A stretch of 64,000 nucleotides of DNA. It comes from Bacillota bacterium (GTDB lineage Bacteria > Bacillota > Clostridia > Saccharofermentanales > Fastidiosipilaceae). The notes under the pieces are model-generated. The model saw nothing but the letters and a program-made list of their open reading frames with translations. It did no database searches and was not told where the DNA came from. The position numbers and the translations under genes are program-made. This document shows positions 1-64,000 of the stretch, one piece after another (the stretch's first letter is position 1; every line of letters begins with the position of its first letter). The stretch is taken from contig JASGUU010000044.1 in the NCBI GenBank assembly GCA_030057555.1, positions 124,001 to 188,000 of the forward strand. Direction: 5' to 3'.

Positions 1-74
1 AGTTTCGCCAGGCGGTTCGCACCGTCGAGCAGGCTGTACTCGCTGTGCAGGTGCAGATGGACGAAGTCCGCCAT
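1..74 (-). CDS. dnaE: DNA polymerase III alpha subunit, N-terminal fragment (cut by window edge)
   Basis: Only the first 24 or so codons are inside the window, reading leftwards from an ATG at 74-72. They encode MADFVHLHLHSEYSLLDGA, the hallmark opening of the PHP domain of bacterial replicative polymerase alpha subunits; the HLHSEYSLLDG block carries the first metal-binding histidines. The gene lies immediately downstream of pgm, with its ATG 2 bp past the pgm stop codon, so the two are probably co-transcribed. DnaE1 and another PHP-bearing polymerase such as PolC cannot be separated fully from so short a piece, but an N-terminal PHP domain starting at residue 5 fits DnaE. Confidence 0.85.
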   Translation of the reverse strand, partial: MADFVHLHLHSEYSLLDGANRLAK

Positions 75-76
75 CC

Positions 77-1822
77 TCAGCCGTCGAGTTCCGCTTCCAG
101 ACGACCAAGGAATTTATCGCGCATGGTGGCGAGGCGCCGGTCCACATCGTCGCGGTCGTCGCCGTAGGCGCCGAAATAGACCTTGATCTTGGGCTCGGTG
201 CCCGAGGGGCGGACACAGATCCAGTCGTCGCCCTTGAGCTCGTAGTAGAGGACATTCGAGGACGGCAGCGTCAGCTCCTCCGTCGTTCCTGTCTCGAGAT
301 CGTAGCGGTCGCCGGCCACGTAGTCGGCGATGGCGCTCACCGGCAGGCCCTCGATGCCCTCGGAGCGGATCTCGCGCAGATTCGCCATGGCTCTCTGGAT
401 GGCGCGCGTACCCTGGATGCCTTCACGTGCCAGCGACAGCGTCTCTTCCAGGCCATAGCCGTAACGGGCGTAGAGGTTCTCCAGCAGGTCGGCCATGGTC
501 TGGCCGCGGTCGCGGGCAAAGGCCGCCATTTCCGCCAGCAGCATGGAGGCGACCACGGCATCCTTGTCACGCACGGAGGTGCCGGCCAGATAGCCGTAGC
601 TCTCCTCAAAGCCGAACTGGTAGTGGCCGAGCCCGGTATCATCCAGCTCCTTGATCTTCTCGCCGATGTACTTGAAGCCCGTCAGCACCTCAAAGAGCCT
701 GACATCGTAGGCGGCGGCGACGCGGCGGCCGAGTTTCGTGGAGACGATGGTGGTGACGGCAAAAGAATTATCCGGCAGCTGGCCGGCCCGTTCCTTCGCC
801 GAGAGGATATATTCCATCAGCAGCAGGCCGATCTGGTTGCCGGTGAGCACGCTCCACTCGCCGTCTGCCAGGCGCACGGCCAGGCCGGTGCGGTCGCCGT
901 CGGGGTCGGTCGCGATGACGAGCTCGGCGCCGACCTTTTCGGCCAGATCCAGGCCCATGGCCAGCGCGCTGCGCTCCTCGGGATTGGGGGACTTGACGGT
1001 GGGGAAGTTGCCGTCGGGCAGCTCCTGCTCGGGAACAACATGGACGTTCTCGAAGCCCAGAGAGGCGAGGACACGGCGGACGGGCCTGTTGCCGCAGCCG
1101 TGCAGGGGCGTGTAGACGATGCCGATGTCCTTCTGACGGCGGATGACCTCAGGATCGATGCAAAGCTCGAGCAGCATCTCGTTGTAGGCATCATCGATGT
1201 CCGGACCGACAATCTCGACGAGACCTCTCTCGATGGCCTCTTCGCGGCTGATCCAGCTGAGCGTGCGGATGTCCGCGACCTTGTTCATCTCGGCGAGCAC
1301 GACGTCGGCGGCTTCGGGCGGCATCTGGCCGCCGTCCTCGCCATAGGCCTTATAGCCGTTGTACTGCTTCGGATTATGCGAGGCGGTCACCATGACGCCG
1401 CCGAAGCAGTTGTAGCGCCGCACCGCAAAGGAGAGCATCGGGGTCGGACGCAGCTCGTCGAAGAGGTAGACATGAATGCCGTGGGAGGCAAAGACGAGGG
1501 CGGCGATTTCGGCGAATTCCGGGGAGCCGATACGACAGTCATAGGAGATGGCGACACCGCGGCGCATCGCTTCCTCGCCTTCGGAGACGATATAGCGGGC
1601 AAAGCCTGTCGTCGCCCGGGCGACGGTATAGCGGTTCATGCGGTTCGTGCCCGCACCGAGAATGCCGCGCAGACCGCCGGTGCCGAACTCGAGGTGCTTG
1701 TAAAAGCGATCTTCTATCTCGAGCGGGTCAGCGGCGATGGCCGCGAGCTCCGCCCGTGTCCGGGCATCGAAATAGGGGTCTTCCGACCAGATCCGATACG
1801 CTTCCTGACTCTGTGTTCCCAT
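77..1822 (-). CDS. pgm: alpha-phosphoglucomutase / phosphomannomutase
   Basis: This 581-residue protein interconverts glucose-1-phosphate and glucose-6-phosphate in the cytoplasm, feeding glycogen and cell-envelope sugar pools. All four landmarks of the alpha-D-phosphohexomutase family are visible: the phosphoserine loop TASHNP (near residue 145), the Mg-binding loop DPDGDRTG (near 305), the sugar loop GFEESYGY (near 403) and the phosphate-binding loop RPSGTEPK (near 537). The length fits the PgcA-type enzymes of Firmicutes. The ATG at 1822 has a GGAGGAG Shine-Dalgarno upstream. It sits between uvrB and dnaE on the same strand. Substrate preference (glucose versus mannose) is not settled by sequence; glgP elsewhere in the window is consistent with a glycogen role. 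Confidence 0.93.
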   Translation of the reverse strand: MGTQSQEAYRIWSEDPYFDARTRAELAAIAADPLEIEDRFYKHLEFGTGGLRGILGAGTNRMNRYTVARATTGFARYIVSEGEEAMRRGVAISYDCRIGSPEFAEIAALVFASHGIHVYLFDELRPTPMLSFAVRRYNCFGGVMVTASHNPKQYNGYKAYGEDGGQMPPEAADVVLAEMNKVADIRTLSWISREEAIERGLVEIVGPDIDDAYNEMLLELCIDPEVIRRQKDIGIVYTPLHGCGNRPVRRVLASLGFENVHVVPEQELPDGNFPTVKSPNPEERSALAMGLDLAEKVGAELVIATDPDGDRTGLAVRLADGEWSVLTGNQIGLLLMEYILSAKERAGQLPDNSFAVTTIVSTKLGRRVAAAYDVRLFEVLTGFKYIGEKIKELDDTGLGHYQFGFEESYGYLAGTSVRDKDAVVASMLLAEMAAFARDRGQTMADLLENLYARYGYGLEETLSLAREGIQGTRAIQRAMANLREIRSEGIEGLPVSAIADYVAGDRYDLETGTTEELTLPSSNVLYYELKGDDWICVRPSGTEPKIKVYFGAYGDDRDDVDRRLATMRDKFLGRLEAELDG

Positions 1823-1840
1823 GTTTCGTTCTTCTCCTCC

Positions 1841-3886
<2,046 letters not shown>

Positions 3887-3908
3887 GCTGCCTCCGCCGG
3901 CCCGCGGC

Positions 3909-5921
3909 CTAGACGCCTCCGAGCAGCTCCGTGCTGCGCCTGAGGAAGGCCGCGAGATCCTCTCCCGCCAGCGAGCCGTGGGCGAGCCGGGCGAGATCGT
4001 AGACCTGGTGCGCGAGGCGGTCGGCGGCCTCCTCCTCGCCGGGCAGGTCCGCCAGCGCCACGATGCGCGAGACCAGCGGGCTGTCGGTGTTGATCACCAG
4101 CTCGGAAACGACCGGGAACATCGCGTCGAGATCGAGGCCTCCCTCGCCGGACTGGTTCATGCGCTCGAACTGGCGGCGCATCTCCTGCATGCGCCGGCTC
4201 TCTTCCGTCTCCAGGAGAATCGCGGCCTGCTCGCTCTCGCCCATGGAGCGCACGCTGACGCCCAGCTTCTCCTGACCGCTGATGCGGCGGAAAATCTCTT
4301 CGAGGCGGGGCTGGCGCTCGGCGAGTCCCTCCCCGCCCTCGACCTCCGCATCGACACGGAGGAAGCGCAGCCGCTCCTCCCCCTCCTGCTGGTGCTCGAG
4401 GAGGGAGATGAAGGCATTGTCGAGCTCATGGTCCAGAACCACAACCGCGCTGCCGGCCGCCTCCAGACGGCTGACATAGGCCACCTGGCGCCTGGGGTCA
4501 CTGGCATAGCGGATCGTTGTACCGAGTTCCTCCAGTGTGGCGAAGCCGCCGTCCGTCTTCCTGAAGAGGAGGACGGACCTCACGCGCTTGAAAAACTTCT
4601 CATCGCGCAGGCAGCCGTATTTCACAAAGACGGCGATGTCGTCCCAGTAGCCCTCATAGGCCGTGCGGTCTTCCGCGAAAAGCGAGGTCAGCCGGTCAGC
4701 GACCTTCCGCACGATGTGATCCGAGAGTCGCCTGACATACTGGTCGTTCTGCAGGAAGGAGCGCGAGACGTTCAGGGGCAGGTCAGGCATGTCGAGACAG
4801 CCCTTCAGCAGGAAGAGAAAGTCCGGTATGATCTCGGGAATGTTGTCGGCGACAAAGACCTGGTTGGAATAGATCTTTATCCGGCCGTCAAGCGTCTCAT
4901 ATTTGTGTTCGGACTGCGGGAAATAGAGGATGCCCTGGACGCGGAAGGGATAGTCCATGTTCAGATGTATCCAGAACAGCGGCTCGCGATAGTCCATGAA
5001 GGTATCGCGGTAGAAAGCGCGGTACTGCTCCTCCGTGACCTCCCGCGGCGCCTCGAGCCAGAGCGGCCGCGTCTCATTCACGGGACGCTTCGGCGTTTCG
5101 GGATAACGCTCCGGCTCTGCCTCCTCGAAGGCCTCGCCCCTGTCCAGGGCTTCGCGGCGGCGGTTCTCCCACTCGCCATGGCGCTCGGCAAAGCGCTCCT
5201 CGCGTGCCGCGGCGGCCTCACGCTCGCCGACAATGTCCGTGAAGTAGATGACATAGGGCATGAAGGAGGAATAGGTGCGCAGGATCTCCCGGACCTTCGC
5301 GGCATCGAGCTCGGCCTTTGCCTCCTCATTCAGATGGATGATAATGTCCGAGCCGTTCGTCTCACGCTGACCGGCCTCGATGGTGAAGTCGGTACCCTCC
5401 TCGCTGATCCAGCGCGCCGCCTGGCTGTCCGGCAGAGCGGAGCGGGTCTCGATCACAACGCGGTCGGCCACCATGAACACCGAATAGAAGCCCAGTCCGA
5501 AGTGTCCGATGATGTCGTCGCCGACACCCTTCTCCCGGTAACGTTCGACGAAATCGACGGCACCGGAAAAGGCGATCTGGTTGATATACCTGTCGAGTTC
5601 GTCTGCCGTCATGCCGATACCGTTGTCAGAGACAGTCAGCGTACCTGCATCGCGGTCGAGGGTCACGTCGATGCGGTAGCGTGTGCCGTCGGAAGGATCG
5701 GGAGCCGACGCTTCATCCGCGCCTTCGACAGCCGCTGTTTCCGGAAGCGGCAGCGCCTCCACCTCACCCAGCTGAACCAGCCGGCGATGCTTGGAAATGG
5801 CATCCGTTGCGTTGGAAATCAGCTCGCGCAGAAAGATATCCCGGTCGGAATAGAGCCACTGGCGGATGATCGGGAAAATATCGTCTGTGCGTACACTGAT
5901 CTGACCACTTCTTTTTTCCAT
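3909..5921 (-). CDS. htpG: Hsp90-family molecular chaperone
   Basis: This is a cytosolic ATP-dependent chaperone of the Hsp90 family. The 670-residue protein begins with the GHKL ATPase domain: the [12 protein letters not shown] box (near 35), DNGIGMT (near 99) and the [13 protein letters not shown] lid region (near 140). The middle domain ([16 protein letters not shown]) and C-terminal dimerisation domain follow. It is longer than E. coli HtpG because of a charged insertion near residues 225-280 (many E and R residues), a feature also common in clostridial homologues. The start has a GAGGAGG Shine-Dalgarno. I saw no CIRCE element upstream, so HrcA control is not supported. A TATATT preceded by TGC at 6017-6012 (minus strand) could be an extended -10, but no -35 is visible. 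Confidence 0.96.
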
Positions 5922-6097
5922 TTTCTCGTTGCCTCCTCATCAGATGTACTGAAACATGGTGGTGCGGCCTCACAGGCCGGCTATCCCGCCGGTCCGTCCG
6001 CACAATAATTCAATATAGCACATACTGCAGCGGCACTCCTCTTCTGAATGTTTCCCGACATCGCGCCGCCGCACTGTCCACGAGGGTCGGCAGGTGC

Positions 6098-6126
6098 TTG
6101 CGCGGCGGCAGGCGGTGCGCTAAAGT
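6098..6126 (+). promoter_or_regulatory. sigma-70-type promoter of argGH
   Basis: TTGCGC at 6098-6103 and TAAAGT at 6121-6126 are separated by exactly 17 bp, 36 bp before the argG start. A weak ATTCT-GCA-TGAAG arrangement at about 6136-6148 resembles the junction of two tandem ARG boxes. ArgR is encoded at 44.3-44.8 kb in this window, so ArgR control is plausible but not demonstrated. Confidence 0.55.
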
Positions 6127-6161
6127 GCCTCGGAAATTCTGCATGAAGCGAAAGGATGCAC

Positions 6162-7373
6162 ATGGCCAAAGAACGAATTCTGCTCGCCTATTCCGGCGGC
6201 CTCGATACCTCCATCATCATCTCCTGGTTAAAGGAAAACCGCGACTGCGACGTCATCGCCATGGCCGGCGATGTCGGCATCGGCGTCGACGCCGGGAAGC
6301 TGAAGGCAAAGGCCCTCGCCTGCGGTGCCGAGGCCTGCTATGTCGTCGACATGACGGAAGCCTTCATCACCGATTTCATCTATCCCACCCTGAAGGCCCA
6401 GGCCGTCTATGAGGGCCGCTATCTCCTCGGCACCAGCTTCGCCCGCCCGATCATCGCCCGGCACATGGTCGAGGTCGCCCGCCGCGAAAACTGCACGGCC
6501 ATCGCCCATGGCGCGACGGGAAAGGGCAACGATCAGGTGCGCTTCGAGCTCACCGTAAAAGCCCTGGCCCCCGACCTCGACATCATCGCTCCCTGGCGCG
6601 AATGGGATATCCGCTCGCGCGACGAGGAGATCGACTATGCCGAGGCCCGCGGCATCCCCGTACCCGTAACCCGCGGCGAGAACTACTCACGTGACCAGAA
6701 CATCTGGCATCTCAGCCATGAGGGCATGGACCTCGAGAATCCCGCCAGCGAACCGCGCTATGACCGCCTGTTGCAGCTGATCACGCCGCCGGAGGAGGCG
6801 CCCGACCGCCCTGAATATGTGAGCATCCGCTTTGAGCAGGGCATCCCGGTCGAGGCCGATGGCATCACCGGTCCCGTGGCCATTCTCAGGCATCTCAACG
6901 AAGTCGCCGGCCGCAACGGCGTCGGCATTGTCGACATGGTCGAGAACCGCCTCGTCGGCATGAAGTCGCGCGGTGTCTATGAGACGCCGGGCGGCACGCT
7001 GCTCTACGCGGCCCACCGTGAACTGGAGCAGCTCTGCCTGGACCGCGAAACCCTGCATTACAAGGACCTCGTGGCCCAGCGCTACGCCGAACTCGTCTAC
7101 TATGGCCTCTGGTTCCACCCGCTGCGCGAGGCGCTCGCCAGCTTCGTCGACACCACCCAGCGCACCGTCAGCGGAAGCGTCCGCCTGAAGCTCTATAAGG
7201 GCTCCGTCCTGCCCGCCGGCTCGACCTCTCCCTTCAGCCTCTACGACGAGAAACTGTCCACCTTCGGCGAGGACGATGTCTACCGCCAGAGCGATGCCAC
7301 CGGCTTCATCAACCTCTTCGGGCTTCCGCTCAGGGTCATCGCCCGCATGAAGCAGAAAAATGGCCTCGACTGA
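6162..7373 (+). CDS. argG: argininosuccinate synthase
   Basis: ArgG condenses citrulline and aspartate using ATP to give argininosuccinate, the penultimate step of arginine synthesis. The 403-residue protein opens with the PP-loop AYSGGLDTS (near 8) and retains the family segments [12 protein letters not shown] and EAISP-like aspartate and citrulline contacts ([14 protein letters not shown]). Of two in-frame ATGs, the one at 6162 is preferred because AAAGG at 6151-6155 is spaced correctly for it, while the ATG at 6156 overlaps that site. It overlaps argH by 14 bp, so the two form an argGH operon, the standard bacterial pair. No oddities seen. Confidence 0.97.
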
Positions 7374-8769
7374 CAGGGGCAGCGGGGCCCTCTGGGGCGG
7401 CCGTTTCAACGAGGCGACGGCTGCCGCCGCGGCGCGGCTGAACTCCTCCATCGCGGTCGACGGCCGGCTCTGGCGCGAGGATATCCGGGGCTCGCGGGCG
7501 CATGCCCGCATGCTCGCGCGGCAGGGCATCCTGTCACCGGCAGATGCCGCCGCCATCGAGTCCGGTCTGCTCGCCATCGCGGCGGAGCTGGAGTCAGGCA
7601 GCCTCGCCATTGACGGGGGCGCCGAGGACATCCACATGTTCATCGAGAGCGAGCTCACGCGGCGCATCGGCGAGGCCGGCAAGCGCCTGCACACAGCCCG
7701 CTCGCGCAATGACCAGGTGGCCACCGATGTCAAGCTCTGGCTGCTCGCACGCCATGCGGACATCGCCGACTGTCTGGCCGGACTTATTCGCTGCCTGCTC
7801 ACGATCGCCCGCGATCACCTCTCGACCATCATGCCCGGCTACACGCATCTGCAGCGGGCCCAGCCGATTACGCTGGGCTTCCATCTCGCGGCCCATGCCC
7901 ATGCCTTCCTGCGCGATCTCGACCGCCTGGGAGATGCCGCCCGCCGCGGCTCGGAGAGCCCTCTCGGCGCGGCCGCCCTCGCCGGCTCCGGCTATCCGCT
8001 GGATCGGGAGATGACGGCCGCCGAGCTGGGCTTTGCCAGCGTGATGACCAATGCCATGGACGCCGTCTCCGACCGCGATTTCCTTCTGGAGACGACGGGC
8101 GTCCTCGCCCTGCTGATGACCCATCTCTCGCGCTTCGCCGAGGAGATCATTCTCTGGTCGAGCCAGGAGTTCGCCTTTGTCGAGCTCGCCGACGCCTATT
8201 CGACCGGCTCCTCCATCATGCCGCAGAAGAAGAATCCTGATATCGCCGAGCTCGCCCGCGCTCTGGCGGCCAGGGTGCTGTCCGACCAGCAGCGGCTCTT
8301 TGTCCTGCTCAAGGGCCTGCCGCTGGCCTATAACAAGGATCTGCAGGAGGACAAGGAAGCCCTCTTTGACGCCGTCGACTCCGTCCTGCTCGTACTGCCG
8401 CCCTTCACCGGCATGCTGGAGAGCATGACCTGGCGGACGAAACGCATGCGCGAGGCGGCAGGGCTCGGCTTCACCAACGCCACCGACTTCGCCGACTATC
8501 TCGTCGGGCAGGGCATCGCCTTCCGCGACGCCCATCGCATCGTCGGCGAGCTCGTGCGCTACGCCTCCGACAGAGGACTTGGCCTCGAGCAGCTGCCGCT
8601 CGAAACTCTGCAGGCGGCTGATCCCCGCATCGCCGAGGATGTCTATGCCTACATCAGTCTGGAGGCCTGCGTCGAGCGGCGCACGGCGGCCACCGGCGGC
8701 CCGGCCGCAGTCGCCGTCGCTGCCGACATCGCGCGCATGGAAGCCCGTCTCGAAGAGCTGCGCCGCTGA
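7360..8769 (+). CDS. argH: argininosuccinate lyase
   Basis: ArgH splits argininosuccinate into arginine and fumarate, completing arginine synthesis. The 469-residue protein belongs to the fumarase/aspartase superfamily and carries its signature [12 protein letters not shown] (about 282-293, containing the catalytic serine), plus the substrate segments [11 protein letters not shown] (near 110) and [11 protein letters not shown] (near 157). The ATG at 7360 lies inside the end of argG, so translation is probably coupled. Transcription ends at the strong hairpin at 8811-8854. Confidence 0.97.
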
Positions 8770-8810
8770 ACGCCGGGGCTGCTCCGCGAGGTTTCCCGAT
8801 CAGGCAGGAT

Positions 8811-8854
8811 AAAGCGGCCGGGACACGCTGGCATCAGCCGTCCAGGCCGCTTTT
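8811..8854. terminator. bidirectional rho-independent terminator between argH and blaI
   Basis: The arms AAAGCGGCC (8811-8819) and GGCCGCTTTT (8845-8854) pair, with an additional GGGAC/GTCC inner pairing. A T-run follows on the plus strand and the A-run gives a T-run on the minus strand. It lies between convergent genes and can serve both. Confidence 0.8.
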
Positions 8855-8894
8855 GCATGTGCCTCGCAGCTGTCGGTGGTGGAAGTAAGGCCGC

Positions 8895-9302
8895 CTAGCC
8901 GTTCTTCTTCCTGTTCTTGCGCCGTGACTTCCCGCCCGACTCGAGGCGCTCCCCGAGCCGTTTCAGGTCGTCCCGCGAGATGGCGCCGATATCGGTCAGC
9001 TGGCGCACCAGCTGATAGCTGTCGCCGGCATAGATCTGGTTCACGAAGCGCTCCAGCTCCGCCCTGCGTGCTTCCTTCCGTCTCACCAGGGGAATATAGG
9101 TGTAGGCTCGACTGGAACGCTCCGTGCCAATGTAGCCCTTCTTCTCGAGCCGTCCTGCGAGGGTGAGAACCGTGGTGCGGCTCCACTTCGTCTCCTCTTC
9201 GAGACTCGCTACGATCTGAGCCATAAGCTGGGGACCGTCCCTCCAGAGGACTTCCATAACCCGCCACTCCGACTCAGTAATGGATTCAAGCTCTCGTGCC
9301 AT
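8895..9302 (-). CDS. BlaI/MecI/CopY-family transcriptional repressor
   Basis: This is a 135-residue winged-helix repressor. The segment ITESEWRVMEVLW (residues 7-19), the recognition helix region KWSRTTVLTLAGRLEKKGYI (about 40-60) and RAYTYIPLV match the family; the C-terminal half is the dimerisation part cleaved by BlaR/MecR sensors in the classical systems. The ATG at 9302 was chosen over an upstream extension because GGAGGAGGT lies just before it. No BlaR1/MecR1 metalloprotease sensor, beta-lactamase or copper ATPase is adjacent. The tail is very basic (SRRKNRKKNG). The target gene is unknown. It is monocistronic and convergent with argGH. Confidence 0.85.
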   Translation of the reverse strand: MARELESITESEWRVMEVLWRDGPQLMAQIVASLEEETKWSRTTVLTLAGRLEKKGYIGTERSSRAYTYIPLVRRKEARRAELERFVNQIYAGDSYQLVRQLTDIGAISRDDLKRLGERLESGGKSRRKNRKKNG

Positions 9303-9360
9303 CAGGCGCACCTCCTCCCCTCCCGGGTAAGCTCCAGTATAGCAGGCGGCCGCGGCGGCG

Positions 9361-10017
9361 TTAACGGCCGGCAGCCGGCAGGATTCCGGCGGTTGAGGCG
9401 ATGGCGTCCACCGCCTCGTCGTGGGCGGCGGCGGGCAGCCGGGGCAGAATCTGCACATCCAGAGCGGCAGCGATCCGGCAGGGGCGGATGCCCATACACT
9501 GCAGAAAAGACAGGCTGCGGTCGTAGTGGCCGGCTCCGCGTCCGAGACGAACGCCCGTCCTGGCCACGGCCAGGCAGGGCAGGATCATAAAGTCAAAGGG
9601 CACCTGCACCTGACAGAGCTCTGCCGGCGCCTCGACGATTCCGTAGCGCGAGCGCTCCCAGCCGGGCGGAGGCTCGGCCAGTCCTCTGCCGCAGTCGTCC
9701 GTCAGCGGCGCCCACAGCAGTGCCTGCCCCGGCCCCGCCACCCGCGGGAGCCAGACCTCGAGCCAGTCCCAGCCGGCGGCCTGTTCCAGGAGAGGGGCGA
9801 GACTCGCTTCGCCGGGCAGCGCCCAGTAGGCGGCGAGGCGCAGGGGCGTCCCGGCGGCCATGGGCTGCCGACCGGAAGCAGCCGTCTGCAGCCAGAGTCC
9901 GAGTGCGGCGCACAGCTCCCGGCTCTGCCTCTCCAGCTCCGCCGGCGGGAAGCCGGCGAGGAGGCGGCGCATCTGTGCGCGAAGCAGGCGTTTTTCGTCA
10001 GTCATCTCCCGGTCCAA
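9361..10017 (-). CDS. 5-formyltetrahydrofolate cyclo-ligase family protein
   Basis: The 218-residue protein has the layout of 5-formyl-THF cyclo-ligase (MTHFS), which converts 5-formyl-THF to 5,10-methenyl-THF with ATP. Visible features are the N-terminal RLLRAQMRRLLAG basic helix, a central D..LP..AxxRTGVRLGRGAGHYDR motif (around 145-175; the G-x-G-x-GYYDR signature appears as GRGAGHYDR) and the C-terminal H-D-E-AVDAI segment. A TTG at 10017 is preferred because AGGAG lies 8 bp upstream; the ATG at 10005 has its only G-rich site directly abutting it. It is divergently oriented to the sortase. Confidence 0.85.
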   Translation of the reverse strand: MDREMTDEKRLLRAQMRRLLAGFPPAELERQSRELCAALGLWLQTAASGRQPMAAGTPLRLAAYWALPGEASLAPLLEQAAGWDWLEVWLPRVAGPGQALLWAPLTDDCGRGLAEPPPGWERSRYGIVEAPAELCQVQVPFDFMILPCLAVARTGVRLGRGAGHYDRSLSFLQCMGIRPCRIAAALDVQILPRLPAAAHDEAVDAIASTAGILPAAGR

Positions 10018-10098
10018 GCCGCATTCTCCTGCTGTATACTGAATCTCGCTTCTCTGCGGAAGCCTAACGATACGATCAGTTCCTGCGAGGTTCACATC

Positions 10099-10920
10099 AT
10101 GTCACAGCCGTCCCACTCCTCCAATGAAAAAGCGAAACGGCGCAGTTCACCCCTGAACAACATTCTACTGCTGGTGGCCATCCTCTGTTTAATAGCCGGG
10201 CTCTATTTCCTGATCCGCCCCATCTGGACACGGCACAAGCAGCAGGAGGTGCAGAACGAACTGCTGGCCAACATGGACGAGGGCCGCTTCGAAGCGATCT
10301 ATGTCGACCCCAACGCCTGGGCTGATCCCGACGAAGAGGTCGAGTACTTCGTACCGGACAACAGCGGTGGCTATGTAAAAGTAACGGGTGACGAGGAGGC
10401 CATCGGAGTCGAACGCAGGCCCAGTCTGGGCGAAGGCGATGGACCGGGCTATGAAACCGGCGAAGGCGGCGGCGAAGGCCAGCCTGACGAGCAGCTCCTG
10501 CATGCCCTGCAGCCGCTGGCACGTCTTGTCATACCCAAAATTGCGGTTAACATCCCCGTAGTCGAGGGCCTGAACAGTGTCAATCTGCGCTATGCGGCGT
10601 GCCACTATCAGGAGACAGTCGCACTCGGCAGCATCGGGTCAGCGGCGATCTTCGCCCACCGTTCACCGGAGCACGGCCGCGATCTCAACCGTCTGAACGA
10701 GGTCCAGGCGGGCGACCGCTTCACTCTCCAGACCGAGACGGAGCTTCTGACCTACCGCGTCGAGCGTAACATCGTGACCCCGCCTGCCGGCATCTTCGAG
10801 CATTTCTATGCTCCGGTCAGCGAAAGCCGCGTCATTCTGGTCACCTGCCATCCGATCCCGAGCTGGGAAAACCGCATGCTTGTCATCGCGACACTCGAGT
10901 CACGGGAGCCAAGTCCCTAG
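10099..10920 (+). CDS. sortase (cysteine transpeptidase), single-copy
   Basis: This 273-residue membrane-anchored protein has one transmembrane helix (about 23-42), a long acidic and glycine-rich linker (about 55-135), and a sortase beta-barrel. The catalytic triad is visible: His187 in IFAHRS, Cys250 in VILVTCHP (the TLxTC motif) and Arg259 in SWENRML. Sortases cleave an LPXTG-like signal of secreted proteins and attach them to the cell wall. The ATG at 10099 starts the membrane anchor; a TATACT at 10035-10040 could be its -10. No protein with an LPXTG-type C-terminus is encoded in the window, so its substrates lie elsewhere. Class (D or E) is not decided from sequence alone. Confidence 0.92.
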   Translation: MSQPSHSSNEKAKRRSSPLNNILLLVAILCLIAGLYFLIRPIWTRHKQQEVQNELLANMDEGRFEAIYVDPNAWADPDEEVEYFVPDNSGGYVKVTGDEEAIGVERRPSLGEGDGPGYETGEGGGEGQPDEQLLHALQPLARLVIPKIAVNIPVVEGLNSVNLRYAACHYQETVALGSIGSAAIFAHRSPEHGRDLNRLNEVQAGDRFTLQTETELLTYRVERNIVTPPAGIFEHFYAPVSESRVILVTCHPIPSWENRMLVIATLESREPSP

Positions 10921-11158
10921 TCGCTTGACCCGCTGCAGGCGATCTGCCAGGCGGGCGCCGGGCCGGAGCATGCGAATCCGGCAGCCTGCGCATGGAACAC
11001 CCGGTGCATCCTGTTTTCCTCGACCCGGGTACATGGTGCAGCGGGCTAATATCGAGTTAATGTCCATCTTTTCTTCGTATTTTGCGGCGGACGCTGAAGC
11101 GCCCGGGTCACCTGCTGGGTGTCCGGGCGCCGGTAATGAATCTCTGCAGCTGGTTGGG
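10921..11158. other. sortase-glgP spacer with a GC-rich hairpin
   Basis: The spacer between convergent genes holds GCGCCCGG (11099-11106) and CCGGGCGC (11123-11130), a perfect 8-bp stem with a 16-nt loop, 30 bp past the glgP stop. It lacks a clear T-run on either strand, so termination is possible but unproven. Nothing else is recognisable. Confidence 0.4.
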
Positions 11159-13546
11159 TCATTCACCCTTGAGGGGCAGTGCCTCGATCTTCCAGATGTC
11201 ACGGACGTAGTCCTGGACGGTGCGATCCGAGCTGAAGCGTCCGCTCGAAGTAATGTTGATCCAGCATTTGCGCGCCCGGCCCAGACGGTCACGGTAGTCC
11301 TCGGCCATGCGGTCACGGACTTTGCGATAGTCGTCGAAGTCACCGAGCACATAGTAGGTGTCCGGAGGCTGCCAGGAGGACCCGGTCAGCAGGCTGGCAA
11401 CGAGGTCATTGAACATGCTCGAGCCATGGTCGGAGAGCAGGCCGTGGGTCAGCGCATCGACGACGCGCTTGAGGCCGGGAATGTGGTTGTACTGCCAGTT
11501 GGGGTTGTAGTAGGCGCGGGTGGCGGGCAGATCCTCGACGCGGACGCCGAAGATGTAGGCGTTTTCGAAGCCGACCTCTTCGACGATCTCGACGTTCGCA
11601 CCGTCATAGGTGCCGAGCGTCAGGGCGCCGTTCATCATCAGCTTCATGTTGCCGGTTCCGGAGGCCTCCATGCCCGCCGTGGAGATCTGCTGCGAGATGT
11701 CGGCGGCCGGGATGATGCGCTCGGCGTTGGAGACATTGTAGTTGGGGACGAAGACAACCTTCATCTTGTCACCGATCTCGGGATCGTTATTGACCAGTTT
11801 GGCGATCTCGTTGATGGCCTTGATCACGGCCTTCGCACGCATGTAGCCGGGTGCGGCTTTGGCACCAAAAATGAAGACGCGCGGCACGACATCGAGCGTC
11901 GGATCGTCCTTGATCCGGAAATAGAGGTCGAGGATGTAGAAGGCATTCAGGATCTGGCGCTTGTACTCGTGCAGGCGCTTGATCTGAACATCGAAGATCG
12001 CTTCGGGGTTGATCCTGATCCCCATGTTCTCCTCGACCCAGTCGGCGAAGGCGCGCTTGTTATGGTCCTTGATCTCGAGGCAGCGCCTGAGGATCGCCTC
12101 GTCGTCGGCGAGCGGCTTCAGGGTGGCAAGCTGGTCGAGATCGGTCACCCATTCCTCCGAACCCGTCAGCTCCGTGATCAGTCCGGCGAGCTTGGGATTG
12201 CAGACGCGGAGCCAGCGGCGCGGCGTCACGCCGTTGGTTTTGTTGCTGAAGCGCTCAGGCCAGATTTCATACCAGTCACGCAGGGTGTCGCGCTTGATGA
12301 TGTCCGTGTGCAGTGCCGCCACACCGTTAATCGACATCGCGGCATAGCAGGCCATCCAGGCCATCCGCACCTGTCCCGACCCGATCGGCGCCATGTAGTC
12401 GATGCGGTCCTGGCGCAGGCCCCGGCGCGACATTTCATCACGGAAACGGCGGTCGATCCACTGGACGATTTCGAGAATACGCGGGAAGAGGAACTGGAAG
12501 ATCGAGAGGTCCCAGCGCTCCAGAGCCTCGGCGAGGATGGTGTGGTTGGTATAGGCAAAGCACTGTGTCGTCACCGCCCAGGCCTGGTCCATGGACATGC
12601 CGTTCTCGTCGACCAGAATGCGCATCAGCTCCGGAATCGCAATGACCGGGTGGGTGTCGTTCAGCTGGAAGACGTTGTACTCCGCGAAGCGCGAGAGATC
12701 ATCGCCATGCATTTCCTTGAAATTGCGGATGACGAGCTTCAGCGTGGCGGAGACGAAGAAATACTGCTGCCGCACCCTGAGCACCTTCCCGTCATAGGAG
12801 GTGTCGTTGGGATAGAGCACCCGCCAGATGTCCTCGACGCGGTTGCGCTGTGTCACCGCATCGTCGAAGCGCTGCGAGTTGAACAGGTTGAAGTCGAAAT
12901 CTTCGGCAGGATCCGCACGCCAGAGCCGGAGCGTGTTGACATTATCCGTTCCATAGCCGGTGATGGGCATGTCAAAGGGCGTGGCGAAGACCGTCATGTC
13001 GGAATAGTAGACCGGTACCTTGAGGTCGTCGCGGCGGACGAGGAAGGGATAGCCGTCCTCCATCCAGCTGTCCGGATGCTCCTTCTGGAAGCCGTTGTCG
13101 AAGGTCTGCTTAAACAGGCCGTAGCGATAGAGCAGGCCGTAGCCCATGACGGGATAGTTCATGGACGCAGCACTGTCGAGGAAGCAGGCCGCCAGGCGAC
13201 CGAGGCCGCCGTTGCCGAGTCCCGCGTCATACTCCTCTTCTAGAATGACATCGAGATCGCGGCCGTATTCCGCCATCACTTCCTTTACCGTGTCATAGAG
13301 ATCCAGATTGATGAGATTGTTGAGCGTTGCCCGGCCCATCAGAAACTCGGCGGAGAGATAATGCTGCGTGCGCACAGGGCGATAAAGCTCACGGGTCTTT
13401 TCCCAGTTTTCGGCGATCGCCTCCACGATAACATCCGAGAGGGCCGTCCAGTAGCTGCGGTTCGTCGCATGCTCCGGCATGCGGCCGGCCTCGGCACGGA
13501 TATGCGATTCAAGCGAGCGGCGAATATTTTCTTTGGTTACGTACAT
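11159..13546 (-). CDS. glgP: glycogen/alpha-glucan phosphorylase
   Basis: The enzyme releases glucose-1-phosphate from alpha-1,4-glucans using inorganic phosphate and pyridoxal phosphate; the product is handled by pgm. The 795-residue length is typical. The active-site segment EASGTGNMKLMMNGALT (near 630, with the PLP lysine) and the glycine loop EYDAGLGNGGLGRLAACF (near 105) are intact, as are YSAEFLMGR (near 63) and KRLHEYKRQ (near 525). GAGGTG precedes the ATG at 13546, and a TATAAT on the minus strand at 13588-13583 suggests the promoter. No other glycogen genes are adjacent, so storage glycogen versus maltodextrin as substrate is open. Confidence 0.96.
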   Translation of the reverse strand: MYVTKENIRRSLESHIRAEAGRMPEHATNRSYWTALSDVIVEAIAENWEKTRELYRPVRTQHYLSAEFLMGRATLNNLINLDLYDTVKEVMAEYGRDLDVILEEEYDAGLGNGGLGRLAACFLDSAASMNYPVMGYGLLYRYGLFKQTFDNGFQKEHPDSWMEDGYPFLVRRDDLKVPVYYSDMTVFATPFDMPITGYGTDNVNTLRLWRADPAEDFDFNLFNSQRFDDAVTQRNRVEDIWRVLYPNDTSYDGKVLRVRQQYFFVSATLKLVIRNFKEMHGDDLSRFAEYNVFQLNDTHPVIAIPELMRILVDENGMSMDQAWAVTTQCFAYTNHTILAEALERWDLSIFQFLFPRILEIVQWIDRRFRDEMSRRGLRQDRIDYMAPIGSGQVRMAWMACYAAMSINGVAALHTDIIKRDTLRDWYEIWPERFSNKTNGVTPRRWLRVCNPKLAGLITELTGSEEWVTDLDQLATLKPLADDEAILRRCLEIKDHNKRAFADWVEENMGIRINPEAIFDVQIKRLHEYKRQILNAFYILDLYFRIKDDPTLDVVPRVFIFGAKAAPGYMRAKAVIKAINEIAKLVNNDPEIGDKMKVVFVPNYNVSNAERIIPAADISQQISTAGMEASGTGNMKLMMNGALTLGTYDGANVEIVEEVGFENAYIFGVRVEDLPATRAYYNPNWQYNHIPGLKRVVDALTHGLLSDHGSSMFNDLVASLLTGSSWQPPDTYYVLGDFDDYRKVRDRMAEDYRDRLGRARKCWINITSSGRFSSDRTVQDYVRDIWKIEALPLKGE

Positions 13547-13925
13547 GGATTCACCTCATAGTCGTTGAAGAAACTAGGAACGATTATACCTGAAGCATCC
13601 GCCACCTCTACCGTATCGTGTGAAAAAGTACGCAAATAAGGGCTTTCGCCAGTTTGCCCGTCCATTTCAGGCAGCAAAACCAGTCGCCGCTTTACCGATA
13701 GGCCAGGCGGCTGAAAGGGAATGCGCGGGAGCCTGCTCTGCTGCTGCCGAAATGAGCCGTGTAGTAGTGGCTCATGGTACGCTCGTTACCGGTAACAGGG
13801 GTCTGCAGGCGAATGCCATCTGTTCGTCGTCCAGCAGAAAGGGGGCCCGTCAGGAATATCGGGAAGCTTGTGAGCATGCCTGGAGCACGGGTGGCAGGGG
13901 GAGAAAGCAGCTTGCGAACTTCTGA
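13547..13925. other. non-coding spacer upstream of glgP
   Basis: This contains the glgP leader and putative -10 (13583-13588). No coding signal, RNA gene or clear hairpin is recognised in the rest. It leads directly into the 71-bp repeat array. Confidence 0.4.
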
Positions 13926-14270
13926 TGGTCAAAACGAGGAGTAATCCAAATAGTGTTTTGGAAAACTCGCCATCCTGACCACAAAAGGGCGGTTTCTGGT
14001 CAAAACGAAGAGTAATCCAAAAAAAGATTTGGAAAACTCGCCATCCTGACCACAAGGGGCCGTTTCTGGTCAAAACGAGGAGTAATCCAAAAAAAGATTT
14101 GGAAAACTCGCCATCTTGACCACGAAGGGGCCATTTCTGGTCAAAACGAAGAGTAATCCAAAAAAAGATTTGGATTACTCGCTATCTTGACCACAAAGGG
14201 GCCATTTCTGGTCAAAACGAAGAGTAATCCAAAAAAAGATTTGGATTACTCGCTATCTTGACCACAAAGA
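13926..14270. repeat. five tandem copies of a 71-bp palindromic repeat, locus 1
   Basis: Unit starts are at 13926, 13997, 14067, 14138 and 14209, a 70-71 bp period. Each unit is a 56-bp imperfect palindrome plus a conserved 15-bp linker (ACAAAGGGGCCATTT-like). The outer arms are TGGTCAA and TTGACCA. The inner arms are GAGTAATCCAAA and TTTGGATTACTC around an A-rich loop, separated from the outer arms by an unpaired 5-6 nt segment. Units 1-3 carry GGAAAACTC in the right inner arm, giving a symmetric two-base mismatch; units 4-5 are perfectly paired. The same family, in the opposite orientation, occurs at 55974-56130. The array is A+T-richer than its surroundings. It encodes no protein and shows no T-run typical of terminators. 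Confidence 0.95.
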
Positions 14271-14596
14271 GGTGCGCGCTGCGTAACGACACGCCGCTAG
14301 ACGGGATTGCTTGAAGCTTACGGCATCAGAGCAACAGAACCTGGATTACTTTACAGCCTCCTTGAAAGTGCCAGGTCATGCCTGTCATCCTCGTCGCTCG
14401 CTATCCTATTCCTCTCACATTCACATTCCGGCCGTTTGTGAGGCTGGCCGCTACGCGGGCAATCGGAGAAGTGATCTTCCACATGCCTGCACGCAAGCTG
14501 CGCAGGCACTTCGGTGTTTCAGGTATTTAGGAAGGCTCGTAAAAGGTTTTGCTCGTCCCGACTGGTAAGACGTCCATCCGCCGCGGAAAAAAGCTC
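14271..14596. other. non-coding spacer between repeat array and tRNA promoter
   Basis: No gene, RNA or repeat unit is recognised. A short GGATTACT string at about 14343 echoes the core of the adjacent 71-bp repeat, but without the rest of the unit. Confidence 0.35.
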
Positions 14597-14625
14597 TTGC
14601 GTCCGCTTTGATGATGGTCTATAAT
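14597..14625 (+). promoter_or_regulatory. promoter of the tRNA(CAT)-tRNA-Tyr pair
   Basis: TTGCGT (14597-14602) and a consensus TATAAT (14620-14625) are 17 bp apart, about 55 bp before the first tRNA. Confidence 0.75.
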
Positions 14626-14679
14626 CGCGCTTGTTGTCGCAGAGGACTGGCCGTTCTCCGCGTTAGATGTAGGGTAGAT

Positions 14680-14756
14680 GGGCCTTTAGCTCAGTTGGTT
14701 AGAGCATCCGGCTCATAACCGGTCGGTCCCGGGTTCAAGTCCCTGAAGGCCCACCA
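14680..14756 (+). tRNA. tRNA with CAT anticodon (probably tRNA-Ile2, or elongator tRNA-Met)
   Basis: Acceptor arms GGGCCTT (14680-14686) and AAGGCCC (14746-14752) pair; the anticodon loop is CTCATAA, and discriminator A plus CCA are encoded. The 1-72 pair is G-C, which rules out the initiator. The start TTTAGCTCAGTTGGTTAGAGCA and the GGCTCATAACC anticodon arm resemble Firmicutes tRNA-Ile2, whose C34 is changed to lysidine by TilS to read AUA. Elongator Met cannot be excluded from sequence alone. Confidence 0.9.
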
Positions 14757-14787
14757 CATCTGACCCGCAACGCGGCACGATACTTCT

Positions 14788-14872
14788 GGGGGAGTACCCA
14801 AGTGGCCAAAGGGGGCAGACTGTAAATCTGTTGTCTACGACTTCGGTGGTTCAAATCCACTCTCCCCCACCA
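14788..14872 (+). tRNA. tRNA-Tyr (GTA)
   Basis: Acceptor arms GGGGGAG (14788-14794) and CTCCCCC (14862-14868) pair. The anticodon loop is CTGTAAA with GTA. A long variable arm (ACGACTTCGGT region) fits bacterial class II tRNA-Tyr. CCA is encoded. Confidence 0.95.
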
Positions 14873-14879
14873 TAAGAAT

Positions 14880-14917
14880 CCGGGCAGATGTTTGAGACAC
14901 TGCCCGGTTTTCTTTTG
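14880..14917 (+). terminator. rho-independent terminator after tRNA-Tyr
   Basis: CCGGGCAG (14880-14887) pairs with CTGCCCGG (14900-14907), followed by TTTTCTTTTG. Confidence 0.9.
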
Positions 14918-14979
14918 TTTACATTCAGTATCCTGTGTTAATCGTGAGCTTTTCAGAGATAAAAAGATCGCAAATGTGA

Positions 14980-15007
14980 TTGACAGGACAAAAAGCGATG
15001 CTATCAT
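14980..15007 (+). promoter_or_regulatory. promoter of the T-box/trpXYZ transcript
   Basis: A consensus TTGACA (14980-14985) and TATCAT (15002-15007) are spaced 16 bp, directly before the riboswitch. This sets transcription start near 15013. Confidence 0.8.
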
Positions 15008-15012
15008 AGGCC

Positions 15013-15289
15013 AGACGCCAAAGCGTTGATCGAGACGAGTAGAGCTGTTGTCGCCGCACAGAGAGTCGGGATGCTGGGAAACGATCGGCTGACAGTGGAT
15101 TCGAATGGACTCGGGAGCCTGCTGCCGAAGACCTCCGGTTTGTAAGCAGCGGCGGATTAACCGCCCGTTACCAGCGGTTATCGTATGTTGGTACGATGCT
15201 GAGCGGATCGCCGTGGCGATCAATTTGGGTGGCACCGCAGGAGAAGCATGCACTCCTGTCCCTTATAACCGGGACAGGAGTGTTTTTTT
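15013..15289 (+). promoter_or_regulatory. T-box riboswitch, tryptophan-specific
   Basis: The leader carries the invariant T-box AATTTGGGTGGCACCGC (15222-15238), the GAGTAGAGCTG/AGAGAGTCGGGATGCTGGGA elements of stem I, and a terminator hairpin at 15251-15289. The likely specifier codon is TGG (Trp) at 15106-15108 in the context GAATGGAC. The T-box variable base in TGGCACC is C, which pairs with discriminator G73 of tRNA-Trp, an independent match to the specifier. Uncharged tRNA-Trp is expected to stabilise the antiterminator and turn on trpXYZ, which starts 117 bp downstream. T-box control of trpXYZ transporters is established in other Firmicutes. Confidence 0.93.
15251..15289 (+). terminator. 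T-box attenuator terminator
   Basis: CACTCCTGTCCC (15251-15262) pairs perfectly with GGGACAGGAGTG (15271-15282) over an 8-nt loop, followed by seven T. It is the regulated terminator of the T-box leader. Confidence 0.95.
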
Positions 15290-15405
15290 ATGCTCCTGTT
15301 TCCGCAGCACCGCTACCTCGGCTGCAGACGCGAAAGCGCCGCCATCCGGCCTGATCAGCCGGACAGAACACAGAAATATACAGAAACATTTATCTGGAGG
15401 AAGAA

Positions 15406-16512
15406 ATGAAACGGAAGATTCGTTATGGCAGACTGCCGCAGTTTGCCCGTGCACTCGCACTCGCGCTCACGGCCTCTCTCCTGCTCGCGTCCTGCCAGCA
15501 GACAGCTGCGACGACCACCACACAGGAGAAAAGCAGCACAGATTCCGCTGCCACCACTGCCGCAGGCAAAAACACGGAAAACACGGAAAGCAAGGCCGCA
15601 CCCGCCGACGACGAAGTGAAGCGCATCGGCGTGGTCCAGTTCGCTCAGCACGCCTCGCTCGACAACTGCTATTACGGCCTGCTCGAGGGGCTGAAGGAAC
15701 ACGGCTACGTCGAAGGGGAAAATCTCGAAGTCGACTACCAGAACGCCAATGCCGATGGCGGACTCAACAACACCATCTGCCAGAACTTCGTCAGCCGTGG
15801 CTACGACCTCATCGTCGGCATCGCGACCCCGTCGGCGATGGCGGCCTACAACGCCGCCCGTGATGAGGACATCCCGGTGGTCTTCTCGGCGGTCACCGAT
15901 CCCATTGAGGCCCAGCTGCAGAACGCCGACGGCACAAATGTCAAGGGCGTCACCGGAACCAGTGACGTTCTGCCAATCGACGAGCAGCTGCAGATGATCC
16001 GCGCCTTCCAGCCCGACGCGAAAACACTCGGCATCCTCTACAGCACCAGCGAGACCAGCTCCATCGCCTCGGTCCGTCTCTATGAGGAGAAGGCCGCTGC
16101 TCACGGCTTCACGCTGGTTGCCGAGGGTGTCAGCGAATCCGCCAACGTCCCCGCTGCGGCGCTGAAAATCGTGAACGAAGTCGATGCCCTCACCAACATT
16201 CTCGATAACATGATCGTCCAGAACATGCCCGTCATCGTGGAGCGCGCCAAAGAAGCCGGCCTCCCCTACTACGGTTCCGAGGAAGAACAGGTCGCCCGCG
16301 GCTGCCTCGCCACCCAGGGGCTCGACTACCTCGCCCTGGGAGCCCAGACCGGCGCCATGGCCGCCAGGATCCTCAATGGCGAGGCCGCCGAGAGCATCCC
16401 GATCAGCCAGATTGAAAAGGCCAGCGGCTTCTACAACAGCACCGTGATGGCGGAACTCGGCCTCGAATTGCCGGCGGACTTCGCCGACATGAAGGATCTC
16501 GCGAAACCCTGA
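15406..16512 (+). CDS. trpX: tryptophan ABC transporter, substrate-binding lipoprotein
   Basis: This 368-residue lipoprotein of the ABC_sub_bind family (PF04392) has a signal peptide ending in the lipobox LLLASC with Cys30 as lipidation site. A Ser/Thr/Ala/Lys-rich linker (31-70) precedes the two-lobed periplasmic-binding fold beginning at RIGVVQFAQHASLDN. The GGAGGAAG site lies 5-6 bp before the ATG. It is the first gene of trpXYZ, and the Trp-specific T-box upstream is the main argument for tryptophan as ligand, since the protein family also includes other aromatic-compound binders. It would sit on the outer face of the cytoplasmic membrane. Confidence 0.9.
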   Translation: MKRKIRYGRLPQFARALALALTASLLLASCQQTAATTTTQEKSSTDSAATTAAGKNTENTESKAAPADDEVKRIGVVQFAQHASLDNCYYGLLEGLKEHGYVEGENLEVDYQNANADGGLNNTICQNFVSRGYDLIVGIATPSAMAAYNAARDEDIPVVFSAVTDPIEAQLQNADGTNVKGVTGTSDVLPIDEQLQMIRAFQPDAKTLGILYSTSETSSIASVRLYEEKAAAHGFTLVAEGVSESANVPAAALKIVNEVDALTNILDNMIVQNMPVIVERAKEAGLPYYGSEEEQVARGCLATQGLDYLALGAQTGAMAARILNGEAAESIPISQIEKASGFYNSTVMAELGLELPADFADMKDLAKP

Positions 16513-16514
16513 CC

Positions 16515-17426
16515 ATGGAACAGTTTGTACGTATTCTCATTGATATCGGCGAACAGGGACTGATCTTTTCCATCCTCGCACTCGGCCTGCTGATCAGCTA
16601 CCGCATCCTCAATACGCCCGATCTCACCGTCGACGGCAGCTTCCCGCTCGGAGCTGCCGTCAGCGCGGCTCTGCTGACCCGCGGCGCCAACCCCTGGCTA
16701 GCCCTCGGCGCCAGCCTGCTGGCCGGAGCCGTCGCCGGTCTCACGACCGGCCTGCTCAACGTCAAGCTGCGCATCACCGCCCTGCTCTCCGGCATCATCG
16801 TGATGACCATGCTCTATTCTCTGAATCTCGGCATCGCGGGAACGGCCAACGTCGGTCTCTTCAACAGCCGCAATCTTTTCAGCGAGGCGCCGGCCGACTG
16901 GATTCCCGCCCGCCTCGGCCCCTACCGCATCCGTACCATGGTTGTCGCCGCCATCATTGTCCTGGCGGTCAAGCTGCTGCTCGATCTCTATCTCGCGACG
17001 CGCTCGGGACTCCTGCTGCGGGCGACCGGCGACAACCAGCAGGTCACCGTCGCCCTCGGCCGTGATCCCGGGCTCGTGACCATCCTCGGTCTCACGCTCG
17101 CCAACAGTCTGGTCTCCCTGGCAGGTGGTCTGCTGGCCCAGCAGCAGGGCTTTTTTGAGATCTCGATGGGTACCGGACAGATGGTCAACGGCCTCGCCTC
17201 CGTCATCATCGGAACCGCCCTCTTCGGCCGTATCCGCCGTCTGCGCCTGACCACCGTCGCCATCTTCGGCTCCATTATCTTCAAGGGTCTGCTGACCATT
17301 GCCATCAACCTGGGTCTGAGCGCGAACTACATGCGCCTGATGCAGGGCCTGCTCTTCCTGATCATACTCGTCAGCTCGAATCTCAGTGACAAGGAGGCGC
17401 GCCATGCTACGGCTTCATCACGTTGA
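16515..17426 (+). CDS. trpY: tryptophan ABC transporter permease
   Basis: This 303-residue integral membrane protein of the branched-chain-type permease family (BPD_transp_2) has about eight hydrophobic segments, from GLIFSILALGLLISYRI (near 15) to LLFLIILVSS (near 280). The segments TPDLTVDGSFPLGAAVSAAL (near 34) and ATGDNQQVTVALGRDPG, the latter near the ATPase-coupling loop, are characteristic of the TrpY group. It begins 2 bp after trpX and overlaps trpZ by 23 bp. Confidence 0.9.
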   Translation: MEQFVRILIDIGEQGLIFSILALGLLISYRILNTPDLTVDGSFPLGAAVSAALLTRGANPWLALGASLLAGAVAGLTTGLLNVKLRITALLSGIIVMTMLYSLNLGIAGTANVGLFNSRNLFSEAPADWIPARLGPYRIRTMVVAAIIVLAVKLLLDLYLATRSGLLLRATGDNQQVTVALGRDPGLVTILGLTLANSLVSLAGGLLAQQQGFFEISMGTGQMVNGLASVIIGTALFGRIRRLRLTTVAIFGSIIFKGLLTIAINLGLSANYMRLMQGLLFLIILVSSNLSDKEARHATASSR

Positions 17427-18177
17427 CAAGGTTTATTTCGGCGGCACAGTCAACGAAAACTCCCTCTTTCGCGGCTTTGATCTCGAGGTTGAGAGAGGTT
17501 CCTTCGTCTCCATCGTAGGTTCGAACGGCTCCGGCAAAACCAGCCTTCTGAACCTCATCTGCGGCACCCTCGCTCCGGATGCCGGCCAGATCACGCTCGA
17601 CGGTCAGGACATCACCCGCTGGCCCGAGTACCGCCGCGCCCGGCGCATCAGCCGCGTCTTTCAGGATCCGGCGCTGGGCTCCTGCCAGAACCTCACGGTC
17701 TTTGAGAATCTCTCCCTGGCCGCCCGACGAACCCAGAGCTACAATCTCCGCCGCGGCGTCACGGAGCGCGACCGCGCCCGCTTCGGCGAACTGCTCGCCA
17801 GCCTCGACATGGGCCTCGAGCATCGCCTTGACCAGGTCACCGGCACTTTGTCGGGCGGTCAGCGCCAGGCCCTCGCCCTGCTGATGACGACCATGAACAC
17901 CCCCGACCTGCTGATCCTCGACGAACACACCGCCGCCCTCGACCCGAAGAGTTCGCAGCGCATCATGGCTCTGACCGACGAAATCATCAAGCGCCACCGG
18001 CTCACCACCCTGATGGTCACGCACAACCTGCGCTTTGCCCTCGAATATGGCGATCGCCTGCTGATGATGCACGAGGGACATCTGCTGCGCGACGACCGCG
18101 GCAGTGCAAAGGAGGCTCTGGTTCTCGACGATCTCCTTGATCAATTCAACCAAATCTCGATTGAATACGGGAACTAA
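17404..18177 (+). CDS. trpZ: tryptophan ABC transporter ATP-binding protein
   Basis: This 257-residue ABC ATPase energises TrpXY. It has Walker A GSNGSGKT (39-46), the Q-loop in RVFQDPALGS, signature LSGGQRQ (about 149-155), Walker B LLILDEHTAALDP (about 169) and the H-switch MVTHN. The ATG at 17404 was chosen because AAGGAGG lies ideally upstream of it, within the end of trpY; an in-frame ATG 18 bp earlier lacks such a site. Last gene of the operon. Confidence 0.93.
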   Translation: MLRLHHVDKVYFGGTVNENSLFRGFDLEVERGSFVSIVGSNGSGKTSLLNLICGTLAPDAGQITLDGQDITRWPEYRRARRISRVFQDPALGSCQNLTVFENLSLAARRTQSYNLRRGVTERDRARFGELLASLDMGLEHRLDQVTGTLSGGQRQALALLMTTMNTPDLLILDEHTAALDPKSSQRIMALTDEIIKRHRLTTLMVTHNLRFALEYGDRLLMMHEGHLLRDDRGSAKEALVLDDLLDQFNQISIEYGN

Positions 18178-18184
18178 ATTCGGC

Positions 18185-18213
18185 TTGCATTCATATCCGG
18201 CTTCGGCTATTAT
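18185..18213 (+). promoter_or_regulatory. promoter of tRNA-Leu
   Basis: TTGCAT (18185-18190) and TATTAT (18208-18213) with a 17-bp spacer, 12 bp before the tRNA 5' end. Confidence 0.75.
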
Positions 18214-18225
18214 GGCTTTCGCCAC

Positions 18226-18312
18226 GCGGGAATGGCGGAATTGGCAGACGCGCTAGTTTCAGGTACTAGTGATTGTACGATCATGCAGGTTCAAGTCCTG
18301 TTTCCCGCACCA
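18226..18312 (+). tRNA. tRNA-Leu (CAG)
   Basis: Acceptor arms GCGGGAA (18226-18232) and TTCCCGC (18302-18308) pair; the anticodon arm CTAGT-TTCAGGT-ACTAG presents CAG. A long variable arm and encoded CCA fit tRNA-Leu. Confidence 0.95.
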
Positions 18313-18314
18313 GC

Positions 18315-18353
18315 AGCGATCCGCCCTGAGTTCAGGCAGCGGATCGCTTTTTT
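18315..18353 (+). terminator. rho-independent terminator after tRNA-Leu
   Basis: AGCGATCCGC (18315-18324) pairs with GCGGATCGCT (18339-18348), followed by a run of T to 18353. The helicase gene starts only 18 bp later. Confidence 0.9.
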
Positions 18354-18371
18354 CATCTGGAAGGGAGGCCC

Positions 18372-20882
18372 GTGAGCATCGAGAAGCCGCTTGTCATTTC
18401 CGTCGCCGTCACCGCCCTCGCCTCCTTTGTGCACCGCAGCGGCGGACTCGGCCGCCTGACCTACAGCAGTTTCTCCGGCAGCGAGGGAACGCGGCTGCAT
18501 CGTCTTTTTTATGCCAGGCTCGACGAATACCTCCCCGGCATCCAGGGTTCCAGCGAAGTCCGTCTGACGGCGGACTACAGCAGCCCCGACCTCACCCTGC
18601 GCGTTCAGGGCCGCGCCGACCTGATGCTTGTCGATCCCGACACGGGCGAGCGCTGGCCGCTCGAGGTGAAGACCACGGCGGCCGCCCTCGGCGATCTGCC
18701 CGCCGGCGGCGACCCTCTGCACTGGGCCCAGGCCCGCCTCTACGCCTGGCTCGAACAGTCGTCAAACCCCTCCCCCACCGGCCTGGCACGCTATGGCCTC
18801 GCCTATATCTCCGCCCTCGAAAACGAAGTCCGCATCCTCACCCGCGAGGAGAGCCTCGCGGAGCTGAAGGCCTGGTATGCGGAAACCTGCTCTGCCTACC
18901 TCTCCTTCGCCCGCAATCTCCGCGTCTACCGCGAACGCCGCGACCGCTCCATACGGGCCATGCGCTTCCCCTATCCCAGCCTGCGGTCGGGCCAGCGCGA
19001 GTTCATGCGCCGTGTCCTGCAGCAGCTGCGCAGCCACGCCCCCCTCCTGGTTGAGGCGCCGACGGGAACCGGGAAAACCATGTCCACTCTCTATCCCGCG
19101 ATCAAGGGACTCGGCGCCGGCATGATGGAGCAGATCTTCTATCTGACCGCCCGCACCTCGACGGGCGATGTCGCCTGTGCCGCTGTCAGAACACTGCAGG
19201 AACAGGGCCTCATCCTGCGCATGGTACAGCTGACAGCGAAGGAGAAGCTCTGTCCCGTTCCGGAACTCTTCTGTGACACGATTCTCTGTCCCTATGCCCG
19301 CGACTACTATCGGCAGGCCCGCGCTGCCATCGACGAGGGGCTGCTGCATCCCGCCGTGAACAGTGAACTCGTCTCACAGCTGGCACGAAAGTACCATGTC
19401 TGTCCCTTCGAGCTGCAGCTTGATATCTCCAGCTATGCCGATCTCATCATAGGCGACTACAACTATGCCTTTGACCCGCGTGTCCGCCTCGAGCGCTTCT
19501 TCGGCGAACGCGTCTTCCGCCACGCCCTGCTGATCGACGAGGCTCACAATCTTCCCGACCGGGCCAGGCAGATGTACGGCCAGGCACTGGAGCTGGCCGC
19601 CTTCCGCGAGCTGCGCCGCAGCCTCGAAGCCGAACTGCCGCGGGCGGCGGCCGTACTGGATCCCGTCATCCAGTACTTCGAGGCGGCCGAGCGCCATATC
19701 AGCGCCGGCGGCGAAGTCAGGGGCGGCCTCCTCCTCGCCGAGGAGGCCAGACTGCCCAGCTGGCGCGAACTGGAGCCGGAACTGGCCCTGGTCCGCACGC
19801 TGCAGGCGGAGCGCTTCCTCGCCCTCGGCTCCCCCCTGCCGCGTCTCAACCGCCTGCTCGGCTGGCTCGTCATGCGCCTGCGTGACGTGCTCGAAGCGCT
19901 GGACGCCCCCGACATCAGGCGCCGGACGCTGGACATCTACTTTGCAGCCCTCTTCTTCCTGCGCATCATGGACGCCTACTGGGGACCGGCCTTTATCCTG
20001 ACGGCCTCGGCCCGTGACGGCCCTCTGGTCCTCTCGGCTCTCTGTCTCGACGCCTCGGCCTTCATCCGCGACACCTACCGTGGCCAGCACAGTGCCATCT
20101 TCTTCTCCGCCACCCTGTCACCGCTGTTCTGGTTCGCCCGCGCCTTCGGCGGCCCCGACCGCGATGACCGGCCGGATATCCTGCAGCTGCACTCGCCCTT
20201 TCCCCCGGAAAACCGGCTCGTCATCCTGCACGAGGGAATCGACACCGACTACCGGCACCGTCAGGACAGCGCCTCCGAACTCGCCCGCGCCATCGCCCTG
20301 GCCGCCCTGCGGGCCGCGGGAAACGTGCTCTGCTTCTTCCCCTCCTATGCCTACATGGATCTGGTCATGCCGCGCCTGGAGGCCCTTCTCAGGCGTCACG
20401 ATCTGCTGCTGCTGCGCCAGACGCGGCAGATGAACGACGCGGAACGCCGGGCCTTTCTCGCGGCTTTCGAGAGCGGCAGCAGCGGGAGGAAAACGCTGGG
20501 CATCGCCGTTCTGGGCGGCGCTTTCGGCGAGGGCATCGATCTCGTCGGCGAGAGTCTGACGGCCGTCATCGTGGTCGGCGTCGGACTGCCCGGCATCGGG
20601 CCGGAGCGGGAGATACTGCTGCAGTACTACGACGAGAGAGATGAAAACGGCTTCGAGCAGGCATATCTCTTTCCCGGCTTCATCCGCGTTCTCCAGGCTG
20701 CCGGCCGTCTGATCCGCTCGGATCTGGATACGGGTTTCATCCTGCTGGTCGACCGCCGTTACGGACGCCCGGATTATCGCCGGCTGCTGCCGGAAGACTG
20801 GTCCCCGGTGAACTGCAGCACGCTCGAGGAGCTGAACGCCCTCCTGCTCGAGGCGCCTCAGTCCGACCCCTCTGTCTCCTGA
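18372..20882 (+). CDS. XPD/DinG-like superfamily 2 helicase with N-terminal PD-(D/E)XK nuclease-like domain
   Basis: The 836-residue protein couples two modules. Residues 25-125 look like a RecB/Cas4-type nuclease fold: GRADLMLVDP (near 81) and LEVKTT (near 98) supply the D...ExK motif, followed by a Q-x-x-Y-like AQARLYAWL. The helicase part has Walker A EAPTGTGKT (near 229), four cysteines (about 294, 300, 306, 343) in the place of the XPD Fe-S cluster, DEAH in LLIDEAHNL (near 388), and motifs V-VI (GEGIDLVGE, QAAGRLIRS). Such 5'-3' helicases act in repair and R-loop or structure removal; a specific role here is not known. It uses a GTG start after AAGGGAGG. It converges on recO with a 25-bp overlap. 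Confidence 0.88.
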   Translation: MSIEKPLVISVAVTALASFVHRSGGLGRLTYSSFSGSEGTRLHRLFYARLDEYLPGIQGSSEVRLTADYSSPDLTLRVQGRADLMLVDPDTGERWPLEVKTTAAALGDLPAGGDPLHWAQARLYAWLEQSSNPSPTGLARYGLAYISALENEVRILTREESLAELKAWYAETCSAYLSFARNLRVYRERRDRSIRAMRFPYPSLRSGQREFMRRVLQQLRSHAPLLVEAPTGTGKTMSTLYPAIKGLGAGMMEQIFYLTARTSTGDVACAAVRTLQEQGLILRMVQLTAKEKLCPVPELFCDTILCPYARDYYRQARAAIDEGLLHPAVNSELVSQLARKYHVCPFELQLDISSYADLIIGDYNYAFDPRVRLERFFGERVFRHALLIDEAHNLPDRARQMYGQALELAAFRELRRSLEAELPRAAAVLDPVIQYFEAAERHISAGGEVRGGLLLAEEARLPSWRELEPELALVRTLQAERFLALGSPLPRLNRLLGWLVMRLRDVLEALDAPDIRRRTLDIYFAALFFLRIMDAYWGPAFILTASARDGPLVLSALCLDASAFIRDTYRGQHSAIFFSATLSPLFWFARAFGGPDRDDRPDILQLHSPFPPENRLVILHEGIDTDYRHRQDSASELARAIALAALRAAGNVLCFFPSYAYMDLVMPRLEALLRRHDLLLLRQTRQMNDAERRAFLAAFESGSSGRKTLGIAVLGGAFGEGIDLVGESLTAVIVVGVGLPGIGPEREILLQYYDERDENGFEQAYLFPGFIRVLQAAGRLIRSDLDTGFILLVDRRYGRPDYRRLLPEDWSPVNCSTLEELNALLLEAPQSDPSVS

Positions 20883-21721
20883 GCCTCACGGCGCGGCCAG
20901 GTGATTTCCCGCTGGAAGCTCGCGAGTTCGCCCAGCATCTGCCAGGAGGGCCCGGGGCGCTCCACCGTCCAGCCGACCAGCTCACGGACGAAGGCATGGA
21001 AATCCACCTCCGCTCCCGGACTCAGCCGGGCCCGGAACAGCCGTGCCGGAGGGGCCTCCTGAAACCAGCCAAGTGCACGGAGCAGGGGCGCCGAAAGAGG
21101 CACGAGCATCATGCCTTCACCGTTGGCTTCGCGACGTCCGGCCTCGGCTCGCTGGTGCTCTTCACAGAGCAGGCCATGCTCGGCAAAGGACCAGACCCCG
21201 GCCGTCCCCGACCTGTGGGGGCGCCCGCAGAGCACGCAGGCGTCGAAGCGCAGCGAAAAGCCGCCCAGAGTCAAGAGGCGCAGCACGGCCACATGCAGGA
21301 TGAGGCGCAGTCTCTCCTCCGGCGCACTTTCGAGGGCATAAAATGCGTGCAGCAGCAGCTCCCAGAGCTGCGGCGCAGCTTCCTCGGAGGCATCGACGAA
21401 GAGATCGCAGCAGAGTTCGGCGAGCACCGTCGCCGCCGTCAGGCGGACGATATCCCGGCGCAGACCCGGGAAGCCGTACTCCAGCTCCGCCTGATCCACC
21501 CGCAGCCGGCCGCGGTAGTCGAAGATCTGAAAACGGCTGAGCACGGCGAGCTCGACGGCGGCCGCCTGGCCCTGTCGCGAGCGGCGCAGTCCGCGGGCGC
21601 CCAGTTCCAGCAGGCCGCGTTCGGGATTGAGGACGGTCAGAAAGAGATCTGCCTCGCCGTAGGGACGTCGCCCCAGCACGAGGCCACGCAGATCGAGGCG
21701 CTCCCGGGCGTAGCCGGCCAT
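20858..21721 (-). CDS. recO: DNA repair protein RecO
   Basis: RecO assists RecR in loading RecA onto SSB-coated single-strand gaps. The 287-residue protein has an N-terminal OB fold (LRGLVLGRRPYGEADLFLTVL, residues 11-31, with the typical ARG-LRRSRQG segment) and a helical C-terminal domain holding a zinc-finger-like set (CVLCG near 158 and C-EEH near 183). It starts 1 bp after the era-part stop and is probably translationally coupled. Its 3' end overlaps the convergent helicase gene. Confidence 0.92.
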   Translation of the reverse strand: MAGYARERLDLRGLVLGRRPYGEADLFLTVLNPERGLLELGARGLRRSRQGQAAAVELAVLSRFQIFDYRGRLRVDQAELEYGFPGLRRDIVRLTAATVLAELCCDLFVDASEEAAPQLWELLLHAFYALESAPEERLRLILHVAVLRLLTLGGFSLRFDACVLCGRPHRSGTAGVWSFAEHGLLCEEHQRAEAGRREANGEGMMLVPLSAPLLRALGWFQEAPPARLFRARLSPGAEVDFHAFVRELVGWTVERPGPSWQMLGELASFQREITWPRREAQETEGSD

Positions 21722-21722
21722 C

Positions 21723-23303
21723 CTAGCGGCCGGCCAGATCCGCCGGATCGGCCGCCGCGCCGCTACTGCGGCCGATGTCGTAGTCGTTGAGAATCGAGCT
21801 GCGGTTACGCCAGTCCTCGCGCACCTTCACAAAGGTCTCGAGGTAGACCGGACAGCCGAGCAGCTCCTCCATGCGCCGGCGCGCGGCGCTGCCGATCATC
21901 TTGAGGCGGCGGCCGCCTTCGCCGATGAGAATGGCCTTGTGACGTTCCTTGTCACAGACGATGCTGGCGTGAATGCGCACCAGACTGCGCCTGCCCTCCT
22001 CTTCGCCCTCCTCGATGCCCTCCCCGCCGTCGCGCTCCCCGTCGTCGAAAAGTTCCTCGAAGCTGTCGATGTGCACGCCCGTTCCGTGCGGGATCTCGTC
22101 ATGGACGTAGAGCAGGATCTGTTCGCGCAGATACTCGGCGACCAGCTGACGCTCCGTCTGGTCGGTGAAGCTGTCCGGCTCGTAGAGCATGGGGCTCACA
22201 GGCAGCAGCGGAGTCAGAACATCCAGCATCTCCGTGACGCCGTCGGCCTCGAGGGCGGACAGGGGCACAATCTCGCTTTCGGGATAGCCGGCATGGAGGC
22301 GGGACATCAGCGGCAGCATCTGCTCCTTCGCGGCGAGCAGGTCGATTTTATTGAGGACAAAGAGCAGCGGTCTCCCGAGTTCGCGGGCGCGCTCGATCAT
22401 GGCGCTTTCTTCCGGGTAGAGCACTTTGGCTCTGGCATCCAGCAGCAGGAGCACGGCGTCGGCATCTCGTACGGCCGCGAACGAACGGCGCATCATGCGC
22501 TCGCCGAGCCGGTGCCGGGGCTCATGCAGGCCCGGCGTATCGACAAAAATGAACTGCGCGTTCTCGCGGTTGACGATGGCCCGGATGCTGTGCCGGGTGG
22601 TCTGCGCCTTCTGCGACACAATCGCGAGGCGGTTGCCGGCCAGTTGATTGAGCAGCGTTGACTTCCCGACATTGGGCCGTCCGACGAGAGCGATGAAACC
22701 GGCGCGAAACTCCGGTTCTTCACCCGCTGCGCCACCCGCTTCCCGGCCATCCCCGGCCGCAGCCGGTTCCGCTTCGAGTCCGAGACCGCTCTGTTCCATG
22801 GCGGCGCTCGCGAGGGCCCGCATCCTCAGCTCGGCCTCCTCGTCCTCATGCTCGTAGCCGAGCAGATGCAGCAGGCCGTGAACCGCGAGATAGGCGAGCT
22901 CGCGCTCGAACGAATGTCCGCTCTCCGCGGCCTGCAGTTCGGCGATCTCGGGGCAGATCAGGATGTCGCCCAGAGAGACGGCCACAGCCTGTCCCTCTTC
23001 ATCACGCTCAAAGTCCGCCGGCCCGGCCGCCTCGGCCGCATCCGCGCCGAAATCCAGCAGAGGAAAGGAGAGGACATCCGTTTCCGCATCCACGGCCCTC
23101 GCTTCGGCATTCAGCCTGCGAATCGCTGACCGTGATAGCCAGCTCAGTTCGACGCCGGCTTCAAGCTCCGCCAGTGCCGGAGGCAGCGCGTCCGCGGCCG
23201 CGAGCTCCCACGCCGCGGCCAAAGCGTCCTCGACCGCCGCTCTCGCGGCCTTCAGTCTGGCGCCCGGAATCTTCCGCTGGTGGTTCGTGATCGTCAGCTT
23301 CAT
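21723..23303 (-). CDS. fusion of endoribonuclease YbeY and GTPase Era
   Basis: One 526-residue reading frame carries two usually separate proteins. Residues 1-165 are YbeY: zinc-ligand motif HGLLHLLGYEH (about 141-151) and the DVLSFPL segment. After an Ala/Glu/Gly-rich linker (about 165-200) follows Era: G1 GRPNVGKST (near 206), G3 DTPGLHEP (near 253), G4 NKIDLL (near 316) and a KH domain with ILIGEGGRRLKMIG (near 457). Both proteins act in 16S rRNA maturation and 30S assembly. The ATG at 23303 (MKLTITNHQRK) is the normal YbeY start and has an AGG-rich site; a longer in-frame extension to 23381 is antisense-free but overlaps pgpH and is unlikely. In Bacillus dgkA and cdd lie between ybeY and era; they are missing here. 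An acidic insertion (D/E/G-rich, near residues 415-435) interrupts Era before the KH domain. Confidence 0.93.
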   Translation of the reverse strand: MKLTITNHQRKIPGARLKAARAAVEDALAAAWELAAADALPPALAELEAGVELSWLSRSAIRRLNAEARAVDAETDVLSFPLLDFGADAAEAAGPADFERDEEGQAVAVSLGDILICPEIAELQAAESGHSFERELAYLAVHGLLHLLGYEHEDEEAELRMRALASAAMEQSGLGLEAEPAAAGDGREAGGAAGEEPEFRAGFIALVGRPNVGKSTLLNQLAGNRLAIVSQKAQTTRHSIRAIVNRENAQFIFVDTPGLHEPRHRLGERMMRRSFAAVRDADAVLLLLDARAKVLYPEESAMIERARELGRPLLFVLNKIDLLAAKEQMLPLMSRLHAGYPESEIVPLSALEADGVTEMLDVLTPLLPVSPMLYEPDSFTDQTERQLVAEYLREQILLYVHDEIPHGTGVHIDSFEELFDDGERDGGEGIEEGEEEGRRSLVRIHASIVCDKERHKAILIGEGGRRLKMIGSAARRRMEELLGCPVYLETFVKVREDWRNRSSILNDYDIGRSSGAAADPADLAGR

Positions 23304-25548
23304 CTGGATACCTGACCCTCTCATGGAATTGGCCCTGATAGACCTGCATGCAGGCCCGGATGATCGCTTCGACATCGGCAAAGCTGAGTCCGCTCGCCGT
23401 CATCTGGTCCTGTTCGATCTTGTGCTTCACAATCCGGCGCGCGAGCTCTTCGACCCCCTGCACCGTATTCGTCCGGGTCGAGCGCACTGCCGCCTCGAGG
23501 GCATCGCAGATGCTGACGATGGCCGACTCGCGAGTGCGCGGGCCGTGCCAGGGATAGCGGAAGTGGCGGATCTCCGGCGGCTCCTCGCCGCGCTCCTCGG
23601 CCATTTTCTTGGCCTGATGATAGAAAGATACCTGCAGCTGGTTGCCGTGATGTTCGGTAATGATCGCCTGGATCGGCTGCGGCAGGCGGTAGCGCTTGGC
23701 GATCCTGAGACCGTTCTCCACATGGCCGATGATGAAGCGCACCGACTCCTCGGGCAGCAGGCGGTCATGGGGATTGTAGTCGGTCTGATTTTCGGTAAAC
23801 ATCTCGGGATGCTCGAGCTTCCCGATGTCGTGATAGTAGGCGCCCACCCGCACCAGCAGACTGTCGGCACCGATCGCATCGGCGGCCGCCTCGCCGAGAT
23901 TGGCCACCATCATTGAGTGCTGGTTGCTGCCCGGGGCTTCGAGGAAGAGGCGCCGCAGCAGCGGCTGGCCGGGCTGGGCCAGCTGGATCAGGCGCATCGG
24001 CGAGACCTGGCTCAGGAAGGATTCAAAAATCGGCATCGACCCGACCGCCGCCACCGCCGCCAGGCCGCCCGTCAGTCCGCTGTAAAGAGCGTTCTGTCCG
24101 ACGGTGAAGATCCCGTGTTTCTGCAGCATGCCGTAGAGTGCCGCCGCACCGGCGCCGGACAGAGCCGCCGCCACGATCAGGCGGGCCTGGCTGTCCTTTT
24201 TATGATAGGACGAGGCGAGCAGGGCCATGACGATCGTCGACGCCGTGTGCACGAAAAGCGCTGAGGGATCCTGATAGCACAGCGGCAGGATCGCAAGCAT
24301 CGTCAGGATCGAGAGGCCGACGCTGATGCGCAGGCCGAAATACACCCCCAGAATGATCGCGACGTAGCTGATCGGGACAGCCAGCACGGAAAAGCGCGCG
24401 GTCCAGGAGGAGAGCAGGATCGTCAGCATCATCGTGATCAGGATGGCGAGCTCGTCACCGCCGGAGAGTTTGCGCTCGGGCGTGCGGGCGTAGTTGATGT
24501 AAAAAATGGTGAGGACCATGACAAAGAGCAGCAGCGTCGTGATGGCGAGCAGATGGCGCCAGTCCGTCTCGTTGCTCTCGATGAGATCGAGATACTCGAG
24601 ACGCTCCATAATTTCCGGTGTAATTGTCTCTCCGACACTGACGATGCGGGTGCCCTGGGGAATCATGACGGGGCTCTCGAGGGCGCGGTTGTACTCGGCC
24701 TCGCGGGCGGCCTCGCTCGCCGCCGCATCATAGACCAGATTGGGTTCGAGAAAGAGCGTCAGCAGCCGCCCGACGAGAGAGAATTCGCTGCGGTAGAACT
24801 CGACGGACTGCACGAGCTCGCTGCCGCGCGTGGCAATGGCGCTCGCGAGACTGGTGGTATCATGCCCCTCATCCATGATCTGCTTTGCGATGTCCTCGGT
24901 CTGGTGACGGATGCTGGCAAAGATCGAGCCGTTGAGACCGACGAGAATGGCGGCGTCGTCCCGTTCGATCAGGGCATTGAGCCGGTGGCGGCTGTCATCC
25001 TGCAGCCGTTCGGCCGCCCTGTTGAGCTGTGTCTGACTGAAAAAAAGGGCGGTGTCGTCGGCATTCGGAGTCGCCGGTTCCCTGATTTCGACGGTCCCGG
25101 CCGCTTCCTGGGCACTGATACCCCCTCCGGCCGTGCCCGGCCGGGTCACGGAAGGCTCCGTTTCTGCCTCTGTCGACGGCAGCGTCGTCTCCGCCGTCGT
25201 CGCACGCGGCACCTGGTCGATGATCTGCCGCGTCTCGTCAACCAGATCCTGGCGGATCTCCGCAGCTATGTCGAAGAAGGATGAGAGCCGCTCCAGGGCC
25301 GCTTCCGAGATCTCGCCCGAGCGGTTCAGCACGCGCGCGGTGCGGGCGGCGGCGAGGCGGGCCCGCTGCTCGGTGGCGGTGACGTCCGGCAGTTCCTTCT
25401 GGGCCGCGATGTCAACCAGCGAGACCTGGCCAAGCTCCAGGACGTAGCGGCGCGGCCGGCTGTTGACATAGACGAAGCCGAGCGAAATCAGGTAGGCCAG
25501 CAGCAGCACCGCCAGTTTGACGACAATGGATGGTTTTCGTTCCGTCAC
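23161..25548 (-). CDS. pgpH: PgpH-type 7TM-HD phosphodiesterase (probable cyclic-di-AMP hydrolase)
   Basis: The 795-residue membrane protein matches the 7TMR-HDED family: an N-terminal membrane helix (8-28), a large extracytoplasmic domain (about 30-340), a cluster of membrane helices (about 345-540), and a cytoplasmic HD domain with QHSMMVANL, the HDIGK motif (near 569) and downstream HVENG and EHHG histidines. PgpH hydrolyses c-di-AMP in Listeria and relatives. It uses a GTG start forming a 4-bp GTGA overlap with phoH. Its C-terminal 47 residues are an Arg/Gly-rich tail whose DNA is shared with the 5' end of ybeY-era; family homology ends at about VRYPDE just before this. Confidence 0.9.
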   Translation of the reverse strand: MTERKPSIVVKLAVLLLAYLISLGFVYVNSRPRRYVLELGQVSLVDIAAQKELPDVTATEQRARLAAARTARVLNRSGEISEAALERLSSFFDIAAEIRQDLVDETRQIIDQVPRATTAETTLPSTEAETEPSVTRPGTAGGGISAQEAAGTVEIREPATPNADDTALFFSQTQLNRAAERLQDDSRHRLNALIERDDAAILVGLNGSIFASIRHQTEDIAKQIMDEGHDTTSLASAIATRGSELVQSVEFYRSEFSLVGRLLTLFLEPNLVYDAAASEAAREAEYNRALESPVMIPQGTRIVSVGETITPEIMERLEYLDLIESNETDWRHLLAITTLLLFVMVLTIFYINYARTPERKLSGGDELAILITMMLTILLSSWTARFSVLAVPISYVAIILGVYFGLRISVGLSILTMLAILPLCYQDPSALFVHTASTIVMALLASSYHKKDSQARLIVAAALSGAGAAALYGMLQKHGIFTVGQNALYSGLTGGLAAVAAVGSMPIFESFLSQVSPMRLIQLAQPGQPLLRRLFLEAPGSNQHSMMVANLGEAAADAIGADSLLVRVGAYYHDIGKLEHPEMFTENQTDYNPHDRLLPEESVRFIIGHVENGLRIAKRYRLPQPIQAIITEHHGNQLQVSFYHQAKKMAEERGEEPPEIRHFRYPWHGPRTRESAIVSICDALEAAVRSTRTNTVQGVEELARRIVKHKIEQDQMTASGLSFADVEAIIRACMQVYQGQFHERVRYPDEADDHEPPAEDSGRQTEGRESGGRGRFGRGVGARGRGRAASGTGGA

Positions 25549-26537
25549 CTGTTTGTCCTGTGCTTTTCATATGCCTCGTAGGCGCGGATTACGCGCTGTA
25601 CGAGGTCGTTGCGAACCACATCGCGGTCGGTCAGGTCGACAAAGGCGATGCCCTCGACATGCTGCAGGATGCGGCGCACTTCCTTCAGGCCGCTGCGCTT
25701 GTCCCGGGGCAGGTCGATCTGGGTGATGTCGCCGGTGACGACGGCACGCGAGTGGTAGCCGATGCGGGTGAGAAACATCTTCATCTGTTCCGGTGTCGTA
25801 TTCTGGGCCTCGTCGAGAATGATGAAGCTCGAGTCGAGCGTGCGGCCGCGCATGTAGGCCAGCGGCGAGACCTCGATGGCGCCACGCTCGACCTGCAGCT
25901 GATAGGTTTCCGGCCCCATCAGCTCGAACAGGGCGTCATAGAGCGGACGCATGTAGGGGTCGACCTTCGTCTGCAGGTCGCCCGGCAGAAAGCCCAGCTT
26001 CTCTCCCGCCTCCACCGCCGGACGCGTCAGAATGATGCGTTCGTATTCGCCGGCGCGGAAGGCGGCGACGGCCAGGGCGACGGCGAGGAAAGTCTTCCCT
26101 GTACCCGCCGGGCCGATGGCGAAGGTCACGTCGTGTTTGCGGATGGCCTCGACATAGCGGGCCTGTCCGTTGGTCTTTGAACGTATCGGCCTGCCCTTCG
26201 CGGTCACGCAGACGGCGTCGGGGGCATAGGACATGACCTGGGCGAAGGCGCCCTCGCCGGCCTGCTCGCCGAGATAGGCGACCGTCTGTTCGGATATCTC
26301 CTGGCCTTCGCGGCTCAGGGCCAGCAGCTTGTTGACCACGATGCCGGCCGCCTCGACGTTGTGCTCGTTATGGCCATGGATGACGAGACCGTCCGCTCCC
26401 GGCTCGATGCTGACGTCCAGCTGGCGTTCGAGACGCTGGATGCGATGGTTGACGGAGCCGAGGACATCGACGAGCTGGCCGGTGTGCTCGACGGGGATCA
26501 CTTTCTGCATGACAGACTGTTTACGACCTGCTTTCAT
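25545..26537 (-). CDS. phoH: PhoH-like ATPase
   Basis: The 330-residue protein is a PhoH-family P-loop ATPase, often linked to RNA metabolism and near-universal upstream of pgpH-ybeY-era. Walker A GPAGTGKT (near 142) and Walker B FIILDEAQN (near 233) are intact, with the TRPAVEAGEKLGFLPG signature. A KH-like region is at the N-terminus. Two ATGs are possible: 26537 and 26510 (MQKVIPVEHTG); neither has a strong ribosome-binding site, and homologue length favours 26510. Confidence 0.92.
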   Translation of the reverse strand: MKAGRKQSVMQKVIPVEHTGQLVDVLGSVNHRIQRLERQLDVSIEPGADGLVIHGHNEHNVEAAGIVVNKLLALSREGQEISEQTVAYLGEQAGEGAFAQVMSYAPDAVCVTAKGRPIRSKTNGQARYVEAIRKHDVTFAIGPAGTGKTFLAVALAVAAFRAGEYERIILTRPAVEAGEKLGFLPGDLQTKVDPYMRPLYDALFELMGPETYQLQVERGAIEVSPLAYMRGRTLDSSFIILDEAQNTTPEQMKMFLTRIGYHSRAVVTGDITQIDLPRDKRSGLKEVRRILQHVEGIAFVDLTDRDVVRNDLVQRVIRAYEAYEKHRTNR

Positions 26538-26580
26538 TTATGCCCAAAACATGCTTTCTATCTGGAACTCCTCTCCATGT

Positions 26581-26586
26581 ATTATA
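26581..26586 (-). promoter_or_regulatory. probable -10 element of phoH operon
   Basis: A perfect TATAAT on the minus strand lies 44-50 bp before the phoH start, in the only gap of this operon (26538-26609). The matching -35 region is poor, so confidence is limited. Confidence 0.4.
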
Positions 26587-26609
26587 GCGAAGGGAGGTCG
26601 GAACCGTCT

Positions 26610-27335
26610 CTAGTCATCGGCCGTCAGCAGCCCGAAACGGTAGGCGGGACTTTCCTTCCCCAGAGCGGGCAGCTGCACCGTCTCCACCTTCTCCAGGCTG
26701 ACACCGATGCCCTTGACCAGCAGATTGGAGACATAGGATCCCAGCAGGCTGTAGGTCGAGGCAATCTGCTCGGGATCGCCGATGACACGGATGGTATAGA
26801 TGCCGTCGCTCGCGCTGACGATGTTGCCGTTGATGACGATCTGCTGATCCGGGAAGGAACCCGTCGTCAGAATTTCGGACATCGCCACCAGCCGTTCGCC
26901 GTTGATGGCGATTCCCTGGGCGTTGCCGGCCCGCAGGAAGTTGACGAAGGTCAGCAGGTGGTTATGGTCGACCTTGGCATTTTTGCCGTCGACGATGGTG
27001 ATATGGGCACCCGGGCCCTCGACGGCGACCAGGCCGGCGAATATTTCGAGCTGGCGGTTCTCGGCCATGACCTGATTCAGCGCGACGTTGTCACCCTCCT
27101 GTTCGCCCTGCAGGGCGCGGAGATTGTCGCGCAGACGGTTATTTTGTTCGGCGAGCTCGGCGTTGGCCAGCTGCAGATCGATGACGAAGTCGCGCAGCTC
27201 GTCAGCTGAGGCGGTATCGGCAACCTTCGCCCGCGAGGCCTCGCTGACGTTTTTGAACTGCAGGGCGACCAGCACACCGATAACGATGCACAGCAGCAGG
27301 ATAACCAGGCGTGCGGGACGGCTCTGACGCTTCAT
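26610..27335 (-). CDS. DUF881 family membrane-anchored protein (second copy)
   Basis: The 241-residue protein has an N-terminal transmembrane helix (about 9-26), a coiled coil (about 40-85) and the DUF881 domain (about 95-225) with VEGPGAHITIVDG, NFLRAGNAQGIAINGERL and the VINGN segment. DUF881 proteins resemble YlxW-type proteins found near division genes; their biochemical role is not established. It overlaps the upstream paralogue by 4 bp (ATGA). Confidence 0.85.
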   Translation of the reverse strand: MKRQSRPARLVILLLCIVIGVLVALQFKNVSEASRAKVADTASADELRDFVIDLQLANAELAEQNNRLRDNLRALQGEQEGDNVALNQVMAENRQLEIFAGLVAVEGPGAHITIVDGKNAKVDHNHLLTFVNFLRAGNAQGIAINGERLVAMSEILTTGSFPDQQIVINGNIVSASDGIYTIRVIGDPEQIASTYSLLGSYVSNLLVKGIGVSLEKVETVQLPALGKESPAYRFGLLTADD

Positions 27336-28165
27336 GGCTGACTCCTCTCTACCATCAGGTCGGTAACGGTACGGATATAGGTCTCGTCGCGGAAGGCGGG
27401 GATGACGAGATCGTCGGCGACGTGGTAATGGATCTCCTTCCCGCGCAGCTGGAGATAGAGCAGGCGCTCGTTCGCGTCGAGGGCGGCGAGCAGCCGCTCG
27501 GGATCGCCGGTCGCCGTGATGACAAAGGGAGCGGCCTGGAGGTTGCGGTTGACGAGAATGGTGGGACCGTTGCAGATCAGCTTCGAGCTCGAGATGAGAC
27601 GCTCGCCGTTGACGGCAATGGCCGTGGCACCGGCCGACTTCAGCAGGTTGACGGCGTCCTGGATGTCCCGCTCATGTATCAGATCCTCGGAGCGCCCGCT
27701 GCCCTGTTCAACGCCGCTGGCATCGCCCATGACGAGGCGGATGCCGGGACCCCGGACCTCCGTCGCCTGGGCGAGGCGGCGGTTACGGGCGAGATCCTCG
27801 AGCTCCTGCTGCCCCTCGGCCCCGGCAAAGGCCGACATTTCCAGCAGACGCGTCACGAGCTCATCGCGCTGGCGCCGCAGATCCTCTGCTTCCAGTTCGA
27901 GGCGCTGGTGCTGAGCCTGCTGCTCGTCGAGCAGACTCTGCAGTTCGCTGAGTTCATCTACGGCAGCCGAAATCTGATGACGTTCCAGGGCCAGGCCCCG
28001 GGTCGTGCTGACAAAGACGGTCAGCAGCACGATGGCGAGAGTGAGCACGAGAACGACATGCGCGCCTCGGCGGCTCTCGAAAAACTCCTGGCAGCGGCGG
28101 GCGCCATCCCGCAGACGGCGCAGCGGGACCCGCAGAGAACGGAGGAGATCGAAAGGCGTTTTCAT
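27332..28165 (-). CDS. DUF881 family membrane-anchored protein (first copy)
   Basis: This 277-residue paralogue of the following gene has the same plan: a basic cytoplasmic N-terminus (1-35), transmembrane helix (about 37-55), coiled coil (about 60-115) and DUF881 core with VRGPGIRLVMGD, LLKSAGATAIAVNGERL and LICNGPTILVN. The conserved AIAVNGERL/GIAINGERL motif in both copies shows duplication. It overlaps rluD by 4 bp, so all of lspA-rluD-DUF881-DUF881 appears to be one translationally coupled block. Confidence 0.85.
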   Translation of the reverse strand: MKTPFDLLRSLRVPLRRLRDGARRCQEFFESRRGAHVVLVLTLAIVLLTVFVSTTRGLALERHQISAAVDELSELQSLLDEQQAQHQRLELEAEDLRRQRDELVTRLLEMSAFAGAEGQQELEDLARNRRLAQATEVRGPGIRLVMGDASGVEQGSGRSEDLIHERDIQDAVNLLKSAGATAIAVNGERLISSSKLICNGPTILVNRNLQAAPFVITATGDPERLLAALDANERLLYLQLRGKEIHYHVADDLVIPAFRDETYIRTVTDLMVERSQP

Positions 28166-29109
28166 GGCTGACCGGCTTCCGCGAGGGCCGCCTGCGCCTG
28201 CCGGAAGCGTTCCGGCGGCGGCACGCTGATATCGAGGCGTTCGCCGCTCACCGGATGGGTCAGGACGAGTCTCGCCGCATGCAGAAACTGGCCCTCTCCG
28301 GGCAGCGGCGGCAGTCCCGCCGCCCGCTCCGCCCGGCGCGAGCCGTAGATCGGGTCGCCAAGAACCGCATGGCCGATGTGGGCCATATGGACGCGTATCT
28401 GGTGGGTGCGTCCGGTTTCGAGCTCCACACTCAAATGGCTCGCCTGGGCATAGCTGGACAGCACGCGAAAGTGCGTAACCGAAGGCCTGCCGTCCGCCCG
28501 CACCGCCTGTTTCTGGCGGTTCTGTGGGTCGCGGCCGAGCGGCGCCGCGATCGTGCCGCTGCCCTCGTCGAAACGGCCAAGGACCAGAGCCTCATAGCCG
28601 CGGTGGATCTCGCGGCGGGCGAGGGCGGCCGCGAGACGGCGGTGCACCCTGTCATCTCGGGCCACCAAGAGCAGGCCCGTGGTGTCGCGGTCGAGGCGAT
28701 GGACGATGCCGGGACGCCCGTGCTCTCCGAGCCTTGAGAGCCTGTCGCCATAGTGATAGAGGAGGGCGTTCACGAGGGTCCCCCCGGCATGTCCGGGAGC
28801 GGGATGGACGACCATCCCGGCGGGCTTGTTGACAACGAGCAGCCACTCGTCCTCGTAGCGGATGTCCAGGGCGAGGTTTTCGGCTTCCGGCTCGAGCTCG
28901 AGCGGCCGCGGTGCCAGCACCGCCAGATCGACGGCGACCCGGGTTCCCGGCGCCAGCCGCTCGGACGCCTTCAGCCGCCGCCCGCCTGCCGTCACGGCAC
29001 CGGCGGCAAAAAGCGGGGCCAGTTCGCTGCGTGAACGCTCCGGTATCAGGCGTGCGAGGACACGGTCGATGCGCTCCTCACGGTCAACGGTGATCGTGGT
29101 CAGGCTCAT
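28162..29109 (-). CDS. rluD: RluD-type 23S rRNA pseudouridine synthase
   Basis: The 315-residue protein has an N-terminal S4-like RNA-binding domain (residues 10-75) and the RluA-family catalytic domain with the active-site motif HRLDRDTTGLL (near 134, catalytic Asp), plus TGRTHQIRVHMAHIGHAVLGDP. RluD modifies the helix 69 loop of 23S rRNA in other bacteria; the exact uridines are an inference here. The ATG at 29109 is preferred over 29142 because GGGAG lies 6 bp upstream of it. It overlaps lspA by 26 bp. A second RluA-family gene lies at 33056-34018. Confidence 0.88.
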   Translation of the reverse strand: MSLTTITVDREERIDRVLARLIPERSRSELAPLFAAGAVTAGGRRLKASERLAPGTRVAVDLAVLAPRPLELEPEAENLALDIRYEDEWLLVVNKPAGMVVHPAPGHAGGTLVNALLYHYGDRLSRLGEHGRPGIVHRLDRDTTGLLLVARDDRVHRRLAAALARREIHRGYEALVLGRFDEGSGTIAAPLGRDPQNRQKQAVRADGRPSVTHFRVLSSYAQASHLSVELETGRTHQIRVHMAHIGHAVLGDPIYGSRRAERAAGLPPLPGEGQFLHAARLVLTHPVSGERLDISVPPPERFRQAQAALAEAGQP

Positions 29110-29575
29110 GACGGGCTCCCTGGTGCTCTTTCCATTCCGCACGAATCAGGATGAAAACGAGAACGAACATGCCTGTAACGAGCAGGCTGTCGGCGATATT
29201 AAAGGTGGGGAAGCGATAGCTGCCGAAGTGCGTATCGATAAAGTCGACAACGTAACCATGGGCGACGCGGTCGATGAGATTGCCGATGGTGCCCGAGAGA
29301 ATGAGCGCGAGGGCCACACGGCGCGGGCGTGCCGTCTCGCGGCGCAGCCAGACGGCAAAGAGGATGGCGGCCAGAACGGAAATGAGCGAGAGCAGATAAA
29401 TGCCCCAGTCCTGGCCGGCGAAAAGCGACCAGGCGGCGCCCCGGTTTTCACCGTAGGTCAGATAGAGAAAGTGCGGGATCAGCTCGATCTGCCGGCCGTC
29501 GGCGAGAGTGGCGGCGGCCAGGCGCTTTGTCAGCTGATCGAGCACTATTCCGGCGACAACGATGATCCAGACCAT
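29084..29575 (-). CDS. lspA: lipoprotein signal peptidase (signal peptidase II)
   Basis: This 163-residue membrane protease cleaves prolipoprotein signal peptides before the lipid-modified cysteine. Four hydrophobic segments are visible, and both catalytic aspartates sit in the family motifs GNLIDR (near 100) with VVDFID, and FNIADS (near 125). GAGGAG precedes the ATG by 8 bp. Several lipoproteins in this window (TrpX, the binding protein upstream, the 63-kb lipoprotein) would be its substrates. It overlaps its upstream neighbour by 31 bp. Confidence 0.95.
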   Translation of the reverse strand: MVWIIVVAGIVLDQLTKRLAAATLADGRQIELIPHFLYLTYGENRGAAWSLFAGQDWGIYLLSLISVLAAILFAVWLRRETARPRRVALALILSGTIGNLIDRVAHGYVVDFIDTHFGSYRFPTFNIADSLLVTGMFVLVFILIRAEWKEHQGARHEPDHDHR

Positions 29576-31236
29576 GTCCAGTTCTCCTCAATCAGGGCAT
29601 AGGGCCGGTAGCAGTTACGTGGCTGGGGACCCTGCAGGCGGTCACCGAGGATCACGCCCTCGTAGAGAAAGCCAATGCTGCTGAAAGGTCCCTCCGCCTC
29701 ACAGGCGGCGACCAGTTCGCGCCAGGCAGGGTCGGCGAAGGGCTCGAGCACCCCCGCAGGCAGGCGGTAGCGCCGCAGAGCGGCGAGAGACTCCGTCCAG
29801 TCGCTCGGGGCCGCCTGCGACCACTCATAGCCGGGTTCCGGCCCGTGGCCGCTCCCGGGGGCATAAAGCCAGAGCGGGTCGGGAATGTGCCCGAGTTCGC
29901 ACGAGGCGAGACAGAGGTCGTAGGCTTGATCGGCTATGGCATTGTCATAGGTCTCCGCGCCGAGACCCGCGACCTCGATCCGGATGCCCACCGTCTCCAG
30001 CCGCCGGGCGAGGGCTTCGGCCAGTGTTTCATCAAAGTCCCCATGGCGAAAAATCAGACGCAGCGGAGCGGCCTCGGGATCGGGTGTCCAGCCCGCAGCG
30101 TCCTTCAGGGAGCTGCCCGCAAAGAGCTGCGTCGCGGCCGGCCAGACCGAGGCAAAGGTCGGCACAAACGGCAGGGCGAAGGTCGCCAGCAGCGGCTGCG
30201 GCTCCCAGGCCGTCTGGGCCCGGCCGGCGCGGCTCGTGCGCCCGGAACTGAGATCGGTCAGCTCCGCCTTTACCGCACGGAAGAGATCGGCGTTGGCCAG
30301 AGCCCTCCCCTCCCCGGCCTGATAGTGGACATAGAAGTAGCGCTCACAGGGGAAGCGGCTGATCGAGAGAGCACCGGAGCGGTGCATCCGTGCGTATCCC
30401 TCCTGGTCAAGCGCCAGCAGGTCCGCCTCATCGTCGAGCATGGCGCGGCTCGCGTCGGCGATATCACGATAGAAACGGATTCGGATGCGCGGAACTAGAT
30501 AGTCGGCGCTGCCGGGATAGGCGGGGTTGCGTTCGAGAACGAGTCCCTCTTCCCGGCTCAGCCCCGTCGCCCGGTAGGGACCCGAGGACGGCGGAAAGCT
30601 GCTGCGGTCCCCCGCGAGCCAGCCCGCCTTCAGGACCGGGAAGGTCAGGGCATAGACGAGGTAGGGATCGGGACGGCTGAGGCTGATCTCGACGCGGTAC
30701 TGGTCGAGGCTCGCGATGCGTCTGACCCTGTCGAGACCGGCGTACCAGGGTGAGGCGGGCTGGCGCAGGATAGCCTCGAGCGTGGCGACGACATCGGCCG
30801 CCGTGATCTCATCGTCGGAATCCTGCCAGCGCTGCCCGGGGCGCAGACTGAGAACGAGACTGGTCTGGCTGTCCGTCCAGGCGGCTGTTTCAACCATTCC
30901 GAAGGTCAGTGCGCCGTTCGCGGTCCAGGTAAACAGTGAATCATGCAGCAGGGGCAGGATCTGGCGGTAGCGCCTGTCCCTCACCTCAAGAGGATAATAG
31001 CTGTCGGGTTCGGGCAGCAGCATGCGCAGTTCCCCGGAAACGGGAGCTTCCTCGGGAAAGGTCGGAACCGCATATTCCTGAGCGGTGCCAGAAGCCTCCC
31101 GGGCTTCCGGATCCGTGGTGCTGCCGTCCGATTCCGGAGGCGGCGAAAAACAGCCTCCCGTCAGCACAACGAGGAGGATCAGGATGCAGCAGAACGCCCG
31201 ACGGGGCGGGCCGGCTATAGAGGGAATAAAGATCAT
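29545..31236 (-). CDS. oligopeptide/dipeptide-type ABC substrate-binding lipoprotein
   Basis: From the ATG at 31236 the protein has 563 residues, with a signal peptide ending in LTGGC (Cys29). The remainder fits the SBP_bac_5 family: SLFTWTANGALTFGMVETAAW (near 95), LRPGQRWQDSDDEITAADVVATLEAIL (near 125) and the late Y-A-D-YDLCLASCELG segment. No permease or ATPase genes are adjacent, so the ligand and partner transporter are unknown. The start is uncertain: the ATG at 31236 lacks a clear ribosome-binding site, and an ATG at 31275 lies just after the rny terminator, whose G-rich arm could act as one. Confidence 0.78.
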   Translation of the reverse strand: MIFIPSIAGPPRRAFCCILILLVVLTGGCFSPPPESDGSTTDPEAREASGTAQEYAVPTFPEEAPVSGELRMLLPEPDSYYPLEVRDRRYRQILPLLHDSLFTWTANGALTFGMVETAAWTDSQTSLVLSLRPGQRWQDSDDEITAADVVATLEAILRQPASPWYAGLDRVRRIASLDQYRVEISLSRPDPYLVYALTFPVLKAGWLAGDRSSFPPSSGPYRATGLSREEGLVLERNPAYPGSADYLVPRIRIRFYRDIADASRAMLDDEADLLALDQEGYARMHRSGALSISRFPCERYFYVHYQAGEGRALANADLFRAVKAELTDLSSGRTSRAGRAQTAWEPQPLLATFALPFVPTFASVWPAATQLFAGSSLKDAAGWTPDPEAAPLRLIFRHGDFDETLAEALARRLETVGIRIEVAGLGAETYDNAIADQAYDLCLASCELGHIPDPLWLYAPGSGHGPEPGYEWSQAAPSDWTESLAALRRYRLPAGVLEPFADPAWRELVAACEAEGPFSSIGFLYEGVILGDRLQGPQPRNCYRPYALIEENWTWSGSSLSPE

Positions 31237-31276
31237 AGGGGCATGGTACCACGTCAGCCCCGCCCTTAGAAACATG

Positions 31277-31320
31277 AGAAAACCCCCGCTGTCCCTGTCA
31301 TCACAGGTACAGCGGGGGTT
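31277..31320 (-). terminator. rho-independent terminator of rny
   Basis: On the minus strand AACCCCCGCTGT and ACAGCGGGGGTT form a 12-bp stem, followed by TTTTCTC. It lies 34 bp past the rny stop and separates rny from the binding-protein gene. Confidence 0.85.
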
Positions 31321-31353
31321 CTTCCTCACTTTGCCGCACGGGCGGCGGCGTGC

Positions 31354-32916
31354 TCAGCGGGCGTAGTCCGAGACACGCGTCTCGCGAATCATGTTGACCT
31401 TGATCTGACCCGGATAGTTGAGCTCCTCCTCTATCTGGCGGCAGATCTCACGGGCGGTCAGGACCATGTCATCCTCGCTCATGCGCTCCGGTTCCACCAT
31501 CACGCGGATCTCGCGTCCGGCCTGAATGGCATAGGACTTCTCGACGCCGGGGTAGGAGTTCGCAATCTCTTCGAGACGCTGGATGCGCTTGATATACGTC
31601 TCCATGTTTTCGCGGCGGGCCCCAGGCCTGGCAGCGGAAAGCGCGTCGGCAGCGGCAACCAGAATGGAGACCAGCGAGTTCGGCTCCGTATCGCCGTGAT
31701 GTGAACTGATCGCGTTGACGACGGTGGCGGATTCCTTGTACTTTCTGGCGAGAGCGGCGCCCAGCTGAACGTGAGTCCCCTCCTGCTCGAAGTCAACGGC
31801 CTTCCCGATGTCATGCAGCAGACCGGCACGGCGCGCCATCTGCCCGTCGAGCCCCAGCTCCTCGGCCATCATCCCGGCCAGCATGCTGACCTCGATCGAG
31901 TGCTGCAGGTTGTTCTGGCCGTAGCTGGTGCGGTAGCGCAGCCGGCCGAGCGTCTTGACCAGTTCCGGATGGAGACCGATGACGCCGGTCTCGTAGCAGG
32001 CCTTCTCGCCTTCTTCCTTGATCCTGGCATCGATCTCGCGGCCGGCCTTTGCCGTCATCTCCTCGATTCTGGTGGGATGAATGCGGCCGTCCTGGATCAG
32101 CTTCTCCATGGTCAGCCGGGCGATTTCCCGGCGGATCGGGTCAAAGCTCGAGAGAACCACGGCCTCGGGTGTATCGTCAATGATGACGTTGACGCCGGTG
32201 ATGGTCTCGATCGCACGGATATTCCGGCCCTCGCGGCCGATGATGCGACCCTTCATCTCGTCATTCGGCAGATGGACGACGGAGACGGTGTTCTCCGAAA
32301 CATAATCCGAGGCATAGCGCTGAATCGTAGTCACCACGATCTCACGCGCCTTCTGTTCGGCGGTTTCACGGGCCTCATCCTCGAGCTGGCGCAGACGGCC
32401 GGCAACCTCATGGCGATAGGTCTGTTCGGCGGCATCGAGAACCTGCTGACGGGCCTCCTCGAGACTGAGCGAGGCGATGCGCTCGAGTTCCGTCAGTTTG
32501 GCGGATTCGAGTTCCTCGGCCCGGACCAGCTTCGCCTCGGCATCCGAGAGACGTTCACGGGCCTCCTCATTCTGGCGCTCGACCGTTTCCGACTTTCGCT
32601 CCAGAGCCTCCTCGCGCTGTTCGAGACGACTGCGTTCGCGGCCCAGTTCCGAGCGTCGCTCACGGAGCTCACGTTCCAGTTCACTGCGCACCTGTCGGGC
32701 ATCTTCCTTCACTTCCAGCAGGCGTTCGCGCTTCGTCTGCTCACCGTCACGGCGGGCACGTGTCAGCACCTCACGTGCTTCTTCACGCTGGCGCTCGAGT
32801 TCGGCTTCAGCCAGGCGGCGGCGCTGGTTAAGTCCCATGCGATTGTAGAGCCAGTTTCCCAGAATGCCGAGAACCAGGCCTGCAAGCGCAGCAATTCCAA
32901 TGTGTAGCCAGTTAAT
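31354..32916 (-). CDS. rny: ribonuclease Y
   Basis: RNase Y is the membrane-bound endonuclease that starts mRNA decay in many Firmicutes. The 520-residue protein (the same length as Bacillus RNase Y) has an N-terminal membrane helix (about 5-25), a long charged coiled coil (about 30-185), a KH domain containing [15 protein letters not shown] (near 225) and an HD domain with [10 protein letters not shown] (near 365) and SSHHGD. No ATG precedes the membrane helix. The GGAGGTGA at 32929-32922 is correctly spaced (8 nt) only for an ATT codon at 32916, making AUU the likely start; TTG at 32931 would overlap that site. Upstream lies a divergent RluA gene. Confidence 0.92.
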
Positions 32917-32961
32917 GGCAATCACCTCCAATATTCAATTGTCAAGGTACGGTATGATCCG

Positions 32962-32986
32962 TCATCCGCTCCGCGTGAACGGATGA
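32962..32986. other. inverted repeat in the rny-rluA divergent spacer
   Basis: TCATCCG (32962-32968) and CGGATGA (32980-32986) are separated by 11 bp. The position between divergent genes fits either an operator or a hairpin in the rny 5' leader. There is no direct evidence for either. Confidence 0.35.
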
Positions 32987-32999
32987 TAGCGATTTAACC

Positions 33000-33029
33000 T
33001 TGCGCTCAAATTGCTATGCGAAGTAGTAT
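33000..33029 (+). promoter_or_regulatory. probable promoter of the RluA-family gene
   Basis: TTGCGC (33000-33005) and TAGTAT (33024-33029), spacer 18 bp, 26 bp before the start codon. Confidence 0.45.
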
Positions 33030-33055
33030 AGCACAGCTTATTAAGGAGAATTAAC

Positions 33056-34018
33056 TTGACACTACACTGGATTGTCGCTCCCGGACAGGAGGGAAAACGT
33101 GCCGCGGACGTGCTGTCCCAGGGGCCCGGCGTCTCCGGCACCCTGATAAAAAAGGTGCGCCTCTACGGCCGCCTGACCTGCAACGGCAGGGACTGGCGCA
33201 TGATTGATCCGGTCCGGGCGGGAGATGAGCTTTGTGTACAATATGACGCTCCGGAGGAACTCGCCGCCGACGTCAGGCTGGTCCCGACAGCGGGCATCGA
33301 AATCATCTGGCAGGATCAGGATCTCGCAGTCGTCATGAAACCTCCGGCTCTGACCACCCATAGAGGACCCTTCGGACACGAAAGCGGTCTGACGGACAAA
33401 CTCGCCGCGGCCGTGGGCGGCAGCGGGGGCGGCCTGCACCCTGTCGGCCGCCTCGACCGCGACACCTCGGGGCTGCTCGTGCTCGCCCGCCATCCCCATG
33501 CCCACCACCGGCTGACGGACGGCATCCGTGAGAAGGACTATCTCGCTCTGGTCCACGGCAGCCCGCCGGCTGACTCGGGCCTCATCAGTCTGCCCATCGC
33601 GCGGCTGGCCGATTCGCTTATCGAGCGGCGGGTGGCAGTGCATGGCCGGACGGCCGTGACGGTCTGGCGCCGCCTCGCCGGCTTCACGTCCCCTCAAAGT
33701 CATGGCAAAGAACTGAGCTGGCTCGCCGTCCGCCTGCTGACCGGGCGCACCCATCAGATCCGCGTGCACTTCAGCGCCATCGGCTGTCCCCTGGTCGGCG
33801 ACAGTCTCTACGGCCACCGCGGGACGGCCTGGGATGCGAGCGATGCGGCGCTGGGGCGCCAGGCTCTGCATGCGGCGAGGCTCATCCTCCGCCATCCCCG
33901 CGACGGGCAGGAACGGGTCTTCACGGCGGCGCTGCCGGACGACCTCCGCCCCTTCGCGACGGCAGAAGCGGGTGAAGCGCTGGAGGCCTGGTATCAATCA
34001 GCTGTACAGCAGGATTGA
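33056..34018 (+). CDS. RluA-family pseudouridine synthase
   Basis: This 320-residue protein has a degenerate S4-like N-terminus (5-70) and a catalytic domain with PVGRLDRDTSGLLVLAR (near 128, catalytic Asp) and LTGRTHQIRVHFSAIGCPLVGD. It modifies uridines in rRNA or tRNA; the target is not predictable. It starts with TTG at 33056, preceded by AAGGAG with 7-bp spacing. It is transcribed divergently from rny and marks the left edge of the accessory island. It is a diverged paralogue of the RluD-type gene at 28162-29109. Confidence 0.88.
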   Translation: MTLHWIVAPGQEGKRAADVLSQGPGVSGTLIKKVRLYGRLTCNGRDWRMIDPVRAGDELCVQYDAPEELAADVRLVPTAGIEIIWQDQDLAVVMKPPALTTHRGPFGHESGLTDKLAAAVGGSGGGLHPVGRLDRDTSGLLVLARHPHAHHRLTDGIREKDYLALVHGSPPADSGLISLPIARLADSLIERRVAVHGRTAVTVWRRLAGFTSPQSHGKELSWLAVRLLTGRTHQIRVHFSAIGCPLVGDSLYGHRGTAWDASDAALGRQALHAARLILRHPRDGQERVFTAALPDDLRPFATAEAGEALEAWYQSAVQQD

Positions 34019-34643
34019 GGAATCTGGACAACCGGAACAGGCGGTCAGGACTGCATATGTCCTGATTAATGGTGCAAATATGAACCGGTATATCAGCCCG
34101 CCTCTCGCGCTGATCCTCGAATTCTTCAACGTCCTGTATGAGCCGGATCAGCGGAGAGAATGTCAGGGGTGTCGATATGTTGACCGCATCTGCCGTCTTT
34201 CGATCAATGAAAACGCCGGAGATCAAGCAGCTGTGATTCAGGTCCTCCATTCCTATGGCAGGCATACGGCTTTTCGTCGGGTCCGAAATCGTATATTTGT
34301 GCCGGGTTTTCGCAGCACCCGCGGCTCTTATCCCTCCATCCCTGGCCAATTGCCATTTTCTATTTCTGCTCATGAACATAGGGATCCGTAGCACTATTCT
34401 GAGGAAGCCACTCTAATCTAAGCAACGAGGCAAATTGCTGCACCGCGCTTTCAAAAGCATAGAATGGAGCTGACAAGACAGACCATGACAAGGCAAGCTG
34501 TAACTCTGACTCTCCCAGAAGACGACTCAGGTCATCCGGCTCAAAGCCCATTGTCTAGTCCTGGGAGACATTGAACGTTAAGAACGTTCGCCCAATATTG
34601 CCCATCAACGTATAATCGAAACGCTGAAGGAGTTTCATGGTGT
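34019..34643. other. unassigned, probably decayed sequence
   Basis: Short open frames exist on the minus strand (34360-34551 beginning MGFEPDDLSRLLGE, and an overlapping frame to about 34030) and one on the plus strand continuing rightwards from the rluA end to 34391. None has a ribosome-binding site or a family I recognise. The two minus-strand frames overlap as if split by a frameshift. The DNA is A+T-richer than the core genes. A GAACGTT direct repeat is at 34573-34588. Confidence 0.4.
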
Positions 34644-36095
34644 TTATGCGATGCTGAGGGTTGCTGTACGAAAGCGATTTCGCATTTCGTCACGTATCTG
34701 CCAGCCATAGCCGTCTGAGATCCACCGAAAACCGGAGCGCGAAAAAAAGAATAAAAGATCTCTCAGGATCTTTCGCAGTTTCATCACCAGAAATACCAGG
34801 TGAATCCGGGTCTCGCTCGTCTTCTGCAGCCTGGTCATGACCAGGCCCGGACTGAAGCGATGCCTGCCTTCAGCGAATTTGCCTTCAATTGCATCGCGCT
34901 CACCGGATTCCGCGCGCTCCAATCGCATCTGTTCGTCTCGCACTGCCCTGTCTATGGGAGGTCGACCCGGAGGCCGTCCGTTCAGGTGAATCCCCTGTGC
35001 TTAGCAGTACTCGAGATTCTGTCTTGTGCGGTAGATCCTGTCTGCGAGGATTCGTTCAGGGAAGCAGCCATTGCGTTTTTTCTGCTGCGGCTTCCTTCAC
35101 CAGGTCCTGTGACTCGTTATAGGCATCCCAGGACAGAGTCATTACGTCCACGAAGCCTTCCACAACAGTGCAGAGCTGACGATGCGATCATCACAGCGCC
35201 GGCTTTTACGGTCATACATCGTCTGCTGCTGTTTATAAAGACAGGTGATGGTATCAAGATACCGAAGTTCCTGCTCGCTTAGCGTGACCGGGGAATCCTG
35301 CTGCATCAAAGAAACAAGGTGTAGATCTCTGGCCACATACTGCAGCTGCCTGCGCAGGGCAGCTCGAATCTGTTTCTTCGTTGGACGACGCTTGCGCTTG
35401 AAGCGATTGTATTCCCTGTTGGCTTTCTGATGATCATTGCGTGCTTTCTCTGCGACCTACCCTACCTGAAGCGTGTCCATCATGGCTTCAAGCTTTGACG
35501 TGCCTCGTGTAAGAGACGGAGATCCGTTGGATACTGGATGTCCTGAGGAGCAGGGGCTTGCATCCAGAATCAGTGTGCCACGGTTCTTCTGCTCACTGTC
35601 TGCCTCTGCCAAATGTCTCTCGTTGGAAGATATACCGCTGTCTCCGTCCCCGTCTTCATCGCCATCGTCGCCATCTTCGTCATCTGAAGAAGCTCTCGCT
35701 GCATCAACAATCTACTGATTCACCTGGGCGATCACGTCATCAGGAAAGCGTTTCCGGAAGCGGGCCAACGGGGAGGCGTCAAGAGACAGATCATACCGGT
35801 ACTCCGAGCAGCCAAAAAAGTACTGGATGTATGGGTTCTCCCAGATCATCTCCACTGTGTTCCGATCTGAAAGCTGCAGCTGCTCTTTGACAATCAGGCA
35901 GCCAAGTGCCAGACGGACGGATTTTGCACGTTCGCCTCGATTGCTCTTGAGGTTCTTTCGATACGCCTTCTCCGCAAGCGACCAGGGAATGATCCGGGCC
36001 AGCTTGACCCAGCGATTGTCGGCATCCAGAGCCAGGGGGCTGAACAGACGTGGATCATCATGGAAAGCGACTTGGCGACTGTCATGCGCGTACAT
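34644..36095 (-). pseudogene. decayed IS5/IS1182-like (DUF772) transposase, copy A
   Basis: Reading leftwards from 36095, the N-terminal domain is intact: the FSPLALDADNRWVKLARIIPW stretch, then LALGCLIVKEQLQLSDRNT and IWENPYIQYFFGC. A stop follows at 35712, after which recognisable pieces continue in shifting frames: TLILDA and a shifted APQDIQYPTDLRLLHEAR, the segment RFKRKRRPTKKQIRAALRRQLQYV with YDRKSRRCDDRIVS (about 35142-35450), then PERILADRIYRTRQNLEYC and FAEGRHRFSPG (34644-35080). Several frameshifts and stops make it non-functional. A matching fragment, copy B, lies on the same strand at about 42250-42400 on the other side of the large repeat gene. Confidence 0.88.
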
Positions 36096-36428
36096 GGCAA
36101 CCTCTCCATCTTCAAGGTGCAAAGGTTTCAACCCTTTTTCGTTATTTCTCGTGCACCTGTTATACCGCCAACACACCTCATACGCCCTGATATCAGGACT
36201 TTCGGGACTCCTCAGCAAGCCCTAGGCATGGTAATTGAAGGCACTACTAAGCTGGGGACTATAAGGCGTTGGACGAATGCTCTCGTTGGCATTCCTGCTC
36301 CTCCAAAAGCAATCAGCGTCATCGCGCGGAGGTTGAAATGGCGTTACGAAGGATTTCTCCAATCTCAAACCAGTAGCTTTCCTTTACCAGTGGTTCAAGG
36401 CAGCACAAAGCGATCTGTATAAATCGAT

Positions 36429-36650
36429 TTAGAGAAGCAAATAGCGAAAAGCATGCAGTGATCTGAGATAAGGGCGACTACCGGAATCGCCACTATCATA
36501 GAGGAAAACAGGCAGAAACCACACCGATACCAGCCAGCTTATACCGAGCCAGAGTACAGCGACTCCAAGAGTAAAACATTGTTCTTTCCTGCGACTTTGA
36601 AACCATAAAATCAGGGGGAGAGGAATAAACAAATCCAGAGATACAAGCAA
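36429..36650 (-). CDS. small hydrophobic open frame, possibly a gene remnant
   Basis: A 73-residue frame (TTG start) contains two strongly hydrophobic stretches, LFIPLPLILWF and TLGVAVLWLGISWLVSVWFLPVFL. It extends upstream without a stop for a few codons and lacks a ribosome-binding site. It lies between transposase copy A and the repeat protein. It could be the leftover of a membrane protein or chance; no family is recognised. Confidence 0.25.
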   Translation of the reverse strand: MLVSLDLFIPLPLILWFQSRRKEQCFTLGVAVLWLGISWLVSVWFLPVFLYDSGDSGSRPYLRSLHAFRYLLL

Positions 36651-36699
36651 ATGCTCTGTGCGTATTTCACTTGTAATAGTTGATAATTGTTACAGTTTA

Positions 36700-36754
36700 A
36701 AAATAGAGAGTGGCTGGTGACATACAACCATCACTTGTACTGTCATCAGCCACT
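36700..36754 (-). terminator. terminator of the B-repeat gene
   Basis: On the minus strand AGTGGCTGATGACA (36754-36741) pairs with TGTCACCAGCCACT (36722-36709), one mismatch, followed by CTCTATTTTTAAA. It lies 110 bp beyond the stop codon. Confidence 0.7.
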
Positions 36755-36863
36755 GGTGTTACCGGAAAGAACAGTCCGGATTATTGATCAAAGGGCAAGA
36801 CCCCTGTCTATTATGGACTCAGAGTCCTGCCCCAGCATCATCCACTAATCGAACGAGAGTGGT

Positions 36864-39800
36864 TTATTTCACGGATATGTTAACCGCACTTGTTACCACT
36901 GTCCCGCTCGCGTCTTTGATCGCAACACAGACTTGATAGGCATCCGATGTCGTAGGTATCCAGCTGAAAGTGTTACCTGGCGCATAATCGCGCAGGATCA
37001 CCCTGGCCCCATTGGAGTGAACAACATAGAACTGATACTGATACGGCGCTGAGCCCCCTTCTCCTCTGGCTGCCAGCGCTATTGTTTCGCCTGTTGTGTA
37101 TTCCGGCTTGGTACCTGCCCGGAAGACTGCAACCTCCAACGTCTCAACCAGTGGATTAACTGTAACGGTCTTTTCCTGATTGACAGTCTGCCCGGCAGCG
37201 TCCTTAATATTTACACCTGCAAGGTACGTATCAGGAGTCCTGGGCGTCCAGTTGAAAGTGTTACTAAGCGCATAATCGCGCAGGATCACCCTGGCCCCAT
37301 TGGAGCGAATAACATAGAACTGATACTGATACGGCGCTGTGCCTCCTTCTCCTCTGGCTGCCATAGCTACTGTTTCGCCTGCCGTGTATTCCGACTTGGT
37401 ACCTGTCCGGAAGACTGCAACCTCAAGCGTCTCAACCAGTGGATTAACTGTAACAGTCTTTTCCTGATTGACAGTCTGCCCGGCAGCGTCCTTAATATTT
37501 ACACCTACCTGGTACGTATCAGGAGTCCTGGGGGTCCAGTTGTAAGTGTTACCAAGCGCATAATCGCGCAGGATCACCCTGGCCTCATTTGAGCGAATAA
37601 CATAGAACTGATACTGATACGGCGCTGTGCCCCCTTCTCCTCTGGCTGCCAGAGCTACTGTTTCGCCTGCCGTGTATTCCGACTTGGTACCTGCCCGGAA
37701 GACTGCAACCTCAAGCGTCTCAACCAGTGGCTGATTAACTGTAACGGTCTTTTCCTGATTGACAGTCTGTCCGGCGGCGTCTTCAACATTAACACCTACC
37801 TGGTACGTATCAGGAGTCCTGGGAGTCCAGTTGTAAGTGTTGCCAAGCGCATAATCGCGCAGGATTACCCTCGCCCCATTGGAGCGAACAACATAGAACT
37901 GATACTGATACGGCGCTGTGCCCCCTTCTCCTCTGGCTGCCAGCGCTATTGTTTCGCCTGCCGTGTATTCCGACTTGGTACCTGCCCGGAAGACTGCAAC
38001 CTCAAGCGTCTCAACCAGAGGCTGATTAACTGTAACGGTCTTCTCCTGATTGACAGTCTGCCCGGCGGCGTCTTCAACATTAACACCTACCTGGTACGTA
38101 TCAGGAGTCCCAGGCGTCCAGTTGTAAGTGTTACCAAGCTCATAATCGCGCAGGATCACCCTGGCCCCATTGGAGCGAACAACATAGAACTGATAGCGAT
38201 AGGGTGCCTCGCCGCCCTCAGCTCGTGCAGCCAGCGCTATTGTTTCGCCTGCCGTGTATTCCGACTTGGTACCTGCCCGGAAGACTGCAATGGAACACGG
38301 ATTGACCGGCCCCTCCAGCACGATGGTTCGCTCTTCTGTGACGACCTCACCCTCGGAATTCCTAACTCTGACGCCTACAGTGTATGTGTCTGGTGTGTAG
38401 GGTTTCCACGAGAAGCTGTTCGCCTCATCGTAGCTTCTGATGGTAAACGTGTTTCCATTGGAGCGAATGCCGTAGAACTCGTATTCAAACGCCTCACCAC
38501 CAAAAGCATCGGCCTCCAGCTCGATCGTGTCGCCCTGAACATATACAGAATTGTCTGCCGGCTGGAAATACATGATTTCCAGCGGATACGCGACCCAGAT
38601 CGCAGTAAGTACAGTATCCTCATTCACGACGAAATTTGAGTAAAGCGGATACTCTACGCCTGATGTCTCCTCCCGCCAGCCGGAAAGAATATACCCTCCT
38701 CTTGCGACGTAGTACGGATCTGGAGTCCAATAATTGAACCCAGGCGGAAGCTGATACGTCATCGGAACTTCCCCCCACCAGTACCCGCCGGCCAGATCAA
38801 TGGATACTGTGACAGGCTCTCCCCAGATTGCTGTGAAAAGCATGTCTTCATAAACATCAGTGCTTTGTCCAGGCGAATATTCTACGTTTGAAGCATCCAG
38901 CCAGCCGTAAAGGACATAGCCCTCTTTTAAAGCTCTGTCCCACCACGGCAGGGTAAATCCTTGCCCCGGCGCAACCTGTTTTGTCATGTCACCATATGTC
39001 CATTCCCCGCCGGCCAGATCATAAGATACGGTGACAGGCTCTACCCAAATCGCGGTGAAAAGTATGTCTTCATGAACTTCAATCGAATCGTAAGGCTGAT
39101 GATCTATGCCATAACTGTCTCTCCAAACGCTAAGTACATAACCCTCTTTTGCAATCGAATCCCGGAAAGGTATCGTGTATTCAGATCCTTTGGGCAAATC
39201 TATCGCTTTAGAGCCATACACCCATTCCCCGCCGGCTAGATCAAAAGATACGGTGACAGACTCTACCCAAATCGCGGTGAAAAGCATGTCTTCATGAACT
39301 TCAATCCATTGGCCAGGCGAATATTCTTCGTTTGAAGCATCCAGCCAGCCGGAAAAGAAATACCCTTCTCTTCTAACCCTGTCTTCATCTGGCAGCCAAA
39401 TCTCTGCCCCCTGCGCATGCTGACCTGTGTGATCAGAATATGTCCATTCTCCACCGGCCAGATCAAAAGATACGGTGACAGCTTCTACCCAGATCGCGGT
39501 GAAAAGCATGTCTTCATGGACGTCAATCCATTGGCCAGGCGAATATTCTTCGTTTGAAGCATCCAGCCAGCCAGAAAGGATATACCCCTCTCTTCTAACG
39601 GTGCCTTTACCTGGCAGCCAAAATTCTGCCCCCAGCGCAAGCTGCTCTGTGTAATTATAATCTGTCCATTCTCCACCTGCCAGATCAAAAGATACGGTGA
39701 CAGGTTCTACCCAGATCGCGGTGAAAAGCATGTCTTCATGAACTTCAATCCATTGGCCAGGCGAATATTCTACGTTTGAAGCATCCAGCCAACCGGAAAG

Positions 39801-41903
39801 GACATAGCCCTCTTTTGAAACTCCGTCCCTACCTGGCAGGGAGTAGTCTCCTTTTGCAATAACAGTTGTCAGGTCCTCATAGATCCATTCGCCACCGACC
39901 AGATCAAAAGATACGGTGACAGGTTCTACCCAGATCGCGGTGAAAAGCATGTCTTCATTAACTCGAATCCCTTTGCCAGGCGAATATATCTCGTTCGAAG
40001 CATCCAGCCAGCCGGAAAGGATGTACCCCTCTCTTCTAACGGCGTATTCAGATGGCAGAAGCCAATTTGCCCCCGGCGCAAACTGCTCTGTCATGTCACC
40101 ATATGTCCATTCCCCGCCGGCCAGATCAAAAGATACGGTGACAGGTTCTACCCAGATCGCGGTGAAAAGCATGTCTTCATGAACTTCAATTCTTTCGCCA
40201 GGCGAATATATCTCGTTTGAAGCATCCAGCCAGCCGGAAATGATGTACCCCTCTCTTCTAACGTCGGATTTAGATGGCAGCCAATACTCTGCTCCCGGCG
40301 CAAGCTGCTCTGACTGATCACCATAATCTGGATTCCATTCCCCGCCGGCCAGATTATAAGATATGGTGACAGGTTCTACCCAAATCGCGGTGAAAAGCAT
40401 GTCTTCATGAACTTCAATCCATTGGCCAGGCCAATACATCTCGTTAGAAGCATCCAGCCAGCCGGAAATGATGTACCCCTCTCTTCTAACCCTGGATTCA
40501 TATGGCAGCTGATACTCTTCTCCCGGCGCAACCTGCTCTGTCCAGTCACCACCTGTCCATTCTCCACCGGCCAGATCAAAAGATACGGTGACAGGTTCTA
40601 CCCAGATCGCGGTGAAAAGCATGTCTTCATGAACTTCAATCACTTGGCCAGGCGAATATATCTCGTTCGAAGCATCCAGCCAGCCGGAAAGGATATACCC
40701 CTCTCTTCTAACGTAGGATTTATATGGCAGCTGATAATATGCTCCCGGCGCAAACTGCTCTGTCTCGTCACCAAATATCCATTCCCCACCTGCCAGATCA
40801 AAAGATACGGTGACAGCTTCTACCCAGATAGCGGTGAAAAGCATGTCTTCATGAACTTCAATCGATTGGCCAGGCGAATATATCTCGTTCGAAGCATCCA
40901 GCCAGCCGGAAATGACATACCCCTCTCTTCTAACGTCGGATTTTGATGGCAGCCAAAATTCTGCCCCCAGCGCATGCTGCCCTGTGTGATCATAATATGT
41001 CCATTCTCCGCCGGCCAGATCAAAAGATACGGTGACAGGTTCTACCCAGATCGCCGTAAAAACAACATCCTCATACACGTCGACCCCTTCATAAGGCTGA
41101 TACTCTACGCCATAGCTGTCTCGCCAAGCGCGAAGTGCATAGCCCTCTTTTGAAACAGCGTACCTACCAGGCAGAAAAACGCATTGTCCGGGCAGCACAG
41201 AAATCGTCGGGTTGTAATCAGGATCCCAAACTCCTCCAGCAGTGTCATATGTAATCGTGACAGATTCTGTATTGTTAGCGGTACGTATAGCATTCTCATT
41301 CACTGCAATACTTTCGCCGGGCTGATACTCTGTTTCCGTGTTATCGGCCAAACTGTCCGGCGAATAAGCTTCTCTGTGGTCGCTTTCGGCATCCTCGAGG
41401 CAGTTTACGGAACCCTCGAAAAGCTCACCGGACGGATCTCCAGTCTCCGGGTTTAATTCGCCACCGTATCCATCAAAGCTTGGGGCTGCATCGTTCTCCG
41501 CTTGGGGCTCCGACTGACTTTCAGAAGGATATGCTGTATCAGTCGGCTCCGGCTCTGTTGGAGCAGGCTCCTCTGTCTGCTCAATCGTCTCGGTGCTTTC
41601 TAATACTGGTATGCTTTCCGTCGGTTCAAATGACGGTGTTTCCGAGCATCCGGATTCAACAGGCATGTTCTCGGCAATGCCATGAGTGCCTGCTTCGTCA
41701 ACAGACACGACATCAGAAATCGGGGATTCAATTGCTTCCTGAGAGTCTGGCTCCCCCCAAGTTTCCCCGGAAATGTCATCATTCACAGCAGGCCTTTCAA
41801 AGGCTCTCACTTCCGCACCTGCACCATGCACGGTCAAGTTGCCGACCAGTACAGCCAGTACTAGCAGACAAGCAGTTGTCTTTTTCAACATAATCCTCTT
41901 CAT
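36864..41903 (-). CDS. large secreted protein with 12 InlB-type B repeats and 6 Ig-like YYY-type repeats
   Basis: This 1,679-residue predicted exoprotein starts at an ATG with GAGGGG 6-7 bp upstream and has a signal peptide (about 1-30, hydrophobic core ACLLVLAVLVGNLTV). An acidic Ser/Thr/Pro/Glu-rich stalk (about 40-210) precedes twelve 72-75-residue repeats of the Listeria-Bacteroides/InlB B-repeat type (VTVSFDLAGGEW ... REGY.LSGWLDASN ... VHEDMLFTAIW). Six repeats of about 94 residues follow (AVFRAGTKSEYTAGET ... PYQYQFYVV ... NTYNWTP-TPDTYQVGV), resembling triple-tyrosine/Ig-like domains. The protein ends NISVK with no LPXTG, SLH or membrane anchor, so attachment is unclear. The DNA is A+T-richer than the core genome. 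Decayed copies of one transposase flank it. Adhesion is a reasonable guess only. Confidence 0.88.
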   Translation of the reverse strand: MKRIMLKKTTACLLVLAVLVGNLTVHGAGAEVRAFERPAVNDDISGETWGEPDSQEAIESPISDVVSVDEAGTHGIAENMPVESGCSETPSFEPTESIPVLESTETIEQTEEPAPTEPEPTDTAYPSESQSEPQAENDAAPSFDGYGGELNPETGDPSGELFEGSVNCLEDAESDHREAYSPDSLADNTETEYQPGESIAVNENAIRTANNTESVTITYDTAGGVWDPDYNPTISVLPGQCVFLPGRYAVSKEGYALRAWRDSYGVEYQPYEGVDVYEDVVFTAIWVEPVTVSFDLAGGEWTYYDHTGQHALGAEFWLPSKSDVRREGYVISGWLDASNEIYSPGQSIEVHEDMLFTAIWVEAVTVSFDLAGGEWIFGDETEQFAPGAYYQLPYKSYVRREGYILSGWLDASNEIYSPGQVIEVHEDMLFTAIWVEPVTVSFDLAGGEWTGGDWTEQVAPGEEYQLPYESRVRREGYIISGWLDASNEMYWPGQWIEVHEDMLFTAIWVEPVTISYNLAGGEWNPDYGDQSEQLAPGAEYWLPSKSDVRREGYIISGWLDASNEIYSPGERIEVHEDMLFTAIWVEPVTVSFDLAGGEWTYGDMTEQFAPGANWLLPSEYAVRREGYILSGWLDASNEIYSPGKGIRVNEDMLFTAIWVEPVTVSFDLVGGEWIYEDLTTVIAKGDYSLPGRDGVSKEGYVLSGWLDASNVEYSPGQWIEVHEDMLFTAIWVEPVTVSFDLAGGEWTDYNYTEQLALGAEFWLPGKGTVRREGYILSGWLDASNEEYSPGQWIDVHEDMLFTAIWVEAVTVSFDLAGGEWTYSDHTGQHAQGAEIWLPDEDRVRREGYFFSGWLDASNEEYSPGQWIEVHEDMLFTAIWVESVTVSFDLAGGEWVYGSKAIDLPKGSEYTIPFRDSIAKEGYVLSVWRDSYGIDHQPYDSIEVHEDILFTAIWVEPVTVSYDLAGGEWTYGDMTKQVAPGQGFTLPWWDRALKEGYVLYGWLDASNVEYSPGQSTDVYEDMLFTAIWGEPVTVSIDLAGGYWWGEVPMTYQLPPGFNYWTPDPYYVARGGYILSGWREETSGVEYPLYSNFVVNEDTVLTAIWVAYPLEIMYFQPADNSVYVQGDTIELEADAFGGEAFEYEFYGIRSNGNTFTIRSYDEANSFSWKPYTPDTYTVGVRVRNSEGEVVTEERTIVLEGPVNPCSIAVFRAGTKSEYTAGETIALAARAEGGEAPYRYQFYVVRSNGARVILRDYELGNTYNWTPGTPDTYQVGVNVEDAAGQTVNQEKTVTVNQPLVETLEVAVFRAGTKSEYTAGETIALAARGEGGTAPYQYQFYVVRSNGARVILRDYALGNTYNWTPRTPDTYQVGVNVEDAAGQTVNQEKTVTVNQPLVETLEVAVFRAGTKSEYTAGETVALAARGEGGTAPYQYQFYVIRSNEARVILRDYALGNTYNWTPRTPDTYQVGVNIKDAAGQTVNQEKTVTVNPLVETLEVAVFRTGTKSEYTAGETVAMAARGEGGTAPYQYQFYVIRSNGARVILRDYALSNTFNWTPRTPDTYLAGVNIKDAAGQTVNQEKTVTVNPLVETLEVAVFRAGTKPEYTTGETIALAARGEGGSAPYQYQFYVVHSNGARVILRDYAPGNTFSWIPTTSDAYQVCVAIKDASGTVVTSAVNISVK
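36867..38580 (-). repeat. six tandem ~285-bp in-frame repeats (Ig/YYY-like)
   Basis: These repeats encode the C-terminal 570 residues of the large exoprotein. Copies 2-5 are nearly identical at the DNA level (for example TTCCTGATTGACAGTCTG recurs in each), so recent duplication or gene conversion is likely. The first copy is the most diverged. Confidence 0.85.
38580..41261 (-). repeat. twelve tandem ~220-bp in-frame repeats (B-repeat)
   Basis: Each encodes one InlB-type B repeat. The stretch coding for EVHEDMLFTAIWVEPVTVSFDLAGG is almost invariant, while the central part of each unit varies, a pattern of recombination between copies combined with divergence of exposed loops. Copies 1, 10 and 12 (RDSYG or REETSG instead of LDASN) are older variants at the ends. 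Confidence 0.85.
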
Positions 41904-41947
41904 ACAGTTCCCCTCTCTGAATCCCTTCATGTCCTCATGGATGCATA

Positions 41948-41977
41948 ACTATATTTCTCTCAGTCGAGCATCTGCAA
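41948..41977 (-). promoter_or_regulatory. possible promoter of the B-repeat gene
   Basis: On the minus strand TTGCAG (41977-41972) and TATAGT (41953-41948) are 18 bp apart, about 45 bp before the start codon. Confidence 0.45.
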
Positions 41978-42249
41978 TACAAAGTCAGATTGTAGCACTC
42001 AAGTCCGCACCCTGCGGCTCCCCTCTCTGGGGAATGATGACGTGGTATGTGACTCGCGGCTGCAGATAGACATTCCTCATCAAGATCAAACCCCTCCAGA
42101 TAGCGTAGTTATCGTTCATCCGTTGCATGAGTCTGTAAATCATCAGAGCGTTGATACGAATCATTCCGAGAGTATCTATCCGGCCGTGTGGCCTGACATG
42201 ACAGATCGCTCACTCGAATGGATAGCGTTTCTCTTTAACTTGCATTCCA

Positions 42250-42400
42250 CATACTGATACTTTGAGCAACCCAGTAAGTACTGCATGTACGGGTTCTCCC
42301 GGATTATCCCCATTGTGTTCCGATCCGAAAGCCGCTGATGCTTCTTGCGATCAGGCAGCCAATTGCCAGCTTGACCCAGCGTTAGACAGCATCCAGAAGC
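42250..42400 (-). pseudogene. transposase fragment, copy B (same family as copy A)
   Basis: The minus strand encodes LSDRNTMGIIRENPYMQYLLGCSKYQY, corresponding to LSDRNTVEMIWENPYIQYFFGC of copy A; upstream DNA (TTGACCCAGCG, matching RWVKLA codons) is joined to it after an internal deletion of about 90 bp. Only this N-terminal portion remains. It shares orientation with copy A. Confidence 0.75.
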
Positions 42401-42583
42401 AGAATCCAAATCACATCCGCCGGTCTCGTACGTTAAGACAGAAACAACCCTTCCGAGCTTAGGACTGTTATCTAAAAAGATTTGCATATATCGCTCAGAC
42501 ACAAAAACAGCAGGCGGTGGCTTTCTGCAGAAAGACATGACTCAGCCGAAGATGCAATAACGATCAGACGTACAGATCGGTGC
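42401..42583. other. spacer between transposase fragment and recN
   Basis: No intact gene is seen. A hairpin-like or T-rich terminator for recN (minus strand) could not be identified. Composition changes sharply at about 42560 from the A+T-richer island to the G+C-rich recN gene. Confidence 0.35.
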
Positions 42584-44296
42584 TCAGCCGCGACAGCTTT
42601 CCTCCAGCAGGGAACGGGCGAGGGCTCCGGCCCGTAGCGGATCCGCGTCGCCGGCCAGCAGGCGGGCGAGCTCCGCCACGCGCTCCTCCTCATCCAGCTT
42701 CTCGAGGCGTGTCCTGGTCCTCCGGCCCTCGACCTGCTTCGAGATACGATAGTGATGATCCGCAAAGGCCGCCACCTGCGCCTGATGGGTCACGCACATG
42801 ACCTGCCGGCCGCGGCCGAGGCGGGCGAGCTTCTCCCCCACCAGCCGTGCCGTTTCACCGCCGACACCACTGTCGACCTCGTCAAAGATCATCAGACGCG
42901 GTTCGCTGTCATCATCGAGGACCAGACGCAGGGCCAGCATGATGCGCGCGGCCTCGCCGCCCGAGGCGATGCGGGCGAGCGGGCGGGGCTCCTCGCCGGG
43001 ATTGGCCGAGAAGAGAAATTCCACCCCGTCGGCACCGGCCGGACCGAAGCGGGCGTCCCCGGGCGACTCCGGCAGCTCCGCGAAGGCGACCAGAAAGCGG
43101 GCCTGCCGGAAACCGAGGCTGTCCAGCTCCTCCCCGATCTCGAGTTCCAGTCGGGCGGCGGCCCGGCGGCGCTCCTGATGCAGCAGCCGTGCCCGCTCGA
43201 AGCGCTCAAGGCTCAGCGTTTCCCGCTCGCGGGCGAGGGCGGCGGAGCGTTCGTCATGCTGCTCGAGCGCGGCAAGTTCGTCACGTGCCGCGGCCTCGTA
43301 GCGCTGTATCGCCGGGATGGAGTCGCCGTATTTGCGCTTCAGGCGCGTCAGGCGGTCGAGACGCTGATCGATGCGCTCGAGGAGGCGTTCATCCGCCTCG
43401 AGGTTCTCGTAGCAGGTCAAAAGCTCCGAGCCGAGTTCGGAGAGCTGCTCGAGCAGCAGATCGAGTTCGCCATAGAGGCGCGGCCAGTCGCCCCCCAGAG
43501 TCCTGAGCGAGCCGATGGAGTCGGCGGCACGACGGAGGGCCGAGAGGGCGGACCCGGCCTCGCCGTAGGCATCGCGGCCGCCCATACCCAGTGCCTGGAG
43601 GGCGGTCTCGAGTGCACTTTCGAGGCGGCGCGCCTCCAGCAGGCGGTTGCGGCGGGCCAGGAGCAGTTCCTCTTCGCCGTCGCGCAGATGGGCATTCTCG
43701 ATTTCCTCGAGCTGGAAGCGCAGCATGTCCATGCGCCGTTCGCGTTCGGCCTCCGAGCCGCCAAGGCGGCGTTCCTCGGCCATGAGGCGCAAAAGCTCCT
43801 GATGGCTCTCGCGATAGTGTTCGAGGGCGGCCGCGAGGGCCTCGCCGCCGGCGGCGTCGAGGAGGCCCAGATGGCGGCCGGCATCGAAGAGCGCCTGCTG
43901 CTCATGCTGTCCGTAGATGTCGACGAGGGCGCTGCCGACCTGCCGCAGCAGCTGCTGCGGGACCAGGCGGCCATTGATGCGGGCCCGGGAGCGACCGACA
44001 GCGGAGAGCTGACGGGAGAGCACGATCTCCTCCGTCTCCTCCCCAAGCTCCATGAGACCCGCCAGCCGCTCGCGGTCTGGCTCCGACAGCGTGAACAGGG
44101 CCTCGATCGTGGCCATGTCGGCACCGCTCCTGACCAGGCCGCGGTCGCCGGGAGCGCCGCAGGCCTGCGCGATGGCATCGACGAGCAGGGATTTCCCCGC
44201 GCCCGTCTCACCGGTCAGACAGGTCAGGCCGCTCTCCGCCTCGAAGGTCAGGTCCTCGATCAGGGCGAAGTCATGGATTTCGACGAGGCGCAGCAC
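42584..44296 (-). CDS. recN: DNA repair ATPase RecN
   Basis: RecN is an SMC-like protein acting in double-strand break repair. The 570-residue protein has Walker A GETGAGKS (29-36), a long coiled-coil middle (about 150-370) with the IDIYGQHEQQALFD segment (near 127), the ABC signature LARIASGGEAARIMLAL (near 440) and Walker B LMIFDEVDSGVGG (near 470). It starts with GTG 12 bp after argR. In Bacillus spoIVB and spo0A follow recN; here the accessory island follows. Confidence 0.95.
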   Translation of the reverse strand: MLRLVEIHDFALIEDLTFEAESGLTCLTGETGAGKSLLVDAIAQACGAPGDRGLVRSGADMATIEALFTLSEPDRERLAGLMELGEETEEIVLSRQLSAVGRSRARINGRLVPQQLLRQVGSALVDIYGQHEQQALFDAGRHLGLLDAAGGEALAAALEHYRESHQELLRLMAEERRLGGSEAERERRMDMLRFQLEEIENAHLRDGEEELLLARRNRLLEARRLESALETALQALGMGGRDAYGEAGSALSALRRAADSIGSLRTLGGDWPRLYGELDLLLEQLSELGSELLTCYENLEADERLLERIDQRLDRLTRLKRKYGDSIPAIQRYEAAARDELAALEQHDERSAALARERETLSLERFERARLLHQERRRAAARLELEIGEELDSLGFRQARFLVAFAELPESPGDARFGPAGADGVEFLFSANPGEEPRPLARIASGGEAARIMLALRLVLDDDSEPRLMIFDEVDSGVGGETARLVGEKLARLGRGRQVMCVTHQAQVAAFADHHYRISKQVEGRRTRTRLEKLDEEERVAELARLLAGDADPLRAGALARSLLEESCRG

Positions 44297-44308
44297 GGAG
44301 CCTGATAC

Positions 44309-44791
44309 TCAGTGGCGGCCGATCAGGGGTTCGAGACGCTCGACGAGGCGGCGGGCGACCGCCTCCGAGGCCGTGGCCAGGAAGATGGTATCATCGCCGG
44401 CGATGCAGCCCAGAACCTCAGGCACCTGCATGGCGTCGATGGCCGAGGCGGCGGCCTGGGCCATGCCGGACAGGGTACGGACGACGACCAGAGAGGCGGC
44501 CTGGCGCACGCCGGTCGCGGCCTGGGTGAAAACCCGGATCAGACGCTCCTGGCTTTTTCCCTGCTCGCCGAGCATCGAGACATACTTCTGACGTCCGCCG
44601 GCGATGTTGACCTTGACGATCTTCAGCTCCTTGATGTCGCGTGAGACAGTCGACTGGGTGGCGTCGACACCCGCGGCTCTGAGCGCGGCCGTCAGCTCCG
44701 TCTGAGTTGCGATGTTCCCGTGCAGAATGATGTCCAGTATGGTGTTATGCCTGCGGATCTTCTCCGGCTGGCGGCGACGAATCTCGCTCAT
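44309..44791 (-). CDS. argR: arginine repressor
   Basis: This 160-residue ArgR/AhrC-type regulator represses arginine synthesis genes with arginine as corepressor. It has an N-terminal winged helix containing ATQSTVSRDIKELKIVKV (about 43-60) and a C-terminal hexamerisation and ligand domain with GCIAGDDTIFLA (near 127). It probably controls argGH at 6.2 kb. The start overlaps the end of nadK by 47 bp. It sits in its conserved place before recN. Confidence 0.95.
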   Translation of the reverse strand: MSEIRRRQPEKIRRHNTILDIILHGNIATQTELTAALRAAGVDATQSTVSRDIKELKIVKVNIAGGRQKYVSMLGEQGKSQERLIRVFTQAATGVRQAASLVVVRTLSGMAQAAASAIDAMQVPEVLGCIAGDDTIFLATASEAVARRLVERLEPLIGRH

Positions 44792-45677
44792 ATTGGAATC
44801 CCTTTCCTTCCTCTATTTCGACCGGCGGCTCCGCCCTGCCGCGCAGTTTCTGCGGCAGGTCACGGAAGAAGGCGGAGGCGCCGAGGCGCAGCAGCTGTAG
44901 ACGGGTCGCCGCCCGGCGGACATGGATGCGGTCGCCGAATCTGATATGCATGTGCTGGCGGCCATCGACGGAGAGCAGCGCATCGTACGGGTACGGTCCC
45001 AGTGTCAAGCATACGACAGAATCAGGTGTCAGAACATAGCTGCGGTTATGCAGCGAGTGCGGCGCGACGGGTGTCAGCTGCAGCAGTTCCAGCGTCGGAT
45101 CGACAATCGGACCGCCGGCTGCCATCGCATAGCCGGTCGAGCCCGTTGGCGTTGACACCATCAGACCATCGCAGGTTACCCGCTCGATCGTGCGCCCGTT
45201 GATGCTGAGGTCGATGGGGACGATGCGGAGATTCGAGGCTCTGGTCAGCAGGACCTCGTTGAGGGCGAAACCGCGGCCCTTCTCCTGACCGCTGCCGTCC
45301 TCAATCAGGGTCTCGAGCATCATGCGCGGCTCGATCTGGCAGCGCCCCTCCGCCAGAGCCGCGACGGCCGTCTCCAGCGCAGCCGGGTCGACCTCTGCGA
45401 GAAAACCGAGAGAGCCGAGATTGACACCGAGAACCGGCACCTCGTGCGGCCAGGCCAGATGAACGGCGTTCAAAAAGGTGCCGTCACCGCCCAGGGAGAT
45501 GACGAGGTCGAGATCGCAGATCCGCCGGCGCAGCTCGTCGGATGCATCGCGCTGCAGGCGCAGGGTCGCGCAGCCCTGTGCCTGCAGGAGCCGCGTCAGT
45601 TCTGCGGCCGTTCGGGCGCCCGGATCCTTATAGGGATCCGAGAGCAGGCCCACCCGCCTGATCGCCGCGGCGCCCAT
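44745..45677 (-). CDS. nadK: NAD kinase
   Basis: The enzyme phosphorylates NAD to NADP. The 310-residue protein carries the GGDGT motif (ISLGGDGTFLNA, near 57), the NE/D segment LNEVLLTRAS and the glycine-rich TPTGSTGYAMAAGGPIV (near 175). Its ATG overlaps the dxs stop as TAATG. The C-terminal 30 residues, rich in Pro/Glu/Asp, extend beyond typical homologues and overlap argR. Confidence 0.95.
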   Translation of the reverse strand: MGAAAIRRVGLLSDPYKDPGARTAAELTRLLQAQGCATLRLQRDASDELRRRICDLDLVISLGGDGTFLNAVHLAWPHEVPVLGVNLGSLGFLAEVDPAALETAVAALAEGRCQIEPRMMLETLIEDGSGQEKGRGFALNEVLLTRASNLRIVPIDLSINGRTIERVTCDGLMVSTPTGSTGYAMAAGGPIVDPTLELLQLTPVAPHSLHNRSYVLTPDSVVCLTLGPYPYDALLSVDGRQHMHIRFGDRIHVRRAATRLQLLRLGASAFFRDLPQKLRGRAEPPVEIEEGKGFQYERDSSPPAGEDPQA

Positions 45678-47695
45678 TATGATCCTCTCCGCTGCCGCGG
45701 CAGTCGCCGGGTGCCCCGCAGAACAAGCAGCTCTTCCGCCGTTTCAACGATCCGTCCGGCTGCGAGTCCTTCGCGTTCGCGGGCCCGCCCGACCCGGGCC
45801 TGGGTCACCGGGTGATCTCCTATGGCGAACGGGCGGATCTGGATATCGAGACCGCGGACAGCCGCCTCTGCCGCCAGTGCCATGCCGAGGCCGCCGCTGT
45901 AGACGGCCTCCTCGACCGTGATGAGACTGCCCGTACGCTCGGCGGAGGCGAGTATGGCATCGACATCGAGGGGTTTGGCCGCGCGGGCATCGACGAGCTC
46001 GGCCCGGATGCCGCGGGCAGCGAGCTGACGGGTGGCGTCACGGGCGATCCCGACCATGCTGCCCAGCGCTGCGATCGTCAGATCGCGGCCCTCGCCCAGG
46101 CACTCTGCGGCCGGCAGGGCGAGGCGGGGTTTGCGCTCGCCCGCGCTCTCCTGTGCGGCGCCGCGCGGATAGCGGATCACGATGGGGCCCGTCTGCTGCA
46201 TGAGGGCGTAGTCAAAGGCCTCCGCGAGCGTCGCATAATCGCGCGGACAGAGGATCGTCACATTCGGGAGAGCGTTCAGCCAGGCCAGATCGTAGATGCC
46301 CTGATGGGTTTCACCGTCCTCGCCGACGATGCCGGCCCGGTCGACGGCAAAGACCACCGGAAGACGCTGCAGGGCGGCGTCATGAAGAATCTGGTCAAAG
46401 GCCCGCTGGAGAAAGGTCGAGTAGATGGCGACGACCGGACGCATGCCGGCGGCGGCCAGGCCGCAGGCGAGCGTCACCGCGTGCTGCTCGGCGATCCCGA
46501 CATCGTAGAAGCGCTCGGGATACCAGAGCTGAAATTCCTCCAGACCGGTACCCTGCGCCATCGCCGCCGTGATCGCCACCAGGCGCGGATTCCGGGCGGC
46601 GGTGCGGATCATCCAGCGGCCGAAAGCCTCGGAATAGGAGCGCGGCTCGCTGTAGGCGGGCAACGGATCACGCAGCTCCAGGCGTCGGGAAGCAGGCTGC
46701 GGCCGGCGGCGCTGCGGCCGGCGGCGCTGCGGCTGGCGGCCGCTGATGGGCTTAAATGGAGCCACACCATGGAAGCGCTCGGGCTCGCGTTCAGCCGGAG
46801 CATAGCCGCGCCCCTTCTGCGTCAGCACATGGATGACGACAGGGCGCCTGAGCGTCCTGGCGGCGATCAGGTAGCGCTGCAGCTGCACGATGTCATGGCC
46901 GTCGACCGGGCCGTAGTAGCGCAGGCCGAGACATTCGAACCAGGTGGCACTGCGCCGCTTCAGCCGGCGCGCGCGGCGCTTGAGGGCCTCGAGCAGGCGC
47001 GACAGGGCCGTGCCGGCGAAGGGCAGGCGCTCGAGGGTCGCGCCGAGGCGCGACTTCATGCGGATATAGCGCGTGCTGGTGCGGATGTGGTCGAGGTGGC
47101 GCGCGAGGCCGCCGACATTCGGATCGATCGACATCTGATTGTCATTGATAATCACGATCAGGTCGTCATCGGGCTGGCGGATGTCGTTCAGGGCCTCAAA
47201 GGCGAGGCCGCCCGTCAGCGCACCGTCGCCGATGATGGCCAGCGCCCGCCCCTTCTCTCCGCGCAGGGCCATGCCGCGTGCCAGTCCCAGGGCAGCGGAG
47301 ATTGAGGTCGACGAATGGCCGGTGTTGAAGACGTCATAGGGGCTTTCCTCGCGTTTCGGGAAGCCCGAGATGCCGCCCTCCTGACGCAGACCGGCAAATG
47401 CTTCGCGGCGGCCGGTCAAAATTTTATAGGCATAGCTCTGATGTCCGACATCCCAGACCATGGGATTGCGGGCGGGATCAAAGACGCTCAGCAGCGCCAG
47501 CGTCAGCTCGACGGTGCCGAGGTTCGAAGCCAGATGGCCGCCGGTAACGGCGACATGGTCGATGATGAAGGCGCGCAGCTCGCCGGCCAGCTCCTCCAGT
47601 TCCCGCGGACTGCGGCCCAGCAGTTCCTTCGGGTCGGAAATGTCGGCGAGACGGAGAGTGTTCTTCCCGGGGTTTGAACAGTCTTTATGCTTCAT
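45677..47695 (-). CDS. dxs: 1-deoxy-D-xylulose-5-phosphate synthase
   Basis: Dxs condenses pyruvate and glyceraldehyde-3-phosphate with thiamine diphosphate, the first step of the MEP isoprenoid pathway. The 672-residue protein shows GGHLASNLGTVELT (near 52), the TPP motif GDGALTGG...NDNQM (near 157-185), YYGPVDGHD (near 262) and the catalytic Glu in DVGIAEQHA (near 390). Between the first and second domains (about 315-345) is an unusual Arg/Pro/Gln-rich insertion made by a 15-bp tandem repeat. In Bacillus and many clostridia tlyA lies between dxs and nadK; it is absent here. Confidence 0.96.
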   Translation of the reverse strand: MKHKDCSNPGKNTLRLADISDPKELLGRSPRELEELAGELRAFIIDHVAVTGGHLASNLGTVELTLALLSVFDPARNPMVWDVGHQSYAYKILTGRREAFAGLRQEGGISGFPKREESPYDVFNTGHSSTSISAALGLARGMALRGEKGRALAIIGDGALTGGLAFEALNDIRQPDDDLIVIINDNQMSIDPNVGGLARHLDHIRTSTRYIRMKSRLGATLERLPFAGTALSRLLEALKRRARRLKRRSATWFECLGLRYYGPVDGHDIVQLQRYLIAARTLRRPVVIHVLTQKGRGYAPAEREPERFHGVAPFKPISGRQPQRRRPQRRRPQPASRRLELRDPLPAYSEPRSYSEAFGRWMIRTAARNPRLVAITAAMAQGTGLEEFQLWYPERFYDVGIAEQHAVTLACGLAAAGMRPVVAIYSTFLQRAFDQILHDAALQRLPVVFAVDRAGIVGEDGETHQGIYDLAWLNALPNVTILCPRDYATLAEAFDYALMQQTGPIVIRYPRGAAQESAGERKPRLALPAAECLGEGRDLTIAALGSMVGIARDATRQLAARGIRAELVDARAAKPLDVDAILASAERTGSLITVEEAVYSGGLGMALAAEAAVRGLDIQIRPFAIGDHPVTQARVGRAREREGLAAGRIVETAEELLVLRGTRRLPRQRRGS
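46696..46740 (-). repeat. three in-frame 15-bp tandem repeats inside dxs
   Basis: Units at 46696-46710, 46711-46725 and 46726-46740 (GCTGCGGCCGGCGGC on the plus strand, third copy with one change) encode the repeated RRPQ-type block in Dxs. The period keeps frame, so copy number changes would only alter the linker length. Confidence 0.9.
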
Positions 47696-47701
47696 GCTGC
47701 A

Positions 47702-48613
47702 TCAGTGATCACGTGCGGCCAGTTCGTGAACGAAGGCACGCAGTTCGGAGGGGTCGAGCCCACAGGCAAGGAGCCGGTCGCAGGCCGTCTCGGCAGCCCG
47801 GACTTCGGCCGCCAGCTCGCGCCTGGCCGCCTCGAGTCCGAGTACGGTGACAAAGCTGGCCTTCCGGTCGCGGGCATCCTTCCCGGTGCTTTTACCGAGG
47901 ACAGCCGCGTCTCCGGTGGCATCGAGAATATCGTCGCGGATCTGAAAACCGAGCCCCAGCGCCGCCGCGTAGTCTCCGAGCGCCTCCAGCACCTCCGGCG
48001 CGGCCTCCAGAAAGAGAGCGGGAGCGAGACAGGAGGCCCGGATCAGGGCGCCGGTCTTCAGGCGCTGCAGCCGCTTCAGGTCTTCGACGTCAATGTCCGG
48101 CCGGCCGTGGATATCGAGGATCTGTCCGGCTACCATGCCGCCCGCGCCCGCGGCGCGGGCCATCTCAGCCGCAGCGGCGAGGGCCGCCTCGCGTCGCCCG
48201 GGCGCAGCTTCGCGGCAGGCGGCGAACAGCGTCTCCATGGCGAGGTTCAGCAGGGCGTCGCCGGTCAGCACCGCCTCCGCTTCGCCGAAACGGGCGTGAC
48301 AGCTGAGCCGGCCGCGCCGGTACCGATCGTCATCCATCGAGGGCAGGTCGTCGTGGACCAGAGAATAGCTGTGCACGATTTCGATGGCCGCCGTCAGCTG
48401 CTTCACGACGGGCATGGCATCCTGCCCGGCACCGAGCATCCCGGCAACCATGAGAACGAGCCGGGGGCGAACACGCTTGCCGCCTCCCTCGAGACTGTAG
48501 CGCATCATCTCTCCGAGCCCGGCGACAGCCGGCGGGTGTTTCTCCAGCGCCGCGCGCAGAAGCGTTTCGATCTGTTCCGATCCGCTGTCGTGCAGAGTTC
48601 TGGCGCCCGTCAC
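47702..48613 (-). CDS. ispA: farnesyl/geranyl diphosphate synthase
   Basis: This 303-residue trans-prenyltransferase elongates DMAPP with IPP. The two Asp-rich motifs are present: DDLPSMDDD (near 87) and DDILDATGD (near 223), with GGKRVRPRL (near 43) and the KTGALI segment. It uses a GTG start forming a GTGA overlap with xseB, with GGAGG 7 bp upstream. Next to dxs it supplies precursors for undecaprenyl and quinone synthesis. Confidence 0.95.
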   Translation of the reverse strand: MTGARTLHDSGSEQIETLLRAALEKHPPAVAGLGEMMRYSLEGGGKRVRPRLVLMVAGMLGAGQDAMPVVKQLTAAIEIVHSYSLVHDDLPSMDDDRYRRGRLSCHARFGEAEAVLTGDALLNLAMETLFAACREAAPGRREAALAAAAEMARAAGAGGMVAGQILDIHGRPDIDVEDLKRLQRLKTGALIRASCLAPALFLEAAPEVLEALGDYAAALGLGFQIRDDILDATGDAAVLGKSTGKDARDRKASFVTVLGLEAARRELAAEVRAAETACDRLLACGLDPSELRAFVHELAARDH

Positions 48614-48891
48614 TGGAAACCCTCCTCATCAAGAGGCAGCTCCTGCCGGCTGCCATCCTCCCGCTCCACAAGCTGGCGGATGCTCTGCTCGACTTCATCA
48701 AGCCGGGCACGACAGTGCCGGGCGAGCGCCGTGCCGCGGCGGAAGGCCGCAAGCGACTGATCGAGCGTCAGGCTGCCGCGCTCCATCTGGCTCACAATGC
48801 GTTCGAGTTCCTCGATCGCCGCCTCGTAACTGAGGCCGGCAAGCTCGGCGTTGTTCTGAGCGGTTGTTTCTTCCGGCACCCCAGAGTCCAT
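48610..48891 (-). CDS. xseB: exodeoxyribonuclease VII small subunit
   Basis: The 93-residue helical protein has the family core LSYEAAIEELERIVSQMERGSLTLDQSLAAFRRG. Several small subunits bind one XseA to form the single-strand exonuclease. The ATG at 48891 lies 1 bp after the xseA stop, and AAGGAG of the xseA end is its ribosome-binding site; a longer in-frame start at 48924 is therefore unlikely. Confidence 0.94.
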   Translation of the reverse strand: MDSGVPEETTAQNNAELAGLSYEAAIEELERIVSQMERGSLTLDQSLAAFRRGTALARHCRARLDEVEQSIRQLVEREDGSRQELPLDEEGFQ

Positions 48892-48892
48892 C

Positions 48893-50185
48893 TCATCTCT
48901 CCTTCTCGGTCTGCGGCTGGACATATTCGGCTATGGCCCGCACCCGTCCATCGACAAACTGCAGGTCGAGGCGTTCTCCGGCCGTAACCTCGGCGGCGCG
49001 CGTCAGCGGCCGGCCCTCTGCATTGTATGTTACCTGATAGCCGCGTCCCAGAACGGCGAGGGGGCTCAGAGCGTCGAGGGCGGCCGCGAGTCCCGCGAGC
49101 TTCGTACCGGCCCGGTTCACCGTCTGGCTGCCCGCATGCAAAAGCCGTCTCTGCTGACCGTCCAGACGCTGCAGCGGGCGGTCAAGCAGGCTGTAGGGCC
49201 GGGCCAGAGGCAGAGTCCCGGCAGCCCGCTCCAGGCGTTCGCGTTCGCGTCGGATCGAGGCCAGTGGATCGCTGAGGTAAGGCGAGGCGGCGAGGCGCCT
49301 GAGCCTCGTATCCGCATGCTCGAGCTGGCGCGCCAGGCTGCGCTCCATCCGTGTTCGGCTCCGGCTGACGCGGTCGAGCAGCTCGCGGCGGTCGGGCATC
49401 ACGAGCTCGGCGGCGGCCGAGGGCGTGGGAGCGCGCAGGTCGGCGACAAAGTCGCTGATGGTGACATCCGTCTCATGGCCAACGGCGGAGACGACCGGTA
49501 TCCGGGAGGCCGCCACGGCACGGGCCACGACCTCCTCGTTGAAGGGCCAGAGATCCTCGATGGAGCCGCCGCCGCGGCCGAAGATAATGACCTCGGCCCG
49601 GCCGTCGCGGTTCAGCAGGTCGAGCGCCTGAACCAGCGAGGCGGCCGCCTGCGGGCCCTGCACGGTGGCCGGGGCCAGCAGCAGCTGAAAATGCGGATTG
49701 CGCCGCCTCAGGACGTGGATGATGTCACGGATAACAGCTCCGCTGGGGCTTGTGACGACGCCGATGACCTGAGGCAGAAAGGGCAGCGGCCGCTTGCGCT
49801 CGGAGGCGAAGAGCCCTTCGGCCTCCAGCTGGCGTTTGAGACGGTCGAAGGCCTCATAGAGACGCCCGGTCCCTTCGAGCTCGACGCGGTCAACGATGAG
49901 CTGCAGCTGGCCCTGGCGGGCATAGAAGTCGACGCGGCAGTAGAGAACGACCTGCTGGCCGTCCTCGAGACGGAACGTCACCTGCTCGGCCTGACTGCGA
50001 AAAAGCACGCAGCTGATGGCGGCCTCACGGTCCTTGATCGAGAAGTAAACATGGCCGGAGCGATACTGCTTGACGTTGCTGAGTTCGCCAACCACAGCGA
50101 GGCGCTGCAGAGGCTCGAGGCCGCGCACGATACGGGTCAGGTAGTCGGCGAGGCGGCTGACCGGAATCCGCTCCAGCTCAGGCAT
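48893..50185 (-). CDS. xseA: exodeoxyribonuclease VII large subunit
   Basis: The 430-residue protein has the N-terminal OB fold (about 1-100: VVGELSNVKQYRSGHVYFSIKD) and the nuclease domain with VIGVVTSPSGAVIRDI (near 137), IIFGRGGGSIEDLWPFN (near 190), and SAVGHETDVTISDFVADLRAPTPSAAAE (near 220). The start at 50185 overlaps the nusB end by 8 bp; the longer open frame upstream is antisense-like extension through nusB. Confidence 0.95.
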   Translation of the reverse strand: MPELERIPVSRLADYLTRIVRGLEPLQRLAVVGELSNVKQYRSGHVYFSIKDREAAISCVLFRSQAEQVTFRLEDGQQVVLYCRVDFYARQGQLQLIVDRVELEGTGRLYEAFDRLKRQLEAEGLFASERKRPLPFLPQVIGVVTSPSGAVIRDIIHVLRRRNPHFQLLLAPATVQGPQAAASLVQALDLLNRDGRAEVIIFGRGGGSIEDLWPFNEEVVARAVAASRIPVVSAVGHETDVTISDFVADLRAPTPSAAAELVMPDRRELLDRVSRSRTRMERSLARQLEHADTRLRRLAASPYLSDPLASIRRERERLERAAGTLPLARPYSLLDRPLQRLDGQQRRLLHAGSQTVNRAGTKLAGLAAALDALSPLAVLGRGYQVTYNAEGRPLTRAAEVTAGERLDLQFVDGRVRAIAEYVQPQTEKER

Positions 50186-50696
50186 CCCCGACCTCGGGTG
50201 GCAGAGATCCGGCGAGATCCGGATCGAGAGCGTCGGCGGCCTCCCGCAGCTCCTCCTCGGCGACACCGGCGAGCCGGCCCAGAACGCCGTTGATGTAGCG
50301 GCGGGCATCGGGGGCCGCATAGCGGCGGGCGAGGACAACCGCTTCGGAGATGGCGGCGGCGTCGGGGGTTTCATCGTGGAGGATTTCCCAGGCTGCCAGA
50401 CGCAAAAGGGCGCGGTCGACGCGCGGCAGGCGGGCGACGGTCCAGTCGCGCAGGTATTTGCCCAGCTCGCTGTCGATGGTCTCGCGCTTTGCCTGCACGC
50501 CCCGCACCACATGCTCGATCCAGCTGACATCGTCGCTGTCGAGAGGTTCGAGATGGCGCGGATCCTCCTGGTCCTCGATGGATTCGGCCAGTGCCAGCGA
50601 GAGAAAGGTGTGAAGCTGCGTCTCCAGCTCGTCATGGTTCAGATCCAGCTGGAACAGCAGCTGGAAGGCGCGCTCTCTGGCGCTGCGGCGACTCAT
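50178..50696 (-). CDS. nusB: transcription antitermination factor NusB
   Basis: NusB with NusE forms the core of rRNA antitermination complexes. The 172-residue helical protein has RRSARERAFQLLFQLDL at its N-terminus and the WTVARLPRVDRALLRLAAWEI-DE-P segment near 85. AGGAGG precedes the ATG by 11 bp. It follows DUF2273. Confidence 0.93.
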   Translation of the reverse strand: MSRRSARERAFQLLFQLDLNHDELETQLHTFLSLALAESIEDQEDPRHLEPLDSDDVSWIEHVVRGVQAKRETIDSELGKYLRDWTVARLPRVDRALLRLAAWEILHDETPDAAAISEAVVLARRYAAPDARRYINGVLGRLAGVAEEELREAADALDPDLAGSLPPEVGDA

Positions 50697-50728
50697 ATGC
50701 TGTGGTTCCTCCTGAGCAGTGCGTAATG

Positions 50729-50965
50729 TCAGCGGAAGCGTCCCGGCGGGAAGAGACGGTCCAGCAGTTCGTGAAAGGTTTCGGTGTCGGCGAAGAAGCG
50801 TACGCCGACATAGTAGCCCCCGATGCCCATGGCCAGAATCAGGAGGCTGCGCCAGAAGCCGAAGACGACAAGCAGCAGGCCGAGCCCGAGGCCGATCGCG
50901 AGACCGACCTGGCCGGCGTTTCGTCCCCGCAGCAGCTTCAGGAGCGGCTCGAAGATCTGGCGCAT
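50729..50965 (-). CDS. DUF2273 family small membrane protein
   Basis: This 78-residue protein has two hydrophobic helices (about 19-37 and 42-60) and the pattern G-x(n)-GYYVG typical of DUF2273. It is regularly found with AmaP and Asp23 and is thought to help place Asp23 at the membrane in some species. It has a good GGAGAGGAAG ribosome-binding site. Confidence 0.85.
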   Translation of the reverse strand: MRQIFEPLLKLLRGRNAGQVGLAIGLGLGLLLVVFGFWRSLLILAMGIGGYYVGVRFFADTETFHELLDRLFPPGRFR

Positions 50966-50990
50966 GCTTCCTCTCCTTTTTCCGCCGGTC

Positions 50991-51551
50991 CTAGCGACCG
51001 CCGCTGTCGACGCGGGAGCCGAGCAGTTCGACCCGGCTGACCTTCACCTCGACCGCGGATACCGGAATCCCGGTATAGCGCTCGACATCCTTTTTGACAC
51101 GATCCTGAATGCGGGCCATCTGCGAGGGTATCTCGACGTCCGTGAACAAAACGACAATCATGACGATTTCGAGCTGGCGGTCGTGCCCCTGCGAGACGCG
51201 GGCCTTCGCGCTCTTCACCCCGGCCTGCGCCGCCTTCGCGGCATTCAGGGCGATGTTCTCGAGGGCTTCGACACTGATGTCAATGCTGCCGAGCTCACTG
51301 CGGCGGACCCGGGTGCGGCGCAGGCGGGCGGCATCGAGCGTGTGGAAAAACATGGCCAGCGTGGCCAGAATCACGAGCAGCAGCAGGGCAAGGACGATGA
51401 CGCGCAGGGTCGGCGAGGTGGATACGGCGAGCAGCCACTGGTGCAGGAAAAAGTGTTCCGGGGCCAGCAGGATCTGCAGACCGATCAGCAGCGCAACGCA
51501 GGTGACGAGGATGGACGATATGAGCACAAAGGCCTGAACGAGTTTACGCAT
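50991..51551 (-). CDS. amaP: alkaline shock response membrane anchor protein AmaP
   Basis: This 186-residue protein has two membrane helices (about 5-28 and 50-72) joined by a short loop and a C-terminal cytoplasmic domain that itself resembles Asp23. AmaP anchors Asp23 to the membrane in Staphylococcus. The ATG at 51551 has GGAGG 6 bp upstream and overlaps the asp23 end by 8 bp. Confidence 0.88.
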   Translation of the reverse strand: MRKLVQAFVLISSILVTCVALLIGLQILLAPEHFFLHQWLLAVSTSPTLRVIVLALLLLVILATLAMFFHTLDAARLRRTRVRRSELGSIDISVEALENIALNAAKAAQAGVKSAKARVSQGHDRQLEIVMIVVLFTDVEIPSQMARIQDRVKKDVERYTGIPVSAVEVKVSRVELLGSRVDSGGR

Positions 51552-51936
51552 CGCTGTCCTCCATCTCTGTCGTCTGAGGCTCAATGATGTCCTTCACATG
51601 CACATCCACCTGGTCGACGACCAGGCCGGTGAACGTCTCCACATCGGACTTGACATGCTCCTGAATGTTCCAGGCTACCTCGGGCACAATGCGGCCAAAT
51701 TCGATGACGGGATAGACCGTAATCTGGACGATGTCCTCCGAGTCTTCGCGAAAGACCACCTGAATCCCTGCGCCCTCGTGTTCATAGCCGAAGGCGGCCT
51801 TGATCGCGGCGGCACCGCCGGCATCAAGGCGCACGACGCCCTCGGTCTGCATGGCCGCCTCGGCCGCATACTGGGCGATAAAGCCCTGCGACATCGTGCG
51901 CGGACCGCTGCTGCGGGGAACTCCGGTCTCAGTCAT
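51544..51936 (-). CDS. Asp23/Gls24 family envelope stress protein
   Basis: This 130-residue Asp23-family protein has the segments SQGFIAQYAAEAAMQTEGVVRL (15-36), ITVYPVIEFGRIVPEVAWNIQEHVKSDVE (72-100) and VDVHVKDI. Asp23 proteins assemble near the membrane and respond to envelope stress; the molecular function is not known. It follows efp directly (18-bp gap). In Bacillus the spoIIIA operon and accBC lie between these two genes. Confidence 0.9.
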   Translation of the reverse strand: MTETGVPRSSGPRTMSQGFIAQYAAEAAMQTEGVVRLDAGGAAAIKAAFGYEHEGAGIQVVFREDSEDIVQITVYPVIEFGRIVPEVAWNIQEHVKSDVETFTGLVVDQVDVHVKDIIEPQTTEMEDSDA

Positions 51937-51953
51937 GCTGTCGGGGCGGGCGC

Positions 51954-52511
51954 TCAGGCGCGCTCCATGTAATCCCCGCTGCGCGTGTCGATGCGGATGA
52001 CGTCGCCCTCATTGATAAAGAGCGGCACACGGATGGTGGCGCCGGTTTCGACGACGGCGTTCTTCATCGCACCCTGGGCGGTATCGCCGCGCACGCCGGG
52101 TTCGGTGTCGGTGACAGTGAGCTCAACAAAGAAGGGCAGCTCAACACTGAAGACCTGGCCCTCGTGCGAGACCACATGGCAGACCATGTTTTCCTTCAAA
52201 AATTTGATCCCGTCTCCGATCATGGCCGAATTCAGAGGCATCTGCTCATAGTTCTCGATGTCCATGAAGTAGTAGAGGTCACCGTCGCTGTAGAGATAGG
52301 ACATGTCGCGGCGGTCGAGACGGGCGGGCTCGTACTTGTCGTTCGGGTTGAAGGATCGCTCGACGACCGAACCGGTGCGGACGTTGCGGTACTTGGTACG
52401 GACAAAAGCCGAGCCCTTCCCCGGCTTCACATGCTGAAATTCCACGACCTGGAAAACTTCGCCATCCATGACAAAGGTTGTGCCGTTGCGGAAATCACCT
52501 GCTGAGATCAT
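51954..52511 (-). CDS. efp: elongation factor P
   Basis: EF-P relieves ribosome stalling at proline runs. The 185-residue protein has the three-domain layout; Lys32 in VKPGKGSAF is at the modified position in domain I. AGGAGGAGG precedes the ATG. The residue before the loop is Gly-Lys-Gly as in lysine-type EF-Ps; the modification enzyme is not apparent from the window. Confidence 0.96.
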
Positions 52512-52665
52512 CGTGCCTCCTCCTGCCCTCCCGGGGGCAGCTGTTTGATGCCATAAACATGTTCGTGTAAGAATCGTGCGTTAAATTGTACTCGTAGCAC
52601 GCCCCGGCCGCAAACCGCAGCCCCAGATCACCTCGGGGACCACTCCCGCAGCGGGATGGAGGCTG

Positions 52666-53772
52666 TCACGTGACCAGCAGCTCCTTCGGAGACGAGGTCA
52701 GATTCTCGTGGCCTTCCGGCGTGATGAGGACGAGATCTTCAATGCGGATGCCGCCGAGGCCGGCGATGTAGACGCCCGGCTCAACCGTCATCAGCACGCC
52801 GGCCGGAATCGGGTCCGTGAACGTCGCGGCCAGGCGCGGCGCTTCATGGATTTCGAGGCCCAGCGAGTGGCCCGTCGAGTGGTCGAAAGCAGCGCCGTAG
52901 CCCGCCCTCTCGATGACATCGCGGGCGAGGCGGTCGCCCTCCGCACCCGTAATGCCGGCCCGGATGCCCGCGAGGCAGGTCTCCTGGGCCTCAAGAACCA
53001 GCTGGTAGAGCTCGCGCAGTGCGGCAGGTGCCGTCTCGATAAAGATCGTCCGGGTCATGTCGGAGCAGTAGCCGTCGTAGCGGGCGCCAAAGTCGATGAC
53101 CACCGCATCGCCGGCCTCGAGTGCCTTCATGGAGGCGACGCCGTGCGGCAGCGCCGAGCGCACGCCGGAGGCGACGATGGTCTGGAAGCTGGCCTCTTCG
53201 GCGCCGAGCAGGCGCATCTCGTACTCGAGCCGGGCGGCGATCTGGCGCTCGGTGACGCCGGGCTGCATCAGGGGAATGACTCTGGTCAGAGCCTCGTCGG
53301 CGATGGCGGCGGCACGGCGGATCGCGGCGATCTCACCAGCGTCTTTGAGCATGCGGGGTTCGGCGAGCAGGCTGCCGGCGGCAACGAGCTCCAGGTTCCC
53401 CAGCTTCCCGTGAGCTTCGATCTGTCGCTGCGTGGCGAGGTCGAGATCCGTTTCTTCGACGCCGAGGCGCCGGACGCCGCGGTCAGAGAGATCGTCCAGG
53501 AGACTGCTCAGAGGGCGCGGGGCATGGACGACTTCAAAGCCCGTCGCCTCCTCCCCGGCCTGCAGGACATAGCGGCCATCGACGTAGATGCGCGCCCGTT
53601 CGGCGTCGATGAGGACCAGCGAGGTGCTGCCGCTGAAACCGGCGTAGTAGCGGTTGGACGGGCGGCTGGTCAGCAGCAGGGCGTCGACGGCGGCACGGGT
53701 GAGAATGGCACGGGCGGCGGCGAGGCGGCGGCCGGGTGTCTGGGATGCTTTGTGTCTGTCGGTGAGGTTCAC
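52666..53772 (-). CDS. M24B aminopeptidase P / Xaa-Pro dipeptidase family protein
   Basis: This 368-residue protein has a creatinase-like N-terminal domain (about 15-140) and a pita-bread catalytic domain. The metal ligands are visible in order: Asp in VVIDFGARYDGYCSDMTRT (near 220-235), His in HSTGHSLGLEIHE (near 295), Glu in TVEPGVYI (near 325) and Glu in IRIEDLV (near 340). It lies in its usual place upstream of efp. It most likely releases N-terminal residues before proline or splits X-Pro dipeptides. Confidence 0.9.
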   Translation of the reverse strand: MNLTDRHKASQTPGRRLAAARAILTRAAVDALLLTSRPSNRYYAGFSGSTSLVLIDAERARIYVDGRYVLQAGEEATGFEVVHAPRPLSSLLDDLSDRGVRRLGVEETDLDLATQRQIEAHGKLGNLELVAAGSLLAEPRMLKDAGEIAAIRRAAAIADEALTRVIPLMQPGVTERQIAARLEYEMRLLGAEEASFQTIVASGVRSALPHGVASMKALEAGDAVVIDFGARYDGYCSDMTRTIFIETAPAALRELYQLVLEAQETCLAGIRAGITGAEGDRLARDVIERAGYGAAFDHSTGHSLGLEIHEAPRLAATFTDPIPAGVLMTVEPGVYIAGLGGIRIEDLVLITPEGHENLTSSPKELLVT

Positions 53773-53784
53773 AACCGGATCTCC

Positions 53785-54315
53785 TTATGGGCTGGGCAGT
53801 TCATCGTAGCGGTGCATGGGACCCGGGCGTCCGACGAGGCGTTCAGCCATGCGCTTCAGGCGGATGTAAAAGGGCTCCTGCGGGCTGATGGGATCGACGA
53901 GGATAAAGGGCACCCGGGCTCGACGGGCTGCCAGCAGATCGGTGAAGACCTGGTCGCCGACGGCGAGGGCGCGTTCGGGAGGCTGGCGGTACAGCTCGAG
54001 AGCGCGGAGGATGCCGCGGGCCGAGGGCTTGGCAGCGTTGCCGACGACGGCGGCCCCGAGGGAGGCGGCGACGGCGCGGGCGCGTTCCTCTCGGGCATTC
54101 GACAGCAGTACGATCTCGAGTCCGGCCCGGCGCATGCGCTCGAGCTCACGGTCGGCCGCGTCCGTCTTTGCGTGCCTGCCATGCGGCATCAGGGTGTTGT
54201 CGATATCGAGAAGCAGAAGGCGATAGCCACGGGCGGCGATCTGCTGCCAGTCGATGGCGGCGAGCGAGGGATAGGATGCCTCCGGACGGAAGAAGCGTCT
54301 CCAGATCGTGTTCAG
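53785..54315 (-). CDS. yqeG: YqeG-family HAD phosphatase, probable CTG start
   Basis: This 176-residue protein belongs to the HAD superfamily YqeG group, conserved in Firmicutes and linked to the yqeH ribosome-assembly region. The nucleophile motif LLLLDIDNTLMPHG (near 33-46), the LSNAREERA motif II and GDQVFTDLLAA motif IV are present. The first ATG (54189) lies after DIDNTL and would remove the catalytic Asp. Upstream no ATG, GTG or TTG occurs in frame before the stop TGA at about 54323; a CTG at 54315 has GGGGAGG 9 nt upstream and restores the family N-terminus (NTIWRRFFRPE). Confidence 0.85.
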   Translation of the reverse strand: MNTIWRRFFRPEASYPSLAAIDWQQIAARGYRLLLLDIDNTLMPHGRHAKTDAADRELERMRRAGLEIVLLSNAREERARAVAASLGAAVVGNAAKPSARGILRALELYRQPPERALAVGDQVFTDLLAARRARVPFILVDPISPQEPFYIRLKRMAERLVGRPGPMHRYDELPSP

Positions 54316-54445
54316 ACCCTGTCACCTCCCCTCTCCGGCTCTCTCTCAGCTGCCGCACCGAATGCCGTGCAGCATGGATCGGTATGCGACGGCCAGCTCG
54401 CGCGCATTCTATCACAGCCTCGCCGTCCCGTTCGGCCGCCCGTGC

Positions 54446-54474
54446 TTGTCAGCCGCGCCCGCTCGGGCGATAAT
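54446..54474 (+). promoter_or_regulatory. promoter of lysC
   Basis: TTGTCA (54446-54451) and GATAAT (54469-54474), 17-bp spacer. The remaining leader of about 90 nt is too short for a lysine riboswitch. Confidence 0.6.
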
Positions 54475-54570
54475 AGCGCCGTTCGTTTATTGAGCAGATT
54501 AAGATTAATGGCGTTGCCGCGGCGCTTTTCAGGGCGTCAGCGGTGATTCAGGAGAGGCAGGCAGCTGGGC

Positions 54571-55920
54571 ATGATTGTATGTAAATTCGGAGGCAGTTCA
54601 CTGGCCAGTGCGGATCAGATCCGCAAGGTCTGCGATATCGTTCTGCAGGATCGCCGCCGACATATCGTAGTCGCTTCCGCGCCGGGGAAGCGTCATGATT
54701 CCGATATCAAGGTCACAGACCTGCTGATTTCTTATGCCAATGCCGTGCTCTCCGGCTATGAGGGTGCGCAGGAGCGCGGAGCCATCTGCTCGCGCTTTGC
54801 CGGCATCGCGGAGGAGCTGGAACTCGAGCGCGACTGGTACAGCTTCGTCAGCGATGATCTTGATCGGAGAATCAGGCTCTATGGCGGCGACAGCCAGGAT
54901 CTCACCCATGCGCTGAAGGCGGCGGGCGAGGACTGCTGCGCCCGCCTGCTGGCCGACTACCTGCAGGCGCTCGGCGAGGATGCCGAATATGTCGATCCAC
55001 TCGAAGCCGGCATGCTGCTGCGTCTGGAGAACGGCCAGACCCTGGTCGAGGAGGAAAGCTACGAGCGGCTCGCCCAGCTGCGCCGCAGACACAGCATCGT
55101 GGTCTTCCCCGGTTTCTTCGGAGGTGACAGATCCGGCCGTGTGCGCACGTTCTCGCGCGGCGGTTCCGACATCAGCGGTGCCATTCTGGCCGCCGCCATC
55201 AAGGCGGAGGTTTATGAGAACTGGACCGATGTCGACGGCGTCTATGTCGTTCATCCGAGTCTCGTACGCGATCCCGAGGGCGTGCGCGAGATCACCTATA
55301 CCGAGATGCGCGAGCTCGCCTATGCCGGCTTCACCGTCCTGCATGAGGAAGCCATCAGTCCGACACAGCTGCGCGGCATACCAGTCAACATTCGCAATAC
55401 CAATAACCCCTCTTCACCGGGTACCAGAATCGTTTCGGTGCGTGACAACTACGACAGCATCGTGACCGGTATCGCCGGCTCGAAGGGCTTCACGCTGCTC
55501 CATCTATCGAAACATCTGATGAACCGCGAGGTTGGCTTCGCGATGCGTGTGCTCAGCATTCTCGCCGACCTCTCCATCCCCTTTGAGCACATGCCCTCAG
55601 GCATCGACTCGCTCTCGATCGTGATCCGTTCCCACAATATTCCCGCAGAGAAGGAAGCGATTGTCGTCCATCGTCTGCGTACCGAACTGGGCGTTGATCA
55701 GGTGTCGGTCAACCGTCAGATCGGCATCGTCATGATCGTTGGTGAAGCCATGGCTCAGACGGTCGGCGTGACGGCCCGGGCGGCCACGGCACTCAGCCGG
55801 GCGGGTGTCAACCTCGAGTTGATCATCCAGGGCGCATCGGAAATCTCGGTGATCTTTGGTGTGCGTGAGGCCTTCGTCAACTACGCGGTCAAGGAGCTGT
55901 ACAAGGAGTTCTTTTCCTGA
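54571..55920 (+). CDS. lysC: aspartate kinase
   Basis: The enzyme phosphorylates aspartate, the entry to lysine, threonine, methionine and diaminopimelate synthesis. The 449-residue protein has VCKFGGSSLA (3-12), the GFFGG and TFSRGGSDISGA substrate loops (near 185-205) and NWTDVDGVYVVHPSLV (near 217). Two C-terminal ACT domains (about 300-449) imply allosteric control by end products. It is monocistronic and transcribed away from yqeG; the second 71-bp repeat locus follows 53 bp after its stop. Confidence 0.94.
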   Translation: MIVCKFGGSSLASADQIRKVCDIVLQDRRRHIVVASAPGKRHDSDIKVTDLLISYANAVLSGYEGAQERGAICSRFAGIAEELELERDWYSFVSDDLDRRIRLYGGDSQDLTHALKAAGEDCCARLLADYLQALGEDAEYVDPLEAGMLLRLENGQTLVEEESYERLAQLRRRHSIVVFPGFFGGDRSGRVRTFSRGGSDISGAILAAAIKAEVYENWTDVDGVYVVHPSLVRDPEGVREITYTEMRELAYAGFTVLHEEAISPTQLRGIPVNIRNTNNPSSPGTRIVSVRDNYDSIVTGIAGSKGFTLLHLSKHLMNREVGFAMRVLSILADLSIPFEHMPSGIDSLSIVIRSHNIPAEKEAIVVHRLRTELGVDQVSVNRQIGIVMIVGEAMAQTVGVTARAATALSRAGVNLELIIQGASEISVIFGVREAFVNYAVKELYKEFFS

Positions 55921-55973
55921 TATCAACTGCCGATGATCCTGACACCACAATGGCTGACGAATGCCGGGCGTTC

Positions 55974-56130
55974 TGGCCAGGATAGCGAGTTTTCCAAATG
56001 GAAATTTGGATTACTCCCCGTCTTGACCATTTCAGGCCCTTTTCTGGTCAGGATAGCGAGTTTTCCAAATGGAAATTTGGATTACTCCTCGTCTTGACCA
56101 TTTCAGGCCCTTTTCTGGTCAGGACGTCCC
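55974..56130. repeat. 71-bp palindromic repeat, locus 2 (two copies plus a partial third)
   Basis: Units start at 55974, 56045 and 56116 (the last is truncated after about 12 bp), a 71-bp period. Outer arms are TGGTCA and TTGACCA; inner arms GAGTTTTCCAAA and TTTGGATTACTC around a 6-nt loop, with a two-base symmetric mismatch. The linker TTTCAGGCCCTTTTC is the reverse complement relative of the locus 1 linker, so locus 2 is inverted with respect to 13926-14270. The repeat lies between lysC and the deacetylase-like gene, both of which end towards it. Confidence 0.93.
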
Positions 56131-56413
56131 GTATCAGCTTTGCCGCAACCCGACAGCTGTCTGTCAATCGGTGAAGCGGCGTCTGTTGCAGAAAGAGCCG
56201 TTGAGCTTACTTCAATTTATACACGCATAAACGTGTACATCTTGAAAAATTAAGCCGAAACCTCCACTCGCAGCGATTTGCTCAAAACCTCGTCTTATAC
56301 GCAGTGAACAGGTGCACCACAAGCCGTTTTTTCGCTGCTCATGGCATACTCTACCCTGGTAGCAATGCGCTGTTCTGCTGCCCAACTGGGTCCCGGGTAT
56401 CTCACATCCGCGC
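56131..56413. other. non-coding spacer after repeat locus 2
   Basis: No gene is recognised. A small inverted repeat TACACG (56220-56225) / CGTGTA (56232-56237) followed on the minus strand by TAAATT lies about 175 bp past the stop of the minus-strand gene; it is too weak to call a terminator. Confidence 0.35.
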
Positions 56414-58372
56414 TCAGCGGCGATCCGAGTAGTCAGGCGGTGTCGGCGTCGGGGTCGGCGGCGGTGTCGGGGTCGGAGCCGGAAGCGGCGAAGGACGCGA
56501 GTCGTCATAAATATAGCGGGCGTCAAAGACGGGCTGCGTTATCCCCTGCCGCATCGAATAACCGCCCACGGCGAGGCGGTCCATAAAGTAGTAGCCCCGC
56601 TCATAATAGACATATATGGTCGGTCCCAGGCCGCCGAAAATCTGAAAACCCTCTTCGAAGAGACAGGCCTTGCGCTCATCGGAGCCGCGATAGGCGATCC
56701 CGTTCGGATAGACAAAGATATTGGTCGGACCAATCATGGAGCCGACTTCTTCTTTCCACCGTGCACAGTCCTCCCTGACTTCCTCGAGACTCAGCTCGCC
56801 CATCTCTGTCCCGGCGTAGCTGAAACTCGCGAAAGTCCAGCCGTTTTCCAGCAGGCGGTTGATCACGGCCTGACAGTCGCGGCGATTCTGAGCGAACTGT
56901 TCCTCCTCGAGAATCTCCGCTGCGACACCATAGCGCAGAGCCTGGGCGTTGCGCGCCGCCAGCTGGGTGTCATTCATCGCGTAGCCAAAGATACCGTAGC
57001 GCCCGCTCAGCGAAATCGTCCCCTTCGCTCCGTCATAGCTGAAATCAGGATGCTCTTCGATGAACATCTCGAGGATCCCGATAGCCTCCGCCTCGCGCGC
57101 CACGATCTCCTCGCCATACTCGTCGCGATAGACTCCGGCTACCTCACCCGCCTCGTCGAGGACCAGATTGGTGCAGTTGCCGGACAGGCGGCGGGCGGGA
57201 TAGTAGTTCAGCTGATCGATGCTCAGCACCAGGGCCCGCCGTCCGCGCGGCAGATACAGCGGCGCCGCCGTTCCCGACTCGTCAAGGAGCGTTGCCTGGT
57301 CAATCAGCATGTAGCCGCGCTCATAGAGCAGATCCAGCATGCCGCGGAACTCGCTGACCGTCATCATCGTCTGGTCCGCCGCCGCTGTCACCTGATTCCC
57401 GCTGAAGGCAATCCCGCGGTTAACGATCAGCGGACGGATGACAAGCTGCCGCACACGGCCCGTATAGCGCTCGAGATTCGCCGGCATGTAGCCCTTGGTC
57501 TCCTCGTACAGAGAAGCCAGCTCGGCATCGCCCTCGTAGTACTGGCTGAGAATCTCAATACGCCGTCCGGCTGTCACATGGCGCCCGCGCGCGATCAGGC
57601 GGCGAATCTCGTCGAGATAATACGGGCGCATCTTCTCTTTCAGCGCGGAAATCTGCCCCTGAATAATCTCATGCGCCGGACCGGTATCCAGCACATCCGG
57701 CTCCTTGAGCAGGTTCTCGAGCAGGTCAACAGCACGATAGTAATCCTGATTCTCGGCGAGAGCGGCAGCCTCGCGGTATGCCCCGCCGCAGAGCTCCAGC
57801 TGGCCCAGATTGTTGAAATACTCCGCAGCGGTCTCTTCCATGGCCGGTATGTCACGCAAAGCAGCAAACAGCCTGCCGGCATCATAGGCACTCGTTTCGC
57901 CCAGCATCACAGCCGCAGCCGTCTGCTGGCCGCGGCTTTCGAGATAGGCGGTCGAGAGCTCGGCCATGCCGTTAAAAAAGCGGATGTCGTCATCGCCGAG
58001 AAGCACGGTCTCATTGGCGAGGACGGACGCCAGAATCGCATCCATACGGCTGTGCACGGCCGCCTCCATCTCGGCTACGGTGCTCTCCCAGACGGCTCGA
58101 TTCTCGTCACCACGGGCCACGAGTGCCGACTCCCGGGCGCTGTGATAGCACTCGAGAACTGCCGGGTAGTCCGCCTCCTCCAGTGCCGCGTGAAAGGCCG
58201 GCAGCACCGCGGCCGCTTCGCGGCGACGCTCCAGCACCTGCCAGTAGAGGACACCGGCGGCTGCCAGCAGCAGCACGATCAGCAGCAGCAGCAGCGGCAG
58301 GGGATTCGCACGGCGGCGGGGCGGTTCGCTCAGTGGACCACCGCGCTGCACATAGACCGCGCGTCGTCTCAT
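56414..58372 (-). CDS. membrane-anchored polysaccharide-deacetylase-like protein with altered active site
   Basis: The 652-residue protein has an Arg-rich cytoplasmic start, one membrane helix (about 24-45), an alpha-helical extracellular region (about 50-310), and a C-terminal NodB-like domain (about 330-620). Domain markers are LVLSIDQLNYY (near 381, at the usual TFDD position), RYGIFGYAMND, GWTFASFSYAGTEMG (near 515, where active enzymes have SH-x3-H) and IFVYPNG (near 553). The metal-binding histidines are absent and the second Asp is Gln, so catalysis is doubtful. The tail is a Pro/Thr-rich run. It overlaps parC by 4 bp, an odd partner for an envelope protein. Confidence 0.75.
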   Translation of the reverse strand: MRRRAVYVQRGGPLSEPPRRRANPLPLLLLLIVLLLAAAGVLYWQVLERRREAAAVLPAFHAALEEADYPAVLECYHSARESALVARGDENRAVWESTVAEMEAAVHSRMDAILASVLANETVLLGDDDIRFFNGMAELSTAYLESRGQQTAAAVMLGETSAYDAGRLFAALRDIPAMEETAAEYFNNLGQLELCGGAYREAAALAENQDYYRAVDLLENLLKEPDVLDTGPAHEIIQGQISALKEKMRPYYLDEIRRLIARGRHVTAGRRIEILSQYYEGDAELASLYEETKGYMPANLERYTGRVRQLVIRPLIVNRGIAFSGNQVTAAADQTMMTVSEFRGMLDLLYERGYMLIDQATLLDESGTAAPLYLPRGRRALVLSIDQLNYYPARRLSGNCTNLVLDEAGEVAGVYRDEYGEEIVAREAEAIGILEMFIEEHPDFSYDGAKGTISLSGRYGIFGYAMNDTQLAARNAQALRYGVAAEILEEEQFAQNRRDCQAVINRLLENGWTFASFSYAGTEMGELSLEEVREDCARWKEEVGSMIGPTNIFVYPNGIAYRGSDERKACLFEEGFQIFGGLGPTIYVYYERGYYFMDRLAVGGYSMRQGITQPVFDARYIYDDSRPSPLPAPTPTPPPTPTPTPPDYSDRR

Positions 58373-60675
58373 ATCGTCTCGCTCTCCCCGGCTTCCGCCG
58401 CGTTCATTTCTGTCAGCAGCGTATCAAAGTCCATCTGCCGTCCCTCCAGCGTCTCCTCACGCACGACGAGGCCGCGGGCAGGGATCTTGCGGGCGCGGTA
58501 GCGCTCGAAGCTGCCGGTCGCAGCGGCGGGAATGAGCTCGAAGGCGGTAACCTGCCGGCCCCGGCGCAGGGACAGCAGCTGCACCCCCTGCGAGGAGCGC
58601 GTCTGCATCAGAGGCAGGAGGTCGGAATCCAGCAGGGCCGCCTTGCCGTCATCGGAACGGATCAGGAAAGTGGCGGGTTCGGGCAGGCTGCGGATGGCCA
58701 CCAGCGGCGAGCGGTCCGAATAGGCATTGACGATGCGTCGCCGCCTGGTCTTCGTCTGGTACTGGTCGAGCTTCACGCGCAGGCCCTTCCCGTTCGCGAA
58801 GCAGAAGGCCACCTCGCCGCTGTAGTCGCCCGCCAGCATCATGTAGACGACGATCTCGCCCTCGCCCTCGAGCTCCAGCAGATTGGGCGTATAGGCACCC
58901 ATCTCCGAGGGGCGATTATCCGGGATCTCGTGGATTTCACGGGGGTAGAGGTTCTGGCGGTTGGTGAAGAGCAGGACGGTCTGGCGGTTCGAGGCCTCGA
59001 TGTCCTGGATGATGCGGTCGCCCTCCTTCGTGCGCAGGTCGCCGGCCGAACGCAGAGAGGTCAGAGGCAGCTTTTTGAGATAGCCCTCAGCGGTGAGGAA
59101 AAGGCGCAGACGGTAGTCCTCGATCAGGTCCCCGGCTTCGAGTTGCGGGGCCTCCTCCGCCGCCACCAGCTGCGTGCGGCGCGCCTCGCCGTAGCGCTCG
59201 GCGACGCGGGCCAGATCGGCCTTGATATCGCGGTCGATGAGATCCTGGCGCTTGAGCTTCCGAGTCAGCAGGCGGATATCCGCCTCGAGCGATTCGATGT
59301 CGCGGGTACGGTTCAGGATGTATTCACGGTTCAGATGGCGCAGGCGGATCTCGGCGACATATTCGGCCTGCAGCCGGTCAATACCGAAGCCCGCCTCCAG
59401 GTTCGGCACCACATCGACCTCACGCTCGGTCTGGCGGATGATGCGGATGGCCTTGTCAATATCGAGCAAAATCGCCTCAAGGCCGCGCAGCAGATGCAGC
59501 CGCTCCTGTTTCTGGCGTCGTTCATGCTCGTATTCACGCGTCAGGGTGCGGCGGCGGAAGACCAGCCACTCGCGCATCAGCCCCTTGACGCCAAGCAGCT
59601 GCGGCCGGCCGTCAATCAGGACATTGAAGTTCGCCGATACTGTCGACTGCAGGCTGGTCTGGTGGAAGAGCCTGGTCATCAGCTGGTCGGGATCGACCGA
59701 ACGGCGGCAGTCGATGGCGATGCTGAGGCCGTTCAGATCGGTCTCGTCGCGGACATCGACAACCTCGCGCAGCTTGTTGCCCTTCACCAGATTGGTCATC
59801 TCCGCAATGATCGCTTCGACACTGGTGCTGTAGGGAATCTCATAGACATGGATGCGGTTCTCTTTTTTGTCGACACGGTAGCGGGCACGCAGGACGACAC
59901 TTCCGCGGCCGGTCTCGAAGATACGGCGCATCTGCGGCAGGTCGTAGAGCAGCTCGCCGCCGCCCGGGAAGTCCGGCGCCGGCATAAGCTCCATGATGTC
60001 GAAGGAAGGGTCGTCAATATAGGCCGTCATCGCCTCGCAGACCTCGACGAGGTTGAAGCCGATGAGGTTCGAGGCCATGCCGACGGCGATGCCCTGATTC
60101 TGGTTGACCAGCACCGACGGGAACGTCGCCGGCAGCAGCAGCGGTTCGCGCATGGTGCCGTCGTAGTTGTCCTGCCAGTCGACCGCATCACGGTCGATCG
60201 CGCGGAAGAGCTCCTCGCAGATCGGCGCCAGCCGCGCCTCGGTATAGCGCGCAGCCGCATAGGCCATGTCGCGCGAATACTGCTTGCCAAAGTTGCCCTT
60301 CGAGTCGATATAGGGGTGCAGCAGAGCCCCGTGCCCGCGCGTCAGCCGGACCATGGTCTCGTAGATCGCCTGGTCGCCGTGGGGGTTGAGCTTCATCGTC
60401 TGGCCGACGATGTTGGCCGACTTCGTCCTGGGTCCGCGCAGCAGGCCCATGCGGTACATGGTGTAGAGCAGCTTCCGGTGCGAGGGCTTGAAACCGTCAA
60501 TCTCGGGAATCGCACGGGAAACGATGACCGACATCGCATAGGGCATGAAGTTGCGCTCGAGGGTGTCGCTGATGCGCTCGTCCTCGATGACGCCCAGCTG
60601 GCGCACGCCTTCGATTTTTTTCGGTCCTTTATTTTCCTCCGGCTGCGCGGCCGGCTTCTTCCGCCTAGACGACAT
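58369..60675 (-). CDS. parC: type II DNA topoisomerase subunit A (ParC/GyrA-like)
   Basis: The 768-residue protein has the breakage-reunion domain with catalytic Tyr144 in AAARYTEARL, the quinolone-region helix HGDQAIYET (99-107) and a C-terminal beta-pinwheel-like region (about 500-750). With the adjacent B subunit it forms a heterotetramer that passes DNA strands. Members of this clostridial group are called topoisomerase IV by convention; gyrase function cannot be excluded. The GyrA-box (QRRGGKG-like) was not seen, favouring topoisomerase IV. The ATG at 60675 has GGAG 7 bp upstream and overlaps the parE end by 11 bp. Confidence 0.9.
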   Translation of the reverse strand: MSSRRKKPAAQPEENKGPKKIEGVRQLGVIEDERISDTLERNFMPYAMSVIVSRAIPEIDGFKPSHRKLLYTMYRMGLLRGPRTKSANIVGQTMKLNPHGDQAIYETMVRLTRGHGALLHPYIDSKGNFGKQYSRDMAYAAARYTEARLAPICEELFRAIDRDAVDWQDNYDGTMREPLLLPATFPSVLVNQNQGIAVGMASNLIGFNLVEVCEAMTAYIDDPSFDIMELMPAPDFPGGGELLYDLPQMRRIFETGRGSVVLRARYRVDKKENRIHVYEIPYSTSVEAIIAEMTNLVKGNKLREVVDVRDETDLNGLSIAIDCRRSVDPDQLMTRLFHQTSLQSTVSANFNVLIDGRPQLLGVKGLMREWLVFRRRTLTREYEHERRQKQERLHLLRGLEAILLDIDKAIRIIRQTEREVDVVPNLEAGFGIDRLQAEYVAEIRLRHLNREYILNRTRDIESLEADIRLLTRKLKRQDLIDRDIKADLARVAERYGEARRTQLVAAEEAPQLEAGDLIEDYRLRLFLTAEGYLKKLPLTSLRSAGDLRTKEGDRIIQDIEASNRQTVLLFTNRQNLYPREIHEIPDNRPSEMGAYTPNLLELEGEGEIVVYMMLAGDYSGEVAFCFANGKGLRVKLDQYQTKTRRRRIVNAYSDRSPLVAIRSLPEPATFLIRSDDGKAALLDSDLLPLMQTRSSQGVQLLSLRRGRQVTAFELIPAAATGSFERYRARKIPARGLVVREETLEGRQMDFDTLLTEMNAAEAGESETI

Positions 60676-62644
60676 CGAGATACTCCAGATAGAGGTGGCC
60701 GTTGTCCTCAATATGCTGTTTGCGGCCGGCGAGATCATCGCCGAGCAGGAGGTCGAAGCGGCTGGCCATACGCTCCTCGTCCTCGACACGGACACGGATC
60801 AGGCGGCGGGTTTCGGGATTCATCGTCGTCTGCCACATCATTTCGGGCTCATTCTCGCCGAGGCCCTTCGAACGCTGCACGGTCACTTTATCAGTGCCGA
60901 GCGCGGCGAGGATACGGTTCTTCTCCGTCTCATCATAGGCAAAGTACGAGTGCTCCTCCCGTGTCGACCGGTCGGTAATTTCAAACAGCGGGGACTCCGC
61001 GATGTATATGAAACCCTCGCGGATCAGGGTGGGCACGAGGCGGTAGAACATCGCCAGCACCTGGGTTCGGATATGGTAGCCGTCGACATCGGCATCGGTG
61101 CAGATGATGATGCGCTTCCAGCGCAGCTGGTCAATGTCGAAGCTCGTGATTCCCTTGCTGTGGCGGGACCTGATCTCGACACCGCAGCCCAGGACCTTCA
61201 ACAGATCGGTGATGATTTCGTTGCGGAAGATCTGCTCATACTCGCTTTTGAGACAGTTCAGGATCTTCCCGCGGATCGGCATGATCGCCTGGAACTCGGC
61301 ATCGCGCCCGAGCTTCGTCGAGCCCAGGGCGGAGTCGCCCTCGACGATGTAGAGTTCGCGGCGGTTGACATCGCGGGTGCGGCAGTCGACAAACTTCTTG
61401 ACGCGGTTCGTCAGGTCGATCTTCCCCATCAGCTTGGTCTTCATGTTCAGCCTCTGGCGCTCGGCCGCCTCGCGGCTGCGCTTGTTCACCAGCAGCTGGT
61501 CGACAACCCGGTCGGCCGTCTGAAAGTTCTCGATCGCCCAGATCTCAAGCCGCTCTTTCAGCAGCTCATTCATGAAGTCCTGAATGAAACGGTTGTTGAT
61601 CGCCTTCTTCGTCTGGTTCTCATAGCTGGTCTGGGTCGAAAAACTGTTCATGACGAGAAGCAGGCTGTCCTCGATATCCGACCAGGTGATACGGCTCTCG
61701 CCGCTCCTGTATTTGTCACGTTCGCGGGCGATGCGGTCAAAGGCGTAGGCAAAGGCATTCCGGACTGCCTTGTCCGGTGAACCGCCGTACTCGAGAAAAC
61801 TCGAGTTATGGTAGTACTCGACTCTGGGCTTCTCGGGATTGAAGGTGAAGCTGACTTCGAGCTTGACCTTGTATTCGGGCTTGTCCTCGCGGTCTCGGCC
61901 CCTCCCCTCGCCCTCCCAGTGAACAGGCTCAAACATGCCGCCGCCCTCATCGAGCTCGCGCACATAGCCGGTAATGCCTTCGGGATAGAGATAGGTCTCC
62001 TCCGTACCGGTGATGGCGTCCGTGAAGACGAAGGAAACGCCGGCATTGACGACAGCCTGACGCTTCAGCGTCAGCTGGAACCACTCGAGCGGAATCTCGA
62101 CATCCGTGAAGACCTCGCGGTCGGGCAGCCAGCGCTGACGCGTTCCGGTGCGGCGACTGCGCAGCTCTTCCTTCTGCAGACCACCAACGTTGTTGCCGCG
62201 CTCAAAGTGCAGCTGATAGCGGGTGTTGTCGCGACGCACCTCGACATCGAACCAGGCCGAGGCATACTGCGTCGCGCAGGCTCCGAGGCCGTTGAGTCCG
62301 AGCGAATACTCATAGTTGCCGCCGGTCAGATTATGGTACTTGCCACCGGCATAGAGCTCGCAGTAGACCAGCTCCCAGTTGTAGCGCTTCTCCTTCTGGT
62401 TGTAGTCGACCGGGATGCCGCGGCCGAAATCCTCCACCTCGAGCGAATGATCCGCGAAGCGGCGCAGGTGAATGACATCGCCGTAGCCCTCACGGGCCTC
62501 GTCGATGGAGTTGGAAAGAATCTCGAAGACCGAGTGACAGGCGCCATCAATACCGTCCGAGCCGAAAATGACAGCAGGACGCAGGCGGACGCGATCCGCT
62601 CCCTTGAGCTGGGAAATGCTCTCGTTGTTGTAGTGCTGGGCCAT
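60665..62644 (-). CDS. parE: type II DNA topoisomerase subunit B (ParE/GyrB-like)
   Basis: This 659-residue ATPase subunit contains a GHKL domain with EILSNSIDEAREG (near 43), VEDFGRGIPV (near 70) and GLNGLGACATQYAS (near 115), the transducer domain, and the TOPRIM domain with YIVEGDSALGS (near 425) and CTDADVDGYHIRTQ (near 520). The spacing NWELVYCELYAGGKY is characteristic of this divergent clostridial branch. AAGGAGGTG lies upstream of the ATG. It is co-transcribed with parC and the deacetylase-like gene. Confidence 0.92.
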   Translation of the reverse strand: MAQHYNNESISQLKGADRVRLRPAVIFGSDGIDGACHSVFEILSNSIDEAREGYGDVIHLRRFADHSLEVEDFGRGIPVDYNQKEKRYNWELVYCELYAGGKYHNLTGGNYEYSLGLNGLGACATQYASAWFDVEVRRDNTRYQLHFERGNNVGGLQKEELRSRRTGTRQRWLPDREVFTDVEIPLEWFQLTLKRQAVVNAGVSFVFTDAITGTEETYLYPEGITGYVRELDEGGGMFEPVHWEGEGRGRDREDKPEYKVKLEVSFTFNPEKPRVEYYHNSSFLEYGGSPDKAVRNAFAYAFDRIARERDKYRSGESRITWSDIEDSLLLVMNSFSTQTSYENQTKKAINNRFIQDFMNELLKERLEIWAIENFQTADRVVDQLLVNKRSREAAERQRLNMKTKLMGKIDLTNRVKKFVDCRTRDVNRRELYIVEGDSALGSTKLGRDAEFQAIMPIRGKILNCLKSEYEQIFRNEIITDLLKVLGCGVEIRSRHSKGITSFDIDQLRWKRIIICTDADVDGYHIRTQVLAMFYRLVPTLIREGFIYIAESPLFEITDRSTREEHSYFAYDETEKNRILAALGTDKVTVQRSKGLGENEPEMMWQTTMNPETRRLIRVRVEDEERMASRFDLLLGDDLAGRKQHIEDNGHLYLEYLDVV

Positions 62645-63057
62645 GAAGGGCTCGCCACCTCCTTAATGTGGATGCCATGTCGCCGAAAACACATGAATTC
62701 ATTATCACGATACGGGAGGGCCGGGCAGCCGCCTTTATCCCTGTCGGCGGGCCGCCAGACCCGGTAGAATCATTTCTGTAACTATATCACACGCCCTCAT
62801 CCCGGCCGCCCGGAGGCACGCTTCCGGCCGGCCGACGCGAAGTGCTGCAGGTGGGAATTCATGGGTTCCTGAGCTGCTGGCGGGAGCTCCGGATACTTCG
62901 CATATTCGCTGACGCATGGCCTTCTCCGGAGCATGAGTCTTACAGGCAGCAGCCCTCTGTCTCGAGCGGCAGCTGCAGCTCAGGAAGCAGCAGAAACACG
63001 GACAAAGAACCGGGTAAAACGCCCGTCCAAGGGAGAGCGAGTCGCAGGAGCGTTGAT
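62645..63057. other. spacer upstream of parE
   Basis: This 413-bp gap holds the parE ribosome-binding site and presumably its promoter; GATAAT and TATAGT strings on the minus strand (around 62703 and 62778) are possible -10 elements without good -35 partners. No gene or RNA is recognised. Confidence 0.35.
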
Positions 63058-63570
63058 CTAGTGGAAGCTGTGACTGCTTCTCAGGGCATATTGGATTTCA
63101 CATAAACCACTGTCACGGTATTCTATGTAGGAACAGCGTACCGTGCAGTCAGTGAGCTGCCACTGCGCCTGCGCCTCGCTGTAGACGCCGACGAGAGCCT
63201 CCACATCCTTTTCATCACTGCACCTGCCGGGTTTGCCATGGAGCTTCCTGAGCACGGAAAAGAGCGTGTCATAGACGGCTTTTCCGTTTCCGCCCGTGGG
63301 CTGTGCAGTCCACAATATGCTTGTGACCGTCTCTTCATCCGCCAGCGCAGTGCAGTAGATGAGCAGTGTTCCTTCTGCTCCCTCATAGTTTTTGCTGCAG
63401 GTGTATTGATGTTCCTTATAACTGCCCAGCGCGGGCTCCAGTTTCATGGCCTGTTTCAGTGTCGAGCCGAGCGCAACAGCCGTAACCGGGCCCTCCCCGC
63501 TTTTCTCTCCACAGGCACAGAGAGGCAGGAACAGGAAGACGATGATGACAGCAGCGATCCGTCTCTTCAT
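63058..63570 (-). CDS. hypothetical lipoprotein
   Basis: The 170-residue protein has a signal peptide with hydrophobic core AAVIIVFLFLPL and lipobox LCAC (Cys20), so it is exported and lipidated. The mature part contains six further cysteines (for example YTCSKNYEG, LIYCTAL, DCTVRCSYIEYRDSGLCEI), suggesting disulfides. No family is recognised. GGAAGG lies 8 bp before the ATG. It stands alone between parE and the tRNA genes. Confidence 0.7.
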   Translation of the reverse strand: MKRRIAAVIIVFLFLPLCACGEKSGEGPVTAVALGSTLKQAMKLEPALGSYKEHQYTCSKNYEGAEGTLLIYCTALADEETVTSILWTAQPTGGNGKAVYDTLFSVLRKLHGKPGRCSDEKDVEALVGVYSEAQAQWQLTDCTVRCSYIEYRDSGLCEIQYALRSSHSFH

Positions 63571-63850
63571 CAGGTACCTTCCTTTCCATCACCCGCCCAC
63601 ACCAGGCACCAGCCTGCATTCCTGATCACACCTGGCGCCGCGGCGGTTAAACAGCGAAGCAGGCCCCGTCGGGCTGCGTTCGGCCGTGCCGTTTTCGATT
63701 CATTACGTAGATCATACGACTCGCACATCCTCCCGGGAAGAGACAAAGCATCCTTTCCGCCGCCATCCCTTGCACCTCCGCCATCATTTTTGCTACACTT
63801 GCGTTTGCCGTGATCCGGGACCTCTGGATCCGGCAGCGCGGCGGAATCGT
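63571..63850. other. spacer with probable tRNA promoter
   Basis: TTGCAC (63770-63775) and TACACT (63794-63799, preceded by TGC as an extended -10) with an 18-bp spacer lie about 50 bp before tRNA-Gly. The rest shows no gene. Confidence 0.5.
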
Positions 63851-63924
63851 GCAGGTGTAGTTCAATGGTAGAACATCAGCCTTCCAAGCTGACCACGTGG
63901 GTTCGATTCCCATCACCTGCTCCA
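63851..63924 (+). tRNA. tRNA-Gly (TCC)
   Basis: Acceptor arms GCAGGTG (63851-63857) and CACCTGC (63914-63920) pair; the anticodon loop is CTTCCAA with TCC; discriminator T and CCA are encoded. Confidence 0.95.
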
Positions 63925-63945
63925 GAGTTTCTGCCGCGTCATTTT

Positions 63946-64000
63946 GGGTCTATAGCTCAGCTGGATAGAGCAACAGCCTTCTAAGCTGTGGGTCGCAGGT
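63946..64000 (+). tRNA. tRNA-Arg (TCT), cut by window edge
   Basis: The 5' part GGGTCTATAGCTCAGCTGG, the D arm and an anticodon loop CTTCTAA with TCT are present; the 3' acceptor strand lies beyond the window. Confidence 0.88.

Follow-up and report, generated by a model that had tools for sequence, protein, structure and literature searches.

A BOX-like MITE family with a variable middle array of 56-nt hairpins in a Bacillota genome

The BOX elements of Streptococcus pneumoniae and S. suis are built as boxA–boxBn–boxC, and the boxA/C and boxE/F elements of S. suis are two families that share boxB (PMC3049150). MITEs such as Nezha, Correia and RUP are dispersed, non-coding sequences of less than 1 kb that have terminal inverted repeats (TIRs) and target duplications and occur nested. 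MIRU and similar VNTR sequences are found at numerous sites between genes and consist of tandem units, about 50–100 bp long, whose copy number varies. REP and BIME sequences, with their transposase RAYT, are dispersed intergenic palindromes, some of them in tandem, that fold as single strands; REPs have a length of 20–40 nt (PMC3733652). Here we analyse five tandem palindromes in a 64,000-nucleotide stretch of DNA (the window) from a Bacillota genome (G000; 2.9 Mb, 90 contigs, 96% complete), and find that they are the variable middle of a small transposon-like element. The element is a BOX-like MITE and represents a new MITE family; it is ordinary in kind, being a known type of genomic parasite and not a new system, and uncommon in build. 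We found no earlier description of it in the open-licence literature, outside which one may exist.

The element resembles BOX in that its end modules enclose internal modules in tandem, which vary in number and each fold alone, and in its TIRs, target duplications, nested insertions and tens to more than 100 copies per genome; the boxB module common to two end pairs in S. suis is comparable to the copies found here inside a second MITE (see below). It differs in the size of its modules (85, 71 and ~310 bp, whereas both boxA and boxC measure around 50 nt; PMC3049150), in its host, which belongs to an unrelated Bacillota lineage, in the rewriting of the internal stems between species and in that the parent insertion sequence was not found. 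The comparison of BOX sequences with the window covered the BOX-A primer sequence, which has no match there with up to three mismatches. All of the properties of Nezha, Correia and RUP given above are shared by the element, which is set apart from them by a hairpin that is conserved in structure and repeated in tandem a variable number of times, and by a large right module without an RNA folding signal. The likeness to REP and BIME sequences lies in dispersed intergenic palindromes, some in tandem, with single-strand folding; however, the units here are 56 nt long, their carrier is bounded by TIRs and no RAYT was found. The many intergenic loci with tandem units in variable copy number recall MIRU and other VNTR sequences, but here the unit is a palindrome carried within a transposable element. 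An integron attC array was rejected by inspection: the outer arms TGGTCAA/TTGACCA and GTAGCAA/TTTGCTAC lack RYYYAAC/GTTRRRY boxes.

The preliminary description of this locus had claimed five tandem copies with a 70–71-bp period, and this is borne out both by TRF, which finds five head-to-tail units with that period at 13926–14269 (score 548, 93% matches), and by shuffling, as the 25-bp arm occurs seven times in the window and in none of 100 shuffles. Each unit consists of a 56-nt palindrome and a 15-nt linker (Table 1). The arms do come in two versions, as had been noted: the 3′ arm reads GGAAAACTC in units 1–3 and GGATTACTC in units 4 and 5. The perfect symmetry ascribed to two units applies to the GAGTAATCC/GGATTACTC segment, in which the arm pair of units 4 and 5 matches, and not to a 6 × 6 segment (AACGAA/GCTATC) that is asymmetric in nearly all copies. 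Linkers are conserved among units and among loci, hence there are no non-repeated spacers and the array is indeed unlike CRISPR. It lies between a reverse-strand gene at 11159–13546, which from its sequence reads like glycogen phosphorylase, and a tRNA gene at 14680 (open reading frame list and tRNA matches). A second array in the window, of 2.2 copies on the opposite strand, is located at 55971–56124; a third unit in it is truncated after TGGTCAGGAC at 56116–56126, and models of the left and right modules detect no element end modules or terminal repeats with it.

Table 1 Features of the element and of the second hairpin array in the window. The strand listed for units 1–5 of the first array is that on which G·U pairs form.
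Feature	Position	Strand	Remarks
Whole non-autonomous element (left module, five units, right module)	13841..14579	+	Flank conservation and HMM matches
Left terminal inverted repeat	13841..13865	+	GGGGGCCCGTCAGGAATATCGGGAA; consensus GGGGTGCACGTCAAGAATGTCGGGAA
Left module, ~85 bp	13841..13925	+	Inner 60 bp conserved at 33–35 of 39 other loci
Unit 1	13926..13996	−	56-nt hairpin and 15-nt linker
Unit 2	13997..14066	−	
Unit 3	14067..14137	−	
Unit 4	14138..14208	−	Matching arm pair
Unit 5	14209..14264	−	Hairpin only; right module in place of last linker
Right module, ~310 bp	14265..14579	+	HMM match 14253–14578
Right terminal inverted repeat	14556..14579	−	Decayed in window: TCCCGACTGGTAAGACGTCCATCC; consensus TCCCGACAAATATGACGTGCACCC
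Second array, hairpin unit 1	55974..56029	+	No element modules around array
Second array, hairpin unit 2	56045..56100	+	

Other features of the window include a T-box leader (15017–15266) that precedes an ABC-transporter-like gene set (15406–18177), the products of which read like a substrate-binding protein, a permease and an ATPase. Tandem repeats of 291 bp (36959–38290; 4.6 copies, 92%) and of 222 bp (38784–41062; 10.3 copies, 79%) probably belong to one or more genes for repetitive proteins.

The array is present over the extent first given for it (13926–14270), but it is merely the middle of a longer repeated element of ~740 bp that comprises a left module, n hairpin units and a right module. 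With the window copy as the query, the flank conserved among copies spans about −99 to +655 from the array start, and the sequence outside is unique. The left-module HMM matches 13837–13924 (E = 7 × 10−22) and the right-module HMM has its match with E = 1.6 × 10−87. Both modules are common to most array loci, and terminal inverted repeats (GGGGTGCACGTCA...) are present on both ends of most element copies, with GGGGTGCACGTCAAGAATGTCGGGAA as the left and TCCCGACAAATATGACGTGCACCCC as the right consensus. Alignment folds of the right module show no RNA-structure signal on either strand compared with column shuffles (z = −1.85 to +0.03), and a structured RNA in this part is not supported.

A search of G000 with the unit returned more than 130 unit matches at about 41 places, and copies traced via the end repeat bring the total to about 54 element loci; each of these counts is a lower bound, and some arrays may have been collapsed in length, because the assembly breaks at arrays (contigs C10, C17, C26, C27, C44, C51 and C66 end inside or near them, several within a few hundred bases). 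The repeats are thus a dispersed family, as had been proposed, extending far beyond the two places in the window and without a match to a named repeat. The 35 complete copies are 271–771 bp in length, carry 0–7 units each (mode 3) and lack a transposase gene. Three genome-wide pattern matches were discarded as chance, as there are no repeats at these places. At one locus (L065; G000:C44:1-5359), an array that faces a contig end is interrupted after GATTTGG by CGTGCGCCAGTTCGGTGCAAGGG..., and the contig ends soon after; the interrupting sequence begins like a group II intron and has no Rfam match at the gathering score.

Several kinds of marks point to transposition. Flanks match over 7–9 bases in 10 of 28 copies compared with 5.5% of shuffled left/right pairs (score of at least 7), although five of the ten matches are not independent because all are at one site (CAAAATGG). 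Target duplications of 8–9 bp occur at a third of sites, with independent examples in CAGCGTCA (L066), ACGCGCACG (L114) and AAATACTGC (L117). Many copies sit at an identical site inside another repeat (left flank TTCGACAAAATG, right flank AAAATGGAACC). This outer repeat is a second MITE with its own TIR (TACACGTCCGGCACCC) and 6-bp duplications (CTGGAC, GTGGAC, TCTCAG and CTCAAA); because these ends and duplications surround a shared internal site, the second MITE that carries the element has itself spread. That the composite copies moved as a single unit is suggested by their common internal junction together with the duplications outside. Some copies of the second MITE have internal deletions (L053, L057, L068, L069, L075 and L086).

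The sister species (G001) is the only other genome of the genus. It has the element with a diverged unit (75–84% identical) and the 71-bp period kept, and its complete copies contain 0–8 units. Unit identity between arrays is 86% within G000, 80% within G001 and 70% between the two, and many neighbouring proteins are 85–96% identical. Insertion positions are largely lineage-specific. Some arrays are flanked by shared neighbour genes in both species; a close look at one such locus (L088 and L107) places the elements in different intergenic spaces of the two species, and the spacers do not align to give a precise empty site because the intergenic sequence is too diverged. No insertion shared base for base between G000 and G001 could be demonstrated. 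The proposal of a MITE-like mobile hairpin is therefore supported by terminal inverted repeats, target duplications and insertions that are nested and lineage-specific.

No DNA matches were found in 36 further relatives. Among 188 genomes of the order that were searched, weak model matches came from one genome of another family (G016), in which tandem 56-nt hairpins occur at about ten places, dispersed, with a period of 70–80 and without shared flanks. These arrays have no end modules, as is also the case for a few arrays of G001. The outer arms in G016 are GTAGCA/TGCTAC, and the core (AGTTTTCCAAA) is the same as in the units of G000 and G001; on the basis of this short core, the G016 arrays are likely to be homologous to those of the two sister species. 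A single 58-nt hairpin (CTGCTCAGAATTTTGAGGTATGC...) in G064, of the same genus as G016 (L128, 1500–1557), is perhaps a further relative. A class-wide model search gave only isolated hairpins beyond the genus, and these were treated as chance.

Hairpin length is exactly 56 nt in all of the units used, and the inner stem in G001 exists in three complementary versions (TCCAAA/TTTGGA, TGGCAA/TTGCCA and TACAAA/TTTGTA). For 46 units from the two species, 85.2% of cells pair compared with at most 50.6% when the partners are slid, and the covariation score is 0.245 (0.156 shuffled). Once G016 is included, both partners change in 18 of 25 pairs and the score reaches 0.385 (0.167 after shuffling, no more than 0.127 after sliding); since the units share descent, the shuffled values cannot be read as probabilities, and the slid control is more telling. 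The pair changes on both sides, together with the 56-nt arrays in a distant genome with rewritten outer stems, indicate that folding is maintained. Mismatches on the array strand are mostly A·C (A·C:G·T of 428:71 in G000 and 318:81 in G001), which means G·U on the opposite strand; for 117 of 124 units in G000 and 95 of 120 units in G001, it is this opposite strand that folds better. The bias fits a minus-strand RNA or single-stranded DNA, a reading that is only suggestive because the G·U preference is absent in G016 (22 versus 19) and the small TACAAA class of G001 leans slightly the opposite way. Over the element, Rfam 15 has no match at the gathering score. The idea of a structured RNA thus fits the hairpin unit, by covariation and strand bias, and is not supported for the right module.

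Complementary arm triplets (unit positions 17–19 and 38–40) are not enriched, with 30 seen and 35.9 expected in G000 and 4 and 5.5 in G001. The two arm versions assort freely, and symmetric units therefore need no mechanism by which one arm is copied onto the other; the earlier suggestion of such copying is not supported.

No insertion sequence with the TIR of the element was found in the G000 assembly, in which contig ends fall at several copies. All 13 of the extra TIR places fetched proved to be array elements or an element end, and so no autonomous partner was found in this genome. As candidate parents, IS256 (PF00872) and ISL3 (PF01610) are both absent from G000, and no matching TIR surrounds the intact DDE_Tnp_1 (PF01609) genes found; PF01797 has no match there. 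A phage or plasmid as the vehicle was rejected for want of a match.

Mobility might instead reside in the hairpin itself, moving as a single strand through a REP-associated Y1 (HUH) transposase, with the modules acquired later. The hairpins fold single-stranded with a strand preference, and both the G016 arrays, dispersed without shared flanks, and the module-free array at 56 kb in the window are what such movement could leave. The sole Y1 gene of G001 also has hairpin arrays on both sides (L169, G001:C163; 910–1185 and 2080–2410), which differ in their stems (GAGTTGTGTCAG with period 70, ATTGCCC with period 61) and are apparently further classes of the 56-nt hairpin. That gene, however, has decayed and its sequence resembles an ordinary IS200 transposase, and tandem hairpins are missing from all 29 of the other Y1 loci retrieved from the order; given these loci, we take the arrays beside it as a coincidence in an array-rich genome and not as proof. 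Y1_Tnp is absent from both G000 and G016, most G000 arrays are enclosed by defined TIRs and target duplications, and 56 nt exceeds the REP length of 20–40 nt (PMC3733652). The early suggestion of a REP-like sequence with a tyrosine transposase accordingly finds no support, and this origin is distinctly improbable. A host function, with the arrays kept as structured RNAs (small RNAs or 3′-UTR hairpins) or as landing sites for host factors, would explain the compensatory changes and fixed length across genera, and crude calling of open reading frames places 13 elements between converging genes and 6 between diverging ones. It is nevertheless improbable in view of the largely lineage-specific positions, the 0 to 8 units per copy, the right module without RNA structure, the lack of an Rfam family at the gathering score and the absence of any promoter-like site when this region of the window was compared with consensus motifs.

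Array length varies, units are more alike within arrays than between them (identity 0.904 versus 0.863) and an arm segment is symmetric in some units, all of which would also be seen in a neutral satellite, shaped without selection by hairpin-promoted slippage and arm-to-arm template switching (quasi-palindrome correction). Such switching is at odds with the lack of enrichment of complementary triplets reported above; moreover, the asymmetric 6 × 6 segment has hardly ever been symmetrised, and inner and outer stems covary, which makes a purely neutral origin quite unlikely. Long dyads of fixed 56-bp length with conserved outer 7-mers could, as duplex DNA, be bound by a dimeric protein of the nucleoid or partition type. 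Yet from one species to another the outer and inner arms are freely replaced in complementary blocks, unlike a sequence-specific site, and the two half-sites are systematically unlike in the 6-nt segment; we regard binding of this kind as very improbable.

The element has end repeats and, at part of its sites, target duplications; it is dispersed and nested, its n varies, and some copies travel inside a second MITE. We put at roughly 80% the probability that the array represents the central modules of a BOX-built MITE, which looks like a parasite and less like a regulatory system of the host. A DDE-type transposase that has since been lost, or that falls in assembly gaps, would have moved the element in trans via its end repeats, and n would change by slippage or unequal crossing over between near-identical 71-bp units. 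Selection may act on the unit in its folded, single-stranded form, most likely as an RNA of the strand that is opposite to the array, and a hairpin RNA could stabilise or insulate transcripts. Because 56 nt are kept in two families while the stems are rewritten with compensatory changes, the hairpin may be an independent genetic unit that predates its carriers, and some factor may recognise it as folded RNA or single-stranded DNA and so multiply or maintain it in MITEs, in the second MITE and in free arrays; we offer this tentatively and consider it rather unlikely.

These results suggest that the BOX design has arisen in a Bacillota lineage unrelated to the streptococci, in which case it would be a recurrent build of small bacterial transposons. 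The more interesting question is why fold and length persist in the hairpin module even as the stems are rewritten. With about 54 loci, two species and several stem classes, the family provides many internal replicates for studying the reason that hairpin arrays are carried by transposons and a possible role of the hairpins as RNA.

Follow-up and report, generated by a model that had tools for sequence, protein, structure and literature searches.

A tandem array of 56-bp palindromes behind a lysC-like gene and the dispersed repeat family to which it belongs

Introduction

Two tandem arrays of imperfect palindromes are found in the window, a 64-kb stretch of a 2.9-Mb, 90-contig MAG (G000, here the own genome). 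One of them (locus 2) follows a lysC-like gene and the other (locus 1) lies near glgP. The sequence-only reading had taken the two as one family, dispersed and amplified in tandem at each place by an active or recent spreading mechanism. What kind of element is the lysC-side array, and could it have reached its present position by the same route as the glgP-side array? To address this question, the two loci were compared with each other, with the other clusters of the family in the own genome and with related genomes.

Results

The two arrays of the window

Tandem-repeat detection at the lysC locus reported copies at 55971-56124 with a period of 71 (97%), and the two full copies and truncated third described earlier from the letters were recovered as 56-bp units (Table 1). 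The array sits between convergent ORFs. The domains of the neighbouring genes agree with the lysC and glgP identities given before, and no job for the gene neighbouring locus 2 is indicated. A scan with Rfam gave no family on either array. When 55 catalogued clusters were compared, no flank of locus 2 was found in common with locus 1 or with any other cluster, and no MITE flank or terminal repeats were found around the array. The possibility that both loci are remnants of a single duplicated segment with shared flanking DNA thus fails. Part of a different dispersed repeat lies beside the array; its further weak matches are of 67-77% identity, several of its copies have 190-470 bp in common with each other, and one copy (L222) adjoins d-type palindromes.

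Table 1. Features of the two loci and nested copies of the carrier element. Coordinates are those of the window; in the last line they follow the name of the locus.
Feature	Coordinates	Strand	Remarks
glgP gene	11159-13546	(-)	Carbohydrate phosphorylase domain
MITE holding first array	13841..14579	(+)	decayed terminal inverted repeats at 13841-13864 and 14556-14579
First array (locus 1), five palindromes	13926..14264	(+)	starts 13926, 13997, 14067, 14138, 14209
MITE right part, about 310 bp	14265..14579	(+)	common to some 30 copies; no conserved reading frame
lysC-like gene	54571..55920	(+)	AA_kinase and ACT domains; ends 53 bp before locus-2 array
Array at lysC locus (locus 2)	55974-56124		two complete units (56-bp imperfect palindromes, step 71 bp), then 9 bp of a third
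Unit 1, 56-bp imperfect palindrome	55974..56029	(-)	strand from arm polarity
15-bp linker TTTCAGGCCCTTTTC	56030..56044	no strand	differs from MITE-array linker
Unit 2, 56-bp imperfect palindrome	56045..56100	(-)	
15-bp linker, second copy	56101..56115	no strand	
Truncated third unit, first 9 bp	56116..56124	(-)	
Part of a different dispersed repeat	56183..56374	(+)	8 further weak matches in genome
Convergent ORF, 652 aa	56414..58372	(-)	no Pfam match
Nested MITE copies	L048 12725-13257, L075 3696-4296, L077 3708-4426, L148 536-971, L150 511-1047		

The glgP-side array stands in front of tRNA genes, 380 bp upstream of glgP. Its five units follow each other at steps of 71, 70, 71 and 71 bp. A T-box leader (15017-15266) is located upstream of a gene for an ABC-type substrate-binding protein (15406-16512). 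Elsewhere in the window, a 1688-aa ORF (36864-41930) contains two long tandem-repeat blocks of 291 bp x 4.6 and 222 bp x 10.3.

Orientation was assessed with a position model built from 86 MITE-array 71-mers. In reverse orientation the two full locus-2 units scored 62.3 and 73.2 bits, in direct orientation 37.1 and 40.3 bits, and 44-49 of 56 positions matched the locus-1 units when reverse-complemented, as against 38-40 in direct orientation. Arm polarity at locus 2 is therefore inverted, and the reverse orientation of the lysC array relative to the glgP array holds for the arm letters. The linker behaved differently: its 15 bases scored -14.9 bits in one orientation and -16.2 in the other and thus differ from the linker of the MITE arrays. 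What the two loci share is the arms and not, as had been thought, the linker as well.

The repeat family in the own genome

A profile search of the window and of the stretches around matches gave 173 units in 55 clusters, a catalogue that is not exhaustive, since clusters on contigs C4, C5, C8, C11 and C14 surfaced only in later pattern searches. Nearly all units stand at 71-bp steps, head to tail and with a single polarity per cluster. Exact clamp-clamp junctions (158 forward and 172 reverse, most of them seen on both strands) include clusters outside this list. A MITE flank is present on at least one side of 44 of the 55 clusters; the remaining 11, the lysC locus among them, are free clusters in the sense that no flank is shared at depth 3 or more. 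One core type, the a-type, occurs both free and as MITE cargo.

According to a rough gene call by coding potential, no cluster is inside a predicted gene. The flanking genes are co-directional at 19 clusters, divergent at 13 and convergent at 11, with 12 at contig edges, and these classes match the background of the other gaps in the same stretches (76 co-directional, 34 divergent, 33 convergent). Thus the 55 clusters show no bias towards gene ends relative to other gaps, including the 3' ends favoured by intrinsic terminators, and that identity was rejected. A CRISPR identity was also rejected: the 15-bp linkers are near-identical within clusters and are not unique spacers.

Units are more alike within than between clusters. 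The mean within-cluster identity of the MITE clusters was 0.898, compared to 0.868 after units had been permuted between clusters (500 permutations, maximum 0.880), and exact identity was seen in 6 of 150 pairs from the same cluster and in 8 of 6990 pairs from different clusters. These results support dispersal together with local tandem growth, as the sequence-only reading had proposed.

The carrier of the MITE-borne clusters

The carrier is a gene-less MITE with an internal palindrome array. It is 0.4-0.75 kb in size, with about 85 bp to the left and 310 bp to the right of an array in which 1 to 7 units were seen, and many copies have inverted terminal repeats at both ends. The termini are of the form GGGTGCACGTCA-N4-TGTCGGGA, where GGGTGCACGTCA is a 12-bp terminal repeat; this pattern has 68 matches in the own genome and 64 in the sister species, and none was obtained with the reversed-pattern controls. 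In the right part, stops occur in all six frames of 30 sequences, with at most 3 of 30 open per frame. Flanking repeats of 7-9 bp were found at five independent sites (L040, L084, L144, L152 and one nested site common to L048, L075, L077, L148 and L150), and at none of the ends of the window copy or of most listed pairs. At the nested site, the MITE occupies one and the same position CAAAATGG within another element, whose ends are TACACGTCCGGCACCC...GGGTGCCGGACGTGTA, and the composite of the two appears to have multiplied.

No autonomous transposase for the MITE was found: the longest end pair in the lists of terminal inverted repeats is 1.8 kb (sister species, contig C41), and Pfam matched neither the two ORFs inside it nor two that overlap or flank it. 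Of the 55 clusters, 44 can be explained by the MITE route, whose present activity is unproven. A spreading mechanism is thus borne out for locus 1 and 43 other MITE-flanked clusters and not for locus 2. The description of the spread as active or recent found no backing, since the window MITE has decayed ends and no flanking duplication, and no transposase partner was found.

Unit frame, symmetry and folding

Each unit forms an imperfect dyad of 56 bp, in which an outer clamp TGGnCA...TGnCCA, an inner dyad and a 6-base centre can be distinguished. A zone near positions 8-13 is partly mismatched, and it is partly unpaired in every well-sampled core type. Among palindromes assigned to a core type, on which the length, step and per-type pairing counts are based, 380 of the 399 units (six core types) are 56 bp long, and the steps are 71 bp (a, b, c), 70 bp (d) or 60-61 bp (f, g).

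A sample of 58 units (at most 9 for each core type and genome) aligns gap-free in 56 columns. Because only units with the clamp and some inner symmetry had been selected for it, the sample leans towards the dyad; neither the constant length nor the mismatched zones are favoured by this choice. In this sample 86.3% of dyad cells are paired, compared to 68.6% in shuffles. Cells changed on both sides number 172 against 63.8 in shuffles, counts that represent about six families and not 58 independent units, so that the shuffle control overstates independence; one-sided changes of the G-U type number 9. RNA folding of the units is better than that of shuffles (z -2.1 to -5.4). The arms of the a-type units of the own genome were examined further in the 147 of 173 units that are exactly 56 bases. 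At positions 17-19 the two arms vary independently of each other (agreement in 36 of 147, with 43.8 expected) but stay A/T. Since these positions vary independently, two separately read half-sites fit better than one RNA stem. The unit probably serves as a two-fold symmetric DNA site, within repeats that are otherwise selfish.

Exact half-sites with no following T at the mirror position number 8 in the own genome and 2 in the sister species, and several of them are truncated or slightly mutated array units. Among these half-sites, inspected in part, no transposon was recognised that would indicate a half-site-bounded insertion sequence.

The sister species and wider taxa

The sample of relatives contains one other genome of the genus, that of the sister species (G001). 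Both the MITE and a diverged form of the unit are present there, as are at least four further core sequences; 372,683 bases of its genome, not chosen for arrays, contain 69 units in 33 clusters. Its lysC orthologue is 94% identical, and the gap behind that gene holds, in place of the a-type, an array with a 70-bp step and the core GAGTTGTGTCAG; no clean empty site was alignable at this gap. In the glgP-tRNA gap of the sister species a MITE remnant in opposite orientation is present with one decayed unit. The a-type arrays as they stand are therefore not shared by both species at either window locus.

Other orthologous gaps are filled in both species, sometimes with different cores. Palindrome clusters of the arbitrary G001 sample lie in the same gaps as loci A01, A02 and A08, and clusters occur on both G001 contigs matching locus A29; the sequence matching the free-cluster loci A24 and A35 has no cluster. 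Because cluster density is high in the sister sample, chance co-occupancy may account for these shared gaps. At one further locus (L050, on contig C34 of the own genome), the two flanks match different G001 contigs, C67 (L131) and C87 (L106/L112), both with nearby clusters; the arrangement possibly reflects rearrangement at clusters, or else a binning or assembly effect.

Outside the genus, the unit was absent at E 1e-4 from 36 further genomes of the family and order, and a TGGTCA tandem pattern was seen only in the own genome among a class sample of 391 genomes that does not include the sister species. The clamp-clamp pattern was found in 3 of 12 family genomes, namely the own genome, the sister species and G004, which belongs to another genus. 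G004 has 4 clamp-clamp matches, two of which overlap but lie on opposite strands, and 56-bp frames TGGACAA...TTGTCCA at 71-72-bp steps with weakly symmetric cores. The phages and plasmids searched gave no match, and viral contigs gave none for the LysC query or the unit pattern. No description of the repeat was found in the literature covered, which excludes most subscription journals.

Discussion

The nearest known kind is that of REP/BIME-like extragenic palindromes, with the GTAG/RAYT hallmarks missing. The family resembles REP and BIME elements in being made of high-copy intergenic palindromes that are clustered and lineage-specific, with several sequence types per genome. It differs from them in unit length (56 bp as against 20-40 bp) and in its head-to-tail order with a constant step of 71 or 60-61 bp, and many of its arrays lie inside a MITE. 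REPs and BIMEs have been described largely from lineages with RAYT transposases, and BIMEs are bound by gyrase, IHF or Pol I. GTAG REPs and REPtrons are defined, in PMC3733652, by a GTAG/CGTC end tag and a RAYT gene. Measured against that definition the identity was rejected, as the listed unit ends have no GTAG or CGTC tag and the own genome has no Y1_Tnp match. The locus-1 carrier is MITE-like in its inverted terminal repeats, its size, its lack of genes and its dispersal, and the 7-9 bp flanking repeats of some copies may be target-site duplications. It departs from MITEs in that it contains an array of palindromes whose number differs from copy to copy, and locus 2 lies outside any MITE.

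At a probability of roughly 0.6, we regard locus 2 as a small free-standing cluster of a REP/BIME-like extragenic palindrome family of the genus. Slippage or unequal recombination would lengthen and shorten clusters, and the MITE would be moved in trans by a transposase that was not found. Free clusters such as locus 2 may have arrived by a non-MITE route or may have lost their MITE, and the dyad may be kept because some factor reads two-fold symmetric DNA. Against this stand the failure to find a unit-reading protein or a MITE transposase, the fact that the MITE does not explain locus 2, and the orthologous gaps with different-core arrays, which could mean conserved site function and not neutral turnover.

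A rival is that the clusters are selected chromosomal sites for a gyrase- or nucleoid-type protein, as has been proposed for BIMEs, bound as one dimer per dyad with successive dyads in helical phase. The 60-61-bp and 70-71-bp steps differ by about one DNA turn, the half-sites keep A/T at positions 17-19 while varying independently, and the gaps of A01, A02, A08 and A29 are occupied in the sister species too. However, cores differ between clusters and species, so that a single protein of fixed specificity would not read all units; chance occupancy is high, and A24 and A35 have no counterpart. We consider such selected sites possible but doubtful. It is unlikely that the units act as RNA hairpins, either terminators or mRNA stabilisers of adjacent genes. 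Although they fold better than shuffles and the inner pairs are kept through two-sided changes, the gene-orientation classes equal background, one-sided changes are few, positions 17-19 of the a-type do not covary and Rfam gave no match.

Mobilisation as REPs by a RAYT (Y1) transposase would suit high-copy extragenic palindromes in clusters, and the sister genome has one disrupted Y1_Tnp match, a transposase gene with four internal stops (G001:C163:17297-17530). The missing Y1_Tnp match in the own genome, the untagged 56-bp units and the head-to-tail clusters of one polarity make this very improbable. Less credible still is a guide array of the TIGR stem-loop kind. TIGR stem-loop arrays consist, according to PMC12045711, of tandem palindromic units with TG and CCA motifs, and the present units likewise begin with TG and end with CCA. 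By that same description the identity was rejected: the linkers, of 15 or 4-5 bases, are alike within clusters and not paired variable spacers of 8-12 nt, and none of 3 genomes has a Nop-domain protein over the cut-off (best E 0.125, with a model that could miss a diverged Tas protein). The family is moreover dispersed over dozens of loci with no adjacent effector.

Besides the preferred reading of locus 2 as a free-standing cluster of a REP/BIME-like family, a broader one is conceivable at long odds. The 56-bp frame could be a modular element, with a fixed clamp and length and exchangeable cores; the core would set specificity (partner protein, recombination partner or target), a common factor would recognise the clamp, and core exchange would rewrite clusters where they stand. 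Such a reading covers at least six core types in the genus and the same-length frame, with weakly symmetric cores, in G004. The family offers a concrete case for asking what preserves the geometry of a palindrome once its sequence is free to vary: the core differs from cluster to cluster and from species to species, yet the length of the unit and its spacing stay fixed to the base.
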